Shown here: piece after piece, positions 1-64,000 of the stretch
Position numbering within the stretch: position 1 is the stretch's first letter
Layout of the letters: the number at the start of each line of letters is the position of its first letter
Assembly: GCF_003364295.1 (NCBI RefSeq)
Contig: NZ_NXLO01000001.1
Span: forward strand, 310,001 to 374,000
Reading direction: 5' to 3'
DNA: 64,000 bases
From: Helicobacter sp. MIT 99-5507
Lineage (GTDB): Bacteria > Campylobacterota > Campylobacteria > Campylobacterales > Helicobacteraceae
Notes under the pieces: model-generated
Told to the model about the DNA's origin: nothing
The model's database searches: none
The model's input: the letters and a program-made list of their open reading frames with translations, nothing else
Program-made: the position numbers and the translations under genes

Positions 1-173
1 GCTTTTTTTGCAATATTATAATAACTAAAATATTCTCTTAAAAAATGCACCCCTTCACAAAATAAATCCATAGCATAGATATAATCATTTAGCACGATTC
101 CATCATCATTTAGTTTTAAGGTGATAGGAGAATCTTGTAGCTTAGAAATAAAATATGCTTCTCTATCTTTCAT
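1..173 (-). CDS. thiL: Thiamine-monophosphate kinase, N-terminal part (cut by window edge)
   Basis: Reading leftward from an ATG at 173 gives 57 open codons that run off the window. The peptide has the pattern expected at the start of ThiL: an acidic stretch with NDDG followed by a D-x-F-x-E-G-V-H-F segment (MDLFCEGVHF), which in the AIR-synthase/ThiL fold lies in the Mg-ATP and thiamine-phosphate site. ThiL makes thiamine diphosphate from thiamine monophosphate in the cytoplasm. The start lies 3 nt after the nadC stop, so it is probably the last visible gene of the psd-nadA-nadC transcript. The call rests on a short N-terminus, so another AIR-synthase-like kinase cannot be excluded. Confidence 0.6.
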   Translation of the reverse strand, partial: MKDREAYFISKLQDSPITLKLNDDGIVLNDYIYAMDLFCEGVHFLREYFSYYNIAKK

Positions 174-176
174 AAA

Positions 177-1001
177 TTATGCCATTTTCAAAGACAAATC
201 AATCCAAGTTGCATGATGGATTAAAGAACCAATACTTATTGCATCAACTTTAGTTTTTGCATAATCTAAAATATTTTCTTTTGATATATTTCCACTTGCC
301 TCAAGCAAAATATGTGGATAATATTTATTTCTATGGCTTACAACTTCAATAATATCATTTGGCTTCATATTATCACACATAATAATATCAACACCACACT
401 CCATTGCCTCTTTTGCCATATTTATACAATCGCATTCAATCTCTATTTTTGAAGTCCATGGAATCTTAACCCTAGCTTCTCTTATAAAATCAGCCAAATT
501 TGAAATATGAGATAAATTTGTATCTTTTAACATCAAACAATCATCTAATCCTAAGCGATGATTTCTAGCACCACCATTTAAAACAGAATATTTTTCAAAT
601 TCTCTTAAATTTGGTCTAGTTTTTCTAGTATCCAAAAGAATAGTATTAAATGAATTTTCTTGCAAGATTCTTGTATATGACTTTACATTTGTAGCAATAC
701 CTGAGCTATGTTGCAAAATATTTAACAATGTCCGCTCAATTTTTAATATCCAAAGATATGAGCCACTTATTTCTAGCAAAATATCATATTTATTAAATTC
801 TTCTCCATCATTAAAATAAAATCTAGATTCTAAGCCTACAAGACTAAGCAAAATAGATATATATTTTTTTCCAGAAAATACACCATCATCTTTTGCAAGG
901 ACATTTGCTTTTACTATCTTATCATCACATATTTTAGAAAATAAATCTCCTCTACCTATATCTTCATTTAGCGCATTTTTAATAAATTCTAATTCACTCA
1001 T
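177..1001 (-). CDS. nadC: Nicotinate-nucleotide pyrophosphorylase (quinolinate phosphoribosyltransferase)
   Basis: The 274-residue protein has the usual QPRTase length. It carries the active-site strings DTRKTRP (about residues 124-130) and [12 protein letters not shown] (143-154), with EASGN near residue 230. It converts quinolinate and PRPP to nicotinate mononucleotide in de novo NAD synthesis. Its ATG overlaps the nadA stop by 4 nt (ATGA), so the two are translationally coupled and the quinolinate made by NadA is used by the next enzyme. No oddities were seen. Confidence 0.95.
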
Positions 1002-2005
1002 GATAATTCCAGCATTTTATTTAGTGCTTTTCTTGCATAATGCACGCAATCATGGCTTAGCTCTATTTCATTATAAGGCATTTCATCACTAAAAGATTTC
1101 ATTACATCATATAAATCTTGAATACTTGTCTCATTCATAGTAGGGCATTCTGGCTTACTTGAAGATAGCACAAAAATATTTTCTTTATTTCCATTTTTCT
1201 TTCTTAATCTATTTACAAGATTAAATTCTGTGCCAACTGCTACTTTTGCATTTTCATCTAAATTTGATACAAAAGAAATAATTTGACTTGTAGATCCTAC
1301 AAAATCAGCAGCTCTTACTACACTAGGATCGCATTCTGGGTGTAAAGCGATTATGATATCTTTGTATTTTTCTTTATAAAATTCAATATCGCTAAGGCTA
1401 AAAAGCTGATGAATAGAGCAAAATCCATCATAACAAATTACATCGCTATTTATGATTTCATCATCATTTGAGATTCCAAGTATGGAATATTTTTTACCAC
1501 AATCTATAGCTAGATTTGCCCCAAGGCATCTATCTGGCATAAAAAATATTTTTTTACCAGAATCTAGTGCAAATTGAAAAATTTTTTTTGCATTAGAGCT
1601 AGTGCAAACAACACCACCCATTTCACCAACTTTAGCCTTTATATCAGCATTTGAATTTATATAAGTCATTGGAAAAATATCTTCTTTCTTTATACCTAGA
1701 GTTTGAAGCTTATCAATACTTTTATCAAAATAAGAAGAATCTATCATTCTTGCCATAGAACAACAAGCAAGCCTAGGCATAATTACATTTTTATCAGGAG
1801 ATAATATCTTTACACTCTGCCCCATAAAACTTACACCGCAAAATACTATTAATTTATTTTTAGCACTACTAGCTTTTTTTGCAAGCTCTAGGCTATCGCC
1901 ACAAAAATCTGCTAGCTCTACAACCTCATCTCTTTGATAATAATGTGCCACAATCAAAGCATCTAATTCGTTTTTTAGAGATTTTATTTCATCTTTTAAA
2001 TTCAT
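998..2005 (-). CDS. nadA: Quinolinate synthase A
   Basis: This 335-residue NadA condenses iminoaspartate with dihydroxyacetone phosphate to quinolinate and needs a [4Fe-4S] cluster. Visible family marks are HYYQRDEV at residue 21, the cysteine pair in LACCSMA (81/82), CTSSNA (134), a cysteine in GFCSIH (196), HPECDP (222) and ECPTMNE (Cys287). Cys81 or 82, Cys196 and Cys287 are the likely cluster ligands by position. The gene lies 9 nt downstream of psd and overlaps nadC. I see no nadB in the window. Confidence 0.95.
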
Positions 2006-2014
2006 TTTTTACCT

Positions 2015-2803
2015 TTAAAAATCTTTGCGTTTAAACAAATCAAAACCAAACTTTATATCACAATCACTTTTTAATATTTCTACATCACTAGCAAAAAGTA
2101 CGATGGTAGAGCCCATTTTAAACATACCAATTTCCTCACCTTTTTTAATAAAAAGTGGCTCTTTATATGTAAAACATCTTTTATAGCAATTAGATTTATA
2201 TTGGATTCTTGGTTCAATATAAAAATAAATACCACCAACATTTAATGCACCAACAGCAACAAAATACAAAATTCCACCAAAAGAATCTCTTGCTTTTAAA
2301 ACCACTCTTTCATTTACAACAAAAAGATTCTTATTTTTATAAAGTGATTTTGTATGGACAGGTAAAAGTGCGCCTTTGAAATGAGTTATACTTTCTACAT
2401 ACATATCACAAGGTGCATGATATCTATGATAATTACTTGGACTTAAATACAAATTAGCATAGCTAAGATTTGATGATACTCTCTCCCCTACTAATCTATC
2501 AACTGAATAACTAAATCCTTTTATTTGCAATGCCCTTCCATTGCTGACATCGCCTGTTTGCATTACTTTGCCATCAACTGGAGATATAAAAATATTATCA
2601 TCTATATTAAATTCTCTATTTTGTCTAAGTCCTCTAGTAAATAGCTCATTTAAACTTTTATATGAAGCAAGTGGATAAAACTCACTTAAATCAATCTTAA
2701 AGATTCTAATATATTGCTTATTTATAAATCTCTGTATTGGTGGATAGAATCTAATATTGGCAATAACTCCAAAACAAAGTGAAATTAGTTTTGTAATCTT
2801 CAT
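2015..2803 (-). CDS. psd: Phosphatidylserine decarboxylase proenzyme
   Basis: The 262-residue inner-membrane enzyme makes phosphatidylethanolamine from phosphatidylserine. It has SPVDGKV near residue 72, HRYHAP near 126 and the self-cleavage site MGSTIVLF, whose serine (about residue 232) becomes the pyruvoyl cofactor. Normal PSDs carry LGST, so the Leu-to-Met change here is minor. The gene heads the psd-nadA-nadC group and lies 14 nt after bpt. The order psd-nadA-nadC matches the one I recall from H. pylori. Confidence 0.93.
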   Translation of the reverse strand: MKITKLISLCFGVIANIRFYPPIQRFINKQYIRIFKIDLSEFYPLASYKSLNELFTRGLRQNREFNIDDNIFISPVDGKVMQTGDVSNGRALQIKGFSYSVDRLVGERVSSNLSYANLYLSPSNYHRYHAPCDMYVESITHFKGALLPVHTKSLYKNKNLFVVNERVVLKARDSFGGILYFVAVGALNVGGIYFYIEPRIQYKSNCYKRCFTYKEPLFIKKGEEIGMFKMGSTIVLFASDVEILKSDCDIKFGFDLFKRKDF

Positions 2804-2817
2804 GATTATCCTTTGAA

Positions 2818-3567
2818 TTATCCTTTAGTATGCAATTTCCATATAGGAATCTCATAAATATTTGGACGATTTATTAAATATTCAAATGGTCTAAATCGCT
2901 CTTTATATCCTAAAGAATGATGATTTTCTATCCAATATCCTGGATAAAAATATTTTATATTAAACATTTTAGCAATTTCTAATTGTTTTAAAATTGAAAA
3001 AGTGCCAAGTGAAAGATGTGAATAACTATGATCATAAAAGAAATATATAGCACTCATAGATGAAGTAGTCTTTAAAATATCTACAAAAGCAACACCTATT
3101 AATTTACCATCGAGATAATAACATATCTCTTTTCCAAAGCTATTTTTGCCATCTATAAACATATGTAAATATCTATCTCTATTTATATTATTATATTCCC
3201 AGCCTTTTTTGATATTCATAATAGTATGATATTTATTATAAAGCTCTAGTTTTTCAAGCGAATAAGTGGGGATTCCAAGCACAACATCGATTATTTTATT
3301 TTTACTCATAATGCGTTTATTGTTTTTAGAAAATACAAACTCATCTACAAGCTGTCTTATTGAAACACATTTATTACAATAATCGCAAAATGGAGCAAAA
3401 AAGACTTCTCCAAATCGTCTCCAACCTCGTTCTAGCAATGCATTATAAAAATCTTCACTACAAGATTCTATAAGTGCATAATTAAATGTAGTATCATTGC
3501 CTGAAATATACGCACAATCTCCAAATGAATAATAAAATACAGCGTTTTTATAACAAAACTTATTCAA
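2818..3567 (-). CDS. bpt: Aspartate/glutamate leucyltransferase (Bpt/ATE family)
   Basis: At 249 residues this fits the bacterial Bpt branch of the arginyltransferase (ATE) family, which moves Leu from tRNA onto N-terminal Asp or Glu and so marks proteins for ClpAP-type degradation. The N-terminal half has the family cysteine cluster FCDYCNKC (Cys61, 64, 67). The C-terminal half has the acyl-transfer fold signatures YFFYDHSY, GYWI and KERFRPFE. It sits between hemC and psd with 14-15 nt gaps. The substrate preference (Leu rather than Arg) is inferred from the bacterial branch. Confidence 0.85.
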   Translation of the reverse strand: MNKFCYKNAVFYYSFGDCAYISGNDTTFNYALIESCSEDFYNALLERGWRRFGEVFFAPFCDYCNKCVSIRQLVDEFVFSKNNKRIMSKNKIIDVVLGIPTYSLEKLELYNKYHTIMNIKKGWEYNNINRDRYLHMFIDGKNSFGKEICYYLDGKLIGVAFVDILKTTSSMSAIYFFYDHSYSHLSLGTFSILKQLEIAKMFNIKYFYPGYWIENHHSLGYKERFRPFEYLINRPNIYEIPIWKLHTKG

Positions 3568-3582
3568 GATTCTTCCAAACTA

Positions 3583-4506
3583 TCATATAAAATCTAAAGC
3601 CCTTTTTAATACATCTCTAGCACCTTTTGCTTCTACTTTTTTTAATAATTCACTTGCTAGATTAGAATCTTTACTACCACTTACGCAATCTTTGATGATT
3701 TCTGTTCCATTTGGCAAACCAATAATAGCATTCATAACAATCTTAGAATCCTTATATTTTGCATGCACCCCAATTGGTACTTGACAGCCGCCATCAAGCA
3801 ATCTAATAAACTCTCTTTCAAATCCACACTCAATACTGCTTATCTCGTCATTTAATTTTTGTAAATATGGTAGAATCTCGCAATCTTTTCTACATTCTAT
3901 TCCAAGAGCACCTTGTCCCATCGCAGGAATCATAAACGAAATATCAAGTGGATTTATAAAATTTATATCTTTTGTATCTATATTTAATCGATTTAAACCA
4001 GCTTTAGCAAGGATTATTGCATCAAATTCATTATTTTTTAGTTTTTGAAGTCTTGTTTGGACATTTCCTCTTAAGCTTATAGTATCTAAATCTTCTCTTA
4101 TATATTTTAATTGCATTGAGCGTCTAAGTGAAGTAGTGCCTACTTTTGCATTATATGGGAGATTTGAAATATTGCTAAAATTGTAGCTAATAAAACAATC
4201 TTGCGCATCTTCTCGCTTTGTTATTGCAGCAAGTAATAAATCATTATGCATTACAACAGGAACATCTTTTAGAGAATGAACGGCTAATGTGATAGACTTA
4301 TTAAGTAGCATTTCTTCTAATTCTTTTGTAAATAGACCTTTTCCACCGATTTTTGCAAGTGGAGCATCTAAGATTCTATCACCTGTTGTTTTAATGATTT
4401 TTAATTCAGAATCTAGATTAAATTTCCTTTTTAACTCATCTTTTATAAAGTTAGCTTGCCATAATGCCAATAAACTACCTCTAGTTCCTATTATAATCTT
4501 ATTCAT
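3583..4506 (-). CDS. hemC: Porphobilinogen deaminase (hydroxymethylbilane synthase)
   Basis: This 307-residue enzyme of haem synthesis joins four porphobilinogens into hydroxymethylbilane. The catalytic Asp sits in SLKDVP (Asp81), the substrate-binding arginines in TTSLRRS (about 124-130), and the dipyrromethane-carrying Cys in DGGCQVP (Cys241). I start it at the ATG at 4506, which has AGAAGGA just upstream. A longer frame beginning with TTG at 4521 would add only five residues and bury that ribosome site. A -10 box lies about 45 nt upstream. Confidence 0.95.
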   Translation of the reverse strand: MNKIIIGTRGSLLALWQANFIKDELKRKFNLDSELKIIKTTGDRILDAPLAKIGGKGLFTKELEEMLLNKSITLAVHSLKDVPVVMHNDLLLAAITKREDAQDCFISYNFSNISNLPYNAKVGTTSLRRSMQLKYIREDLDTISLRGNVQTRLQKLKNNEFDAIILAKAGLNRLNIDTKDINFINPLDISFMIPAMGQGALGIECRKDCEILPYLQKLNDEISSIECGFEREFIRLLDGGCQVPIGVHAKYKDSKIVMNAIIGLPNGTEIIKDCVSGSKDSNLASELLKKVEAKGARDVLKRALDFI

Positions 4507-4549
4507 ATATCCTTCTGTCAAAATTTTAATAAAGATTGCTATTTATGTG

Positions 4550-4555
4550 ATTATA
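4550..4555 (-). promoter_or_regulatory. Probable -10 box of the hemC-bpt-psd-nad operon
   Basis: On the minus strand the sequence reads TTGTATAATCAC, a perfect TATAAT about 45 nt before the hemC ATG. This fits the -10-dominated sigma-70 promoters of Campylobacterota. No clear -35 was seen. Confidence 0.5.
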
Positions 4556-4600
4556 CAAAATTATGATATTATTTAACAAAATTAAATTTAAAGAAGAATT

Positions 4601-5400
4601 ATGATTATAGAAAAATACAACACAATAAATGGGCATAAGGTATTTAATACACAAGTGCGAAATGAAGATTATGATTTTAGCGGATTTGTAGAGCTATTTA
4701 ATAATGAAGAAAAACACTTTTGGTTTATCACAAGAAAAGAATTGATTAAAAAAGCAATGAATAAATATATAAACAAAAATGCAAAGATTATTGAGGTAGG
4801 GGCTGGGACAGGAAATGTAACAAAATACCTAATCAAAGATGGATACAAAAATATAAGTGTTGGTGAGATGCATTTAAATGCTTTAGATTATGCTAAAGGC
4901 TATGGCATAGAAGATAGATTCTGTTTTGATTTATTAAAAAGTCCATTTGTAGATGAGTTTGAATGTATTTGTGCTTTTGATGTTATAGAACATATAGAAG
5001 ATGATAATCTTGCTATAAAAAATTTAGAAAAATCCACAATGGGGGGGGGTGGCTTGTTATAAGCATCCCTGCATTCAATTTTTTGTGGAATGAACATGAT
5101 GTAGATGTAGGACATAAAAGACGATATACAAAATCTAGCATAAAAGAATTACTAGAGAAAAATGGATATACAATCAAATATTCAAAATACTTTTTTATCT
5201 CAATAATTCCACTTTTAATACTTAGAGCAATTATTAAAAAACCAAAGAAAAATCATATCCCAAAAGGTGATAAAATCGATCCAATAAGCCCTATTATAAA
5301 TAAGATTCTGATATCCATTTTAAGAATCGAAAACAAAATTATTGATTACCTACCAAATTTCTTTGGTGGAAGCTTGCTTATTATCGCACAAAAAAAGTAA
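4601..5400 (+). CDS. Phase-variable SAM-dependent methyltransferase (frame-shifted, OFF here)
   Basis: The first 153 codons (4601-5062) hold the SAM-binding motif EVGAGTGNV (about residue 66) and an FDVIEH motif IV. A G9 run at 5041-5049 then sends translation into a stop. The rest, in another frame (from TGG at 5050 to 5400), reads WLVISIPAFNFLWNEHD, the usual strand after the conserved GG of class I methyltransferases, and ends with a hydrophobic segment near FFISIIPLLIL. A tract of 7 or 10 G restores one 266-residue protein. With 7 the sequence is GGWLVISIP, the canonical form. The substrate is unknown; a sugar or lipid is likely by analogy with similar genes in the glycan locus. It ends exactly where the convergent nhaA ends. 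Confidence 0.75.
5041..5049 (+). repeat. Poly-G tract, G9
   Basis: Nine G at codons 147-149 of the methyltransferase at 4601. Nine gives a stop 4 codons later; 7 or 10 gives the full protein. Confidence 0.97.
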
Positions 5401-6834
5401 TTATTTTTTTGTAGAAAATAGCAAGGCTATTGTTCCAAAGAAAATAGCAATTGATGAAGCAATCAAAATTGATAATTTTGCAAGCACTATTTGTTCTTCA
5501 CTTCCATATGCAAGATTTGCAACAAACATAGACATTGTAAAGCCTATACCAGAAATTACACCAACTGCAAATATATGTTTATATGAAAGACCTTCAGGAC
5601 GAATTGCAATATTTAGTTTCTCACCCAAAAATGTAAAAATAACAATACCAAGAGGTTTTCCAACAACAAGACCTATAATAGTTCCATATAAAATACCATC
5701 AATATGAAAATTCATATTAGCATCTACTCTTATCCCAGCATTGAAAAATGCAAAAATTGGCACGATAAAATATGCACAAATTGGTTGTAAAAACATCTCC
5801 ATTTTTACAAGAGGATTCTGTGCATATCTAGAATATTTAGCTACAACATCAAGCATATACACCTGCTTACTTGTTTCTTCCATATCAACTTTTTTATATT
5901 CATTTGAAGTAAAAAACCCGATAATACCCTTATAGATTGCTACAAATATATTATCTTGCTTATCTTCTTTTGTATATAAGATTTTTTTACCCTCTAATGT
6001 GGTTGCACTCTTCCACTCTTCTAATATATTTACTACATTAAGAAAATATTTTTTTCTTATATTAGAACGACCTGGAATACAAAATGCAAGAACAATGCCA
6101 GCTATAGTAGCATGAACTCCACTATTATATACTGCTATCCAAAGTAAGATTCCAAGTAAAATATAGCTTGAAATATATTTTGTATCTCTATAATTTAAAT
6201 AAATCAAAATACAAGTGATAAATGCAGCTGTATAAATCCAAAACATACTAATATCATTGGTATATAAAAATGCAATTATTAAAATTGCACCTAAATCATC
6301 AAATATAGCTAATGTAACAAGAAATATTTTTAATATTTGTGGAATCCTTTTTCCAAAAAACAACAAAACACCTAGTGCAAATGCTGTATCCGTGCTCATT
6401 GCTACACCAAAACCATTTACAGATTCTGTGCCCTTATTGAAATAAATATATATTAATATTGGAATTAAGATTCCACCAATTGCTCCAAGTATAGAAAAAG
6501 AGACTTTTTTAAATCCAGCTAACTCTCCATATAATATCTCTCTTTTCATCTCCAACCCAAGCATAAGAAAGAATAATGACATTAATATATCATTGATAAA
6601 ATGTAAAATACTAATCCCAACAAAATTTTGTCCAATAAATCCACCAAATTTGAGTTCTAAAAAATCAAAATATATATGATGATATTTTGAGTTTGCTATA
6701 ACCATAGCAAGTATAATGCATAAAAATAATAATACACCACCAAATGATTCATGATTGATAAATGTATGCAAAGCTCTTTGTAATTTATTTTTTACATATT
6801 TTGTCGTGCTAATATCTTGAATGCTTTCAGTCAT
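5401..6834 (-). CDS. nhaA: Na+/H+ antiporter NhaA (first copy)
   Basis: This is an integral inner-membrane antiporter of 477 residues with about a dozen hydrophobic segments. The ion-binding aspartate pair is in LAIFDDLGAI, and the unwound-helix region STDTAFALG is intact. It differs from the copy at 21617 by an additional hydrophilic loop (around KEDKQDNIF and SNEYKKVDM) in the middle. I chose the ATG at 6834 (MTESIQ), preceded by GGAAAC, over an upstream ATG at 6891 that lacks a ribosome site. Synteny suggests the copy beside yajC is the ancestral one and this is an additional paralogue. Confidence 0.9.
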   Translation of the reverse strand: MTESIQDISTTKYVKNKLQRALHTFINHESFGGVLLFLCIILAMVIANSKYHHIYFDFLELKFGGFIGQNFVGISILHFINDILMSLFFLMLGLEMKREILYGELAGFKKVSFSILGAIGGILIPILIYIYFNKGTESVNGFGVAMSTDTAFALGVLLFFGKRIPQILKIFLVTLAIFDDLGAILIIAFLYTNDISMFWIYTAAFITCILIYLNYRDTKYISSYILLGILLWIAVYNSGVHATIAGIVLAFCIPGRSNIRKKYFLNVVNILEEWKSATTLEGKKILYTKEDKQDNIFVAIYKGIIGFFTSNEYKKVDMEETSKQVYMLDVVAKYSRYAQNPLVKMEMFLQPICAYFIVPIFAFFNAGIRVDANMNFHIDGILYGTIIGLVVGKPLGIVIFTFLGEKLNIAIRPEGLSYKHIFAVGVISGIGFTMSMFVANLAYGSEEQIVLAKLSILIASSIAIFFGTIALLFSTKK

Positions 6835-7020
6835 ATATAAGTTTCCTAGTATAGAAGTTAAAATGGATAAAGATTTATAACATATTTGCATAATATATGC
6901 ATTAATTTATTGCAGTTTTATTATTTTTTATCTAGTGTTACAATTCTATTATTAATGCAAATATAGAAGGTGATTTTCTTCCACATTAAAATAGATAAAA
7001 AATGTAAAAAGGATTAATTT
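6835..7020. promoter_or_regulatory. Divergent promoter region nhaA / fldA
   Basis: A spacer of under 200 nt between two outward-reading genes. On the plus strand GTTACAATTCTATT followed by a purine-rich AAAAAGGATTA just before the fldA ATG is the likely promoter and ribosome site. A small inverted repeat (GAAGG...CTTCC, about 6967-6983) lies in the fldA leader. Confidence 0.35.
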
Positions 7021-7515
7021 ATGAAAACAATTGGTATATTTTATGGAAGCACAACAGGAAAAACACAAGAAATAGCAGAAGCTATCTCATCAAAACTGCA
7101 AAATTGTGAATTAATTGATGTTGCAAAAGCAAAAAAAGAAGATTTAGCAAAATTTGACAATCTAATACTTGCTGCTTCAACTTATGGTGATGGTGAATTG
7201 CAAACTGATTGGGAAGATTTTGCTGCAAATTTAAGCGAAGATGATTTTGCTCAAAAAACTATAGCTATTGTTGGACTTGGAGATCAAGATTCTTATGGTG
7301 ATACATTTTGCGATTCTATCTTTTTACTAGCAGAATTAGCAAAAAAAGCTACAATTATAGGCAAAACAAAAAATGAAAATTATGACTTTCAAGCATCAAA
7401 AGGGCTAGTTGGAGATGAGTTTTTAGGTCTTGCACTTGATGAAGAAAATCAAAGTGATTTAACAAGCGATAGATTAAATGCATGGATTGATAGCATAAAA
7501 GATAGCTTTAAATAA
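7021..7515 (+). CDS. fldA: Flavodoxin
   Basis: This 164-residue FMN electron carrier has the phosphate-binding loop GSTTGKTQEIA (residues 9-19), the isoalloxazine loops STYGDGELQTDW and GLGDQDSYGDTF, and the length of a long-chain flavodoxin. In Helicobacter flavodoxin accepts electrons from pyruvate:ferredoxin oxidoreductase and is essential (family knowledge). It is the only plus-strand core gene between 5.4 and 35 kb and is expressed alone. Confidence 0.95.
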   Translation: MKTIGIFYGSTTGKTQEIAEAISSKLQNCELIDVAKAKKEDLAKFDNLILAASTYGDGELQTDWEDFAANLSEDDFAQKTIAIVGLGDQDSYGDTFCDSIFLLAELAKKATIIGKTKNENYDFQASKGLVGDEFLGLALDEENQSDLTSDRLNAWIDSIKDSFK

Positions 7516-7521
7516 TATATT

Positions 7522-7545
7522 TCTAGAATCTTTTAAGATTCTAGA
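7522..7545. terminator. Inverted repeat between convergent fldA and ymdB-like gene
   Basis: Perfect 11-bp arms (TCTAGAATCTT / AAGATTCTAGA) around two T. It lies just after the fldA stop and over the stop of the convergent gene. There is no strong U-run on either side, so terminator function is only likely, not shown. Confidence 0.35.
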
Positions 7546-8363
7546 TTAAATGCATTTATACTATCTAGCTCTACATCATTAATCTTTTTAATCTTAAATG
7601 CATTATTACATCTTCCATTTTCTAATTCTAAAATAATCATTTGAAAAATATTATTTCCATTTTCTAAAACCTCAAATCTACCTTTTCCATAGCCTTGCAT
7701 TGCTTTATTTAGTGGCACTTTATAATCCATTCCAATAACACCATCATATCCACCACAAAGCCCAATATCACTTACATAAAAGCTGCCATTTTGGATATGC
7801 AAATCATCACTGCCAATATGCGTATGAGTCCCAAATAATGCAGTAATTCTACCTCTTAAAAGACAAAATGCTATTCTTTTTTCACTACTTGCTTCTGCAT
7901 GAAAATCAACAATAATATTAGAAATATTTTTCTTTTGTAAAGAAATAATTGATTCTTCTAGCTTGTGATATACATTATCAAGATTGATATTTATTCCATA
8001 ATGCCCCATAGCATTGATTATTGCTAATTCCTTATTTTTTATTTTTGTATAGTAGATTCCACTTCCAGGAGTATTTTGTGGAAAATTTAAAGGACGTAAA
8101 ATTGGCATAGTATCCATAAACTCTATAATTTCTAATTTATCAAATGAATGATTCCCACCACTAATGACATCAATACCACTTGAAAATAATTCATTTGCAT
8201 TTTTTTTACTAAGCCCAAAGCCACCACTTGCATTTTCACCATTTGCAATCACAAAATCTATATTATATTTCTCTTTATAATATGGTAGATTCTCTATGAC
8301 CATATCCCTACCAGCTCTACCTACAATATCACCAATAATTCCTATATGCAATTTAGTGTCCAA
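7533..8363 (-). CDS. YmdB-like metallophosphoesterase
   Basis: The 276-residue protein of the TIGR00282/YmdB family has the dimetal motifs GIIGDIVGRAGR (residues 8-19), NGENASGG, GGNHSFDK, DFHAEASSEK and GTHTHIGSDD. Family members hydrolyse 2',3'-cyclic mononucleotides and affect RNA decay in Bacillus; the role here is inferred. Its start overlaps the end of mfd by 11 nt. The His and Asp ligands all look intact. Low similarity to other phosphoesterases makes the family call firm but the substrate uncertain. Confidence 0.85.
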   Translation of the reverse strand: MDTKLHIGIIGDIVGRAGRDMVIENLPYYKEKYNIDFVIANGENASGGFGLSKKNANELFSSGIDVISGGNHSFDKLEIIEFMDTMPILRPLNFPQNTPGSGIYYTKIKNKELAIINAMGHYGININLDNVYHKLEESIISLQKKNISNIIVDFHAEASSEKRIAFCLLRGRITALFGTHTHIGSDDLHIQNGSFYVSDIGLCGGYDGVIGMDYKVPLNKAMQGYGKGRFEVLENGNNIFQMIILELENGRCNNAFKIKKINDVELDSINAFNLES

Positions 8364-11349
8364 TTTTGCTCTCTTTATCTCTTAAATATTCTAATGTAGA
8401 TTCTAAGATACTGCTATCATCTAGCTCTTTTGCATCAAATTTTATCTTTTGTGTATCACTATAAATAATAGTTATATGCTGATTATAATTCATTATTGTT
8501 TTTATATTTAGTGTATTTGCAATAAATTTTATAAGCATTAATTGCAAGAATCTAAGGCTAAAACTATCTAGATTCCCAAATCTATCGTTTATTTCTTTTT
8601 CAATATCATATATTTCTTCTTTTGAGGTTACATTAGCAAGTCTGCGATATAAATCAAGTCTAATCATATCTGAAGGAATAATACTTGGATTTAAAAATGC
8701 ACTTACACTTAGCTTGATATCAACACTCTGCTTATTTTGCAATTCTTTACCACTTAATATATTTATACTTTCTTCTAACATCTGTAAATACAAGCTATAA
8801 CCGATATTTTTTATATGCCCACTTTGTGCCTCACCAAGGATATTTCCACCGCCTCTAAGTTCTAAATCTGCATAAGATAGAATCCCACCAGCACCCAAAA
8901 ATGAATTAGATTCTAAAGATAAAAGTCTCTTTTTTGCCTCATTTGTTATAGAATCTTTATTTTCTACAAAGAAATAACAATATCCCTCTTTATCACCTCT
9001 ACCTATTCGTCCTCTTAGCTGATGCAAATCTGCCATACCAAAACAATCCGCAGAATCTACGATAATAGTATTTGCATTTGGAAGGTGGATTCCAGATTCT
9101 ACAATCGAAGTGCATAGCAGCATATCAAATTCCCCATTTGCAAATTTAATCATAATATCTTCGCTAACATTTTGTGCTATTTTAGAATGAAGGATTCCAA
9201 TCTTTAGCTTTGGAATAAGCTTTAGTATTTCATTTTTTCTATCATCAATGCTTGCTATATTATTGTGGATATAAAATATTTGTCCATTTCGCTTTAATTC
9301 TCGTTTTATTGCATCTTGTAACAATAAATCACTATAATTTTTTACAAATGTTTTTGGTGGAACTCTGCTAATTGGAGGCGTATTCAACTCACTTTGTGTT
9401 TTGATTTTTGATAAAGCAAGATTTAGAGTTCTTGGAATTGGCGTAGCAGACATTGATAAAACATGCACATCTTGTGTCATATTTTTTAGCTTTTCTTTTT
9501 GTTTTACACCAAATTTATGCTCTTCATCAAGAACAACAAGTCCAAGATTCTTAAAACTTACATTTAATAATCCATGAGTGCCGATTACTACATCAATTTC
9601 GCCACTTTGCAAGCCTGCTAAAATTCTATTTTTATCCTTGCTAAATCTATCTAATTTTGCAATTTTTATATCAAAATTTGCAAATCTAGCACAAAGAGTA
9701 TTGAAATGTTGATTTGATAAAAGTGTGGTTGGCACTATTAAAGCACATTGATATTCACTTTTTATACAAGCAAATATAGCATTCATAGCAACTTCAGTTT
9801 TTCCAAAACCAACATCACCAATAAGCAATCTATCCATAACCTTGCCACTATTTAAATCACTAAAGATTTCTTGAATGCTTCGCTCTTGATCGATTGTAAG
9901 CTCAAAATTACTACAATTTTGAAAAACACTTAGCTCAACCTTGCTAGTATCTATTAATTTACCTTTGATAAGCTCTCTTTTTGCTGCAATCTCTACTATC
10001 TCTTTTGCAATTTCTAATAATTTTGGTCTAATTTTTTCTTTAATCTTTGCAAATGAACATTTTCCAAGTCTATCTAACATAGGAATACTAGAAGTATTTG
10101 CTATATATTTTGTTACTAGATTTAAATTGTGTGTAGGAAGTAATAATTTATCATCATTTTGATACATTACTTCTATAAAATCACTTGTAACACCTAAAAT
10201 AGTAGTTTGCTTAATGCCATTAAAAATACCGATACCATAATCTTTATGGACTACATAATCGCCTTTATTTAATTCATTTAGATGAATTGTTTTGTATGTT
10301 TTTTTCTTCTTTTTTGCTATCTTGTTTAAAGAAAGAATAATCTCATCTTTTGTAATGATATTTATTGATATTGGCTCTTTTATGATTGTTACATCATCTC
10401 CTAAATGCAATGAATCCAATAAAAGCTCATTTAAACTAAATAGAATCTTTTTCTTATCATTATGAAGAGCAAATAATTTTGGAATAGCATTGATTTCTAA
10501 GGATATATCACTATATTTTTCATCTATATCACAAACATCAAGAAGTTCAAAACTATCAAAATCAATATTATTTAAAAATTCGATTTCTTTTAGAGTTTCT
10601 AGCTCTGCTTTTGCACTTGGCATCATAAGACTATTATATTGATTTATAATCAAAGGTTCATCAATAAACCAGAATCCAAGACTAATAATATCTTTTATAA
10701 AAGCATCATAGCTACTATTTTTACTAGAATTATCAAGATTTATATAAGCATTAGAATCTAAACTAAAAAGCGCAGGAAATATACTAATTTCTTCTATTTC
10801 ATCTCCAAAGCACATTTGAGAGATAGAATCAAAATATTTAATACTCTCAATATCATTATCAAAAAATGAGATTCTAATTGGGTTTTCATAATTATGTGGG
10901 AAAATATCTATTATATCGCCATGTATTGCTATCTCTTTTGGTGCATGGACTAAATCCTGTTTTTCAAATCCATAGTTTAAAAGTGTATCTTGCAAATCTA
11001 AAAAATTATAACTCTCATATAGTTTTAATGCCAAAGGCTCTAATTGATTTTTTGCAGGAAGTGGGTATAAAATCGAATGCAAAGGTGCTAAAAGTATAGA
11101 ATTTTTATCATTATAAAACTTTGATAATGAAAGCAACAACTCACCAAGCTCAAAAGAATAGCTTCGCAAATCATCGCCTCTTTTTGCTCTAAAATCACTA
11201 AGGACATAAGCATTTGGAAATGATTTATCTTGAAGTTTTTTGTATTTACAAATCTCTAATGCTTCTAAAGTTTGAGTAGAATCTTTGAAAATAAATATCT
11301 TGTAATTTAATTTTTGACTTAAGATTCTATAAAAATTCGAATTAAGCAA
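8353..11349 (-). CDS. mfd: Transcription-repair coupling factor
   Basis: At 998 residues this is a full-length Mfd, which removes RNA polymerase stalled at lesions and recruits UvrA. Domains in order: a UvrB-like N-terminal part; the RNA-polymerase-interacting CarD-like domain (GDYVVHKDYGIGIF, about 360); the helicase core with Walker A IGDVGFGKTEVA (about 508), a DEEHKFG box, SATPIPRTL and LRGRIGRGDKEGY; and a C-terminal TRCF domain. It sits in the order mfd-ccmA-csd1-csd2 as in H. pylori. No damage was seen. Confidence 0.96.
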   Translation of the reverse strand: MLNSNFYRILSQKLNYKIFIFKDSTQTLEALEICKYKKLQDKSFPNAYVLSDFRAKRGDDLRSYSFELGELLLSLSKFYNDKNSILLAPLHSILYPLPAKNQLEPLALKLYESYNFLDLQDTLLNYGFEKQDLVHAPKEIAIHGDIIDIFPHNYENPIRISFFDNDIESIKYFDSISQMCFGDEIEEISIFPALFSLDSNAYINLDNSSKNSSYDAFIKDIISLGFWFIDEPLIINQYNSLMMPSAKAELETLKEIEFLNNIDFDSFELLDVCDIDEKYSDISLEINAIPKLFALHNDKKKILFSLNELLLDSLHLGDDVTIIKEPISINIITKDEIILSLNKIAKKKKKTYKTIHLNELNKGDYVVHKDYGIGIFNGIKQTTILGVTSDFIEVMYQNDDKLLLPTHNLNLVTKYIANTSSIPMLDRLGKCSFAKIKEKIRPKLLEIAKEIVEIAAKRELIKGKLIDTSKVELSVFQNCSNFELTIDQERSIQEIFSDLNSGKVMDRLLIGDVGFGKTEVAMNAIFACIKSEYQCALIVPTTLLSNQHFNTLCARFANFDIKIAKLDRFSKDKNRILAGLQSGEIDVVIGTHGLLNVSFKNLGLVVLDEEHKFGVKQKEKLKNMTQDVHVLSMSATPIPRTLNLALSKIKTQSELNTPPISRVPPKTFVKNYSDLLLQDAIKRELKRNGQIFYIHNNIASIDDRKNEILKLIPKLKIGILHSKIAQNVSEDIMIKFANGEFDMLLCTSIVESGIHLPNANTIIVDSADCFGMADLHQLRGRIGRGDKEGYCYFFVENKDSITNEAKKRLLSLESNSFLGAGGILSYADLELRGGGNILGEAQSGHIKNIGYSLYLQMLEESINILSGKELQNKQSVDIKLSVSAFLNPSIIPSDMIRLDLYRRLANVTSKEEIYDIEKEINDRFGNLDSFSLRFLQLMLIKFIANTLNIKTIMNYNQHITIIYSDTQKIKFDAKELDDSSILESTLEYLRDKESKIGH

Positions 11350-11382
11350 ACAATACCTTTTATACTAGGATTCTATATTTTT

Positions 11383-11787
11383 TTAATCTTTATTTTTTGT
11401 TATATCATCTATCTTAGAATCTTGCATTTTTGATTTTATTTTACTCTCACCTATAAAAATACCTTTTTTCTCTATATATAATTCATTGCAAACAATAATC
11501 CCTTCTACTCTGCCATTAGGCATAATTTCTATACATTCAGAATCTATACTTCCTGAAAAATTACCGCTTACAATCACTCTTTGAGCCATTATATCGCCAT
11601 TTACAACTCCACTTTTGCCTACTAAAACTGTATTTGTAGAATTGATATTACCTTCAAATTCACCATCTATATGAATATGACATTCAATATTTAGCTCTCC
11701 TTTAAATTTTGTTTTTGCTGCGATAATCGTTGCTCCGTTGGAATTTGGAGCATCAAATTGTTTATTGTCATTAGTAAAGATTGCCAT
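11383..11787 (-). CDS. ccmA: Bactofilin CcmA
   Basis: The 134-residue cytoskeletal protein consists mainly of the bactofilin right-handed beta-helix, seen as repeating short hydrophobic strands (HIHIDGEFEGNI, VLVGKSGVVNG, RVIVSGNFSGS, LYIEKKGIFIG). CcmA filaments and the Csd proteins give Helicobacter its helical shape. Its first 97 nt overlap, in another frame, the 3' end of csd1, so its ribosome site lies within csd1. The ATG at 11787 follows AGGAGAAAAATG-type spacing. Confidence 0.92.
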   Translation of the reverse strand: MAIFTNDNKQFDAPNSNGATIIAAKTKFKGELNIECHIHIDGEFEGNINSTNTVLVGKSGVVNGDIMAQRVIVSGNFSGSIDSECIEIMPNGRVEGIIVCNELYIEKKGIFIGESKIKSKMQDSKIDDITKNKD

Positions 11788-12635
11788 GCTACATTTTTCT
11801 CCTTATTAAAAATTTTATCAAAATTACTCATATCCCATTCTGTAAAATGCTTAGGATTAATATGGCTTCCTAAAAATCTCACTTCATAATGTAAATGAGC
11901 CCCAGTACTTACTCCTGTATTACCAACATAGGCGATTAACTGTCCTTTTTTGACAAACTGCCCTCTTTTGACAGCAAAAGAGTGTAAGTGTGCGTAATAT
12001 GTTTTAAAACCAAATGAATGATCTATTTTTACTAGTGTACCATATCCTCCATTCCAACCATCTTTAGCAAAATCAACAACTCCATCTGCTGTTGCATAAA
12101 CTGGTGTATCAAGATTTGATGAAAAATCAATTCCTGCATGAAATTCTCTTGAGCCATTCAATGGATGAATCCTATAACCATATCCAGATGAAATCCTCTT
12201 ATAGCTATCCAATGGAAGACCATTTGGGACAAATTTCATAATAAATATTTTTTGCAGTCCTGTAATACTAGCAGCCTCGACTCTATTTTGCAAACCATAA
12301 TTAGGATTGTCATTAACAACACCAATAATGCCTTCTAAATCCTCAATTTTATCTGCAATTAACAAAAACTCTTCTTTTTTAGCAGAAATTTGTCCTAATA
12401 AACTTAGATTCTTATCCAATAATGTTTGATAGCTATCCTCTATATATTTATATTTATTTTCAATATTATTAATCTCTGATGCTAATGTATGCAGTGCTAT
12501 CAAAATAAAAAATACAATAGAGCCAATAAAAGTAAAAAAATAAATAATAATATGTTTAAAAATTAGATTCACATTATAATATCTCGCACCATATGGGCTA
12601 GAAATCATAAGTATCAATCTATTTTCACTATTCAT
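11691..12635 (-). CDS. csd1: M23 peptidoglycan endopeptidase Csd1
   Basis: This 314-residue membrane-anchored protein has one transmembrane segment at about 26-51, a short coiled coil (52-105) and a C-terminal LytM/M23 domain. Zinc ligands are present: FHAGID (His166, Asp170) and GAHLHYE (His247, His249). Csd1 cuts peptide cross-links in the wall to bend the cell. It overlaps csd2 by 4 nt and ccmA by 97 nt, forming a tight cell-shape cluster. The catalytic set makes this the Csd1-type, active partner. Confidence 0.9.
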   Translation of the reverse strand: MNSENRLILMISSPYGARYYNVNLIFKHIIIYFFTFIGSIVFFILIALHTLASEINNIENKYKYIEDSYQTLLDKNLSLLGQISAKKEEFLLIADKIEDLEGIIGVVNDNPNYGLQNRVEAASITGLQKIFIMKFVPNGLPLDSYKRISSGYGYRIHPLNGSREFHAGIDFSSNLDTPVYATADGVVDFAKDGWNGGYGTLVKIDHSFGFKTYYAHLHSFAVKRGQFVKKGQLIAYVGNTGVSTGAHLHYEVRFLGSHINPKHFTEWDMSNFDKIFNKEKNVAWQSLLMTINNLMLQIPTEQRLSQQKQNLKES

Positions 12636-13537
12636 TTTTCATCCAATAAAGTGATTGGTTGTGAAAATATTTTATGATCTTTTATTTTTATAATATCATC
12701 TAAAGTCCATAATAATCCATTCCAATTTACTATGCTATCTTCATTTATCACACTTAAGAAATTATCAATATTCCATGCTATAAATTTTTCAACATCAACT
12801 TCACTGCCTAAAAATCTAATATCATAATATAAATTTTTATTTGCAGTTGTATTGCTATATCCTATTAATTGACCTTTTTTTACTACATCTCCACGTTTTA
12901 GAGTAATCTTTGATAAATATCCATAAATTGATGTAAAGCCAAAAGAATGGATGATTTTTACAAACTTCCCAGCGTCTTTTGTGCTATTATCCACTCTTAA
13001 GTCTATTATTCCATCTGCAGTTGCATATATGGGTATTGCTTTTGGGAGATCAAAAACTATACCTGATTTTAAAGATGATGAGTGAAAGTTATTATTAATA
13101 TCAAATGGAAATGAATTTGGTAATAATTGTAAAATAGTCTCTTTTTTGGATTGACTAAGTGATGACATATCATAAGATTCTGCATTAGTATTGCTAATTA
13201 CTGCATCTTTCATACTAATAATATCTTCTAAATCAAACATTTTTGTATTTATTTCATCTAGTTTATTTTGACTTATTTCGACTTGTTGCTTGATATTTTT
13301 ATTTTTATCATAAATATATTTATATTTATCCAAAATCTCATAACGTTGTGTTTTCATTTCTTTTAATTCGCTTGCTAAAAGCTTAATAGTAATAAATATC
13401 AATATATTTGAAATAATAAGAAATAATAAGAAATATATAAAAAATTTCTTTACAAATCTATGTATGCTAAATTGTTTAATTCCATTATTATCAACAATAG
13501 ATATTATAAATTTATCTCTTATATTGCTACTTTTCAT
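12632..13537 (-). CDS. csd2: Csd2-like M23 family protein with degenerate active site
   Basis: The 301-residue paralogue of Csd1 has the same plan: a transmembrane helix near residues 28-50, a coiled coil at 55-100, then a LytM fold. The metal ligands are lost: the HxxxD position reads SLKSGIVFD and the HxH position reads NKNLYYDIRF. It is therefore probably a catalytically dead partner that stabilises or regulates Csd1, as reported for H. pylori Csd2. It overlaps folC by 11 nt. Confidence 0.87.
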   Translation of the reverse strand: MKSSNIRDKFIISIVDNNGIKQFSIHRFVKKFFIYFLLFLIISNILIFITIKLLASELKEMKTQRYEILDKYKYIYDKNKNIKQQVEISQNKLDEINTKMFDLEDIISMKDAVISNTNAESYDMSSLSQSKKETILQLLPNSFPFDINNNFHSSSLKSGIVFDLPKAIPIYATADGIIDLRVDNSTKDAGKFVKIIHSFGFTSIYGYLSKITLKRGDVVKKGQLIGYSNTTANKNLYYDIRFLGSEVDVEKFIAWNIDNFLSVINEDSIVNWNGLLWTLDDIIKIKDHKIFSQPITLLDEK

Positions 13538-14663
13538 AAAAATCTTTCATAAATTTCTCAATCACACTAAATGAACCAAAAACAAGATAATCTTTACTTT
13601 TATCTATATATTTAAAATCGCTATATAAAATCTCAAGTTCATCTAAAATTTTTATCAAATCTATTTTATTTATAATTCTAGGATTATCTTTGATTTCTAT
13701 TATCTCAAGCCTTAAAATATTATCTTTTAGGATTTTTAATATTTCTTTTATATCCTTTTGGACATAGCTATTATACACCAGTGTAACTTTTTTATCTTTT
13801 AGATTCTCTTTTATAGCAAATGCTGCTGATTTATTATGCCCAACATCAATAATAATATTATCTTCAATCTTTTGAAATCTTCCCATCAAATCAAGAGGTG
13901 GTAACAAAGAAATATCAAATTCTATATTTAAAATCTCAAGTGCCTTCAATGCTAATGATAAATTTTGTGCTAAAAAAGATGGCATACTATTTTTACTTAT
14001 ATAAGCTAGTGTATTATTTGGAATAGAATCTAAAATATGAAGTTTTACATTTTTTAAAGAAGCAATATTTTTTGCAATATCTTGCACTATGCTATGTTTT
14101 TGGATTCCAAGTATTGCGGTATTTTTCATCGCATTTAATTTTGTCTTGGCAATAGATTCTATACTATACCCTAGCATTTCTTGATGGTCAAAATCAATAA
14201 GAGTAAATAAAACCAAATTTCGCTCTACTACACTTGTAGAATCGTATTCTCCACCAATTCCAGCCTCTAAAATCAAATAATCAACATCGATAGATAAATA
14301 CAATGCCAAAAATGTTGCATATTCAAAATAACTAGCATCTTTGATAAAATCAAATTGCATCAAATATTGATGTGCTTTTAAAATCTCATCATCACTAATA
14401 ATATTTCCATTTTTATAAAATCGCTCATTAAATCTAAAAATATGCGGACTTGTAAAATGAAGGACTTTATATCCTTTTTGCAATAATGCAAGAGCTAGAA
14501 ATCGCCCACTTGTGCCTTTGCCATTTGTGCCTATTATTTGGATTGTTTGTGGAATCCTTGCTAGATTCTCCTTTAATTTTTTATAAATATTTATTGCTCT
14601 ATTTGGATCAAATTTTCTATATTCTTGCCCTTTAGATAATAAATACTGCTCTAATTCATTCAT
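13527..14663 (-). CDS. folC: Folylpolyglutamate synthase / dihydrofolate synthase
   Basis: This 378-residue Mur-ligase-like enzyme adds glutamates to folate. It has the ATP loop IGTNGKGTSGRF (about 43-54), SPHIFRFNERF (about 75), a LEAGIGGEYDST segment and the H-containing DFDHQEMLG. The C-terminal DVGHNKSA marks domain 2. It overlaps csd2 at its 3' end and the next gene at its 5' end by 4 nt, so it is co-transcribed with the cell-shape genes. Confidence 0.93.
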   Translation of the reverse strand: MNELEQYLLSKGQEYRKFDPNRAINIYKKLKENLARIPQTIQIIGTNGKGTSGRFLALALLQKGYKVLHFTSPHIFRFNERFYKNGNIISDDEILKAHQYLMQFDFIKDASYFEYATFLALYLSIDVDYLILEAGIGGEYDSTSVVERNLVLFTLIDFDHQEMLGYSIESIAKTKLNAMKNTAILGIQKHSIVQDIAKNIASLKNVKLHILDSIPNNTLAYISKNSMPSFLAQNLSLALKALEILNIEFDISLLPPLDLMGRFQKIEDNIIIDVGHNKSAAFAIKENLKDKKVTLVYNSYVQKDIKEILKILKDNILRLEIIEIKDNPRIINKIDLIKILDELEILYSDFKYIDKSKDYLVFGSFSVIEKFMKDFYEK

Positions 14664-15469
14664 ATTTTCAAATCTTTTATAGGAAGTAAATCAATGTGTA
14701 TATTTATATCAATATCCATATTTTCATATACAAACTTACTATTTTTAATATTATTATTAATACTTTGCAAATAAGAATCTGCTGCCTCTAAAGTGCATTT
14801 TGGCAGTAAAATAACAATAGCAGAATCTTCATAAATACCAACGATTACATCTATATCGATACTATTTAATAAGATTCTATAAAAAGCATTAAATAGCTTT
14901 TCTAAAGCCTCTATTCCAAAATCTTCTTTTATATTTTCAAAACAGCAAATATTACATATCAAAGCATAGCCACTATCACACATTTTAGCTTTTAGTGCTA
15001 TATCATTTGGTGAAAGTAGATTATTTAAATGCACTAAATTAAATAAATGATTAGAATCGCTAAGTATAAAATTTCTTAATTCTCTATCTATGGATTCTAA
15101 TGGCAAATTTGAATCCAAATCTAATATATTTTGATTTTTTAATATTTTTAGTGCTTTTTTTAGCACATGTGGATAATCATCTTTGAAACTTGATTTATTG
15201 TTGATTATAGAAGATAAAGCATTTATAAAATCATCTTTATTTTTTATTGGATAATTATTTAATTCTTTTTTGATATAAGAATCAAATTTATCACTCCATA
15301 TACTAAACCAATTACACTCATCTATTTTTAGATTTAATAATTTAGCTTGCTTGCAAAATGCATCCAAATAAGATTCTGGTAGAAAACTAAGATTGTTTTC
15401 TTTCATATAAAGAAAAGCATTTTTGATGGCTTGTTTAATCTTATCTTGCTCTTCCAATATTATCTCCAA
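14660..15469 (-). CDS. Conserved hypothetical protein with a degenerate GGDEF-like domain
   Basis: Of the 269 residues the first 125 are helical and charged. From about 145 on, the sequence follows the spacing of a GGDEF domain (ALICNICCFENIKEDFG, then VIVGIYEDSAIVILLP where GGDEF would be). The signature is lost (GIYED), so diguanylate cyclase activity is not expected. It lies between folC and an lptE-like gene with overlaps of 4 and 10 nt. I recall a hypothetical gene at the same place in Campylobacter. The GGDEF link is pattern-based and needs a profile search. Confidence 0.55.
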   Translation of the reverse strand: MEIILEEQDKIKQAIKNAFLYMKENNLSFLPESYLDAFCKQAKLLNLKIDECNWFSIWSDKFDSYIKKELNNYPIKNKDDFINALSSIINNKSSFKDDYPHVLKKALKILKNQNILDLDSNLPLESIDRELRNFILSDSNHLFNLVHLNNLLSPNDIALKAKMCDSGYALICNICCFENIKEDFGIEALEKLFNAFYRILLNSIDIDVIVGIYEDSAIVILLPKCTLEAADSYLQSINNNIKNSKFVYENMDIDINIHIDLLPIKDLKI

Positions 15470-15957
15470 CTGCTTGCAACTTTAGCTACAAATTTATCAA
15501 TAGATTGAAGTGAAGCTTGATTTATCGCCATAAAACGTTTTTCATCAGTAACAGTTGATTGTCCTTCTACAGAAAAATCATAGATTCCAATATTGCTAAA
15601 ATTCCTTGCATTATTATTTTTATCTATGTATGAAAAGCTAATACCAACTTGCATACGATAGAATCTAGGAAAACCATCTTCATCATCAGCAATCGAATAC
15701 ATATTAATCTCATTCATGCTAATAGTAATAATAGTATCTGCATTTTCCTTGCTACTTAAATTAGAATGCAATCTAGTAGCTATTGCTTGAAGTAATGCGT
15801 CTTTTGCTATGATGGAATTTTCTGGATCGCTTAAGGCGATAATAGTATTGACATAGATATTTTTACCAAGCGATTGCTTACTATAATAAGATACAGGATA
15901 ATATCCACAAGATGAAATTAATATTCCAAATAAAGATATAAAAAATATTCGTCTCAT
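15460..15957 (-). CDS. LptE-like LPS-assembly lipoprotein
   Basis: The 165-residue lipoprotein has a signal peptide of about 16 residues ending in the lipobox LISSC, so Cys17 would be lipidated, followed by the GYYP start typical of LptE. Length and position (directly after leuS) fit the LptE lipoproteins that plug the LptD LPS exporter. The rest is strand-rich with no other motif. It overlaps the GGDEF-like gene by 10 nt. Confidence 0.7.
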   Translation of the reverse strand: MRRIFFISLFGILISSCGYYPVSYYSKQSLGKNIYVNTIIALSDPENSIIAKDALLQAIATRLHSNLSSKENADTIITISMNEINMYSIADDEDGFPRFYRMQVGISFSYIDKNNNARNFSNIGIYDFSVEGQSTVTDEKRFMAINQASLQSIDKFVAKVASSWR

Positions 15958-15959
15958 TT

Positions 15960-18371
15960 TTATTTTATTACAAAATTCACAAGCTTATTTGGGACTACTA
16001 TTTCTTTTATGATTTCTTTTCCATTTAGCCATTTTTGAACTCTATCTTTTGCAATAATTAATATCTCATCTTTTGATAAATTATTAGCAATTTCAACTTC
16101 AGCTCGTTTCTTGCCATTAATAGTAATTGCAATATTGATAGTATCGCAATATAATGCGCTCTCATCGACTTTTAGTGTAGTTAGATTTTTTAAGCCAAAT
16201 AGATTCTCGCTTAGCTCAAAACTAGCATGAGGAATAATTGGCTCTAATATATTTAATAAAATATAATATCCCTCAAACCAAACATCCTCATTGTCTTGAG
16301 CATAAAGTGCATTGAAAGCTTCCATACAAGATGCAATCAAAGTATTAAATGGATATTCACTATTTGAAAATGTTAATTCATATTTTAGCAATGCTTCATA
16401 AATCTTTTTTCTAGCATATTTTTCTTCTTTGCTAAGATTCTTGAATTCTAAACTGCTAAAATCTTTTTTTACAACCTTTGAGGCATTATTAAAAATTCTA
16501 TTTATAAATCTATATGCCCCTTCAAGTGCATTATCATTCCATTCTAATTCTTTTACAGGTGGAGCTGCAAATAAAATAAACAATCTTGCTGTATCTGCAC
16601 CATAAGTCTCTATTATTTCTTTTGGATCGACAACATTTCCCTTTGACTTACTCATCTTAAAACCATTTTTAAGCACCATACCTTGTGTCAATAATCGCTC
16701 AAATGGCTCATCAATATTTATACATGAAAGATCTCTAAGGACTTTTGTAAAATATCTTGCATAAAGAAGATGTAAAATAGCATGTTCAATGCCACCTATA
16801 TATTCATCAATATTTAGCCAATAATCTAAATCTTTCTTACTAAATGCACAATCTTCCCACAATTCCCTTGGGGTTGTATATCTTAAAAAATACCAACTAG
16901 ATTCTATAAATGTATCCATAGTATCACATTCTCTTATTGCATCTCTTTTGCAATTAGGACATTTTGTATATTTCCATGTTGGGTGCAAAGATAGTGGATT
17001 GCCTTCTCCATTTAATGTTATATCATCTGGTAATAATATAGGTAGATTTACTTCTTTTACTATTCCACAAGATTCACAATGAATAAGCGGTATAGGACTT
17101 CCCCAATATCTTTGTCTTGAGATTCCCCAATCTTTAAGCTTGAAGTTGATGACTTTTTTTCCAATACCAAGTTGTCTAAAATGCTCAATTATTGCTTCCC
17201 TTGCTTCCTCGCCAAATAAGCCATTAAAATTATCACTATTAATCAAAACTCCATCATCACAAAATACTTCATTATCGCTTTTAATAACCTTTTTTATAGG
17301 TAGATTATATTTTTTTGCAAATTCAAAATCTCTTTCATCATGAGCTGGCACACACATAACCGCACCACTACCATAATCCATCAAAACAAAATTTGCTACA
17401 AAAATTTCTAATCTCTGATTTGTTAGTGGATGAATTGCATAGATTCCAAGGGCAACTCCTTCTTTTTCCTTACTCATTCTATCTCTAGAAATCATATTTT
17501 GCATAGTTTTAATAGAAGTAATTTTTGATTGCTCTAATAGGTTATTTTCAATTAAATATCTAGCTAGCGGGTGTTCTGGAGCAATAGCACAATATGTTAT
17601 GCCATATATAGTATCAGCTCTTGTTGTAAAAACTTCTAGAGAATCTATGCTACCAATGTTTTTTTCTAGTTTTAAGCTAAATTCAAGTCCAATAGATTTA
17701 CCAATCCAATTTTTTTGCATAGTGATGACTTGATTTGGCCACTTACCTTGCAATGTATCTAAGTCTTTTAATAATTCATCTGCATAATCTGTGATTTTTA
17801 AATAATATTGATACATTTCTTTTTGGATGACATCTGTATCACAACGCCAGCATTTACCATCAATAACTTGCTCATTTGCAAGTATAGTATTATCATTTGG
17901 ACACCAATTAAGATATGCTTTTTTGCGATAGACAAAGCCTTTATCCCACATTTGTGTAAAGAATTGTTGTTCCCATTTTGTATAAATTGGATCGCTAGTA
18001 GCAAACTCTCTAGTTTGTGAAAATGAAAAACCTAAACTTTTTAGAGATTCTTGCATATTTTCAATATTTTTATAAGTCCAAGTTTTTGGGTGAAGATTGT
18101 GCTTTATTGCTGCATTTTCTGCTGGTAATCCAAAAGAATCCCAACCTATTGGATGAAGCACATTAAATCCAGCTTTTCTATAATATCTAGCAATTGCATC
18201 GCCTATGGAATAATTTCTAACATGTCCCATATGTAGATTGCCACTTGGATATGGAAGCATGCTTAAAATATATTTTTTTGGAAGACTAAAATCATCTTTT
18301 GGTTCAAATACATTAGAATCTAGCCATCGTTTTTGCCATTTTTTTTCTATTTCTCGTGGATTGTAAGTCAT
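15960..18371 (-). CDS. leuS: Leucyl-tRNA synthetase
   Basis: This 803-residue class I synthetase charges tRNA-Leu. It has the HIGH equivalent HMGH (residues 47-50), a zinc-type CPND...CWRCD segment, an editing domain with [11 protein letters not shown], and KMSKS (about 571-575). The stop is 2 nt before the lptE-like start. The ATG at 18371 and the start [12 protein letters not shown] match the family. Confidence 0.97.
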
Positions 18372-18386
18372 AAAATCCCTTTTTTA

Positions 18387-18728
18387 TTAATAATCTATAT
18401 CTCTAACCTTTGCACTCTCAATTAGTATCAAACAAATAGAAAACAAATTTGCAACAAGAGCACCAAATGCTAAAGCATAAGCAACATCTAAATCACCTAA
18501 TATTTGATACCATAAAAATGCAGGTATCAAATGAAAATCTGCAACAATAGAGCTAGCTAAAAGTTCAGAGGACAAAGGTTTTCTTATACCTACTCTAAGA
18601 GTTGTAGAAATAAAATTGATTGCTGCAGCTAAAAATAATAATACTATATTTGGATCAAATAAAAATCCAATTGTTGAAGTTAGGCACATTAATGTAAAAA
18701 AAATAAATAAGATTCTGCCCCAATCCAT
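18387..18728 (-). CDS. Small membrane protein, DUF6394 type
   Basis: The 113 residues include four hydrophobic segments (about 4-22, 27-44, 60-78, 82-103), so this is a small polytopic inner-membrane protein. The family is restricted to Campylobacterota and relatives, and its function is unknown. It lies between secF (12 nt) and leuS (15 nt), which suggests co-expression with the Sec accessory genes but no proven link. Confidence 0.7.
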   Translation of the reverse strand: MDWGRILFIFFTLMCLTSTIGFLFDPNIVLLFLAAAINFISTTLRVGIRKPLSSELLASSIVADFHLIPAFLWYQILGDLDVAYALAFGALVANLFSICLILIESAKVRDIDY

Positions 18729-18740
18729 TAAAAACTCCTT

Positions 18741-19715
18741 TTAGATTCTGCCTTTTTCATACATTTGATACATTTTTTCTTTTTCTTGTTTTTTTCTTTG
18801 TTTTCTTGCTTCTTTTTCATAATATTCTTGGATATTAAATCCAAATAATATAGCTAATTTTGGTGCTATAAACATAGAACTATATGTCCCTACGATAGAA
18901 CCTACTAGCATAGGTAGAGTAAATCCTTTTAAAATCTCACTACCAAATACAAATAATATAAAAATTACAAAAAATACAGTAAGAGAAGTAAGCAATGTCC
19001 TTGATAATGTTTTTGATACTGCATCATTGATAACAAAATTTATATCATTAAACTTTTTTAACAACATCTGTTCTCTAATCCTATCAAATATGATGATAGT
19101 ATCATTTATTGAGTATCCAATAAGTGTTAATAATGCAGCAATTACATCAAGGCTTAGATCCACATCAAATACTATTATTGCAGCAGCTGATATGAAGACA
19201 TCATGCACTAATGCAACAATACCAGCTAATGCAAATCTCCATTCATATCTAAAAGAAACATAAATCATCATAGCAATTAGTGCAAGCGCCAAAGAGATAA
19301 CACCTTTTTTTGCAAGCTCTACACCAGCTTTTGGACCTACTATATCAACTCTTCGAACATCAAATTCACCAGTTGGCTTTAAGACTTCTTTTATTTCATC
19401 GCTAATATTTATTTTTACATCACTTGGAACAAATGGAAATTTAATCACTATCTCATTTTTAGCACCAAATTCTGTAATATTTGAATTTTTAAAATATTGA
19501 CTATCATTTAGAATCTCTCTAATTTGACTAATTGGAGCATCTTTGTTTGTATATTGAAGTTGTATTACGCTTCCACCAACAAAGTCGATACCAAAATTCA
19601 CGCCCTTTATAAAAAATAAAATAATTATCCCTACAATCAAAATGCAAGAGAAAATTAGACCATATTTGCTATATTTAACAAAATCATAAATTTTATCATG
19701 TCTAAAGAAATCCAC
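18741..19715 (-). CDS. secF: Protein translocase subunit SecF
   Basis: This 324-residue inner-membrane protein of the SecDF motor uses the proton gradient to pull exported proteins. TM1 is at about 17-35, followed by the periplasmic domain starting GVNFGIDFVGGS, then five C-terminal membrane segments with GYSINDTIIIFDRIRE. Its start codon overlaps the last base of secD. The C-terminal tail is basic and charged (KEARKQRKKQEK). Confidence 0.96.
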   Translation of the reverse strand: MDFFRHDKIYDFVKYSKYGLIFSCILIVGIIILFFIKGVNFGIDFVGGSVIQLQYTNKDAPISQIREILNDSQYFKNSNITEFGAKNEIVIKFPFVPSDVKINISDEIKEVLKPTGEFDVRRVDIVGPKAGVELAKKGVISLALALIAMMIYVSFRYEWRFALAGIVALVHDVFISAAAIIVFDVDLSLDVIAALLTLIGYSINDTIIIFDRIREQMLLKKFNDINFVINDAVSKTLSRTLLTSLTVFFVIFILFVFGSEILKGFTLPMLVGSIVGTYSSMFIAPKLAILFGFNIQEYYEKEARKQRKKQEKEKMYQMYEKGRI

Positions 19716-21292
19716 TAATTAACTCCCTTTTTAATTCCAAACCAAAAATTTAATCTTTTTGTATTATTTATCTTTTGTCCAAGCCAAAGATAGATTCCAT
19801 GTGTCCCAATAATTGCAGTAATAATTGAAACTACGATACCTATACCCATAGTGATAGCAAATCCTTTTATCGACCCAGTCCCATAAACATATAGCAATAC
19901 AGCAACAATTAATGTAGTATTATTTGCATCAAAAATCGCTCTAGTAGCATTTTCATATCCAAATGCAATAGATTTGATGACATTATCACCACTCCGCAGA
20001 GCTTCTCTGATACGTTCATTAATGATAATATTTGCATCAATAGCCATACCTATAGTAAGGACAATACCTGCCATACCTGGTAATGTAAGAGTAGCACCAA
20101 ATAAACTCATACAAGCAATAATTGCTAAAATATTTACAAACAATGCACTGACTGCTATTACACCTGCAAATCCATAATAAAAAATCATAAATAAAATAAT
20201 CACTAAAAATGAACCAAATAAAGCAATAAGAGATGATTTAATGCTATCTGCCCCAAGACTTGGTCCAATACTCCTTTTTTCTAGTAATTCTAGAGGAGTA
20301 GTTAGCGAACCACTTCTAAGTGCTATAGCAATATTTTTTGCTTCTTGCTCAGAAAAAGACCCACTAATCTGTCCGCTTCCACCGCCTATTCTCTCTCGAA
20401 TGCTTGGTGCAGAATATACTTTATTATCAAGCACAATAGCCATTCTTTTACCTATATTGTTACCAGAAAAATCACCAAAGATTCTAGCACCTACGCTATT
20501 TAGGGTAAATGCAATCACTCTTTGATTAGTTTTACTATCAAAAGCAACTCTAGCATCTGTTAGCATACTACCATCTATAATTGGTATTCCTTTTAATAGA
20601 ATCTTTAAATTTGGATCATGAGTAAAAGGTAAAATAACATCACCATATTTACTTGCTTCATCTTCACTCATAGAATTTACTCTAGCATTACGTTCTTCAT
20701 CAACTGCCATCATCTTTAATTGTGCAGGACGAATGATCAAATCAAGGGCTGCCTGCTCATCTTCTGTAGTTTTTATACCAGGCAATTGCACTAATATATT
20801 ATATTCACCTTGTCTTGTAACACTTGGTTCAGATAAACCAAATATATCTAATCTATTTCTAATAGTATCTATGGCTTGTTCAATTGATGATGATTGTATA
20901 AATTTGATTTCTTCTTGAGTAAAAGTAATATTGTATTTTCCATCTATACTACTAATATTTAAGCCTTTAATCTTAGATAATAATTCATCTAAAGCATCTT
21001 TTTTTGATATATCAAGAAGTTCAAAACTTACATTATTATCACTTGAATGCAAAGAATCTATCAAAATATCACTATTTTGTGTATCATGATTGATTTGTGT
21101 TGCCAAAGAAGAATACCTACTTTTTATACCACCATTTATATCAACACCTAATAAGATATTTAATCCACCTTGCAAATCAAGACCAAGTGTGATTTTTGGA
21201 CCCTGTGTCCCAAAAATAGATGGTATTGATAAAGCCAATCCAAATACAAATACAACTAAAAAAACAATTGTCTTAATATTAAAAAAATTCAT
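19715..21292 (-). CDS. secD: Protein translocase subunit SecD
   Basis: The 525-residue partner of SecF has TM1 (about 7-26), the motif LGLDLQGGLN, a large periplasmic P1 domain including TIRNRLDIFGLSEP and LVQLPG, then five membrane segments with GMAIDANIIINERIRE. The order yajC-secD-secF is the classic holotranslocon operon. Confidence 0.97.
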   Translation of the reverse strand: MNFFNIKTIVFLVVFVFGLALSIPSIFGTQGPKITLGLDLQGGLNILLGVDINGGIKSRYSSLATQINHDTQNSDILIDSLHSSDNNVSFELLDISKKDALDELLSKIKGLNISSIDGKYNITFTQEEIKFIQSSSIEQAIDTIRNRLDIFGLSEPSVTRQGEYNILVQLPGIKTTEDEQAALDLIIRPAQLKMMAVDEERNARVNSMSEDEASKYGDVILPFTHDPNLKILLKGIPIIDGSMLTDARVAFDSKTNQRVIAFTLNSVGARIFGDFSGNNIGKRMAIVLDNKVYSAPSIRERIGGGSGQISGSFSEQEAKNIAIALRSGSLTTPLELLEKRSIGPSLGADSIKSSLIALFGSFLVIILFMIFYYGFAGVIAVSALFVNILAIIACMSLFGATLTLPGMAGIVLTIGMAIDANIIINERIREALRSGDNVIKSIAFGYENATRAIFDANNTTLIVAVLLYVYGTGSIKGFAITMGIGIVVSIITAIIGTHGIYLWLGQKINNTKRLNFWFGIKKGVN

Positions 21293-21298
21293 AATTAA

Positions 21299-21583
21299 TT
21301 ATTTATTCTCTTCTTCATATTTATTAAATATAAAATCTTTAGAAAGCCTTACTTGTGTATCATCATTTAATTTAACACTAAAAAATTTATCTTCAACCTT
21401 TACAATCTCACATATCAAACCGCCATTAGTGATTACTTTATCGCCCTTTTTGAGATTGGCAAGCATTTCTTTATGTGCTTTTTGTTGTTTTAGTTGTGGT
21501 CTTATCAAAACAAAATAAAAAATTGCAAATAAAACTATTAAAGGTAAAAATGCACCTACAAAACTATTCATACTATTTTCCAT
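21299..21583 (-). CDS. yajC: Preprotein translocase subunit YajC
   Basis: The 94 residues form one membrane helix (about 8-26, LPLIVLFAIFYFVLIRP) followed by a small cytoplasmic domain with KKGDKVITNGGL, the YajC signature. It associates with SecDF. It is 6 nt upstream of secD. Confidence 0.95.
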   Translation of the reverse strand: MENSMNSFVGAFLPLIVLFAIFYFVLIRPQLKQQKAHKEMLANLKKGDKVITNGGLICEIVKVEDKFFSVKLNDDTQVRLSKDFIFNKYEEENK

Positions 21584-21616
21584 GATAACTTCTCCTAATT
21601 AAAACTTAATATTCTA

Positions 21617-22954
21617 TCAAATTGAACTTAGTTTTTTTCTATGTTCTATTTTATATTCAATAATTAAAAATAATGAACCTAAGATTCCAGCTAAACTTGA
21701 AGCAATAAGAATTGATAATTTTGATAAATCTGTGCTTGATGGATCGCTAAATGCAAGATTTGAAACAAAGATTGACATAGTAAAGCCAATCCCCGCTAAC
21801 ATTCCAGCTCCCAAAATATTAATCCAAGATACACTATCTGGTTTTTGGGCAATCTTTAGCTTATGGCATAAAAATGTAAAAATTAGAATCCCAATAGGCT
21901 TGCCAACAACAAGTCCCAAAATTATCCCTAGCATAATAGCATCAATTCCAAAGTCAATATCACTAGTGATTGTAACTCCTGAATTTGCAAAACCAAATAA
22001 AGGCATAATCAAAAAACTACTCCAATATTGCAATGTATGTTCCAATCTAAGTAAAGGATTCTGCACATTTTTTGAATGTTTTTTTATTGATTGTAATGTC
22101 TCTAGCTGCTCGTGATGAAGCAAAATATTTTCTCTATCTTTTTCTTTTTCTAAAAATAATGGGACAAAAGTTTCAGAAATTTTCGAGGCAAATTCCTTGC
22201 TATCCATTTTAGCTCTAACGGGAATAGTCAATGCAAGTGCGACAGCTGCTATCGTAGCGTGAATTCCAGTGTTATGCACTGCTATCCAAAGCATAACCCC
22301 AAGTATTAAATAGGGTGTTAGGATTCGAACATCTTTTCTATTCAATACAATCAAAATAGCAAGCATAGCTAGAGATATTAAAAACCACATAACATTAAAA
22401 TCACTTGTATAAAATATGCCAATTACTATGATAGCACCCAAATCATCTGCCACAGCAAGAGTTACCAAAAAGACTTTTAATGCGATAGGAACTCTCTTAC
22501 CAAGAAGCATCATAACCCCAAGTGCAAAAGCAATATCTGTTGCCATCGGGATTCCAAAGCCATTTTGTGATGGAGTTCCTGCATTTAGACTAAAATAAAT
22601 AATTCCTGGCACTATCATACCACCAAGAGCAGCTAAAACTGGAAAAGCTGCTTTTTTAAAACCAACTAATTCTCCAAATAAAAACTCTCTTTTAATCTCT
22701 AAGCCAACAACTAAGAAAAATATAGACATAAATACATCATTTAGCCAATGATGCAAACTCATACCAATAAAATGCTCTCCAAGTCTAATTCCAAAATCTA
22801 GCTCCCAAAACCAAAAATAATAATGAGCAATTGGAGAATTGGCAATAATCATAGCAAGCACAGCACATGAAAATAATAAAATACCGCCTGCTGCTTCATT
22901 TTTCAAAAATAATGTAAATAGCCTAGAAATTTTATTTAAACCTGTAGCAACCAT
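21617..22954 (-). CDS. nhaA: Na+/H+ antiporter NhaA (second copy, syntenic)
   Basis: This 445-residue antiporter is closely related to the one at 5401, with the aspartate pair in LAVADDLGAI and ATDIAFALG. It lies next to yajC, the position I recall for the single nhaA of H. pylori, so it is probably the ancestral copy. The loop insertion seen in the other copy is shorter here (around KEKDRENILLHH). Confidence 0.93.
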   Translation of the reverse strand: MVATGLNKISRLFTLFLKNEAAGGILLFSCAVLAMIIANSPIAHYYFWFWELDFGIRLGEHFIGMSLHHWLNDVFMSIFFLVVGLEIKREFLFGELVGFKKAAFPVLAALGGMIVPGIIYFSLNAGTPSQNGFGIPMATDIAFALGVMMLLGKRVPIALKVFLVTLAVADDLGAIIVIGIFYTSDFNVMWFLISLAMLAILIVLNRKDVRILTPYLILGVMLWIAVHNTGIHATIAAVALALTIPVRAKMDSKEFASKISETFVPLFLEKEKDRENILLHHEQLETLQSIKKHSKNVQNPLLRLEHTLQYWSSFLIMPLFGFANSGVTITSDIDFGIDAIMLGIILGLVVGKPIGILIFTFLCHKLKIAQKPDSVSWINILGAGMLAGIGFTMSIFVSNLAFSDPSSTDLSKLSILIASSLAGILGSLFLIIEYKIEHRKKLSSI

Positions 22955-23005
22955 TAGCCAAACCTCATTTTGTATTAAATTTGAAATTCTATCATAAAAT
23001 AGAAA

Positions 23006-25771
23006 TTACGCACTTAGCACACTTCCATCTGCAAAACATAAATATCCAAATATATCTTTTCCTTTAAAATATTCCCTTGCAAAATTAATATATCCCATAA
23101 GCTGTTCTTTTTTAGAATCTAGATTAAATGCACTACTTTTATAATCAAATAAATATACACAATCTTCAAAAATAAACAAACAATCTATCCTATGCATTGC
23201 TTTTGCATCATCTAAATATGACAATTCACACTCTATTTTTGGCTTTTTTGATAATAAATCTTTAAAAATCTTATTATCTAGAATCTTTTTTGCACTACTA
23301 AGTATAGAATCTATTTGTGCTAAATCTAAAAATAATCCATAGCGATTTATTAATATTTCTTTTATATCACTAAAATCATTATATTTTAGTGCATATTCCA
23401 TTGTTAGATGAAGGGCGATACCTCTTATTTGTGTGATTTTATTATTATTGATATTAGAATCTATTATAAAATCATCTTGTCGTCCAAAGGATTCTTCTTT
23501 TATGATATTTGGTTCATTTTTATTTGTAGTTTGGGAGATGATACTACTTTCTACATCTTTGCCAATTTCATATTCATCTTTTAGTGGTATAGAATTTAAG
23601 ATTCCACCTTTATTTAATTTTATTATATAAAGACTTTCTTTTGCCCTAGTAAAAGCAACATATAATAGATTTATAGAATCTAATTCTTTATCTTTTTTGT
23701 ATTTATCATAAATTTTACAAAAATCAGAATCTACAAGTGCTCTTTTTGTTGCGTTATTTAAATAATAAATCTGCTTTAATGAAAGATTGTCATAATCATA
23801 ATAAAATAAATCATTATTGTTGTTTTTATTGCGATATTCTACGACAATCACATCATCAAATTCTAAACCTTTTGATTTGTGAATAGTGCTTATTCTAATA
23901 TCATATTTTTTATCCTCATCAATATCTATTTCCATATTTTCTAAATCATTAATAAAATCAATCAATAAATCATATTCAAATGAAATTGTAAGCACAGCTA
24001 AAGCTACTTTGCTATAAATTTGTAATTTATCCATCAAATAAAGCACAATTTCACTTGGTTTTAAATGCGATGAAATATCAAGTTTTATCTCATCAAAAAA
24101 AGCTCCACCATTTAATTTAATCGTATTTTTTAAATAGAGTGGGTTTTTTGAATGTATATATTGCAGTGCATTTTTGATACTTAAAAATTCAGGATTTGTA
24201 ATGCTTTTTAGCTGCAAAGATATTTTTATTCCATCTATTTGTTTGTTCAAATAATCACGAATTTCTATTGCAGTATCGTTGTTTCTAGTCAAAATCATTA
24301 TATCTTTTCTGTTGTTTTTTAACAAAAATAATACTCGATCTTTTATAGATTCTAATATTTCATCTTTTTGTCTTGTTATGATTTTTACATATCCATTAGA
24401 ATCTTTATGTGCTTCTTGTTCTTTATAATTTTCAAATTGATTTTTAAAAGTATCATTTACAAAATGGACTATATTTTTTGCACTTCTATAATTTTTATCC
24501 AATGTATCAATTTGCATGCCTAAAGTTTTACTAATTGCATTAAACAATTTACTATCACTTCCTCTAAAGCGATAAATTGCCTGCTTTTCATCACCTACAA
24601 AAAATAAACTTCTCTTGATTTTTCCAAAAGTATCTTTTCCTGCACCACTTTTAATCTCATCAATAAGCGGCTTTAAGATCAAATATTGCAAGATATTTGT
24701 ATCTTGAAATTCATCAACTAAAATATGATTAATCTTAGAATCTAACCTAAAATAAAAAAAATCTCTATCAATATGATGATTTAAAAGCTCAAAATTAAAT
24801 GCACTCACATCATCAAAACCAAGCTTATTATGTAACGAAATAAGAGAGTTTTTATGTTTATTATAATCTTTATAAAGTTCTAATATCATAGATAAAATCT
24901 CATATTCTCTATTTTTAAAATAGCTTGCAAAATGTGATTTTATATTTTGAAGTTTTTCATTTAAATATACTTCATCAATACCTTTTTTTATTAAGTTTTC
25001 AATCATTGTAGGAGTAAAAATCACATCATTTTTTTCTAATAAAGTTAAAATATCTTTTATACTAGATTGTGCGTTTAGCTCTATTTTCAAACGATCTTCT
25101 ATTTGTTTTGTGCCACTTTTGCCATCAATAAATCGCAATACAAAATCTTGTAATTCTTTGCAATCATTTATTAAATTCTCTCTCCAAGTAGAATCTATAT
25201 TCAAATCACTAAGCACAAAATCATTAATTTTAAAACTTTTTAGCAATCTTAAAATATCTTTTGTTTTTAGATTGTTTAAATACAAAAAATATGTAAAATT
25301 ATTAATTTTTTTATCACTCATATTTTTTATAGATTCTATAAATGCTTCTTGTGAATAATCACAATTTGTATGGATTTCATAATTGCTTAATAAACCAACA
25401 TAAAAGCTAAACTTTTTAAGCACTATGCTAAAAAATGAATCAAAAGTCATAATATAATTTTTAGAATATAAAAAATCTAAATAAATATTATTAATATTTG
25501 CTTTTATAGAATCTTTATTTAAACCTAATTTGACCAATTCAAGCACATAAGGATTAGTATCAAAACTATCATTTGATTTTGAGAGAGTATGAAGAGTTTT
25601 TAAGATTCTCTCTTGCATTTCATCTCTTGCTTTTATTGTAAAAGTAAGGGCTAGAATCTCACTTGCTTTTGCACCAGAAAACAAAAGATAAATAAATCTA
25701 GAAGTAAGAGAAAAAGTTTTTCCACTTCCTGCTGAAGCCTTTATTGATAACCACTGCTTAGAATCTAACAT
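23006..25771 (-). CDS. addA: AddA/RecB-like helicase-nuclease
   Basis: The 921-residue protein has a UvrD-type superfamily 1 helicase: Walker [12 protein letters not shown] (about 11-21), LVDEFQDTN (about 348), a [13 protein letters not shown] box and [25 protein letters not shown]. The C-terminus has a PD-(D/E)xK nuclease core ([10 protein letters not shown] ... YLFDYKSS). It processes double-strand breaks for RecA loading with AddB, which is not in the window. I start at the ATG at 25771, inside the obgE 3' end; a TTG two codons earlier is possible. Confidence 0.88.
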
Positions 25772-26795
25772 TATCAAACAACAAAAATTTAAGTTTATCT
25801 ATATTTGTTTTTGTAAGCGAAGAAATAGGAAGTATAAAGCGTGGTTTATCAAACTTGCTAGATTCTAAATATTCTTTACAAATATAGCCATCTTTATTTA
25901 TTTCTAAATCAAAATGTGAAAATAGCAAATCAAACTCACTAAATTCATCTATATTGTCTATTTTTGTGATTGCAATACCAAATGCCCTATTTTCTAAGCT
26001 AGAATTAAAATTTCTAATTTCATTTGTAAGATCTATAAATTGTCTTAAAAGTGGCTTGCTAGAATCTAGCATAAATAAAAAGATTTTTGTTCGCTCTATA
26101 TGCTTTAAAAACTCTATACCAAGCCCTTTTCCTAAGCTTGCTCCATTTATAAGTCCTGGAATATCAGCTACTACAAAAGAATTGATTTCATCTACATTTA
26201 CAACACCAAGATTTGGAATTAAAGTAGTAAATTCATAATTTGCAATTTCTGGCTTTGCATTTGATATTACAGACAAAAATGTTGATTTTCCTGCATTTGG
26301 GAATCCTACCAAGCCTACATCAGCAATCACTTTCAATTCAAGTCGTATATGCATTTCTTTGCCACTTATGCCTTTTTGGGCGTAAGTTGGCTTTTGGTTT
26401 ATTGAATTTTTAAATCTAAAATTCCCTGCACCGCCTTTGCCACCTTTTAGAAATAAAAGCTTTTTATCTTTTATAAAATCATGCAATAACTCGCCACTAT
26501 CAAAATCAAATATTTGCGTGCCAAGCGGAATTTTAATGATTATATCTTCTCCTTTTTTTCCGCTCTTTTTTTTGCCCAAACCTGGTTGTCCATTTTTCGC
26601 CCTATGATGTTTTGTGCCACGAAATTTAGATAGTGTGTCATTATTATTATCTACTTCAAAATAGACATCACCACCATCACCACCATCACCACCATCAGGA
26701 CCACCTTGGATAACAAACTTTTCGCGTCTAAAGCTAACAGCCCCAGCACCGCCATTTCCCGATGAAACAAAAATATCAACACTATCTATAAACAT
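25758..26795 (-). CDS. obgE: GTPase ObgE
   Basis: The 345 residues begin with the glycine-rich Obg fold (about 1-158, VSFRREKFV ... [13 protein letters not shown]), followed by the G domain with G1 [10 protein letters not shown]3 DIPG and G4 TKID. It binds the large ribosomal subunit and couples ribosome maturation to growth. The stop overlaps the addA start region. Confidence 0.96.
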
Positions 26796-27113
26796 AATTC
26801 TCTCAATATAAAAATGATTCTTAAAAAAAATTACTAAATTTTATAAATATGAAACTCTAATTTAGACAAATTATATAAAATAATAACTTATATTGAAATA
26901 CACATAAATCTATCCATCTATTTAATCATAATGTAAAAAATAATATATTTATTAAGCGATTATTAAAATGCAAATTTAAGAATCTAAATAAAACTGACAT
27001 AATATAAGATTATAAGGATTAAAAAATATTTTCTAGATTCTAGAAAAATTAAGGAGTTAAAAATAGTAGAGATTTTGCAAAATACAAAATCATATACTTT
27101 TTAAGTGCAACTT
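26796..27113. other. Intergenic region between rpmA and obgE
   Basis: 318 bases with no convincing gene. The part next to obgE should carry its ribosome site (GAGAGAATTATG) and a promoter. A perfect inverted repeat lies at 27029-27047 (9-bp arms TTTTCTAGA / TCTAGAAAA around one T). A hairpin of AAGTGCA / TGCACTT (about 27103-27126) overlaps the rpmA stop. Confidence 0.4.
27029..27047. repeat. Short perfect inverted repeat
   Basis: 9-bp arms with a single central T, containing the AGATTCT heptamer that is frequent throughout this window. Possible terminator or protein site; function unknown. Confidence 0.4.
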
Positions 27114-27371
27114 TTAAGATGCACTTATTACAGATACTTTTTTTCTAAATTTATCTTTTCTTTCAAATTTTACAATACCATCAATAAGAGAATAAATAGT
27201 ATGATCTTTTCCTATTCCTACATTATTTCCTGGGTGAATTTGAGTTCCTCTTTGTCTTATGATAATATTTCCTGCTCTAACAAATTGTGAGCCAAATTTC
27301 TTTACACCTAATCTACGTCCTGCTGAATCTCTATTATTTTGAGTACTACCCTGACCTTTCTTATGTGCCAT
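27114..27371 (-). CDS. rpmA: Ribosomal protein bL27
   Basis: 85 residues starting [16 protein letters not shown], the typical bL27 beginning that is near the peptidyl-transferase centre, with [10 protein letters not shown] following. There is no N-terminal extension that would need processing. The ATG directly abuts the rplU stop codon (TAA ATG), so the two are translationally coupled. Confidence 0.97.
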
Positions 27372-27692
27372 TTATATTCCTTTATTTTTTATTTCTAAGA
27401 TTCTAACTCTAGTAAAATCGCGTCTAAATCCGCGTTTTGTTTTACTATCTTTTCTTCTACGTTTCTTAAATGTAATCACTTTTTTTGCTCTTCCGTGATT
27501 GATTACTTCCGCTGTTACCTTGGCATTTAATATAGTTGGAGTGCCTAATTCGATTTTATCACCATTAATTAAAGCTAGGACTTCATCTAATTCAATGCTT
27601 GACTTTGGCTCAAGGTTTATTTTATCAAGTAAGATAATATCATTTACTTGCACCTTGTATTGCTTGCCTCCATTCTTGATTATAGCTTGCAT
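27372..27692 (-). CDS. rplU: Ribosomal protein bL21
   Basis: 106 residues with the bL21 plan: [14 protein letters not shown] at the start and [17 protein letters not shown] in the basic C-terminal region. First gene of the rplU-rpmA pair. In H. pylori flgL is, as I recall, next to this pair; here 8 kb of other DNA separates them. Confidence 0.96.
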
Positions 27693-27723
27693 TTGTGTTC
27701 CTTAAATAAATTTAAAAGTTGCG

Positions 27724-27729
27724 ATTATA
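27724..27729 (-). promoter_or_regulatory. -10 box of rplU-rpmA
   Basis: The minus strand reads GCTATTGTATAATCGC, a perfect TATAAT about 32 nt before the rplU ATG. Confidence 0.55.
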
Positions 27730-27763
27730 CAATAGCTAGTTTTATTTTCTTCTTAAATATATT

Positions 27764-28540
27764 TTAATTAATCTCAATTTTAGCGATTTTAGATTCTATT
27801 TCTAGGCTTTTATGCAATGTCTGGATGACTTTTTGGAAGTGGCTATAGTCTATCTCCTCGCCTTTGTGGGATTTGAGATATTTATCTAGCACTTGATAGC
27901 CGCCGATTTTATAATCCCACACTTGCGGACTAACCTTATCAAAATACAAGCTTTTATAAAAAGCCTTTGCTCGCGCTCATTATAAGCGATTTTTTCGATA
28001 ATGTTAGTTTTGTCGCTTAGGTTATATAATGGCTCACCTATGGATTCTGACATATTAACTCCTATTATAAAGATACAGCGGAAAGGCATAGCTACCGCTT
28101 CCTACTAAGTGCAAATCAATAATATTGTTTGACACAAAGAAATTATCTATTTGTTGTAATTTGCAACCCCTATCACAAACCAAAGCTATTTGCATTTGTG
28201 TTTGCGTCGGGAATTCTCCATTTGTGCTTACATGTAATCTCATCAGCTCTTGCCCCCAACTCGCTTAGGGCTAAAAATTTTTCTTTAGATTCTGCAAATA
28301 GAATCTTTGGAAAATCTATTTTTAGAAAATCTAAATATTTTTCTCTATAGTCTTTATGAAAAAGCACCGCATAAATATAGCCCAAAATCGCCTCCGGGCT
28401 AAAATGCTCGCCGTATTTGGAATCTATAAAATCTCTAAATGTCGGCGTGAAATTTTCTATTTTATCTTTGCCTTGAAAAATATCATCGTCATCAAAAAGG
28501 CTTTCTTGTCTTTTGCGTTTTGTGCTGTCATTGCGAGCGG
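27764..28540 (-). pseudogene. C-terminal remnant of a type ISP-like restriction-modification enzyme
   Basis: Four overlapping minus-strand frames together give the C-terminal specificity region of type ISP (LlaBIII-like) enzymes: FSPEAILGYIYAVLFHKDYR and LKIDFPKI in the first (28559-28173), GSGSYAFPLYLY in the second (28243-28055), then YNLSDKTNIIEKIAYN, and finally VSPQVWDYKIGGYQVLDKYL to a normal C-terminus (27949-27764). At least three frameshifts are needed to join them, so the gene is dead. Its upstream end at about 28540 runs straight into a repeat cluster. The N-terminal half of the same kind of gene lies in the same orientation at 31560-32254. Confidence 0.8.
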
Positions 28541-28870
28541 AGCTTGCGGAGCGTGGCAATCCATAATGCTACACTCCTTTAAAAGATTCCATTGTAAGAT
28601 TTACTTTTTGCAAGATTATGGATTGCTTCGTTCGCTACGCTTCCTCGCAATGACGGGAGGAGAGGCAACGACTGCGTGGGATTCGTCATTGCGAGAAAAT
28701 TTGCAAAATTTTCGTGGCAATCCATAATCTTATCTGCCTTTAATTATGCAATGGAATCTTTAAAGTATGCAAGATTATAGATTGCTTCGTTCGCTACGCT
28801 TCCTCGCAATGACGGGAGGAGAGGCAACGACAAGTCAGCTAACGCCTCGCAATGACAAGGTGGTTAGTTT
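28526..28870. repeat. Cluster of palindromic repeats (left of the chemoreceptor)
   Basis: Alternating copies of a roughly 40-bp unit with ends TCATTGCGAG and GGCAATCCATAAT: forward at 28526-28567, inverted at 28612-28658, forward at 28684-28731, inverted at 28770-28817, and a half copy near 28845. Forward and inverted units are separated by about 45-bp spacers (one contains CTACACTCCTTTAAAAG, the other CTTATCTGCCTTTAATT). The units are clearly GC-richer than the surroundings. This resembles BIME/REP-type non-coding elements. Confidence 0.85.
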
Positions 28871-28882
28871 CATCGTTTTGCT

Positions 28883-28903
28883 CCGCCCATAAGGGCAGGG
28901 CGG
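28883..28903. terminator. GC-rich hairpin downstream of the chemoreceptor gene
   Basis: CCGCCC and GGGCGG pair across a 9-nt loop, 22 nt beyond the stop at 28925 on the minus strand. There is no U-run, so intrinsic termination is uncertain. Confidence 0.35.
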
Positions 28904-28924
28904 TTAGTGTTTGTGGGATTGGAG

Positions 28925-31042
28925 CTAGAATTTCTTTTTATGCACATCGTCTAAAATGTTTTGTGCTATCTCATTGACATTTTTTGTTATATCATTTGTG
29001 ATATTTGCAACGCTAACATTTTCGTTTGTAACATTTTCTAATTGCACGATGGATTCATTGATTTGTGAAATTCCTAAGCTTTGCTCTTTGATGGATTCGC
29101 TCATTTCGCTTACGCTTTGCACTAGCACATTCACATTGGCTTCAATTTCACATAGAGATTTGCCGGTTCTCTCCGCTAGTTTGCGGACTTCATCGGCAAC
29201 GACCGCAAAGCCCCTCCCGTGTTCCCCAGCCCTTGCTGCTTCTATTGCAGCGTTTAAGGCAAGTAGGTTTGTTTGGTCTGCAATGTCTTTAATCACTCCC
29301 ACGATTCCTTTGATCTCCTCTGCCTGTCGTGTTGCATTGCTCGTTTTGTTGCTGACATTTTCCATAGATTGGCTGATTTGCTCTACCGCTGCTGCGGATT
29401 GCTGAAGAGAACTTGCTTGAGTTTGCGAACCTGCCATTAATTTTTCCATAGATTTTTCTAATTCAGAGGATTGTAAGGAGAGATTTTGAGCAAATCCTGC
29501 ACTAGCCATTAGCATTTGTCGGATTTCCTCTCCAAGCGTATTGGTTGTTATTTCTACGCTACCTTTAGCGTCTTTAACCTCTGTTGTGAAATCTAGCTCT
29601 TTATAGGATTCAAAAACGCGGTGGATTTCATTCATATCACTACCAACCTTGGATTGCAAAACATCTAGCATATTGTTAAGGACATTTTTTAGATCCACTA
29701 ATTGTGGATTGCTTGGTTGTTTCACGATTCTTGCGGTTAAATCCCCATTTTCAACCGCTTTGGCAGTTTGAGCGGATTGTTCAATCGCCTCTTCATCAAC
29801 CTTTAAAGAATTTTGTGTGCGCTTAATATTTTCGTTAATGAGTTTTCCCATAATGCCTAATTCATCATTGGCATAAACCCTGATTAATTGCACATCTTTG
29901 CTCTCGTGATTGATAAACTTAAAGAAAGTATTAAGAGCATTTACAAGGATTGGCAAACGACTACCTAGATTTCTCTGAATGTATAGGTAGATCAAAACCA
30001 TTGCAATAACCACAAAGACAAGCGAAGCAATCGCAATTAGGATTTGCAGACGATGCAGAGGAGCTAACACAGAATCTTTTGGAGCGGTTACCACGACAGA
30101 ATAATTTGCCATTCTGTCTTTAACCGCAAAGCTATCCACTACCGCAAAGCCATCCACTCCCGCAGCAGTTACATAATCTAGGATTTCTGTTTTTTTGTCT
30201 TTGATTGAATTAAGTATATTCTCGGTTGTTTTGCTAGGATTTATTTCTCTTAGGTTTTTTAGAAAAAATTGTGGGTTTGGAGCAGAGATGATATTTCCTT
30301 CGTTGTCCGTCAAAAATGTCATATCGCCTTCAAAAACACTACGTTTGCTATCATTTAAAACACTATTGATAGAATGTTCGCCATCTAAGATGAAACCAAC
30401 TACCCCCAATAAACGTTTTTGGTTGTCAAAAAAGGGCATAGCCATTGCAAAACCGATGAATGTATCGTTTTCAATGGTAAATTTCCTTACTTTTCCCATA
30501 TATACCGTATTGTCTCCATATTTGCCCTCTGCCATAGCGTTTTGAATGCTTGATAATTCTTCAATCAAGGAATCCCTTGCTTGTCTTTGGGAAACACCAC
30601 CGAAGTTAATTATATCCTCATCGTGGAGCAATAGCATAAATTCGCCCTTTTGTGTCAAATTAAGGGGATTTGTTTTTAAGTGTGAGGGGGCATCTTTGAC
30701 ATATAAGAATCCATAATCCGCAAAGGACGAACTATCAAATAGCCCCTCTATAACATTGTAAAGCCTATGAAACTCAACATTTTGAATGCTTTGTGTTTCA
30801 AAAATATGGTCTAGCACCTTCGCACTTCCCTGTGTTATTGTTGCTAACTCTTCAAGAATGCCATTAATGCGTTCAGTATCACTTTCTGCAATTTTTGAAA
30901 GGATTGTCTTGGCGTTCATTTCTATGTTTTGACTTACGCGATTGGTGATGATAAAGCTTAAAACCAATATGCCCAAAATAAAAATCGTTCCAATGAAGCA
31001 AACTAATTTTGTTTGCAACTTAAGATTGTTTAAAAATCCCAT
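28925..31042 (-). CDS. Methyl-accepting chemotaxis protein with periplasmic Cache-like sensor
   Basis: A 705-residue receptor: TM1 at about 11-34, a periplasmic domain of roughly 300 residues (dCache-like by length), TM2 at about 335-357, a HAMP-like linker and a cytoplasmic domain with the conserved hairpin [20 protein letters not shown] and [15 protein letters not shown]. The ligand is unknown. The ATG at 31042 follows AGAGGAGAAA; a longer frame from 31087 crosses a poly-A run and is unlikely. Codon use looks GC-richer than its neighbours, and both flanks are near-identical repeat clusters, which suggests acquisition by recombination. It ends at KKKF with no CheR/CheB-binding pentapeptide. 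Confidence 0.9.
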
Positions 31043-31095
31043 TATCGGTTTCTCCTCTTTTTTTTTGGTTTGAGTTAAATTTAACAAAATCTCAT

Positions 31096-31101
31096 ACTAT
31101 A
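31096..31101 (-). promoter_or_regulatory. Possible -10 box of the chemoreceptor
   Basis: The minus strand has TTTTTTGTATAGTATGAG, a TATAGT box about 54 nt before the chosen ATG. Confidence 0.35.
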
Positions 31102-31184
31102 CAAAAAAAACAAGAAAAATAAAAATAAATTTTAATTAAAATGTAAAATGATAGAGTGAAAAACTTATCTATTAATGCTACATT

Positions 31185-31515
31185 GTCGTTGCGAGATTCT
31201 GTATTATGGATTGCTTCGTCTCTCACTGCGTTCGCTCCTCGCAATGACACTTGAGATTCTGTCATTGCGAGCGGAGCTTGCGGAGCGTGGCAATCCATAA
31301 TCTTATCTGCCTTTAATTCTGCAATGGAATCTTTAAAGTATGCAAGATTACAGATTGCTTCGTTCGCTACGCTTCCTCGCAATGACGGGAGGGGGGGGGC
31401 AATGACTGCGTGGGATTCGTCATTGCGAGAAAATTTGCAAAATTTTCGTGGCAATCCATAATGCTACACTCCTTTAAAAGATTCCATTGTAAGATTTACT
31501 TTTTGCAAGATTATG
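31185..31515. repeat. Cluster of palindromic repeats (right of the chemoreceptor)
   Basis: The same unit as in the left cluster: inverted 31203-31248, forward 31261-31304, inverted 31344-31390, forward 31418-31463. Both spacer types of the left cluster recur here in opposite order. The block from ACTGCGTGGGATTCGTCATT through the forward unit is identical to 28671-28728. In this copy the linker that reads GGGAGGAGAGGCAACG on the left has become GGGAG followed by a pure G run. Confidence 0.85.
31391..31399 (+). repeat. Poly-G tract, G9, within the repeat cluster
   Basis: Nine G replace the AGGAGAGG-type linker present in the sister copy at 28656-28665. This is the only long G run in the window that lies outside a gene. 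Confidence 0.95.
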
Positions 31516-31559
31516 AATCTTGCATAAAGAAACTTTTGCCATTGTGTCCTTGCAAAGGT

Positions 31560-32254
31560 GCAGGGATTGACTTCTCCTATGGATTCAAATGAGATTCTAG
31601 CACCTCTCTATCTTTTGGCACTTTTATAATTTGACTTCCGCCCTCTTGGACTTGCATAATGGCTAAAGAATCCGCGATTCTTAAATCTACAAGATTTTCA
31701 TTTAATAATTTTGTGCGTAAAGCAAGTGCATTGGCAAATTATAGCGCGGTATTTATGGGCTTTGGAATACTTGTAAAAAATATATTAAAAAAATCTTGTA
31801 ATTCTAATAATTTGGATTCTAAAAGGGCTTTATTTTTTAGTGTGGAATAAATGTCTATGTATTCGCAGATTCTAAATTCTTTTACTATAAAATGCTTATA
31901 CCCCCCCACCTATTTTTTGGGCGGATAAGCAAAAAATGTAGATAATCAGTCAAAATAATATTTGGACTTAGCATTAAATATTTTTGTATTTGCTCGCTTT
32001 TGGCAACTTTGTATAAATCATCATTTACGCGTTTATTTTCTATATAGCCTAAAGTAAGAGAATCTAGCGTGATTAAAAAATCCGGAGCGCCTAATCCATC
32101 TTTGCTATTTCTTGGTTCATGTATTATATGTGCCTTTGGATTGATATTGTCTTTTAGTGCATTTAGTAGAATCTATAAAGCACTTCTATAAGTGTGTTCT
32201 TTGTCATTTGGGGAAATATTTTTTTATAGATTCTAAATATGATTTAAGTGGCAT
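31560..32254 (-). pseudogene. N-terminal remnant of a type ISP-like restriction-modification enzyme
   Basis: It starts at the ATG at 32254 (AAAAGG upstream) with MPLKSYLESIKKYFPK, then in shifted frames gives KEHTYRSAL, GLGAPDFLITLDSL and GYIENKRVNDDLYK, a PD-(E)xK nuclease core (PD...ENK), and LSPNIILTDYLHFL. These match the N-terminus of single-chain N6-adenine restriction-modification enzymes. There are in-frame stops (TGA after FPK, TAG after RSAL, TAA after PINTAL) and a frameshift at a 7-base G run. The methyltransferase core that should follow is absent; the sequence instead enters the repeat cluster and chemoreceptor. It pairs with the C-terminal remnant at 27764-28540. Confidence 0.75.
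31901..31907 (-). repeat. Short G tract (G7) in the restriction-modification remnant
   Basis: Seven C on the plus strand. Eight would join KNRWGG in frame to YKHFIVKEF, so this gene may once have been phase-variable too. Confidence 0.6.
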
Positions 32255-32395
32255 AAATGACCTTTTAAATTATTTTGTGCTTAAGATTCTAGCATTAATA
32301 AAATAAAGTTAGGGCTTGTAGCTGAAGTTAAGCTCTCATTTATTTTCTTTGATTTAAAATCATTAGCTTATAAATATTTTGTTTTAGGCTTTATT

Positions 32396-33919
32396 TTGAT
32401 TTTTAGTTCTTTTAGTTTTATATTTGCGTTTTTGCCAATCACTCTATTTGCATTTTATTTGATGAAATATCTAAATTATAAACAAAGTGCAAAAATTATC
32501 TTGATTATAGCTAGCTTATTTTTTTATGGATATTTTAAAATCGATTACTTGCCAATAATAATCTCATCAATTATTATTAATTACTACATAGCAAAAGAAA
32601 TATATTTTAATAAATTCATCTATGGGGGGGGGGAATACGATAAAAACAAATCTATATTAATCTTAGGAATTGTATTTAATATAGGGCTTTTAGCAGTTTT
32701 TAAATATACTGATTTTTTATTAAGTAATGTTAATTTATTAAGCAATATATTTAGCTTTAACATTCCATTACCTCATATATTATTGCCATTAGCATTATCA
32801 TTTATCACATTTCAACAAATTGCATTTCTATGTGATTGTTATAATGCAAAAAATAAAGATGATGTATCGATTGATTTTATTGATTATGTTTTATTTATAT
32901 TATTTTTTCCTCAACTCATAGCTGGACCAATAGTCCATCATAAAGAGATGATGCCACAATTTAGCAGAATCTTTAAAGACAAATCATTAATCATATATGA
33001 ATATATTGCTAAAGGTTTGTTTATATTTTCTATTGGATTATTTAAAAAAGTATGTATTGCAGATAGTTTTGCAAAACTAGCAAATGCTGGATTTGGAGTA
33101 GTAGAATCTGGATACAATCTAAATCTAGTAGAATCTTGGGTTACTTCGCTTTCATATACATTTCAATTATATTTTGATTTTAGTGGATATTGTGATATGG
33201 CAATAGGATTAGCCTTGTTATTTGGAATAATGCTTCCTATAAACTTTAATTCTCCATATAAAGCTTTAAATATTACAGATTTTTGGAGAATGTGGCATAT
33301 AACTTTAGGAAGATTCTTAAAAAGTTATTTATATATACCACTTGGAGGAAATAAAAATACAAAATACATAAATAATAAAAATTATATATTTATAAATAAA
33401 ATACTAACTCTAAGAAATCTTTTTATCGTAGCTTTTATTAGTGGAATCTGGCATGGAGCTGGATATGGATTTATTATATGGGGAAGTTTGCATGGAATTG
33501 CTATGGTAATTCATAGATTTTATAGATTTATCTTAGAATCTAAAAATATAAATAAATCTAGGTTCTTGCAATCGAGATTCTATAAACTTTTATCTTTATG
33601 TATTACTTTTAACTTTATAAATATAGCTTGGATATTTTTTAGAAGTGAGAATGTTAGTGGTGCAATGAGGCTTTTAGAAGGGATGTTTAGCCCTGTAGAT
33701 ACAACGATAAAAGCTATTGATAATATAAATATGATTGAAAATATGATTTTTATCATCATAGCTTTTATAATTGTTTTTGTATGTAAAAATTCTATTTATT
33801 TATTAAATAACTTCAAAGCAAATTTAAGATTCCAAATAGCGACATCTATAATGTTTTATACAAGTATTTTCATTCTTAGTATGGGTCATGTAACTAGATT
33901 TTTATATTTTAATTTTTAG
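32396..33919 (+). CDS. MBOAT-family O-acyltransferase (phase-variable, ON)
   Basis: The 507-residue polytopic membrane protein resembles AlgI/PatA: start LPITLFAFYLM, core FWRMWHITLGRFLKSYLY and the catalytic-His region SGIWHGAGYGF. Such proteins pass acetyl groups across the membrane to a partner that O-acetylates a polysaccharide or peptidoglycan. The start is a TTG (32396), chosen because it gives the usual MxFxSFxF beginning. A G10 run at codons 77-80 lies in a loop and is in frame. The partner gene begins 11 nt downstream. Confidence 0.85.
   Translation: MIFSSFSFIFAFLPITLFAFYLMKYLNYKQSAKIILIIASLFFYGYFKIDYLPIIISSIIINYYIAKEIYFNKFIYGGGEYDKNKSILILGIVFNIGLLAVFKYTDFLLSNVNLLSNIFSFNIPLPHILLPLALSFITFQQIAFLCDCYNAKNKDDVSIDFIDYVLFILFFPQLIAGPIVHHKEMMPQFSRIFKDKSLIIYEYIAKGLFIFSIGLFKKVCIADSFAKLANAGFGVVESGYNLNLVESWVTSLSYTFQLYFDFSGYCDMAIGLALLFGIMLPINFNSPYKALNITDFWRMWHITLGRFLKSYLYIPLGGNKNTKYINNKNYIFINKILTLRNLFIVAFISGIWHGAGYGFIIWGSLHGIAMVIHRFYRFILESKNINKSRFLQSRFYKLLSLCITFNFINIAWIFFRSENVSGAMRLLEGMFSPVDTTIKAIDNINMIENMIFIIIAFIIVFVCKNSIYLLNNFKANLRFQIATSIMFYTSIFILSMGHVTRFLYFNF
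32624..32633 (+). repeat. Poly-G tract, G10
   Basis: In the MBOAT gene, read as Gly-Gly-Gly-Glu; the frame is open with 10. Confidence 0.97.
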
Positions 33920-33930
33920 GATTATAAAAT

Positions 33931-34932
33931 ATGGATAAAAGAAAAAAATTTGTTATTTTATTTCCAATTTCTATTTTATTAATAGCAATAATAAATTATG
34001 TATTTAACTACACAATCGATCCATTTGGAATAAAAAGCACAAAAGATAAATATGTAGAACAATTAAACGCACAATGGACATATTTATACAAACCTAGAAT
34101 CTTGCAAAAACAGCCATATTATATACTTGGCACTTCAAGAAGTGAATATATAGATAATAATCTAGTCTCTAGCTATTTAAACAAACATGTAATATATAGT
34201 GGCATGATGAATCAAACTCTAAATGAAGCGATTTTTTTAATAGAGAAAATAAAAGCAAATAAAAATAATTTTATTAGTGGATTTGATGTGATAGAAACTA
34301 AACTTAATCATATGATAGATTATAATCGCTTAGAAGAAGGATTTAGGTTGAATTCTTTACTTGCAAATATAAATTTATATATAAACCCAAAAACAACACA
34401 AGAAAGTGCTATGTATATTATTAAAAAAATATTAGGGCAAAAAATAGATGATAAATTTATAGAACTAGATAATAAATCTTATTTATACACAGATAAAAAT
34501 ATAGACAATAAAGTAAAAAATGACGCCCACTATAAAGACTATCAAGCAAATATACAAAGCACACTAAAACTTGCAAAATTAGCAGATTGCAATGATATAA
34601 TCATCATATTTCCGAAATTTGCAACATACTACAAAAAATTCCAACAATATTATGATATAGAAAATCAATATTTTAATCTAATCAAGATTCTAGCAAATAA
34701 CACAAATGCAAAAATTTGGAGCTTTTATGGGATAAATGAAATCACTATAAATAAAGATAATTTTGATAATGAAGGCTGGCATTTTAAGCCAAAAATTGGA
34801 AATTTGATATTTGCTAGAATATTTAATGATACATCAGTTGAAATTCCACAAAATTTTGGTTTTCTAATAGACAAAAATAATGTAGATGAATATCTAAAAT
34901 CACTGCATAATGAAGTAAAAGACTATTTTTAG
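33931..34932 (+). CDS. SGNH-like acyl-transfer partner of the MBOAT protein
   Basis: The 333-residue protein has a signal anchor at about 7-27 and the rest is probably periplasmic. It has ILGTSRSEY near residue 65, comparable to the nucleophile block of DltD/AlgJ-type proteins, and near the C-terminus FDNEGWHFKP, which could supply the Asp-His pair. It follows the MBOAT gene by 11 nt, the standard arrangement for two-part O-acetylation systems. Family membership is inferred from motif and context, not from strong similarity. The target polymer is unknown. Confidence 0.6.
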   Translation: MDKRKKFVILFPISILLIAIINYVFNYTIDPFGIKSTKDKYVEQLNAQWTYLYKPRILQKQPYYILGTSRSEYIDNNLVSSYLNKHVIYSGMMNQTLNEAIFLIEKIKANKNNFISGFDVIETKLNHMIDYNRLEEGFRLNSLLANINLYINPKTTQESAMYIIKKILGQKIDDKFIELDNKSYLYTDKNIDNKVKNDAHYKDYQANIQSTLKLAKLADCNDIIIIFPKFATYYKKFQQYYDIENQYFNLIKILANNTNAKIWSFYGINEITINKDNFDNEGWHFKPKIGNLIFARIFNDTSVEIPQNFGFLIDKNNVDEYLKSLHNEVKDYF

Positions 34933-35041
34933 ATTCTAGCTTAGGGCTTTAGAATCTAAAACTCCTTCATGTGCTTTTAAATATACTCTCTAATCTTTTT
35001 TTATAGTATCTAGTTGCACTTTTTGCTAAAAACTTTTCTAT

Positions 35042-35416
35042 TTATTTTATTTCTGCGATACATTCTATCTCTACTTTAGCTTTTTTTGGAAGTTCTTTTA
35101 CGCTTATTGTGCTTCGTGCTGGTTTATTATCTTTAAAATAGCTTTCATAGACTTCATTCATAGCTGCAAAATCTTCCATATTTGCTAAAAATACGGTTGT
35201 TTTTATCACAGAATCTAAGCTGCTATTTGCCGCTTTTAGCACATTTGAGAGATTTTCTAAAACTTGTTTTGTTTGCTCTTTTATGTCAGAATCTAAAAAT
35301 TCACCATCTGGTTTTAATGGAATCTGCCCTGAAGTAAATATAAGATTATTAGAAATGATGCCTTGAGAATAAGGACCAATAGCTTTTGGAGCATTTGAAG
35401 TAGAAATAATTTTCAT
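35042..35416 (-). CDS. ridA: RidA family enamine/imine deaminase
   Basis: 124 residues from the ATG at 35416, which is preceded by AAAGGATG; a longer open frame to 35503 runs through the promoter and is not credible. It has NAPKAIGPYSQG, FTSGQIPL and the active-site arginine in PARSTISVKELP. It hydrolyses reactive enamines from PLP enzymes such as threonine dehydratase. It is transcribed alone, divergent from the small secreted-protein ORF. Confidence 0.93.
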   Translation of the reverse strand: MKIISTSNAPKAIGPYSQGIISNNLIFTSGQIPLKPDGEFLDSDIKEQTKQVLENLSNVLKAANSSLDSVIKTTVFLANMEDFAAMNEVYESYFKDNKPARSTISVKELPKKAKVEIECIAEIK

Positions 35417-35450
35417 TAATACATCCTTTTTTATTAATTTATTTTGAGAT

Positions 35451-35456
35451 ATTATA
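35451..35456 (-). promoter_or_regulatory. -10 box of ridA
   Basis: The minus strand reads TATTGTTATAATATCTC, a perfect TATAAT 35 nt before the ridA ATG. Confidence 0.5.
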
Positions 35457-35483
35457 ACAATATAAAATTTATACAAGGCATTT

Positions 35484-35822
35484 ATAATAAAAAATTTAAT
35501 CATAATCTTTTTAGCTATTGTATCTATATATGCAAGAGATTCTATTATTGATACAAGTAAAATATTAAAAGAAAATCAAGCCATCGTAATTGATGCAAAA
35601 ACAAATAGTATAAATTATGTATTAGAGATTTTGCCAAATGGCAAAATAATAAAAAAATATATAGATATACAAGAGCAAGAAAAAATCATAAAAGAATTAA
35701 AATTAGAAAATGTCTCATCAAGCTACAACAACAAATACATAAGAAACACTCCAATAACTACATGGAATAAAAAGAAAATAATTTATGAACAAAAAATAGA
35801 AAAAATTGATTTAGATAGATAA
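35484..35822 (+). CDS. Small exported protein without a standard start codon
   Basis: An open frame of 112 codons begins after an in-frame TAA and reads IIKNLIIIFLAIVSIYA, a good signal peptide, then RDSIIDTSKIL and a charged region ending IEKIDLDR. There is no ATG, GTG or TTG at the expected place; the best candidate is ATA at 35484 or 35487 after AAGGC. Either a rare start codon is used or the start was lost by mutation. It lies 75 nt before flgL in the same direction. An annotation from the internal TTG at 35631 would miss the signal peptide. I do not recognise the family. Confidence 0.5.
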   Translation: MIKNLIIIFLAIVSIYARDSIIDTSKILKENQAIVIDAKTNSINYVLEILPNGKIIKKYIDIQEQEKIIKELKLENVSSSYNNKYIRNTPITTWNKKKIIYEQKIEKIDLDR

Positions 35823-35845
35823 ATTTTTTTAATATTTTTACGATT

Positions 35846-35860
35846 TGGAATCTAAATTGC
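35846..35860 (+). promoter_or_regulatory. Sigma-54 promoter of flgL
   Basis: TGGAAT-CTAAA-TTGC: GG at 35847-48 and GC at 35859-60 with exactly 10 nt between them, the invariant sigma-54 spacing, 38 nt before the flgL ATG. flgL is an RpoN-controlled middle flagellar gene in Helicobacter. Confidence 0.8.
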
Positions 35861-35897
35861 TTAATTACAAGTAGATTATAAAATTTTAGGAATTGTT

Positions 35898-38444
35898 ATG
35901 CGCGTAACATTTGGTACAAAATATAATCAAATGGACTATTATCAAAATACATTACAAAATAAACTAAATGAAGCAAATACAAAAATTGCATCTGGTTTAA
36001 AAATAAAATATGGCTATGAAGATAGCAGTATCTTTAATCAAAATCTAAAACTAGAATATGATGTTCATGGGCTAAATCAATCTATCGATATAGCAAATGA
36101 TGCAAATACAAATACACTTCATACAGATAAATCACTTAGTGAAATTTCAAAAGCACTTGATGATTTTAAGACAAAATTAATCCACGCAGGAAATGATATA
36201 CACTCACAAACTTCAAGAGAAGCTATTGCAAATGATATGCAAAGTATTAGGGATCATATATTATCTATTGCAAATACTTCAATTGGTGGGGAATATATCT
36301 TTGCAGGAAGCAGAGTAGATATAAAGCCATTTAATGATGATGGAACTTACAATGGAAATAATGCAAAGCTAGAAGCATTGATTGCCCCAGATATGAAAAG
36401 CGCTTATAATATCAATGGAGAAGAATTATTTTTAAGCAGAGATTTAGATAAATACAAGACTATAACTACAAATATCCAAAAATTAAATTTAAGAAAACTC
36501 TATCCAAGTGTAATGGATAAAGTCCATAAAACAAATATACCAAGTGAAGTTTTTATAAAAAGTGAAGACACTCTAAGAGATTTAATAGGTGATAATGATA
36601 ATGATACTACAAATGATTCTAAAGCATATTTTTATTTGCGTGGAAAAAAAGTAGATGGAACTTCATTTAAAGAAAAATTTGTCCTTGATGTGGCATATTC
36701 AAATGAAGAAAATGCTACAAGGGTGAGTGATTTATTAAGAAAAATTGGTGAAGCCTTTGGCAATACTTCACAAAATCAAGTAGTAGATGTAAGAATGAAT
36801 GCTTGGGGACAAATAGAGATAAAAGAAACAAAACCTGGCGGCTCAAATATCGACTTTCATCTAATTGCAGCTGATATTGATGTAGATGATGTAAGTATGC
36901 TAAATCAAAGTAATGCTAGAGTTACTAGCTTTCAAAAATCTGCGTATCTTGGAGACTTTAGCTTATCAAAAATTAGTGGTATAAAAAATAATTATGATGC
37001 AAGATATACGAGTTTGCCTACAGAATTTATCACAAGTGATAATAAATACGCCTCGCGTAGCACAAAGTTAAGCGATATTTTTGGTATTGAAGCAAATAAG
37101 ATTGAAATAAGTGGCAAACTTCCAAATAGCCCAAATGGAAATAAATTAGATATAAAAGTAGAACCATTTTTAATTGATATAGAAAATAGCACGATTGATG
37201 ATTTGATAAAAGCAATAGAAAGCAAATTTAGCGGAAATATAGATGTTGAAATCTCAAATGGTAAAATAAATATCATAGATCACAATGTTTTTAGCCTCGA
37301 AAATGATGAGAAAGAGCCGCCATTTAATGGACCTAGTGGTCTTGAAATCACACTAAGAACATTAAATAACAATGGAAATGAAGTAAAGGCTTTGCGGGAT
37401 AGTTTTCAAAATAATTATGACAATGTCAGTTTTACAAATGCTGGTTCATCACTAAGATCAAATATATCACAGATGAATGCACTAAGTGGAGAATATGCAA
37501 AAGATGATACGAAATTAAGTGAAGTTGCTAATAAAAGTCTAGTTGGTGAGACATATATTATGCGATTAAAAGATCATAATGGCATAGATGTTGAAGCAAA
37601 GATTGAATTTAGCAGTAATGGAGCATTTCTTATATTACCAAATAAAAATGCAGGAGAAGGAAACTATAGAATCCCATTTTATAATCCACATGATAGACCA
37701 CCTGAAATAAGCGTTACAAAAGCAGATGATGTTACATATAGGCAATTATTAGATGCAATAACAATCACACTAAATTATTCAAATAAACAAACTCAAGATT
37801 TTTTAAATGCACAAGGAAATACTAGTGATGGATTAAGCGAGAGTGGAAAGAAAGCATATGAAAAATTATTAAATATGGCAAACAGCAATGTAAATGCAAC
37901 ACTAAATCAAGAAGGACAGATAGAGATAAAAGACAATATCAGATCTATTACAAAAATGCAATTTATGATACATGGGAGCAATAGCAGTGATTTTTCACAA
38001 AGTGGATTACAAAATGCACCTGCCCTTACATTTAATGCAAATAATGCTTTGGTGATTGATAAACCATATATAAACTTTTTTAAACAACTAGATGGAATGA
38101 TTGAAGCTGTAAGAAAAGGCATATATCGCCCTGATGCACTAGGTGATAACTATAATGCAGATTTAAGAAATATAGGAATCCAAAATTCTATCATGCTATT
38201 TGATCATTTAAGCGATCATATAGAAAAAAATATTGCATTAAATGGTGCGTATGGCAGGGCTTTTGAAGATAGTATCAAAAGAAATGAGGTGCTAAAAGTC
38301 CAAGTAGAATCCCTAAAAAGTGATACTATTGGCACAGATATAGCAGATACTTATAATAAATTTTCACAACTTACAAATAATTATAATGCCGTCCTTGCTT
38401 CAACTAGTAAAATAAATCAAATGTCTTTGGTGGATTTTTTATAA
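35898..38444 (+). CDS. flgL: Flagellar hook-associated protein 3
   Basis: 848 residues: the flagellin-like N-terminal helix MRVTFGTKYNQMDYYQ through IASGLKIKYGYED and the C-terminal helix ending TSKINQMSLVDFL form the D0/D1 core, with a very long central insert exposed on the hook-filament junction. The great length is typical of Helicobacter FlgL. It is exported by the flagellar type III apparatus and joins hook to filament. Confidence 0.95.
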   Translation: MRVTFGTKYNQMDYYQNTLQNKLNEANTKIASGLKIKYGYEDSSIFNQNLKLEYDVHGLNQSIDIANDANTNTLHTDKSLSEISKALDDFKTKLIHAGNDIHSQTSREAIANDMQSIRDHILSIANTSIGGEYIFAGSRVDIKPFNDDGTYNGNNAKLEALIAPDMKSAYNINGEELFLSRDLDKYKTITTNIQKLNLRKLYPSVMDKVHKTNIPSEVFIKSEDTLRDLIGDNDNDTTNDSKAYFYLRGKKVDGTSFKEKFVLDVAYSNEENATRVSDLLRKIGEAFGNTSQNQVVDVRMNAWGQIEIKETKPGGSNIDFHLIAADIDVDDVSMLNQSNARVTSFQKSAYLGDFSLSKISGIKNNYDARYTSLPTEFITSDNKYASRSTKLSDIFGIEANKIEISGKLPNSPNGNKLDIKVEPFLIDIENSTIDDLIKAIESKFSGNIDVEISNGKINIIDHNVFSLENDEKEPPFNGPSGLEITLRTLNNNGNEVKALRDSFQNNYDNVSFTNAGSSLRSNISQMNALSGEYAKDDTKLSEVANKSLVGETYIMRLKDHNGIDVEAKIEFSSNGAFLILPNKNAGEGNYRIPFYNPHDRPPEISVTKADDVTYRQLLDAITITLNYSNKQTQDFLNAQGNTSDGLSESGKKAYEKLLNMANSNVNATLNQEGQIEIKDNIRSITKMQFMIHGSNSSDFSQSGLQNAPALTFNANNALVIDKPYINFFKQLDGMIEAVRKGIYRPDALGDNYNADLRNIGIQNSIMLFDHLSDHIEKNIALNGAYGRAFEDSIKRNEVLKVQVESLKSDTIGTDIADTYNKFSQLTNNYNAVLASTSKINQMSLVDFL

Positions 38445-38487
38445 GATTCTATTTAGAAGATTAAAAATCTCACCATATTATACAAAT

Positions 38488-39036
38488 CTATTTTAGGTGT
38501 TTTAAAGCCTCTTTTATTATATCTTGTGCTTCTAAGTGCGTAGAATTTTCTACAATTTTCATAAAATCATTTCTTTTAAATCCAAGAGATTCTAAGGCTT
38601 GTATGGCTTCTTTTTTATGCTGTGGGATTGAAATAGAATCTATAGATTCTAGCTTTCCACTAATCTCTACAATAATCCGCTTAGCCATTTTTTCACCAAT
38701 ACCTGGCACTTTTTTTAAACTCATAAAGTCATTATTATAAGCAATACTTATAAATTCGCTTGGATTAAATGAGCTACAAATTGCCATTGCAACCTTTGGA
38801 CCAATACCATTTATCTTTATCAAAGTATCAAATAAATCTTTTTCATTTTTTTGCAAAAATCCATATAAAAAACTCCCATCTTCTCGTATAATTTGTGTGA
38901 TTAGCAAAATATCATTATCTTTTAGATTAGTAATAGCATTGATAGACATAAATACTTCATAAATCACGCCATTAACATTAAAAAGCACACTATTTCCACT
39001 TTTACTATAAACATTTCCAATAAGTCCAGCTATCAT
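38488..39036 (-). CDS. ruvA: Holliday junction branch migration protein RuvA
   Basis: 182 residues: OB-fold domain I starting MIAGLIGNVYSK, helix-hairpin-helix motifs (KINGIGPKVAMAI and VPGIGEKMAKRI, about 72-120) and a C-terminal domain that binds RuvB. Its ATG directly follows the stop of the DUF342 gene (TAA ATG), so it depends on that gene's translation. Confidence 0.95.
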   Translation of the reverse strand: MIAGLIGNVYSKSGNSVLFNVNGVIYEVFMSINAITNLKDNDILLITQIIREDGSFLYGFLQKNEKDLFDTLIKINGIGPKVAMAICSSFNPSEFISIAYNNDFMSLKKVPGIGEKMAKRIIVEISGKLESIDSISIPQHKKEAIQALESLGFKRNDFMKIVENSTHLEAQDIIKEALKHLK

Positions 39037-40821
39037 TTAGAATCCATAATTATCAATTTCTTGTTGCTCATCTACAAAAATCTTTTGATGGATGATTTTT
39101 TTACTCTCTTTATCAAAATAATACCTGCCAATACCTTTTATAATCGTCTTTGATGAATATACTTTTGGCAAAATTAACTCAAATACAACATCATTATATT
39201 TTAACCAGCCTTCTTTGCAGATAAATTCTGCTTGAAATACTTCTTTTTGTAGTGATTTGATTTTAGTTTCAATCTCATTTTTATTTTTATCTAAATCAAT
39301 ATTTTTTAGTTTTAAAGATTTTATAAGTTTTACAATCTCTAAAAAATAATTATAATTTTCTACCATATAACTTGGGGCTTCTTTTTTCTGCTCTTTATAT
39401 TTTTTTATCATTTCTCTTAATTCATTTGCACTAGATTGAAATTTATTATATTTATATATCAAGCCTGTGATTTTCTTATTTAAGGTTTGTTGCTCTGCAT
39501 ATTTAGAATCTAAATCTAGTTTCAAAATATTGATTTGTTTTTTTAAAGATATATTTCCTTGTGGAGTAAATATGATTTTATTATTTCCACCTTTTAGATT
39601 ATTGATAGTACATTTACTTGAAAATTCTATATTTGAGTTATAATAAAGCTCATTTATATTTATATTTTGTGCTCTAAGATTCCCGCCATTTACTTGATTT
39701 ACTTCCAAAATATTGCATTCTATAACACCATTTTCAATACTCTCAATAGTGACCTTATCGCCTTTTAGATTCCCTTTTAAGATATCTATTTTTGCTTCTT
39801 TTGTAAGAATCACAGAATCTTTATGGCTTTGCCCATTTAATTCTAAATCTTTTGAAATAATTTTTACATTTGCACCAATATTTCCATTTATGATGATTTT
39901 ATTTGCAAGTATTTGCACGCCACTGCCAATAGCATCAACAAACTCTCCATTTGTTCCAATTGTAATCTTTGTATTAGTATTTATATCGCCAGTGAATTTA
40001 TAATTATCTACATTTTGGATATTTTTAAAATTTAGTTCTTCATTAAAGGTAAAATCATTATCAAAAAAAGATACAAAGCCACTTTTATTATTAAAATATT
40101 CTAAATATTCATCATTATCAATGATATTAAAATCATTGCTATATTTTGGAGATTCTATCTTGGTGTTTATAACATCTATATATTTTCCAAATATATCTCT
40201 TCCACTATTTCCATCTTTTTGTTTTATAAATCTAGCTATTTTTGTATTTTCACTCAAAGCGATGATATTTTTTGCACTTGTAGCAACATCTTTTATAAAA
40301 AATTCTAAAACACCACCTTTTTTATCTATAAAATTACTGCATTTATAAATTGTGATAAATTTATCTTTATCTTTTACATCCTCTAGATTCTGCATAATGA
40401 TTTCTTTTTGCTTATTTAAATGCCTTAAAAATACTCTCTTTTGCACTTTTATAGAATCTATAGTATTTATAAATTCATTTATTTCTATTTCATCCTTAGG
40501 GGCTATAAAACCATTTTTCAAATGTAAAATCACTTCCTCATTATTAACAATTACATCAAATAATCTATCTTTTGGTTTATATCTCACGCAAAAATCATAG
40601 CTTTGCTTGAATTCATAATCTTTATTTTCAAATAATAAATCATCATCAATAGATTCTCCAGCACTAGTATTTAATAATCTATAAGCATTGTATTTTTTTA
40701 TGTAGGTTGTAAAAGATTTTAGGTTAATCTCTAAAGAATTAATATTTGTTTTTGCCTTTAGTGCGACTTCTTTTAAAATAGAATTTACATCATAAATATC
40801 ATATATCACTTTAGTTTGCAA
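39037..40821 (-). CDS. DUF342/FapA-family polymer-forming protein
   Basis: The 594-residue protein has an N-terminal alpha/beta part, a middle region of about 220 residues of regular short strands (ITIGTNGEFVDAIGSG, IIINGNIGANVKI, AKIDILKGNLKGD), and a long coiled coil (about 415-535). This is the plan of DUF342 'flagellar assembly protein A' proteins, whose beta-helix resembles bactofilin. The start is a TTG at 40821; upstream is GGGCTC. It is coupled to ruvA. Its closeness to flgL and the bactofilin-like fold hint at a role in cell pole or flagellum organisation, which is inference. Confidence 0.75.
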   Translation of the reverse strand: MQTKVIYDIYDVNSILKEVALKAKTNINSLEINLKSFTTYIKKYNAYRLLNTSAGESIDDDLLFENKDYEFKQSYDFCVRYKPKDRLFDVIVNNEEVILHLKNGFIAPKDEIEINEFINTIDSIKVQKRVFLRHLNKQKEIIMQNLEDVKDKDKFITIYKCSNFIDKKGGVLEFFIKDVATSAKNIIALSENTKIARFIKQKDGNSGRDIFGKYIDVINTKIESPKYSNDFNIIDNDEYLEYFNNKSGFVSFFDNDFTFNEELNFKNIQNVDNYKFTGDINTNTKITIGTNGEFVDAIGSGVQILANKIIINGNIGANVKIISKDLELNGQSHKDSVILTKEAKIDILKGNLKGDKVTIESIENGVIECNILEVNQVNGGNLRAQNININELYYNSNIEFSSKCTINNLKGGNNKIIFTPQGNISLKKQINILKLDLDSKYAEQQTLNKKITGLIYKYNKFQSSANELREMIKKYKEQKKEAPSYMVENYNYFLEIVKLIKSLKLKNIDLDKNKNEIETKIKSLQKEVFQAEFICKEGWLKYNDVVFELILPKVYSSKTIIKGIGRYYFDKESKKIIHQKIFVDEQQEIDNYGF

Positions 40822-40898
40822 AATGAGCCCTTAGTTTTTAAGTCAAATTTATTATAGAATCGTAAATCTTGAAATTTTAAAAAATAAGGCTTGAAAAC

Positions 40899-42347
40899 TT
40901 GTTTAAAAAAGCTTTCTATACAAATAGCAGCGGAATCTTATGTTCTAGAATCTTTGGTTTTATAAGAGATTTATTGATGGCAAATACACTTGGGGCTGGA
41001 ATCTATAGTGATATATTTTTTATTGCATTTAAATTGCCAAATCTATTTAGGAGAATCTTTTCAGAAGGTGCATTTACTCAAAGTTTCTTACCGACTTTCA
41101 TAAATGCAAAAAGAAAAGGTTTAATTTGTGTTTGTATCTTTATGATATTTTTTTTATTTTTGATTTTATTTAGCATTGCTGTGCAAGTTTTTAGTGGATT
41201 TTTTACAAAACTCTTAGCTTATGGATTCCCACAAACTACAATAGAACTTGCAAAACCAATTGTTGCAATAAATTTTTGGTATCTAAGCCTTATTTTTTGT
41301 GCAAATTTTTTTAGCTCACTTTTGCAATATAAAAATAATTTTTGGGTTAGTGCATACAATACAGCACTTTTAAATATAGCAATGATTTTAACATTGATAT
41401 TTGCAAAAGATAAAGATACTTATAATATCGTATATATGCTAAGCTATGGTGTTTTAATAGGTGGAGTAGCACAGATTCTGCTTCATTGCTATAGTTTGTA
41501 TAAACTAAAATTTTTTAGATTATTTGTAATTGGATTTTTAGATTTAAAAATAATTTTTACAAAAAAAGAAGATTCAAAAATACATATCTTAAAAAATGAT
41601 TTAAATAGCTTTTTAAAACAATTTTTTCCTGCATTAATTGGTAGCTCTACTGCACAAATTGCATCATTTATAGATACACTTCTTGCGTCATTTTTAGCTG
41701 TTGGTTCTGTATCATATCTATATTATGCAAATAGAATCTTCCAGCTACCACTTGCACTTTTTGCAATAGCAACTTCTACTGCACTATTTCCTATGGTTGC
41801 AAAAATGATAAAAAATAATGATGAAAAAAAAGCTCTGCATTTGCTAAAAAATGCATTTTGGTTGCTTTTATTTAGTCTTGGCATTTGTGTAGTTGGTGGA
41901 ATTGTGCTAAAAAATGAAATTATTTGGATTTTATTTGAGAGAGGAAAATTTCAAAGAGATGATACGATAATTGTTGCAAATGTATTTATGATGTATCTAA
42001 TTGGACTTATTCCATTTGGAATTGCTAGAATCTTTTCTCTTTGGCTCTATTCACACAAAAGACAAGATATAGCTGCCAAAATATCAGCTATTTCGCTTGC
42101 ATGTGGGGTATTATTTTCACTAATTTTAATGCAGAAATTTGGTGTATTTGCACTTGCATTTTCATCATCATTAAGCGGATTTGTGTTATTAATACTTACA
42201 ATAAAGGTATTTGGTTATGATAAATTTAAGAATGTAATAAACTCTAAAAGGCTATTTATTATTCTTATTTTGGTTTTGATACTTGAGACATTGATATTAT
42301 ATTTTTTAAAACATTTATTTAATTTTGGAGGTTTTTATGGTGCTTAA
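40899..42347 (+). CDS. murJ: Lipid II flippase MurJ
   Basis: The 482-residue polytopic membrane protein of the MVF family has about 14 hydrophobic segments, the start SSGILCSRIFGFIRD and KLPNLFRRIFSEGAFTQSF. It moves lipid II to the periplasmic face for wall synthesis. The start is a TTG (40899) with AAGG 11 nt upstream; no in-frame ATG precedes the conserved N-terminus. It overlaps cysS by 11 nt. Confidence 0.95.
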   Translation: MFKKAFYTNSSGILCSRIFGFIRDLLMANTLGAGIYSDIFFIAFKLPNLFRRIFSEGAFTQSFLPTFINAKRKGLICVCIFMIFFLFLILFSIAVQVFSGFFTKLLAYGFPQTTIELAKPIVAINFWYLSLIFCANFFSSLLQYKNNFWVSAYNTALLNIAMILTLIFAKDKDTYNIVYMLSYGVLIGGVAQILLHCYSLYKLKFFRLFVIGFLDLKIIFTKKEDSKIHILKNDLNSFLKQFFPALIGSSTAQIASFIDTLLASFLAVGSVSYLYYANRIFQLPLALFAIATSTALFPMVAKMIKNNDEKKALHLLKNAFWLLLFSLGICVVGGIVLKNEIIWILFERGKFQRDDTIIVANVFMMYLIGLIPFGIARIFSLWLYSHKRQDIAAKISAISLACGVLFSLILMQKFGVFALAFSSSLSGFVLLILTIKVFGYDKFKNVINSKRLFIILILVLILETLILYFLKHLFNFGGFYGA

Positions 42348-43761
42348 TAATATAAAATTTTATGATAGTGTAAAAAGAAAAAAACTAGAATTTATCCCTA
42401 TTAAACCAAATATAGTAAAGATATATCTATGCGGTCCAACCGTTTATGACAACTCACATTTAGGACATGCAAGAAGTGCCATAACATTTGATTTATTGTA
42501 TAGGGTGTTATTGCAAAATAATTATGAAGTGATTTTTGCTAGAAATTTTACAGATATCGATGATAAAATCGTTAAAAAAAGTAAAGAAGAAAACATTGGT
42601 ATAAATGAAATTACTTCTACTTATATTACTAGCTATCTAAATGATATGAATGCACTAAATATACTAAAACCTATGCTAGAGCCTCGCGCAACACAGAATC
42701 TTGATGCTATATTTGATATGATTAAGATTCTACTAAAAGATGGTAAAGCCTATATTACCCCAAATAATGATATATATATGAGAGTATCAAAAGATTCAAA
42801 ATATGGTGAATTATCAAATAGAACCAATCTAGAATCTCAAGTTAGTCGTATAGGTGAAAATGAGCAAAAAGAAGATATTAGAGATTTTGCTTTATGGAAG
42901 ATATTTAATAAAGATGATGATATAGCTTATGATTCTCCATTTGGTCGCGGGCGTCCAGGCTGGCATATAGAATGCTCTGCTATGATTGAAAAACATTTAG
43001 CATATAAAGATACTGAATTTTCTATTGATATACATGCAGGGGGAGCAGATTTGTTCTTTCCTCATCATGAAAATGAAGCATCACAAAGTAGATGTGCAAA
43101 TAATAGAGAATTAGCAAAATATTGGATTCATAATGGTTTTGTGACGATAAATGGCGAGAAAATGAGTAAAAGTCTAGGAAATAGCTTTTTTGTAAAAGAT
43201 GCACTAAAAATCTATGATGGCGAAGTGCTTAGATATTATTTACTTAGTTTGCATTATCGCTCACCACTAAATTTTTCACACGAAGATGTGCTAAGCAGTA
43301 AAAAAAGATTAGACAGGCTGTATAGATTAAAAAAACGAGTAATAGATGTAGAATCTAATATAATAGATAAAGATTTTAGAGATACTTTTTTAAATGCACT
43401 AAATGATGATTTAAATATCTCTATTGCATTATCTTGTTTAGATACTATGATTTCACATTATAATGAATTACTAGATAAGAATCCAAAAGATACACAAAAT
43501 AAGCAAAAGGCTCTCTCAAATATAATTTTTATCAATAAGATTCTAGGAATTGGAGAAAAAAACCCAATAGATTATTTTCATATAGGCGTAAGTGATGAGA
43601 TGAAAAAATATATAGAAGAAAAAATAAAAGATAGAAATGAAGCAAAAAGTAAAAAAGACTACACCCTAAGCGATAGTATAAGAGATGAATTAAAATCTAA
43701 AAATATCCATCTAATGGATACAAAAGATGGAGTAATATGGGAATATATAGCAGAAATATAA
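42337..43761 (+). CDS. cysS: Cysteinyl-tRNA synthetase
   Basis: The 474-residue class I synthetase has the HIGH region CGPTVYDNSHLGHARS, the zinc ligands CGPT / ECSAM / HHENE and the KMSKS loop GEKMSKSLGN. The start at 42337 has a perfect GGAGG 5 nt upstream; an ATG four codons earlier overlaps that site. It sits downstream of murJ as I recall for H. pylori. Confidence 0.96.
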   Translation: MVLNNIKFYDSVKRKKLEFIPIKPNIVKIYLCGPTVYDNSHLGHARSAITFDLLYRVLLQNNYEVIFARNFTDIDDKIVKKSKEENIGINEITSTYITSYLNDMNALNILKPMLEPRATQNLDAIFDMIKILLKDGKAYITPNNDIYMRVSKDSKYGELSNRTNLESQVSRIGENEQKEDIRDFALWKIFNKDDDIAYDSPFGRGRPGWHIECSAMIEKHLAYKDTEFSIDIHAGGADLFFPHHENEASQSRCANNRELAKYWIHNGFVTINGEKMSKSLGNSFFVKDALKIYDGEVLRYYLLSLHYRSPLNFSHEDVLSSKKRLDRLYRLKKRVIDVESNIIDKDFRDTFLNALNDDLNISIALSCLDTMISHYNELLDKNPKDTQNKQKALSNIIFINKILGIGEKNPIDYFHIGVSDEMKKYIEEKIKDRNEAKSKKDYTLSDSIRDELKSKNIHLMDTKDGVIWEYIAEI

Positions 43762-43921
43762 AACCTATAAAATCCTATAGATATAATTATTTATAGGCAA
43801 AAAATTAGAATCTTCTTTTTGGAATAGAAATTTTATTTGAATTAAAAATACTAAGATTTATTGCTAGATTCCTGCCTAAACCATAAAGATAAATATTTTT
43901 ATATCCATCAAAAAACGATAA
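43762..43921 (-). other. Spacer with a possible gene remnant
   Basis: On the minus strand, after the fucosyltransferase stop, the same frame stays open for about 40 codons and reads DGYKNIYLYGLGRNLAINLS and ISIPKRRF before a stop. This has a coding-like look and may be the tail of a lost gene. I cannot assign a family. Confidence 0.3.
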
Positions 43922-44846
43922 TCATAACACAATCAAATTTTTAGCACTATAAGTAAAACTTGGGCTTATATTTTCTTTATAAATCACATCTCCACTGCCT
44001 AAAAATCCAAGCCAAAAAGAAAGTGTGCTATTTGCTAATATTTTGTGTTTGCAAGATTGCATCAAAACAAAATCAAAAATTACTTTGCTTTCATTATTTA
44101 TGTTTATGACATTACAATCATCATCGATAAAATTTTCTTGCATAAAATCAAAATCATTACCAAATACAAAAAATGAAATATCACTATATTTTTCTCGCAT
44201 GATCTCCATAGCCATTTTATAATAATCCATATCAAGCAATTCATAAATACCTACAAAATCGCCTCTTCTTACATGAATCATACAAGAATTTTTACTAGAT
44301 TTAATCTTTTCATAAATCATATTATTTTTAGAATCTAAATTTATTTTTGGATACAAAGTATTAATAAAAAAATATCTAAAAGGTATAAAATTTGAAAAAT
44401 GCCATAAATATTCACCATAAATATAGATTCTATTCTTTATGTCAAATGATAACTCATATATATTTTTATAATGCAAATGTGGATAAAAAATAATTTTTTG
44501 TTTATTTACTGGATAGAATATTTTCTTTTTAAAACATTTAATATTGATTTTATTTACAAACTTCTTAAATAATAAAAAATAAAAATTCACTTTTAGGATT
44601 TTGCTTAATTCTTTGTTTGTTGTAATGAGCTTTATATTTAAATCAAAATACTTGATTTCTAAATTTCGTGGATTGGTATCTGTATTTTGATATTCTGTGC
44701 AATCTAAATATATATCTTTTTTTGTTATTTCTTTTAATACATGGCAAAAAGCGTAGTGAAATAGCTGATTACCAAGCCCACCTTCTAAAAATACTACAAT
44801 CCTATTTTTATTATATTGCTGCTGCCCCCCCCCTAAATCTAGCCAT
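43922..44846 (-). CDS. futC: Alpha-1,2-fucosyltransferase, GT11 (phase-variable, OFF here)
   Basis: In its full frame this is about 307 residues. It starts at the ATG at 44846 with AAGGAG at 44852-44857, runs into a G tract at codons 5-7, then reads VVFLEGGLGNQLFHYAF and HVRRGDF, the two signature motifs of GT11 alpha-1,2-fucosyltransferases. With nine G the frame ends after MARFRGGAAAI; with 8 or 11 the whole protein is made. In Helicobacter, phase-variable fucosyltransferases change Lewis-type antigens on LPS. The apparent shorter frame from a GTG at 44590 lacks motif I and would not be active. The acceptor is unknown. Confidence 0.85.
44825..44833 (-). repeat. Poly-G tract (C9 on plus), followed by CAGCAGCAA
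   Basis: Codons 5-7 of the fucosyltransferase. Nine = OFF; 8 or 11 = ON. Confidence 0.97.
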
Positions 44847-44935
44847 AGAATCTCCTTATATTTTTAAAAATGCAAAATAATACTATAAGAATTTAAAAAG
44901 TTAAAATGAATAGAATCCAAATTTTTGGAGAATTT

Positions 44936-46828
44936 ATGAAAATTTTACATTTAATATCTCAAGATTCTGGTGGAGCAGGAAGAGCAGCGCTAAGACTTCA
45001 CAAAGCATTATTAGAAGAAAATATAGAATCTTTAATGCTAGTGCAAAATAAAAGCACTGATTTAGATAGTGTCTTAAGATTGGCACAAACAAAACCTCAA
45101 AAAATTATGGAAAAACTGCGTCCAGCACTAAGCACAATACCTCTTATGCTATATCCAAAAAGGCATAAAGATATTTTCTCTCCAAATGCACTTAGCAATA
45201 AAACATTGATTAAAAAAATAAATGAAATAAATCCCGATATTTTACATATTCACTGGATTAATAATGGCTTTTTAAATATTAAAGATTTAAAAAAAATAAA
45301 AATACCAATGATATGGAGCTTGCATGATGCTAACGCCTACACAGGCGGTTGCCACTATGTGGCAACCGCCTGTGTAGGCGTTAAAAATCACTGCATGCGA
45401 TGTCCCTTGTTAAAATCAAATTCTAAATACGACCTAAGTTTTTGGACATTTAAAGCAAAAAAGAATACATATAAAAAAATAAATCTTACAATAAATGGAC
45501 TTAGTAGATGGATTGCAAATTGTGCAAAAGATTCTGCTTTGCTAAAAGATAAAACAATAATAAACCTACCAAATCCAATTGATACAAATATTTTTAAACC
45601 AATAAACAAACAAATTGCAAGAGAAATTTTGGGCTTAAATACACAAAAGAAAATAATCACATTTGGGGCAATTGATGCAACAAATACCGATAGAAAAGGT
45701 TATAATGAACTTATAAATGCATTAAAAAAACTAGATAAAAAAAATATAAGATTAATCATATTTGGTGCAAGCCATGGAAAAAACAATGAAGAAAATATAG
45801 AAGGGATTGAGACGATTTATCTAGGACATTTACATGATGATTTGACACTTAGGATTGTATATAGTTTAAGTGATGTAATAGTAGTGCCAAGCAAAGTAGA
45901 ATCTTTTGGACAAGTAGCCCTAGAATCTCTATCTTGTGGCACGCCTGTTGTGGCATTTGATACAAGTGGATTAAGAGATATAATCGATCATAAAAAGAGT
46001 GGCTATCTTGCAAAATGCTATGATGTGGATGACCTAGCAAATGGAATAAAATGGGCAATAGATAATAATTTAGATGACAATCCAAGGCTTAAAGCTATGA
46101 CTTTTGATTCTAAAATCGTGAGTAAAAAATATATAGCACAATATCAAAATATACTAAATGGGGGGGGGTATAAAGAACTCTTACAAGTAATATTCTTTAA
46201 ACAAAACACTCTTTATATTACTTTTGGTGCAATAAGTGGCACAAATGTAGCTAGAAAAGGATATAGCGAGCTAATAGGTGCATTAAAGAAATTAGATTTT
46301 GATTTTTGTCTGCTTGTTTTTGGATCAAGCAGTGGAGAAATACTACAAAATATACCAACTCACTTTTTAGGCTATATAAATGATGATACTACTTTAAATC
46401 TTATATACAATGCAAGTGATATTTTTATCACTCCAAGCTTAGCAGAAAATCTAAGCAATGCAATAATGGAATCTCTATCTTGTGGCACGCCTGTTGTGGC
46501 ATTTGATATAGGTGGCAATAGTGATATGATAGATCATAAAAAGAATGGCTATCTTGCAAAAGAAAATGATATAGATGACCTAGCAAATGGAATAAAATGG
46601 GCAATAGATAATAAAGACATCCTCTCACAAAATGCAATAAAGAAGATAAAAGAAAATTTTAAATCAAATTTAGTAGCAAAAAAATATATAGCACAATATC
46701 AAAATATACTTAATGGGGGGGGGGAACTAGCATATAGCAATTTTGCTATTTTTTATATCCTTCCAAATCATACTACAACAAACCACAATAAATACAAAAA
46801 TCTAACAATCTTACCTAAGGTGGCATAA
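44936..46828 (+). CDS. GT4 glycosyltransferase with a duplicated C-terminal domain and two poly-G tracts
   Basis: 630 residues from the ATG at 44936 (GGAG upstream). Residues 1-408 are a complete GT-B/GT4 enzyme: SGGAGRAALRLHKAL, SLHDANAYTGGCHY, and the donor-site ESFGQVALE. A G9 tract follows, then residues 420-593 repeat the C-terminal domain (AISGTNVARKGYSEL, AENLSNAIMESLSCGTP) and end, like the first, with KKYIAQYQNILN plus a G tract (G10). Such enzymes use nucleotide sugars at the cytoplasmic membrane face. At either tract most one-base changes end the protein within a few codons. The second domain lacks an acceptor half and is unlikely to act alone. Confidence 0.8.
   Translation: MKILHLISQDSGGAGRAALRLHKALLEENIESLMLVQNKSTDLDSVLRLAQTKPQKIMEKLRPALSTIPLMLYPKRHKDIFSPNALSNKTLIKKINEINPDILHIHWINNGFLNIKDLKKIKIPMIWSLHDANAYTGGCHYVATACVGVKNHCMRCPLLKSNSKYDLSFWTFKAKKNTYKKINLTINGLSRWIANCAKDSALLKDKTIINLPNPIDTNIFKPINKQIAREILGLNTQKKIITFGAIDATNTDRKGYNELINALKKLDKKNIRLIIFGASHGKNNEENIEGIETIYLGHLHDDLTLRIVYSLSDVIVVPSKVESFGQVALESLSCGTPVVAFDTSGLRDIIDHKKSGYLAKCYDVDDLANGIKWAIDNNLDDNPRLKAMTFDSKIVSKKYIAQYQNILNGGGYKELLQVIFFKQNTLYITFGAISGTNVARKGYSELIGALKKLDFDFCLLVFGSSSGEILQNIPTHFLGYINDDTTLNLIYNASDIFITPSLAENLSNAIMESLSCGTPVVAFDIGGNSDMIDHKKNGYLAKENDIDDLANGIKWAIDNKDILSQNAIKKIKENFKSNLVAKKYIAQYQNILNGGGELAYSNFAIFYILPNHTTTNHNKYKNLTILPKVA
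45331..45383. repeat. Long perfect palindrome inside the GT4 gene
   Basis: 25-bp arms (45331-45355 and 45359-45383) around TAT, GC-rich for this genome. The left arm encodes the conserved TGGCH part of the enzyme; the right arm is its inverted copy and reads VATACVGV without breaking the frame. Confidence 0.95.
46160..46168 (+). repeat. Poly-G tract, G9 (first in the double GT4)
   Basis: Codons 409-411. Nine reads on as GGGYKELL; ten meets TAA two codons after the run; eight ends after about eight further codons. Confidence 0.97.
46715..46724 (+). repeat. Poly-G tract, G10 (second in the double GT4)
   Basis: Codons 594-597. Ten keeps the frame open to 46828; nine gives AAC TAG and eleven gives a TAG three codons on, both before the hairpin at 46734. 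Confidence 0.97.
46734..46754 (+). terminator. Possible intrinsic terminator inside the GT4 3' end
   Basis: ATAGCA and TGCTAT pair around a 4-nt loop, followed by six T (46749-46754). It is a weak AU-rich stem. It is covered by translating ribosomes only when the tract at 46715 is G10. Confidence 0.4.
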
Positions 46829-46829
46829 G

Positions 46830-48014
46830 ATGAGTGCCATCAAATCTATATTAAAAAAAATACGCGACTTATATATATCTATATTTGCAAATATCACTTT
46901 TAAAAAATCACGATGTATTAAAGATTCAATGATTATTTTACGAAGTGATGCAATCGGTGATTATTTGCTTTTTCGTAATTTTTTAAAAGAAATAAGAGAT
47001 GTCTATCCAAAATACAATATCACACTTATAGGAAATATTGCTTGGAAACAATTAGCTATACATTTTGATAAAGAAATCATAGATAATTTTATTTTTTTCA
47101 ATCCAAAAAAACTCACAAAAAATCCACTTTATGCTACGCAATTTTTACGCACTCTAAAAAATAATAAATACGATATTTTTATTAATGCAGTGCATTCAAG
47201 AGATGCTATAAACTTTTTGTTATCAAAATATATAAATGCAAGTTTATGCATTGCTCCACAAGGAGATTATATTAATACCACTCAAAATGCTAAAGCTAAA
47301 AATGACAGAATCTATACAAAAATCTATCCTAGTAAAAAAGAAATTTTATTTGAGTTTTATAGAAATATGGAGTTTTTTCAAAACTTTTTAAATAAAAAAT
47401 TAGAGACAAAATTAGAGCTAGATTCTACTAATTTAGCTTTTAAATATATTCAAGACAAATTTAAATTACAAACTCCATATAGCGTCCTTTTTATTGGTGC
47501 AAGCACCTCTTTTCGCAAATGGAATATAGAATCCTTTGGGGAAGTAGGAATACATTTGATAAAAAAATATCAACAAAATATCGCTATTTGCGGTGGAATT
47601 GATGATAAAGAAAATGCAAATATATTACAAAAGATAATAGAATCTAAAGAATCTAGCAAACAAATATATAATCTAGCTGGGGCTACAAGTCTCTTAGAGC
47701 TTGCAAGAATCGTGTATAATGGCAACCACTTGATCTCAAATGAAACAAGTTGTGCTCATTTAGGAGCTATATTAGACACGACGAATGTTTTCGTCGTGTC
47801 TAATGGCAACCACCTAGGCAGATTTATCCCTTATCCAAATGAGCTAAGGGATAAATACTACCCGGTGTTTCACCATTTTATAAAAAACAATTTCGATAAA
47901 TATGAAGAACTAAGCAATACATATGCCTACAAAAGCACACTAGATATAAATGAAATTACAGCACAAGATGTAATTAAAATTATTGATTTAACTTTACAAA
48001 AGGAGAAAAAATGA
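46830..48014 (+). CDS. GT9 family (heptosyltransferase-like) glycosyltransferase
   Basis: The 394-residue GT-B enzyme of the ADP-heptose:LPS heptosyltransferase family starts with ILRSDAIGDYLLFRNFL (about 31), has LFIGASTSFRKW mid-way and the C-terminal ISNETSCAHLGA plus VVSNGNHLGRF. It adds a sugar to a lipid-linked or LPS acceptor; the donor is not predictable. The ATG starts 1 nt after the preceding stop codon and its end overlaps the next gene by 4 nt. Confidence 0.85.
   Translation: MSAIKSILKKIRDLYISIFANITFKKSRCIKDSMIILRSDAIGDYLLFRNFLKEIRDVYPKYNITLIGNIAWKQLAIHFDKEIIDNFIFFNPKKLTKNPLYATQFLRTLKNNKYDIFINAVHSRDAINFLLSKYINASLCIAPQGDYINTTQNAKAKNDRIYTKIYPSKKEILFEFYRNMEFFQNFLNKKLETKLELDSTNLAFKYIQDKFKLQTPYSVLFIGASTSFRKWNIESFGEVGIHLIKKYQQNIAICGGIDDKENANILQKIIESKESSKQIYNLAGATSLLELARIVYNGNHLISNETSCAHLGAILDTTNVFVVSNGNHLGRFIPYPNELRDKYYPVFHHFIKNNFDKYEELSNTYAYKSTLDINEITAQDVIKIIDLTLQKEKK
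47771..47804. repeat. Perfect palindrome inside the GT9 gene
   Basis: 15-bp arms ATTAGACACGACGAA / TTCGTCGTGTCTAAT around TGTT. The encoded ILDTTNVFVVSN matches the expected strand before SNGNH. A 13-bp direct repeat TAATGGCAACCAC occurs at 47718 and 47801. Confidence 0.93.
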
Positions 48015-48733
48015 CAGATTATTTTGAAGCAAGAGGAGTAAAGGCTGAATTTTACAAAGATGCAAAATTGCCTGCTTACTACAAAGAAGTATTAGAGGGA
48101 CTTCCTCATGATGCAAGGATTTTAGATTTTGGTTGTGGATTTGGACAAAATTTATTTGCAATTAAAAATCATAATTTTACATGGCAAATGGGGGGGGGGA
48201 ATAGAGATTTTAGGCTTGTTGGTATTGATATAAATCCCAATGCAATAAATTTTGTAAAAAGTTTAGATATAGAATCTTTTTTGATAGAAGATATTTTTAC
48301 ATTTAAACCAAAAGAGAAATTTGATTTAATTATCACTACTCATGTGCTTGAACACTTAACAAAAAATAAGCTCATAGATATATTAAAACATTTTAGAGAA
48401 TCTGTGCTTAAAGAAAATGGTGCTATTTTTGTTGCTGTGCCAAATGCACAAAGTTTTACTGGCTGTTATTGGGCTTATGAGGATTTTACGCATAATACTT
48501 TATTTACAGCTGGAAGTCTTATATATGTGCTAAAAATGGCTGGATTTAAAAATATCAATATCATTGACAAAGACGCTCTAGCTGGAAGTAAAGGTATAAA
48601 AAAGTGGATTAAAAAGGTATTTTTAAAAATATATACCTTTCATATAAAATTTTGGTGCAAGATGACAAACTCTGCATTTCACGCACCAAGCCCACAAGTA
48701 TTTAGCTATGAAATAAAAGCATTAGCAAATTAA
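48011..48733 (+). CDS. SAM-dependent methyltransferase (phase-variable, ON)
   Basis: 240 residues with motif I ILDFGCGFGQNLF (about 37-49), acidic motif II LVGIDINP, and TTHVLEHL. A G10 tract (codons 60-63) inserts MGGGNRDF between the first helix and the second strand of the Rossmann fold and is in frame. It overlaps the GT9 gene by 4 nt. It probably methylates a sugar or a lipid-linked glycan; the target is unknown. Confidence 0.8.
   Translation: MTDYFEARGVKAEFYKDAKLPAYYKEVLEGLPHDARILDFGCGFGQNLFAIKNHNFTWQMGGGNRDFRLVGIDINPNAINFVKSLDIESFLIEDIFTFKPKEKFDLIITTHVLEHLTKNKLIDILKHFRESVLKENGAIFVAVPNAQSFTGCYWAYEDFTHNTLFTAGSLIYVLKMAGFKNINIIDKDALAGSKGIKKWIKKVFLKIYTFHIKFWCKMTNSAFHAPSPQVFSYEIKALAN
48190..48199 (+). 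repeat. Poly-G tract, G10
   Basis: In the methyltransferase at 48011, read as MGGGN; open with 10. Confidence 0.97.
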
Positions 48734-48741
48734 GCGATTTA

Positions 48742-48802
48742 TCCCTTAAAAATTAGAATCTATAATTTTGATATAATCTTTGATTAAATCAAAATTAAGG
48801 GA
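48742..48802 (+). promoter_or_regulatory. Promoter and inverted repeats before a methyltransferase remnant
   Basis: A TATAAT box (48772-48777) lies in a spacer with nested inverted repeats: TCCCTTA...TAAGGGA (48742/48796) and AATTTTGAT / ATCAAAATT (48764-48772 / 48788-48796). It may act as a terminator for the upstream operon and a promoter for the downstream one. Confidence 0.4.
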
Positions 48803-48807
48803 TCAAA

Positions 48808-49240
48808 ATGATGTTAAATTTTGCTTGTGGAAGTAGAATCCACAAAGATTTTGAAAATATAGATTTCTATCCAATAAATGAATAGGGTCGGAGATAGAAT
48901 CCTAGAAACAAATAAGTTGCAAACAAAAAATAAAAAAATCACATTAGATAAAATCAAAAATAAAATACTGATGAAATATCTAAATATAGTAAGTTTGTTA
49001 ATCCCAAAAAGTATTAGAAATGAAGTATTTATAAATACAATCATAGGAGAGAGACATAAATTTATGTATGATAGAATTAGTTTGAAAAATATCTTAGAAT
49101 CTTGTGGTTTTAGAGATATTAAAATAATGAGTTTTAATAAAAGCCAAATAATAAATTTTAATTCTTATTTGCTTGATATTAATAGCGATGGTAGCCCATA
49201 TAAAGGCATATCATCAATATATATTGAATGCAAAAAATAA
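48808..49240 (+). pseudogene. Methyltransferase with its core deleted
   Basis: The N-terminus is present (ATG at 48808, MMLNFACGSRIHKDFENID, ending at TAG 48883). Without a gap the sequence then continues in another frame as RVGDRILETNKLQTK ... FMYDRISLKNILESCGF to a normal end at 49240. The middle with the SAM site and the metal/acceptor motifs of this glycan-methyltransferase type is missing. One internal deletion explains both the loss and the frame change. Not functional. Confidence 0.7.
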
Positions 49241-49253
49241 AAAAGTGGTGATT

Positions 49254-50175
49254 ATGAAATGTATTTTGTGTGGAAGTGATAATACAAATAAGATTGATGT
49301 AATAAAAAAAGATGATTTAATTAGCTTGTATAAAAAGGCATTTGATATAAATGTAGAAAATATCATAAAGCAAGATTTATTTTATCATCATTGTTGTGAT
49401 TGTGATTTAAGATTTTTTACACTAGAAAATGGGGAGATTCCAAGTGGTGATGATGGATTTTACAATCATTTAAATAAACTACCTTGGTATTATATGCAAG
49501 AAAAAAATGAATACCATTTTGCAAAGCAATTTATTAAAAAAGATTCTAGAGTTTTAGAAGTTGGCTGTGGAAAAGCTGCATTTGCTAGTTTTTTACCAAA
49601 TAAGCAAAATTATATTGGCTTAGAATTTAGCAGTGATGCAAAAAAGTTGGCAAAACAAAATGGCATAAATATAGAAAATATTAGCATAGAAGAATATTCT
49701 AAATCTAATAAAACAAAATTTAATATAGCTTGTAGTTTTCAAGTGCTAGAGCATGTAACAAATCCTTATAGTTTTATCCACTCACAGATAAAATGCCTAA
49801 ATTGGGGGGGGGCAGCAAGGTGATTTGCTAATAATAGCAGTGCCAAGCCAAGATAGCTTTATATCAAAATGTAGCAATGGAATCTTAAATATGCCACCAC
49901 ATCATATTAGTCGCTTTAGTGATAAAACTTTAAAAAATATAAGTGAGATTTTTAATATAGAATTATTAGAGATTTATCACGAAAGTGTGCAAAAGGAACA
50001 TTTTGATTTTTATAAACAAACAATATGGGCAAATATATTTTTAAAACCAAAGTTGATAGATACAAGCATAAAAAGAAAAATCATAAATAAAGCAGGAATC
50101 TTTGCTAGACCTTTTATAAAGATTCCAAATGATGCATATGGACACACTGTTGTAGCTGTGTATAGAGTAAATTAA
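49254..50175 (+). CDS. Zinc-finger SAM methyltransferase (phase-variable, OFF here)
   Basis: The full frame is about 306 residues. The N-terminal zinc-type domain has MKCILCGS and HHCCDCDLRFF; the methyltransferase domain has VLEVGCGKAAFAS (about 101) and SFQVLEHV. A G9 tract at codons 184-187 sits where the conserved GG before strand 4 is expected and leads to WGGAAR and a stop. With 8 or 11 G the frame joins QQGDLLIIAVPSQD and runs to 50175. The start is ATG 49254; a longer frame to 49173 overlaps the pseudogene. Probably a sugar C- or O-methyltransferase. Confidence 0.78.
49804..49812 (+). repeat. Poly-G tract, G9, followed by CAGCAAGG
   Basis: In the methyltransferase at 49254. Nine = OFF; 8 or 11 = ON. 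Confidence 0.97.
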
Positions 50176-50189
50176 AGGATTAAAATTAG

Positions 50190-51065
50190 ATGGATAAAAT
50201 AAGTATTATTACAATAGTCTTTAATGATATAAACAATATCAAAAAAACGCTAGATTCTGTAATAAATCAAACTTATGAAAACTTACAATACATAATCATT
50301 GATGGAAAAAGCAATGATGGCACAAAAGAATTTATAGAAAATAAAATCAAAAATATTTCAAATATCACGGAAGAAATAAGCAATGATGATATTTATCACC
50401 TAAAAGCCACAAAAAAGAATAATAAAAATTTTACTTTTTATTTTATTAGTCAAAAAGATCATGGAATCTATGATGCTATGAATAAAGGCATAGATTTAGC
50501 AAATGGTAAATGGTGTAATTTTATGAATTGTGCTGATAAATTTTATAATAGCAATGCGATATATAAAGTATTTGAAAAATTCAATACAAAAAAAGAGCAA
50601 GATAATATAAAACAACCTTGTGTAATATATGGAAATACGCAAATGGTATATGATAATACCTGCTCTAAGATTCTCCTAGCCTCACATAATCACAAATTTC
50701 ATCACAAATTCATTCATCAATCATCTTTTATTGATACTAATATCATCAAAAAATACAAATTTGATACGAGATTTAAAATCGCAGGTGATACAAATCTTTT
50801 TACAATGCTATACAATAATGGCTACAAGTTTTTATACATTGATGAAGTCATAAGCAGTTTTAATCTAGATGGAGTTAGTGGAAAATTAAGCTATCAAATG
50901 TTTAAAGAAGATTGCATTATTGGATATAAATATAATAAATTATATCCATTGTTTAATACCCTAAAAGTCCTATTTAGAGATATGCCTAGATATATCATTA
51001 GAATCTCCTTACCAAAAAAGATAAGAAATAAAGCTAGAGTTTTGATTAGCAAAAAAAGAATCTAG
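50190..51065 (+). CDS. GT2 glycosyltransferase
   Basis: The 291-residue GT-A enzyme starts with ISIITIVFNDINNIKK, has IDGKSNDGT (metal/nucleotide region), and HGIYDAMNKGIDLANG that marks the WcaA-like subgroup. No tract. It contains a charged insertion (about 52-80) relative to the related gene at 53886. Specificity is unknown. It ends 33 nt before the next GT2. Confidence 0.85.
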   Translation: MDKISIITIVFNDINNIKKTLDSVINQTYENLQYIIIDGKSNDGTKEFIENKIKNISNITEEISNDDIYHLKATKKNNKNFTFYFISQKDHGIYDAMNKGIDLANGKWCNFMNCADKFYNSNAIYKVFEKFNTKKEQDNIKQPCVIYGNTQMVYDNTCSKILLASHNHKFHHKFIHQSSFIDTNIIKKYKFDTRFKIAGDTNLFTMLYNNGYKFLYIDEVISSFNLDGVSGKLSYQMFKEDCIIGYKYNKLYPLFNTLKVLFRDMPRYIIRISLPKKIRNKARVLISKKRI

Positions 51066-51098
51066 ATTCTGCTATAATCAAGATTTTTAAATAAAATT

Positions 51099-51626
51099 TT
51101 GGTAGATAAAAGTGGTAATTTTCTAGATCCATCCACAACAAATAAAATCTTATATGACAAACTTGATTTAAAAATACTAAAAAGAACTAGAATGGAAAAA
51201 TATATCAAATCAAATACAAAAGATAAGACAAAAAAGCTCACCACCCCTTTTATATCAATTATCATCCCTGTGTATAATGTAGAAAAATACATATCTCGTT
51301 GCCTTGAATCTTGTATAAATCAAAGTTTTAGTGATATTGAGATTTTATTAATTGATGATTGTGGAAATGACAATAGCATATCTATTGCAAAATCTTTTGC
51401 AAAAAAAGACTGCAGGATTAGAATCATCAAAAATGAAAAAAATCTAGGATTATTTCACACAAGAATTGTAGGTGAAAAAGAAGCCAAAGGTCTGTATTTA
51501 TTGCATTTGGATTCTGATGATTATATAGATTATTTTACTTGCAAGATTCTATATAGAAAAGTGTTAGATAAAAATGTTTTGATTGAAAATATCAACATTA
51601 TCTATGGGGGGGGGATTGCAGCTTGA
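51099..51626 (+). CDS. Truncated GT2 glycosyltransferase (first of a tandem pair)
   Basis: 175 residues from a TTG at 51099 (weak ribosome site; ATG 51192 is an alternative). The GT-A nucleotide-binding half is complete (ISIIIPVYNVEKYISRCLES, LIDDCGNDNS, LDSDDYIDYFTC), but the acceptor half is missing and the protein ends in YGGGIAA after a G9 tract. Its stop overlaps the TTG start of the next GT2 (TTGA). With G10 (or G7) the two would be fused via GGGDCSLNPPK. It shares 197 identical bases with its neighbour. Confidence 0.65.
   Translation: MVDKSGNFLDPSTTNKILYDKLDLKILKRTRMEKYIKSNTKDKTKKLTTPFISIIIPVYNVEKYISRCLESCINQSFSDIEILLIDDCGNDNSISIAKSFAKKDCRIRIIKNEKNLGLFHTRIVGEKEAKGLYLLHLDSDDYIDYFTCKILYRKVLDKNVLIENINIIYGGGIAA
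51252..51448 (+). repeat. 197-bp exact direct repeat, copy 1
   Basis: Identical at every base to 51638-51834 (offset 386). It codes for the first 65 or so residues of the GT2 fold. Confidence 0.95.
51606..51614 (+). repeat. Poly-G tract, G9, at the junction of the tandem GT2 genes
   Basis: Nine: the first gene stops at 51624-51626. Ten or seven: fusion with the second GT2. Eight: stop at about 51636. Confidence 0.97.
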
Positions 51627-52549
51627 ATCCTCCTAAAATATCAATTATCATCCCTGTGTATAATGTAGAAAAATACATATCTCGTTGCCTTGAATCTTGT
51701 ATAAATCAAAGTTTTAGTGATATTGAGATTTTATTAATTGATGATTGTGGAAATGACAATAGCATATCTATTGCAAAATCTTTTGCAAAAAAAGACTGCA
51801 GGATTAGAATCATCAAAAATGAAAAAAATCTAGGCACTTTTAATTCAAGAATAAAAGGCATAGAAAATGCAAAAGGAATATATTTATTATTTTTAGATGC
51901 AGATGATTATATAGAATATAATACTTGCAAAAAAGCCTATGACAAAGCATTAAATGGAAATAATACAAAAGAGCAAATAAAAGAGGATAAATTACCAGAT
52001 ATTGTATTTTTTGGTATGAGATTCTATCCACCAACAATAAAAAAAGTAGCACCTCCAGTATTGATAGATGAGCTGCATAATGAGGAGATTTTAAAAGCCT
52101 CTTTCGCCCATTGTGCCACACCTCCGTGGCACATATGTGCGAAGCTTTATAAAGCTTCGCACATTAGTAAAACGATAAATTTACTCCTAGCACATATGGG
52201 CGAATTTCCGCGTCTAAATATGGCAGAAGACGCACTAAAAAGCTTTGCAATACTTGCTTTAGCAAATAAATCTATTGGCATAAAAGATAAATTATACATA
52301 TATTGCAATAATCAATCATCAATAACAAGAAGAATAGATGAAAAATCAATACGAAAAAAAATAAATGATTTTGATAAGGTGCTAGATTATTTAGATAGAT
52401 TTGGTGAAATAAAAGAAATAAGAGAAAACAAATATTTCAAACAAACAAAAGATAGGACAAAAAATATATTAAAAGCCCAAAGAGAATTAGAATTAAGATA
52501 TTTACCTAAAGATGTAGCTCACGCTATTGTAGGGGGGGGGGAATTATAG
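51623..52549 (+). CDS. GT2 glycosyltransferase (second of the pair) with a poly-G C-terminus
   Basis: 308 residues from TTG 51623. The GT2 domain (ISIIIPVYNVEKYI, LDADDYIEYNTC) is followed by an acceptor region with KLYKASHI and MAEDALKSFAILA. The G10 tract at codons 304-306 ends it as GGGEL and the stop TAG directly abuts the next ATG. With G9 the frame would run on as NYRCPPLIPQYLNAAIKSL and KWQTYVRILAY to 52673 (349 residues), which looks like a genuine GT2 tail. Confidence 0.8.
   Translation: MNPPKISIIIPVYNVEKYISRCLESCINQSFSDIEILLIDDCGNDNSISIAKSFAKKDCRIRIIKNEKNLGTFNSRIKGIENAKGIYLLFLDADDYIEYNTCKKAYDKALNGNNTKEQIKEDKLPDIVFFGMRFYPPTIKKVAPPVLIDELHNEEILKASFAHCATPPWHICAKLYKASHISKTINLLLAHMGEFPRLNMAEDALKSFAILALANKSIGIKDKLYIYCNNQSSITRRIDEKSIRKKINDFDKVLDYLDRFGEIKEIRENKYFKQTKDRTKNILKAQRELELRYLPKDVAHAIVGGGEL
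51638..51834 (+). repeat. 197-bp exact direct repeat, copy 2
   Basis: Second copy of 51252-51448. Recombination between the copies would delete 386 bp together with the tract at 51606. Confidence 0.95.
52103..52204. repeat. Nested palindromes inside the GT2 gene
   Basis: A perfect 30-bp palindrome without loop at 52135-52164 (half ATGTGCGAAGCTTTA), a hairpin TGTGCCAC / GTGGCACA at 52112-52133, and outer 9-bp arms TTCGCCCAT / ATGGGCGAA at 52103 and 52196. The reading frame stays open and KLYKAS is the conserved family motif. Confidence 0.93.
52532..52541 (+). repeat. Poly-G tract, G10, at the 3' end of a GT2 gene
   Basis: Ten stops 6 bases later, against the next ATG; nine extends the protein 41 residues into the next gene. 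Confidence 0.97.
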
Positions 52550-53902
52550 ATGCCCTCCTTTAATACCTCAATATCTAAATGCAGCTATAAAATCTCTAAA
52601 ATATCATCGCAAGTGGCAGACTTATGTGAGGATTCTAGCCTACATAATGAGCATAGGAAAAATCAAGCTCTAAAGGTTTTACATTTAGCAAGTGATAGTA
52701 TTACAGGAGGGGCGGAGAGTGTATTTAGAAATACGATAAAAATCACAAGTAAAGATTTTATCACTTATACTGCAAGTTGTGATAAAGAAATAAAAGATTC
52801 TAAAAAACACATAATCTTGGATGATTATCAAAACTACAACAAAATCACTGCAATCATAAAATATATCTTTAATATAAAAAATTACTCTACTCTACTTTTC
52901 TCTTTAAATGAGCTAAAACCAGATGTAATCCATACACAAAATTATCTATCGCGTCTTAGCCCTAGTGTGCTTTTTGCACTAAAAAGATATAAAAAACAAA
53001 ATCCAAATATAAAACTCATCTATACACAGCATAGCTTTGGTGTATGTGGAAATAGCTGTCTTTATAACTACAATAAAAATCAAGTTTGCGAATCTTGCAT
53101 AAAAGGAAATCAGCTACAAATTGCTTTTAAAAACTGCGATAGAAGAGGAAGAATCTATTCTTTTATAAAAGCTTTAAGGACTATATTTTATCAAGGAATA
53201 TTTCTAAAAGAACAAAATCTATTTGATAAAATCATCTTTGTTAGCAATTTTCAAATGCAAAAACACATAGATGATAATTATGATAAAACTAAACTAAAAG
53301 TCATCACAAACCCGATAGATTCTAGCTTTTATAATCCAAATATCTCAATAGAGCAAAAAGAAAATTTGATAGTCTTTTTTGGGAGAATTAGTAAAGAAAA
53401 AAATGTAGCAATACTAATAGAAGCATTTTATAAATTACATAAAGATTTTAAAGATTACAAACTGCTTATTATTGGTGATGGCGATGATAAAATACGATGC
53501 GAGAATCTAGCAAAAAAAATATTTAAAGATTCTAAGCCATATATTTTTATCCCACATCTAAGCCCAAAAGAACTAAGAGAGAAGCTAAAAAGTGCAAAGA
53601 TTAGCATTTTACCATCAATATTGTATGAGAGCTTTGGACTTACAATAATAGAATCTATACTATCTAGTGTCGTGCCAATTGCAAGTGATATCGGGGCTTT
53701 AAGTGAGACTATAGATAAATTTGGCGGACTTAAATTTACCCCAAATTCAAAAGATTGCTTACATGAAGTGATGAAAGAAGCACTAAATAATTATAAAAAA
53801 TATTTTTATAATCTATCAAAATGGCAAGAAAAAATCTTAAAAGAAACAAACAACAAAAGATATCTAGATAATCTAAAGGAAATCTATGAAGCCAAAAATT
53901 AG
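52550..53902 (+). CDS. GT4 glycosyltransferase
   Basis: 450 residues from ATG 52550. The GT4 fold begins at LKVLHLASDSITGGAE (about 43), with QHSFGVCGNSCL, a CESCIKG cysteine pair, IVFFGRISKEKNV and the donor motif ESFGLTIIE. The first 42 residues occupy DNA that in another frame encodes the putative tail of the preceding GT2, so the N-terminus is uncertain; a GTG near 52610 is an alternative. It overlaps the next gene by 17 nt. Confidence 0.82.
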   Translation: MPSFNTSISKCSYKISKISSQVADLCEDSSLHNEHRKNQALKVLHLASDSITGGAESVFRNTIKITSKDFITYTASCDKEIKDSKKHIILDDYQNYNKITAIIKYIFNIKNYSTLLFSLNELKPDVIHTQNYLSRLSPSVLFALKRYKKQNPNIKLIYTQHSFGVCGNSCLYNYNKNQVCESCIKGNQLQIAFKNCDRRGRIYSFIKALRTIFYQGIFLKEQNLFDKIIFVSNFQMQKHIDDNYDKTKLKVITNPIDSSFYNPNISIEQKENLIVFFGRISKEKNVAILIEAFYKLHKDFKDYKLLIIGDGDDKIRCENLAKKIFKDSKPYIFIPHLSPKELREKLKSAKISILPSILYESFGLTIIESILSSVVPIASDIGALSETIDKFGGLKFTPNSKDCLHEVMKEALNNYKKYFYNLSKWQEKILKETNNKRYLDNLKEIYEAKN

Positions 53903-54686
53903 CATAATCACAGCAATATATAATGATAAAGAAAATATTGCAGCTACAATAGAATCTATCCTCAATCAAACATATGAAAATATCGAATATATCATCATTG
54001 ATGGTGGAAGCACAGATGGAAGCATAGAAGTTATAAATAAATATCTAAATAATAAACCAAAATATCTAAAACATAATATAGATAAATTTATAAGCAAAAA
54101 AGATGATGGAATCTCTCATGCTTTCAATAAAGGTATAAATCTATCTAGTGGGGAGTATATAAACTTTCAAGGTGCAAGCGATATATTGGATAATAAATAT
54201 GCAATAGAAGAATTATTTAAAGATGTAGATTCTAGCTTTGATTTAATATTAGGTAGAATAAAACGAGTAAGCAATGATGAATACAACAAAATATTATATT
54301 TCTCCAAAAAATACAAAAGAAATCCGCTAGATTCTTTGCTCTGGAAGATGAATATTCCACATCAAGGACTTTTTACAAATAAAAGATTTTTTCAAAAATA
54401 TGGACTTTTTAGGCTTGATAAGATTTATAGTATGGATTATGAACAACTCCTAAGGGCATATAAAGATAGAAAAAACTTAAAAATACTTTATAAAAATATC
54501 TTTATATCAAGATGGAAAGAAGGAGGCATTGGAAGCGGAAAAACAAAAGAAATACTAAAAGAATATCATCAAAATAGAGTAGAAAACAAAATCGCAAATA
54601 AAATAGTGCTGTATTATGTGTATTTTTGGAGTTTATTTAAATTCTATACAAAATCAATTCTTTTAAAAATAATCAAAGGAAAATAA
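53886..54686 (+). CDS. GT2 glycosyltransferase
   Basis: The 266-residue GT-A enzyme has ISIITAIYNDKENIAATI, IDGGSTDGSIEV, DDGISHAFNKGINLSSG and the substrate-side MNIPHQGLF. It is of the same WcaA-like subgroup as the gene at 50190. No tract. Its start lies in the 3' end of the GT4 gene and the next gene begins 1 nt after its stop. Confidence 0.87.
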   Translation: MKPKISIITAIYNDKENIAATIESILNQTYENIEYIIIDGGSTDGSIEVINKYLNNKPKYLKHNIDKFISKKDDGISHAFNKGINLSSGEYINFQGASDILDNKYAIEELFKDVDSSFDLILGRIKRVSNDEYNKILYFSKKYKRNPLDSLLWKMNIPHQGLFTNKRFFQKYGLFRLDKIYSMDYEQLLRAYKDRKNLKILYKNIFISRWKEGGIGSGKTKEILKEYHQNRVENKIANKIVLYYVYFWSLFKFYTKSILLKIIKGK

Positions 54687-54687
54687 T

Positions 54688-55720
54688 ATGAACTATGAAG
54701 CACTCTATATTACACACTTACCAAGCTTTTATAAGATAAATATTTTTAATGAAATAGCAAAAGATAATAGAATCTTGGTGATATTTATTGGATTAAAAAG
54801 CATTCAAAGAAAAGATGATTTTATAAATGGTGTGATGAAATTTGATTATTTATTTTTAGAAGAATGTGAATTTGAAAAAATAAACAAAATAAAAACAAGT
54901 ATAAAATTATTAAACATACTAAAAGATATAAGTTTTAAAAAGATTATTGTAGGTGGTTATGATATGCCGCATTTCTGGATAGCTCTGATCTTTTGTAAGA
55001 TTTTTAAAAAAAGTATAAAAGCAACAATCCTAGAATCTAGCATAATTGAGAGCGGGCTTAGCGCGCTAAAATTAGGCTTAAAAAAGATATTTTTCTTTTT
55101 CAATGATGCAATAATAGTCGCTGGGGGGGGGGTCGCACAGGGATTTAGCACTAAAAATCAATAAAAATAAAAAGATATTTATTGCAAATGGTGTTGGGAT
55201 TCCAAATATATTTTATGCAAATATAAATAAGCAAAATTATAATCCTAAAAATAAGCAGTTTTTATACATAGGCAGAATCTCAAAAGAAAAAAATATTGAT
55301 TTATTATTAGAATGTTTTAGAGATTCTATATTTCATTTAAATATCATTGGCGGCAAAATAGATACAAAACAAAGCAATATAACATGTCTTGATTATATCA
55401 ATAATGACAATATAGCAAATATCATTCAAAATCACATTGCTTTGATACTTCCATCAACTAGTGAGCCTTGGGGACTTGTAGTAGATGAAGCATTGCTATG
55501 TGGTGTAAGTGTGATTGCAAGCTCAAATGTAGGCAGTAGTAATGAGCTAATAAAGCCATATAAAAGCGGGATTATCTTTGAGAATAATAATTTAGAGGCA
55601 CTAAATTATGCATTAGAAGAAATGGATAAAAACTATTTAAAATATCATAAAAACACCTTAAAGATTGATTTTAAAACAAGATATGAAAAAATGAAAAAGG
55701 CATATTTATTGGATGAATAG
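54688..55720 (+). CDS. GT4 glycosyltransferase (phase-variable, OFF here)
   Basis: The full frame is about 343 residues. The first half (54688-55132) has YITHLPSFYKINIFNE and the end of the N-terminal Rossmann domain. A G10 tract at codons 146-148 then gives GGGVAQGFSTKNQ and a stop at 55164. In the other frame, free of stops from 55133 to 55720, the donor domain follows: IFIANGVGIPN, FLYIGRISKEKNIDLLLE, EPWGLVVDEALLCG. Nine G (or 12) would join them. The 3' end overlaps the acyltransferase gene by 8 nt. Confidence 0.82.
55058..55069. repeat. 12-bp palindrome
   Basis: TTAGCGCGCTAA, a perfect palindrome in the GT4 gene with a GC-rich centre unusual for this region. Confidence 0.5.
55123..55132 (+). 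repeat. Poly-G tract, G10
   Basis: In the GT4 gene at 54688. Ten = OFF; nine or 12 = ON. Confidence 0.97.
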
Positions 55721-56624
55721 AGTTGATTTTGTAGATAATCTAAAAGGATTTGGGGTTTTATGTGTGATTTTAGGGCATATTGCAAATCCATTTTCAAACT
55801 TTATATATTTGTGGCATATGCCTTTATTTTTCTTTATTGGTGGATTTTTTATCAATACAAACAAAAATAATATAGATTTTATAATAAGCAATACAAAAAA
55901 TCTAATGGGAATCTATATCATCTTTGGAATCTTGGGCATAAGTATAGAATCCCTAAAAGATATAGCACTACATAGGGAAATAGAGATAAAAGAACTTCTT
56001 ATTGGATTGTTTTTTTATATGGATTATGAGCATTTGCAAAATAGCTATGCACTTATTTTGTGGTTTTTGCCAAGTTTGCTTATTGCAAAAATCACTTGTT
56101 TTTTTATCTTAAAATATACAAAATGGCTATTTTTACCATATATCATGGCTATTATTTTTATATTAAAATACAATATAAATCTCCCATTTGTCCTAGATAT
56201 CGGGATAATAACATCTATATTTTGCCTATTTGGATATTTTTTCTTCAAAAATATCACACGATTTGGTAATGGGGGGGGGTTGCAAATTATTATTTGGATT
56301 GGTTTAAGTATATTTTGCTACCTATTTGTAGAAATAAATATTTTAAAATATAGAAATTTTAGCTGGATTTTTTCTCTTGCATTTTGTATTAGCTTTTGCA
56401 TTTTATTAATGTTTGTATTTTATAAATATCCAAAAATATTAAATTTCAAATATTTTGGAATACATTCTGTATTTTTTTATGTAATACATATATATACAAA
56501 TAACATCGCAAACTACGCATTAAAATACTTTGGTATAACAAATTGGATAATGATTTTTATACTATCACTCATCATACTTATAACAATTTTATACATAAAA
56601 TTAAAAATACATATCAAAAAGTGA
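55713..56624 (+). CDS. Acyltransferase-3 family membrane protein (phase-variable, ON)
   Basis: 303 residues, about nine membrane segments. The start VDFVDNLKGFGVLCVILGH and LWHMPLFFFIGGFF are typical of the family-3 acyltransferases that O-acetylate surface sugars (OafA/NodX relatives); the catalytic His is in ILGHI. A G9 tract at codons 187-189 lies between two membrane helices and is in frame (GNGGGLQII). The acceptor sugar is unknown. Confidence 0.82.
   Translation: MNRVDFVDNLKGFGVLCVILGHIANPFSNFIYLWHMPLFFFIGGFFINTNKNNIDFIISNTKNLMGIYIIFGILGISIESLKDIALHREIEIKELLIGLFFYMDYEHLQNSYALILWFLPSLLIAKITCFFILKYTKWLFLPYIMAIIFILKYNINLPFVLDIGIITSIFCLFGYFFFKNITRFGNGGGLQIIIWIGLSIFCYLFVEINILKYRNFSWIFSLAFCISFCILLMFVFYKYPKILNFKYFGIHSVFFYVIHIYTNNIANYALKYFGITNWIMIFILSLIILITILYIKLKIHIKK
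56271..56279 (+). repeat. Poly-G tract, G9
   Basis: In the acyltransferase at 55713; open with nine. Confidence 0.97.
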
Positions 56625-56630
56625 TATAAT
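56622..56630 (+). promoter_or_regulatory. Extended -10 promoter of the porin gene
   Basis: TGATATAAT, 43 nt before the ATG; followed by the repeat TTGCAAATTGCATATTGCAA in the leader and AAAGGAAT as ribosome site. Confidence 0.6.
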
Positions 56631-56673
56631 TGCAAATTGCATATTGCAAAAAAGATAAAAAAAGGAATTTAAA

Positions 56674-57951
56674 ATGAAAACAAAAATTATTATAGGTGTT
56701 TTAGGATTATATACTAGCAGTATCAGTGCTTTTGACTATGATTTTTATGGCGGAGCTTATGCATTTAGCAAAATTGGATTTAATAATAAAATAGATTTAG
56801 ATCAAGGCAAATATCCAACAGATAGCTGGGCTAGCATCGGATTGGAAGCAAATGTATCAGGTAGCTTTGTAGAAGGATTTACTTATGGCTTAGGTGGAAT
56901 GGCATCAGCTCCTGTATGGGATAAAACTTTTAATGGAGAATATCCAAGCCGTGCATATATAAATGGAACTGCAAGAAATTCTGTAGGCAATGACCTTAAT
57001 GATCTTAGAAATAATTATTACTTTATATCAATGGCATATCTTGGATATGAATATAAAGCAAAAGGATTAAATATAGGCATAAAAGCTGGTAGATATCTAG
57101 ATCATGGACTTGATTGGTTTAGTGGCTCTAGCGAGGGTGCTCATGTATGGGCTGGAAATGATAATATGAAATTTCAAATCAATTTTGTAAATAGAAGAGG
57201 ACTTGCTTTTAATCAATGGTTTAATGATTTTTACACTATTGGCAAGAATGATACTTTTAATGCTCCTAGATATTTTATAATTGGTGCATTTGATATTAAT
57301 TTTGGTAATTTTGGTATAAAACCACAAGTTTGGTATCATAGAAATGACTATATTGCCCCGGGAGTAAATGCATTCTATCAATATAATGGTGATGATTTTA
57401 GTGCAAAAACTAGTCTTTATTCTTTATTTGTATTATCTCACAAAAATACTGCAAATACATACCTAAATCAAACAGATAAAAGACTTGGCACAATCTTAAT
57501 AATACAAGAAGATATGTCTTATAGTAATTGGGATTTTGGTGCAGGTATATGGAAAACTTTTGGTAATCCAGATGGCAATAGTGGTATAGGAAGACATGGG
57601 AATCTAGCAAAAATTGATGTATGGACTTCTAGTGCATTTACTTTTGGAACTGATGGTTGGGCATTAAGTGATGTAAATTCTAAAGATGCATTTACTCTTT
57701 GGCTATATGGCGGACAAAAACTAGGTGATTTTACATGGGAATTACTAGGTAGAGCAACAACTTCAAGAAATAGCAACGAACAAAGCATTGCACTAAATCT
57801 AGGATACAATGTAACAAAACAAATAACTCTAGCTGCAAAACTAGAATATTTCAATGATCTATCAAAAAATGACTTACCAGCATATGTTGGAAAAAGTAGT
57901 GTAGCAAATGATAGAAGCCATATATTTTTAAGCGCTGCTTATAATTGGTAA
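56674..57951 (+). CDS. Outer-membrane porin-like protein (Helicobacter Hof-type)
   Basis: The 425-residue protein has a signal peptide cleaved near SISA/FDYD (about residue 19). The mature part has alternating amphipathic strands, many Tyr/Trp/Gly, and ends in a terminal aromatic (SAAYNW) as needed for beta-barrel insertion. FDYDFYGGAYAFSKIGF and YKAKGLNIGIKAGRYLDHG resemble Hof/OprD-like outer-membrane proteins of Helicobacter. It has its own promoter and a downstream hairpin, so it is a separate unit placed within the glycan locus. Substrate unknown. Confidence 0.75.
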   Translation: MKTKIIIGVLGLYTSSISAFDYDFYGGAYAFSKIGFNNKIDLDQGKYPTDSWASIGLEANVSGSFVEGFTYGLGGMASAPVWDKTFNGEYPSRAYINGTARNSVGNDLNDLRNNYYFISMAYLGYEYKAKGLNIGIKAGRYLDHGLDWFSGSSEGAHVWAGNDNMKFQINFVNRRGLAFNQWFNDFYTIGKNDTFNAPRYFIIGAFDINFGNFGIKPQVWYHRNDYIAPGVNAFYQYNGDDFSAKTSLYSLFVLSHKNTANTYLNQTDKRLGTILIIQEDMSYSNWDFGAGIWKTFGNPDGNSGIGRHGNLAKIDVWTSSAFTFGTDGWALSDVNSKDAFTLWLYGGQKLGDFTWELLGRATTSRNSNEQSIALNLGYNVTKQITLAAKLEYFNDLSKNDLPAYVGKSSVANDRSHIFLSAAYNW

Positions 57952-57954
57952 TAT

Positions 57955-57981
57955 TTTTTAGCATCAAAAAGATGCTAAAAA
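57955..57981. terminator. Hairpin between convergent porin and methyltransferase genes
   Basis: Perfect 11-bp stem TTTTTAGCATC / GATGCTAAAAA with loop AAAAA, lying 4 nt after the porin stop codon and directly before the stop of the opposing gene. Symmetric, so it may serve both directions. Confidence 0.6.
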
Positions 57982-57982
57982 G

Positions 57983-58826
57983 CTAATCAAGCCAATAATC
58001 CATAAAACCTTCTTTATAAAATAAATAATTTTGTTGTAATAATGAATTTATAGATTGCGTATATTCTTTTAGTTTGGGAATATTTTTATTTGCTTTTTTA
58101 AATAAAACCCAACATTTTGATATAGGACTATAAAGAGAATGCGAATAACCCCAATCATTCATCAGAATCTGCATTGATTTATTTGTATGAAAGCTACAAT
58201 GCACAGGAAGTATATAAAACCAATTTGGATTTTTTGGGATATTTTCTCTAACTAAAGTATGAATAATTAGCACACCATCATCTTTTACTAAAGAATTGAT
58301 ATGTTCTAAATGCTCTCTTTTTGTGATATGCTCAAACATGGCAGAATTTATTACAATATCATAAGTTGATAGTTTATTTACATATTTTACAATGCCATCA
58401 TTTTTGAATTCTTGCATATAATTTTCATATACTAAGATATTTATATTATAAAATTGAAGTAAGATTCTAGCTAGAGTGCCAATCCCACCGGCATAATCTA
58501 AAATACTATTTTTGCTGCTGCCCCCCCCCAATAATATCATCTTTTAACAATAAATTTAACATAGTTGCTTGTGCTAAATATGGAGGTTGATTTGTAAGTC
58601 TTGTATTTAAATCTGTAGATTCAAATTGTGTATGTGCTTTTAAATTTAGCTCACACCAAGTAGTATAGCTCATTTCATATACATCTTTAGAAAATGTAAA
58701 ACCACAATATGAACATTTATAATATTCACTTTTTTCTAACTGCTCTTTATACTTGCCACCAAAATGGAATCTAAAATCTGTCGTAAAATAGCTTGTAGCC
58801 TTTGCTTTGCAAATGATACATTTCAT
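57983..58826 (-). CDS. Zinc-finger SAM methyltransferase (phase-variable, OFF here)
   Basis: The full frame is about 280 residues. The N-terminal zinc-type domain has MKCIICKA and YKCSYCGF; the start at 58826 has AAGGAAAT upstream. A G9 tract at codons 100-102 leads to GGGQQQK and a stop. With 8 or 11 G the frame enters SSKNSILDYAGGIGTLAR, the SAM motif, and VINSAMFEHIT, ending MDYWLD. It is similar in plan to the gene at 49254. Target likely a sugar. Confidence 0.78.
58521..58529 (-). repeat. Poly-G tract (C9 on plus), followed by CAGCAGCAA
   Basis: In the methyltransferase at 57983. Nine = OFF; 8 or 11 = ON. Confidence 0.97.
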
Positions 58827-58883
58827 TTATTTCCTTTATTTTTTAAGATGAAATTAGATTATACATTTTTGTAAAGCAAAAGA

Positions 58884-59936
58884 TTATGAATAAAAACTTT
58901 TTTGATTTTCTATTTGTTTTTCCTTGCTATATAATTCTAAAAGTAATTTTCTATTATGTATAGAATCTGCTTCTAACATAGGATTTGTATTAAAATTTTT
59001 AATATCAAAAATCCTAAAACCAAGCTTAGTTAAAAAATCATAATGCGTAGCAGTAGAATCTAAATATACTTTTTTTACCTAAAGCTAGCAATACAAATAT
59101 ATTTCCCATTGCTTGCTGTCTATTTTGTTTGAATATCGCAATATCAATATTATTTAAAAAAGCTATATATTCATCAAATTGCATAAAAGATTCTAGTGCA
59201 ATAAATCTATTTTTAAATCTAGCTATTCCTATATTTTTTTATAGAATCTGCATATTTTTTATCACCATAGCTAAGTGGTGCATAAATATTAATATTGTCA
59301 AAATTAGCCAAAATATCAAAACAATCAATATGATGATTTGTATCTGTCGCAGAATTACCAACTTGTATATTTACTATATCTCCTTGTGTTTTTAATGGCT
59401 GGGAGATGTATTTTTCATAAAATTGCACATACATAAATGGTTGCAAGCATTTTGCTTTTGTGTGATACCACTTTTTTGCTAAATCATAATCCCCATAAAC
59501 AACAGGTATAATATATCCTATATTCTTAAATACAAATCTTCTGTATTTTTCTTTTTTAAAATATTCTTTTGTCTTTTTATCAAATTTATAACAATATAAA
59601 TCCCCCCCCCCAAATAGCAAGATAACATTTTTTTAGATTCCAAAACATAAATGTCAAAATGATATTTATATGATGTATCCAAAGTCCATGTATAAAAATT
59701 TTTCTAGCAGATTGGATCTTGCAAACAATATAAAATAATTTTAATATCTTAAAATGATATTTTTGATTTATAAATGTGATATTTTTACTTTGTGTAATAG
59801 GATAAGATTGCAGTGTATTAGAATCTGCAAATATAATAAAATGATGATTATTTATATCAAAATATTTATCTATAAAATTAATATATGGAGGGATAAATTT
59901 ATCTAGCACCATTATATGACATATTTTTCCTTCCAT
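58884..59936 (-). CDS. GT56-type (WecF-like) fucosamine transferase, frame-shifted at a tract and at two A7 runs
   Basis: The reconstructed protein is about 349 residues. Segments: MEGKICHIMVLDKFIPPYI (ATG 59936), then FIHGLWIHH and CYLAIWGG at the tract; DLYCYKFDKK to KKYADSIK; GIARFKNRFIALESF and FKQNRQQAMGNIF; GKKVYLDSTATHYDFL to the end. WGGDLY and RQQAMGN are hallmarks of the TDP-Fuc4NAc:lipid transferase family. With G10 the frame is lost; nine gives WGGDLY exactly. Two more one-base shifts at A7 runs (near 59236 and at 59070-59076; six A would fit each) are also needed. They are either real decay or homopolymer errors in the assembly. Confidence 0.65.
59602..59611 (-). repeat. Poly-G tract (C10 on plus)
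   Basis: At the WGG of the GT56-type gene. Ten = OFF; nine = WGGDLY restored. Confidence 0.97.
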
Positions 59937-59939
59937 ATC

Positions 59940-60971
59940 TTAAGCTGCTCTTTTATATTTTTCAAAAACTTGTAAAGTCGCGGAGAAATAACACCAAGAA
60001 GTAAGAATATGGATATACCCCCCCCCATAGACAGATTTATGCCCTAGTATAGATTTTGGGATTCTAGTAAAATCACTATATTGCATTTTATCTACACTAC
60101 TTGCACAAGATAAATAATACATAGAAAGCGATAAAAAATAACTAGCTAGATTTACATCTCCTTTGATTGAAAAATATTCAGCCATATTATAAAAGCTATT
60201 AGTATGCATTTTATGCTTTTCTTTTTCATCTACCATAGACCATACACCGCCAATATGGATTCTATAAAATGCCGGTTTTATCTCTTTTATGTATTTTACA
60301 TCACCATATTCTCCAAGAAGAATCCAAAGAAATGTATCAGCATTTTTAATCTTTTTTGCATATTGCATTAAATTTGGCTCTAAAAAATCTATAACATTTC
60401 TATACACTACACATCTAAGAGGCAAACAAAGATGAAGTCTTTGCATATCATAACCCTTACCATCTCTATAATCAAACTTTGCCCAATCATTTATAGAAAA
60501 ATCTACTATATTATCATTACAATCAATAATACTACAAGAATGATAGGTGATAACAAATTTAGGATTATTTTCTAAAAAATCTACTTGAAGTTGCAGTTTT
60601 TTAGAATCATTCCAATAATCATCACCCTCACACAAAGCGATATATTTTCTGGCCATTTTGCTTAATTCACCAAAAAAATAACGTCCATTTGCACCCTTTT
60701 TATATTGATTTTCTTCTTCATAAAATGCTTTTATGATATTTGGATATTTTGTTGCATAAGATTCTATTATCTCTTTTGTGCCATCATCACTGCAATCATC
60801 ATGAATAAAAATCTCAAATGCAAAATTTGTCTCTTGTTCTAAAAAGCCCTCTATTGCTCTTGTAATAAAATCTTTATGATTATATGTAATGCAAATAATT
60901 GTCAAAATCGGCTCTTTAGAGCTCCAATTTTGCATAATCTCATTTTCACTTCTTTTATATTTTTCTTGCAT
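59940..60971 (-). CDS. GT2 glycosyltransferase with a tract-controlled C-terminus
   Basis: 343 residues from ATG 60971 (AAGG upstream; TTG 60974 possible). The catalytic region is ILTIICITYNHKDFITRAI, IHDDCSDDGT, CEGDDYW and KLQLQVDFLENNP. The G9 tract at codons 316-318 lies far behind the catalytic core; the tail is YIHILTSWCYF...KYKRAA, ending 3 nt before the next ATG. With 8 or 11 G the tail would be ISIFLLLGVISPRLYKFL...KEKYVI, 352 residues, overlapping the next gene. Both states keep the enzyme core. Confidence 0.83.
   Translation of the reverse strand: MQEKYKRSENEIMQNWSSKEPILTIICITYNHKDFITRAIEGFLEQETNFAFEIFIHDDCSDDGTKEIIESYATKYPNIIKAFYEEENQYKKGANGRYFFGELSKMARKYIALCEGDDYWNDSKKLQLQVDFLENNPKFVITYHSCSIIDCNDNIVDFSINDWAKFDYRDGKGYDMQRLHLCLPLRCVVYRNVIDFLEPNLMQYAKKIKNADTFLWILLGEYGDVKYIKEIKPAFYRIHIGGVWSMVDEKEKHKMHTNSFYNMAEYFSIKGDVNLASYFLSLSMYYLSCASSVDKMQYSDFTRIPKSILGHKSVYGGGYIHILTSWCYFSATLQVFEKYKRAA
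60018..60026 (-). repeat. Poly-G tract (C9 on plus) at the 3' end of a GT2 gene
   Basis: Selects one of two C-terminal tails and the stop position (59940 with nine, 59912 with eight). Confidence 0.97.
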
Positions 60972-60975
60972 CAAT

Positions 60976-62067
60976 CTACCTTTTTAGAATCTTTATTATC
61001 AAATCTTGTATTTTTCTATCTAGCCCAACATAAAGAGGCAAGCACAAGATTCTACTTGCAATATTTTGTGATATTTCACAAGGAGTATTTGTATCTATAT
61101 ATGGCAATGTATCCAAGCTTGGATAAAAATATCGTCGTGGAAAAATGTCATTTTTATTTAACTCTTCTATGCCTTTTAAAAGAAAATCTTCATTCTTAAA
61201 TAAAATTGGAAAATAATGATAGTTATTTGTAGAATCTTTATTTAATATTTGCATATCAAAATCATCTTTTAGATTATTAAAATAATACTCCCAAATATCC
61301 TTTCTTTGCTCCATGATAAAATCAATATCATCCAAGACACAAAGCCCCATTGCAGCATGAAATTCACTATTTTTAGCATTGATTCCTAAAATCTCTGGAA
61401 TCGTATTTTTTAATCCAAAATTAATAATACTTTTTGCTTCATCTAAATAATCTTTATTGCGAAATACCAAAGCACCGCCTTCAATGCTATGAAAAATTTT
61501 TGTAGCATGAAAAGAAATAGTAGAAATATCACCATAACAAAAAACGCTTTTATTTTTGTATTTCACACCAAAAGCATGTGCGGCATCAAAAATGAGTTTT
61601 AGGTTGTATTTATTTGCGATATTTTGTAAAGATTCTATATCACAAGTATTGCCAAATACATGCACGCCCAAAATTGCACTAGTATTTTTTGAGAAAAGTT
61701 TTTCTATTTTTTTTGTATCAATACAAAAACTTTTATCATCAATATCGCAGAATCTAGGTTTTATATTTTCCCAAATAAGGGTGCTTGTAGTCGCAGCAAA
61801 TGAAAATGGAGTGGTTATAACTTCATTTTTTATATCTAATACTTTATATGCAATCTGCAAAGCTAAAGTGCCATTTCCAACTAATAATAAATTTTTAACA
61901 CCTAAATAATCACATAATCTATTCTCTAGCTCAATACTTAGAGGTCCAAAATTTGTCAAATGATTATTCTTCCAAATCTTATCAATATATCTAAAATACT
62001 TATCCTTATTTGGTAAATAAGGCTTACTAACATTTATTTTATTTTTTATCTTCACTATTTTTTCCAT
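60976..62067 (-). CDS. DegT/DnrJ/EryC1 sugar aminotransferase
   Basis: 363 residues from ATG 62067, which lies inside the 3' end of the preceding gene. This PLP enzyme has NHLTNFGPLSIELENRL (substrate loop), GNGTLALQIA, DAAHAFG and the PLP lysine in SFHATKIFHSIEGG. Such enzymes make amino-deoxy sugars from dTDP-4-keto or dTDP-3-keto hexoses; the neighbouring Fuc4NAc-transferase-like gene makes a dTDP-4-amino sugar plausible. No tract, so sugar supply appears constant while transfer varies. Confidence 0.87.
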   Translation of the reverse strand: MEKIVKIKNKINVSKPYLPNKDKYFRYIDKIWKNNHLTNFGPLSIELENRLCDYLGVKNLLLVGNGTLALQIAYKVLDIKNEVITTPFSFAATTSTLIWENIKPRFCDIDDKSFCIDTKKIEKLFSKNTSAILGVHVFGNTCDIESLQNIANKYNLKLIFDAAHAFGVKYKNKSVFCYGDISTISFHATKIFHSIEGGALVFRNKDYLDEAKSIINFGLKNTIPEILGINAKNSEFHAAMGLCVLDDIDFIMEQRKDIWEYYFNNLKDDFDMQILNKDSTNNYHYFPILFKNEDFLLKGIEELNKNDIFPRRYFYPSLDTLPYIDTNTPCEISQNIASRILCLPLYVGLDRKIQDLIIKILKR

Positions 62068-62969
62068 CAATATTTTTAAAATCCCTTTTATAAAAACCAA
62101 AATAATAATAAATTCGCATTAGATTCTTAAATCCTAGAATCTTTCTTAAAAATCTATTATGTAAAATCTTAGCAAAGCTAACAGGCTTATCCCAATGATT
62201 AAATTGCAACAAATAATAAACCTTAGCAAAATCTTTTAATAAAGAATCGCTCATACTTGGAATCTCACTATAAAATCTACCTCCACAGCGATATACAGGA
62301 ATATATCTAATATCATAAACATCATAACTCAAAGCAAAATTTGCATAAGTCTCAAACTCACTAAAACTATATTTATCTTTATTGCTACTTACAAGTCTAA
62401 TAATTGGCTCATAAAATAAAGTAGGATTATTTGCATTTAGAGCTTTGCATAAATCTTGCATTATATTTTTATTAAAAATCATAAATTCACACATATATTG
62501 ATGAGCAATATCTATTTTTATATTTAATAACTTTTGTATAGTCATAAAATATGGGTGATTTATATCTATTTTTGTAGGCATAGCATTTAAAAATACTTTA
62601 TCAATTTTCAAATCCCTAATTAGCAGACAATCAGCATCAAAACTCAAATAAAACTCCCTTTTACAAATAAAACTATAAGCCATTTTCAAAAATTGTTGAA
62701 AAAACCAACCCGCATCATCATCAAAAAACTTACGCAAATACGCAATATCAAGACCATCTAATAATAAATCTTCATCTATAAATTCTATTTTGCTATCAAT
62801 CCTTAAAACACTCTCATTCATATTAGAATTAGCAATAATTACTATATCTTTAGAATCTATTTTTTGCTGCTGCCCCCCCCCAATTAATATATAAATGAGA
62901 TTTTAGACTAGATAGGGCATGTGGCAATATATGTAAATCTTTAGCTGCTGTAGGCAAAATAACTTTCAT
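62039..62969 (-). CDS. DUF6492-type putative glycosyltransferase (phase-variable, OFF here)
   Basis: The full frame is about 309 residues. ATG 62969 (GGAG upstream) begins MKVILPTAAKDLHILPHALS; the G9 tract is at codons 30-32. With nine it ends WGGAAAKNRF. With 8 or 11 it joins QQQKIDSKDIVIIANSN and the main domain GWFFQQFLKMAYS, FYLSFDADCLLIR, whose DAD resembles a GT-A metal motif. The internal ATG at 62821 would lack the first strand. Family function is not established; a glycosyltransferase is likely. Confidence 0.7.
62873..62881 (-). repeat. Poly-G tract (C9 on plus), followed by CAGCAGCAA
   Basis: In the DUF6492 gene. Nine = OFF; 8 or 11 = ON. Confidence 0.97.
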
Positions 62970-63042
62970 TTTTTCTCCTAATATCTATCATTTAAAATAT
63001 CATTATGTTTAAAATCAATACGCCTAGATAATCTCACAAGCT

Positions 63043-63798
63043 TCATACCCCCCCCCATTTCTTGTAGTTTCCAATCCAAATTGGAGCATTTTTTTCATTC
63101 TTTTTTAGTGGATATACATTATCAAAACAATACTCTAATATGTCTAGGCTAGGTGAGATTCTAAAATGCTTCTTGTAATCTATATTTTTAGATTCTCGAA
63201 AATTTAATAGTGTGATTTTTTTATTGTATTGTTTTTGAAATTTTTGTAAAAAATCGCTTAGCTCTTCTATGTTCTCTTGCCTACACGATACAAGCACAAT
63301 ATTTTTGGCTTGTTTTAGAAATCTATCTATCCTTTGGAATCTTTCTATTTGTTTATTATAAAATTTAGGAAAATCCAAATCCAAACTAGAGTTTTTAAAA
63401 AAGTGATGTCTTGCTATCATACCGGTATCTTTATCTATCACAAAGCGACAATTACCATTATCAAGAGCTTTTATCTCATCTTCATAATGATTGACGAAAA
63501 AGTTTTTAAAGCCATTTTTATAAGCCTCAAGCACACAATCTAAACTATAATATTTCATCCAATCAATGGGCGAACTAAATTTTCTTAATTTATAATAATC
63601 CATATAATACGCAGCTTGACAATGATTTCCGATACTTAGGACAATGTCAGCCTTAATAATCTCTCTAAAATGCAAGATTCTATGGCTCCAAACACTTACA
63701 AAAAACTTAGCATCACTAGGAAGCCATCGCAAAAATTTTGCAAACTTAAACAATCGTGGATAAGCAAGTAGGTAATTTTTAATAATTTGCTTTATCAT
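63043..63798 (-). CDS. DUF1796-type putative cysteine-peptidase-fold protein
   Basis: 251 residues with IVLSIGNHCQAAYYMDYYKL and FSSPIDWM (about 53-81), the Cys and Pro-x-Asp-Trp pattern of the DUF1796 family, whose members are predicted papain-like enzymes often found in glycan loci; activity is unproven. The G9 tract at codons 248-251 ends it as KKWGGV. With 10 or 7 G it would extend to 273 residues (GMKLVRLSRRIDFKHND...), with a stop at 62978, 9 nt before the next ATG. It overlaps the upstream radical SAM gene by 4 nt. Confidence 0.6.
   Translation of the reverse strand: MIKQIIKNYLLAYPRLFKFAKFLRWLPSDAKFFVSVWSHRILHFREIIKADIVLSIGNHCQAAYYMDYYKLRKFSSPIDWMKYYSLDCVLEAYKNGFKNFFVNHYEDEIKALDNGNCRFVIDKDTGMIARHHFFKNSSLDLDFPKFYNKQIERFQRIDRFLKQAKNIVLVSCRQENIEELSDFLQKFQKQYNKKITLLNFRESKNIDYKKHFRISPSLDILEYCFDNVYPLKKNEKNAPIWIGNYKKWGGV
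63048..63056 (-). repeat. Poly-G tract (C9 on plus) at the 3' end of the DUF1796 gene
   Basis: Nine stops at 63043; 10 or 7 extends to 62978. Confidence 0.97.
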
Positions 63799-64000
63799 AG
63801 AAACTCACTATTTGTAATGCTAAGATTTAGCTTATTTAATGTTCTATTAAAGCTATCATTTCTACACAATATTGGACAAGAAGAACAATCTATAGAATTA
63901 TAAACTTCTCTTATCCTACTTCCTCTCCAAATATCTTCTAAACTCTCATCTCTTAAATCACCTAATAAATGCCTTTTGCTTTGTCTAAAATGCAAACAAG
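63795..64000 (-). CDS. Radical SAM/SPASM protein, C-terminal part (cut by window edge)
   Basis: The visible 68 codons read CLHFRQSKRHLLGDLRDESL, then EDIWRGSRIREV and CSSCPILC. This is the SPASM domain that holds auxiliary iron-sulfur clusters in radical SAM enzymes; the LGDL...EDIW spacing is characteristic. The radical SAM core lies beyond the window. Its stop overlaps the DUF1796 start (ATGA). Genes like this in glycan loci act on sugars or peptides; the substrate is unknown. Confidence 0.8.
   Translation of the reverse strand, partial: CLHFRQSKRHLLGDLRDESLEDIWRGSRIREVYNSIDCSSCPILCRNDSFNRTLNKLNLSITNSEFL

Follow-up and report, generated by a model that had tools for sequence, protein, structure and literature searches.

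C-terminal phase variation has been proposed for Helicobacter canadensis, in which Snyder et al. (2010) listed eight genes (HCAN_0165, 0641, 0643, 0653, 0660, 0665, 0914, and 1332) with a poly-G tract at the 3′ end (PMC2823697). In the available sections of that paper, the three frames following a tract are given as, e.g., 5/1/50, 1/35/2, or 2/0/16 residues, and the effect is taken to be either an altered C-terminus or fusion to the following gene; one fusion apart, these sections mention no link to the start of the next gene (PMC2823697). A similar class of C-terminal phase variation is described for Neisseria gonorrhoeae (PMC5320596). In another Helicobacter system, the sRNA RepG and the tlpB G-repeat of H. 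pylori control the co-transcribed glycosyltransferase gene hp0102; this control acts at the 5′ leader, is sRNA-mediated and graded, and was judged by the authors unlikely to involve direct translational coupling (PMC8295292).

The locus analyzed here shares with the H. canadensis genes, as far as the available sections describe them, the bacterial family, the 3′-end poly-G tract, and the combination of two short frames with one long frame. In contrast, our long frame stops right where the next gene begins, the tail it encodes is weakly constrained, and the proposed target is the downstream gene. With RepG/tlpB it has in common a variable G-repeat upstream of a co-transcribed glycosyltransferase gene, but the 5′ leader and graded sRNA control of that system differ from the frame-dependent 3′ tract found here.

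In classical polarity and translational coupling, a stop codon lies on or beside the next start, and the C-rich RNA behind an early stop is left untranslated. Both features recur at our locus, where, unlike in the classical cases, a hypermutable tract moves the stop and a tail that does not look functional is kept open for it. In Neisseria meningitidis, slippage in the siaD poly-C tract reportedly (Lavitola and colleagues, 1999) creates an early stop, followed by premature intracistronic transcription termination of the Rho type further downstream. The same chain of slippage, early stop, and premature termination would operate here, but whereas the siaD tract is part of the very gene it turns off, ours lies past a finished enzyme, is followed by a dedicated bridging tail, and would act on the next gene. 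Within the open-access literature we found only papers on C-terminal variation and no description of a 3′ tract that switches the following gene.

A GT4 gene with two poly-G tracts

Our window, a stretch of 64,000 nt from Helicobacter sp. MIT 99-5507, is rich in poly-G: runs of at least eight G give 40 overlapping matches compared to 0.03 expected, which is far above chance, as phase variation by homopolymer slippage requires. The genome as a whole carries 93 tracts of at least nine G. Two tracts are located in a GT4 glycosyltransferase gene that precedes a GT9 gene (Table 1) and whose first part (44936-46159) has a 78% identical ortholog in G003. The combination of G9 in tract 1 and G10 in tract 2 yields a single ORF from an alternative start farther upstream (44906) to 46828, and its TAA (46826-46828) lies one base ahead of the GT9 ATG (46830). 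GT9 in turn overlaps a methyltransferase gene by ATGA at 48011. Tract 2 is assembled as G10, i.e., at its read-through (ON) length.

Both GT4 C-domain matches end ahead of their tract (Pfam), so that the enzyme would be made in all three states of tract 2. The initial annotation had claimed that ten G at 46715 hold the double-GT4 frame open to 1 nt before the GT9 start, and the sequence confirms this. It had also placed the stops of the other two states before 46740 and upstream of a stem. Both stops indeed end before that position (at 46730 and 46737), 6-13 nt past tract 2, but the one used at G11 falls within the 5′ stem arm (46734-46739).

Tract 1 appears to gate c2, a GT4 C-domain without an N-domain (46160-46714). 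A change to G8 or G10 leads to stops 22 or 5 nt past this tract, and the tract 1 off states would leave both c2 and the tail untranslated. The order c1, tract, c2, tract is also present in other genera, and in several of them CAGTAGATAA directly 3′ of tract 1 provides immediate stops in both other frames.

Table 1. Positions of the GT4-GT9 features in the window, with the basis of each assignment.
Feature	Position	Strand	Basis or remark
GT4 glycosyltransferase N-terminal domain and first catalytic C-domain (c1)	44936..46159	+	Pfam Glycos_transf_1 1.2e-54, two stretches
Poly-G tract 1 (G9)	46160..46168	+	nine G; c2 in frame at G9
Second GT4 C-domain (c2), without own N-domain	46169..46714	+	Pfam Glycos_transf_1 8.2e-25
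Poly-G tract 2 (G10), proposed next-gene switch	46715..46724	+	ten G
Bridging tail, translated in the G10 state only, ending in TAA one base before the GT9 ATG	46725..46828	+	frames
TAG stop codon of the G9 state	46728..46730	+	
Weak 6-bp hairpin with T-run, not conserved as a terminator	46734..46754	+	ATAGCA-ATTT-TGCTAT, then five T
TAG stop codon of the G8/G11 state	46735..46737	+	inside the 5′ arm of the stem
C-rich, G-free, rut-like 73-nt stretch (18 C), proposed Rho-loading segment if untranslated	46746..46818	+	counted from the sequence
AAGG, Shine-Dalgarno-like, for GT9, within the tail	46817..46820	+	sequence
GT9 (heptosyltransferase-family) gene, proposed switched target	46830..48014	+	Pfam Glyco_transf_9 1.5e-14

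The GT4 coding sequence also contains a perfect 25-nt inverted repeat with a 3-nt spacer (AYTGGCHYVATACVGV, 45331-45383). Opposite-strand tblastn matches at the same place in several relatives (L059, L060, L062, and L078) suggest that this repeat recurs, and contigs of G001 break at it (L003, L012). A second near-palindrome, GACACGACGAATG / TTTTCGTCGTGTC, is located within the GT9 gene (47775-47806) and adjoins a repeated TGGCAACCAC motif. The methyltransferase gene behind GT9 has an early G10 tract of its own at 48190 (region 48011-48199). On the other side of the locus, nine C (44825-44833), a poly-G tract on the minus strand, lie near the start of a minus-strand gene (ORF listed from 44590 down to 43922) that resembles an ordinary 5′ phase-variable gene.

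Frames behind the tract in related loci

Of the 121 family genomes that were searched, 43 contained relatives of the GT4 C-domain. Our analysis covered 23 loci in which the last C-domain is followed by a tract, representing seven genera with one assembly per species. Many relatives share the order N-domain, C-domain 1, poly-G, C-domain 2, poly-G, next gene. In each of the 23 loci, one phase of the tract stays open for another 78-407 nt, up to where the next gene starts. The stop of this phase adjoins or overlaps the next start, as in translationally coupled genes, at a distance of at most 20 nt in 22 of the 23 loci compared to 4.4 expected from dinucleotide shuffles of the spacers, and of at most 25 nt in all of them; next-gene starts were set by ORF and ambiguous ones by eye, which brings some bias into these counts. 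Arrangements include TAATG, ATGA, and GTG..TAA, and the downstream genes are of several different kinds. In 20/23 loci (7.8 expected), the remaining two phases each meet a stop within 30 nt, and the stop-start match and the early stops occur jointly in 20/23 (0.9 expected). With the sample reduced to a single locus per genus, the chance values for the stop-start match still multiply to ~1e-6, a hand-computed figure to be read with the shared descent of the 23 loci in mind. With the relatives counted, this arrangement of frames far exceeds chance, a significance that a single locus could not show.

The matches to catalytic domains in the relatives end at or before the tract, and a Shine-Dalgarno-like motif is kept by 22 of the 23 downstream genes. 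More of the assembled tracts are in the read-through phase (14/23) than the one third expected (p 0.006), while nine have off lengths. Fusion of GT4 in frame to the next gene was rejected as a candidate function: in none of the 23 loci does a long frame cross the next gene, and the frame instead ends near its start. That tract length would switch the downstream gene and spare its own enzyme is well supported by this comparison. The corresponding proposal of the initial annotation holds with regard to the intact enzyme and the layout, which is conserved in 23 loci, but not with regard to the hairpin as the means of switching (see below).

A proposed gate, and competing explanations

We propose that tract 2 is a phase-variable gate, which delivers ribosomes to GT9 at G10 and leads to Rho polarity at other lengths, and we consider this model probable. 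Slippage at the tract, which is located past the last domain of the enzyme, would set the phase at random. At the permissive length (G10, modulo 3), ribosomes would read a dispensable tail and terminate atop the GT9 start, so that the mRNA stays covered and the ribosomes could reinitiate at GT9. At the other two lengths, they would stop shortly behind the tract and leave a C-rich, G-poor spacer naked; Rho would then most likely load and terminate transcription, and GT9 and the genes behind it would be turned down while GT4 is still made. The direct basis of this model consists of the frames and stops, the conserved layout, a relaxed tail, a composition bias, and the presence of rho. Points against it include the frequency of overlapping gene pairs in compact genomes and the Shine-Dalgarno-like motifs of the downstream genes, which would allow independent initiation if mRNA is present.

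The composition of the spacers bears on how the downstream gene would be kept off. Their mean GC skew is −0.385 (23 loci); the corresponding values are −0.004 for the coding sequence upstream, −0.147 for the gene downstream, and +0.106 and −0.022 for two sets of control intergenic spacers (p ~8e-9 against all controls). Per base, the spacers are less structured than the upstream coding sequence. Compared with shuffles of their own composition, they fold no weaker and no better (mean z −0.17), so that their low structure follows from composition; strong spacer structure as a switch was dropped on the same grounds. An early stop would bare RNA that is C-rich, G-poor, and little structured, as expected for Rho polarity, since Rho prefers unstructured pyrimidine-rich RNA left bare by ribosomes (PMC12121999). 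Rho itself is encoded (PF07497, 105 bits in G000). From the C-rich, G-poor spacers together with an encoded Rho, we favor, by inference, Rho-dependent polarity in the off phase and termination-reinitiation in the on phase.

Translational coupling could also act alone, in which case GT9 translation would depend entirely on ribosomes ending at its start codon while the mRNA level stays constant. The overlap of stop and start in nearly all loci is typical of coupled genes, but the downstream Shine-Dalgarno-like motifs and the weakly structured spacers present no obvious block to independent initiation, and the bias of C over G is left unexplained. Coupling without polarity is thus a doubtful explanation, if one worth keeping in mind.

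Another explanation is that the tract swaps the last residues of GT4 between functionally different variants. With its 3′-terminal poly-G tract and three alternative C-termini, GT4 has the same anatomy as the class of Snyder et al., as the available sections present it (PMC2823697), and in the closest pair, G000/G002, the tail shows some constraint (dN/dS 0.29). However, tails are non-homologous between genera and near-neutral as protein in most pairs, and yet they end on the next start, whereas a functional peptide would be expected to keep its sequence rather than its end point. In six of seven related pairs, dN/dS of the tail is 0.55-0.99 compared to 0.10-0.28 for the adjoining genes, although the individual tail values are rough owing to short codon alignments (30-46 codons). 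Differences between the tails of related pairs are distributed across codon positions, and gaps in the best-aligned, closest pairs are mostly multiples of three. An open frame and an end point that are kept while the peptide drifts are expected for ribosome delivery to the next start and not for a C-terminal peptide. Selection thus appears to act on bringing ribosomes to the next gene rather than on the C-terminal peptide, and we regard a function of the C-terminal residues as unlikely. The gate model would revise the idea of C-terminal phase variation put forward for H. canadensis.

The initial annotation had assigned the switch to the hairpin behind the tract, which would be blocked by ribosomes at G10 and free to terminate transcription otherwise. 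A stem followed by five T is indeed present in the right place, but it contains only two G-C pairs (−4.9 kcal/mol, z −1.88) and lacks the stable G+C-rich stem followed by a U-run of an intrinsic terminator; a terminator scan gave no call for 46734-46754. Equally loose stem-plus-T sites are near background in AT-rich sequence: the plus strand of the window has 52, and mononucleotide shuffles give 31. G002, the nearest relative, keeps the stem but has AAATTC in place of the T-run, and nothing comparable was found in the other 22 spacers except for one marginal match (G054). Moreover, a ribosome at either off-state stop would still overlay part of the 5′ arm. Intrinsic termination was therefore dropped as a general mechanism and is very improbable even at this locus. 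We do not regard the hairpin as the working part, and the C-rich spacer is the likelier off-state element.

Mere coincidence, i.e., open frames in AT-rich compact operons with a tract tolerated at the gene end, is hardly credible: such genomes often have starts and stops that overlap, and the shuffle-derived chance at a single locus is often 0.04-0.45, but the counts across the relatives far exceed expectation for the stop-start match and for both features jointly, the layout recurs in a survey of three genomes, and the composition bias would go unexplained.

3′-end tracts beyond the GT4 loci

This survey covered all 93 tracts of at least nine G of this genome and the tract clusters of two more complete genomes, which were classified by script; the sample consists of stretches around tracts and includes the GT4 loci of these genomes. 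Forty of the tracts sit 3′-terminally in a long ORF and have another gene at most 330 nt away. The long phase ends within 20 nt of the next start at 24 of them (6.9 expected), and 14 combine this with two early stops (2.5 expected). The remaining 16/40 are uncoupled, which counts against the gate model. The layout is also found behind other genes, e.g., in G001, where GT9 itself ends in this way.

Several further arrangements were observed. In L093 (7228-18743; G000:C1, about 400.6-412.2 kb), consecutive genes include several that end in poly-G with a long phase reaching the next start; tracts of this type at 7228, 15427, 16234, and 18743 are a possible chain of gates. In our window, a tract at 52532-52549 ends 8 nt ahead of the next ATG (52550), so that tract length alters the overlap with the next gene, and the survey contains several similar near-zero spacers. 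With regard to the flaG case published for H. canadensis, the flaG loci (PF03646) of 50 relatives (30 + 20) showed no G or C run of at least eight near flaG.

Poly-G tracts of this 3′-terminal kind, followed by open tails, may constitute a general class of gate in glycan operons of the Helicobacteraceae, a possibility that we rate as evenly balanced. In such a class, the gene carrying the tract would work, the genes behind it would be expressed stochastically, and a chain of gates would set how far expression reaches into the operon.

Phase-variable genes are usually scored by whether a tract breaks the gene that holds it. Tracts of the kind described here would then pass for harmless or for C-terminal variants, whereas under the gate model they control the gene or genes that follow. 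If this is true, published catalogues of phase variation in these bacteria put some switches on the wrong gene, and predictions of surface-glycan states would have to be based on tract phase throughout the operon. Such loci would also offer a natural, quantized test of polarity, in which one base alters the amount of untranslated RNA and leaves the enzyme domains untouched.
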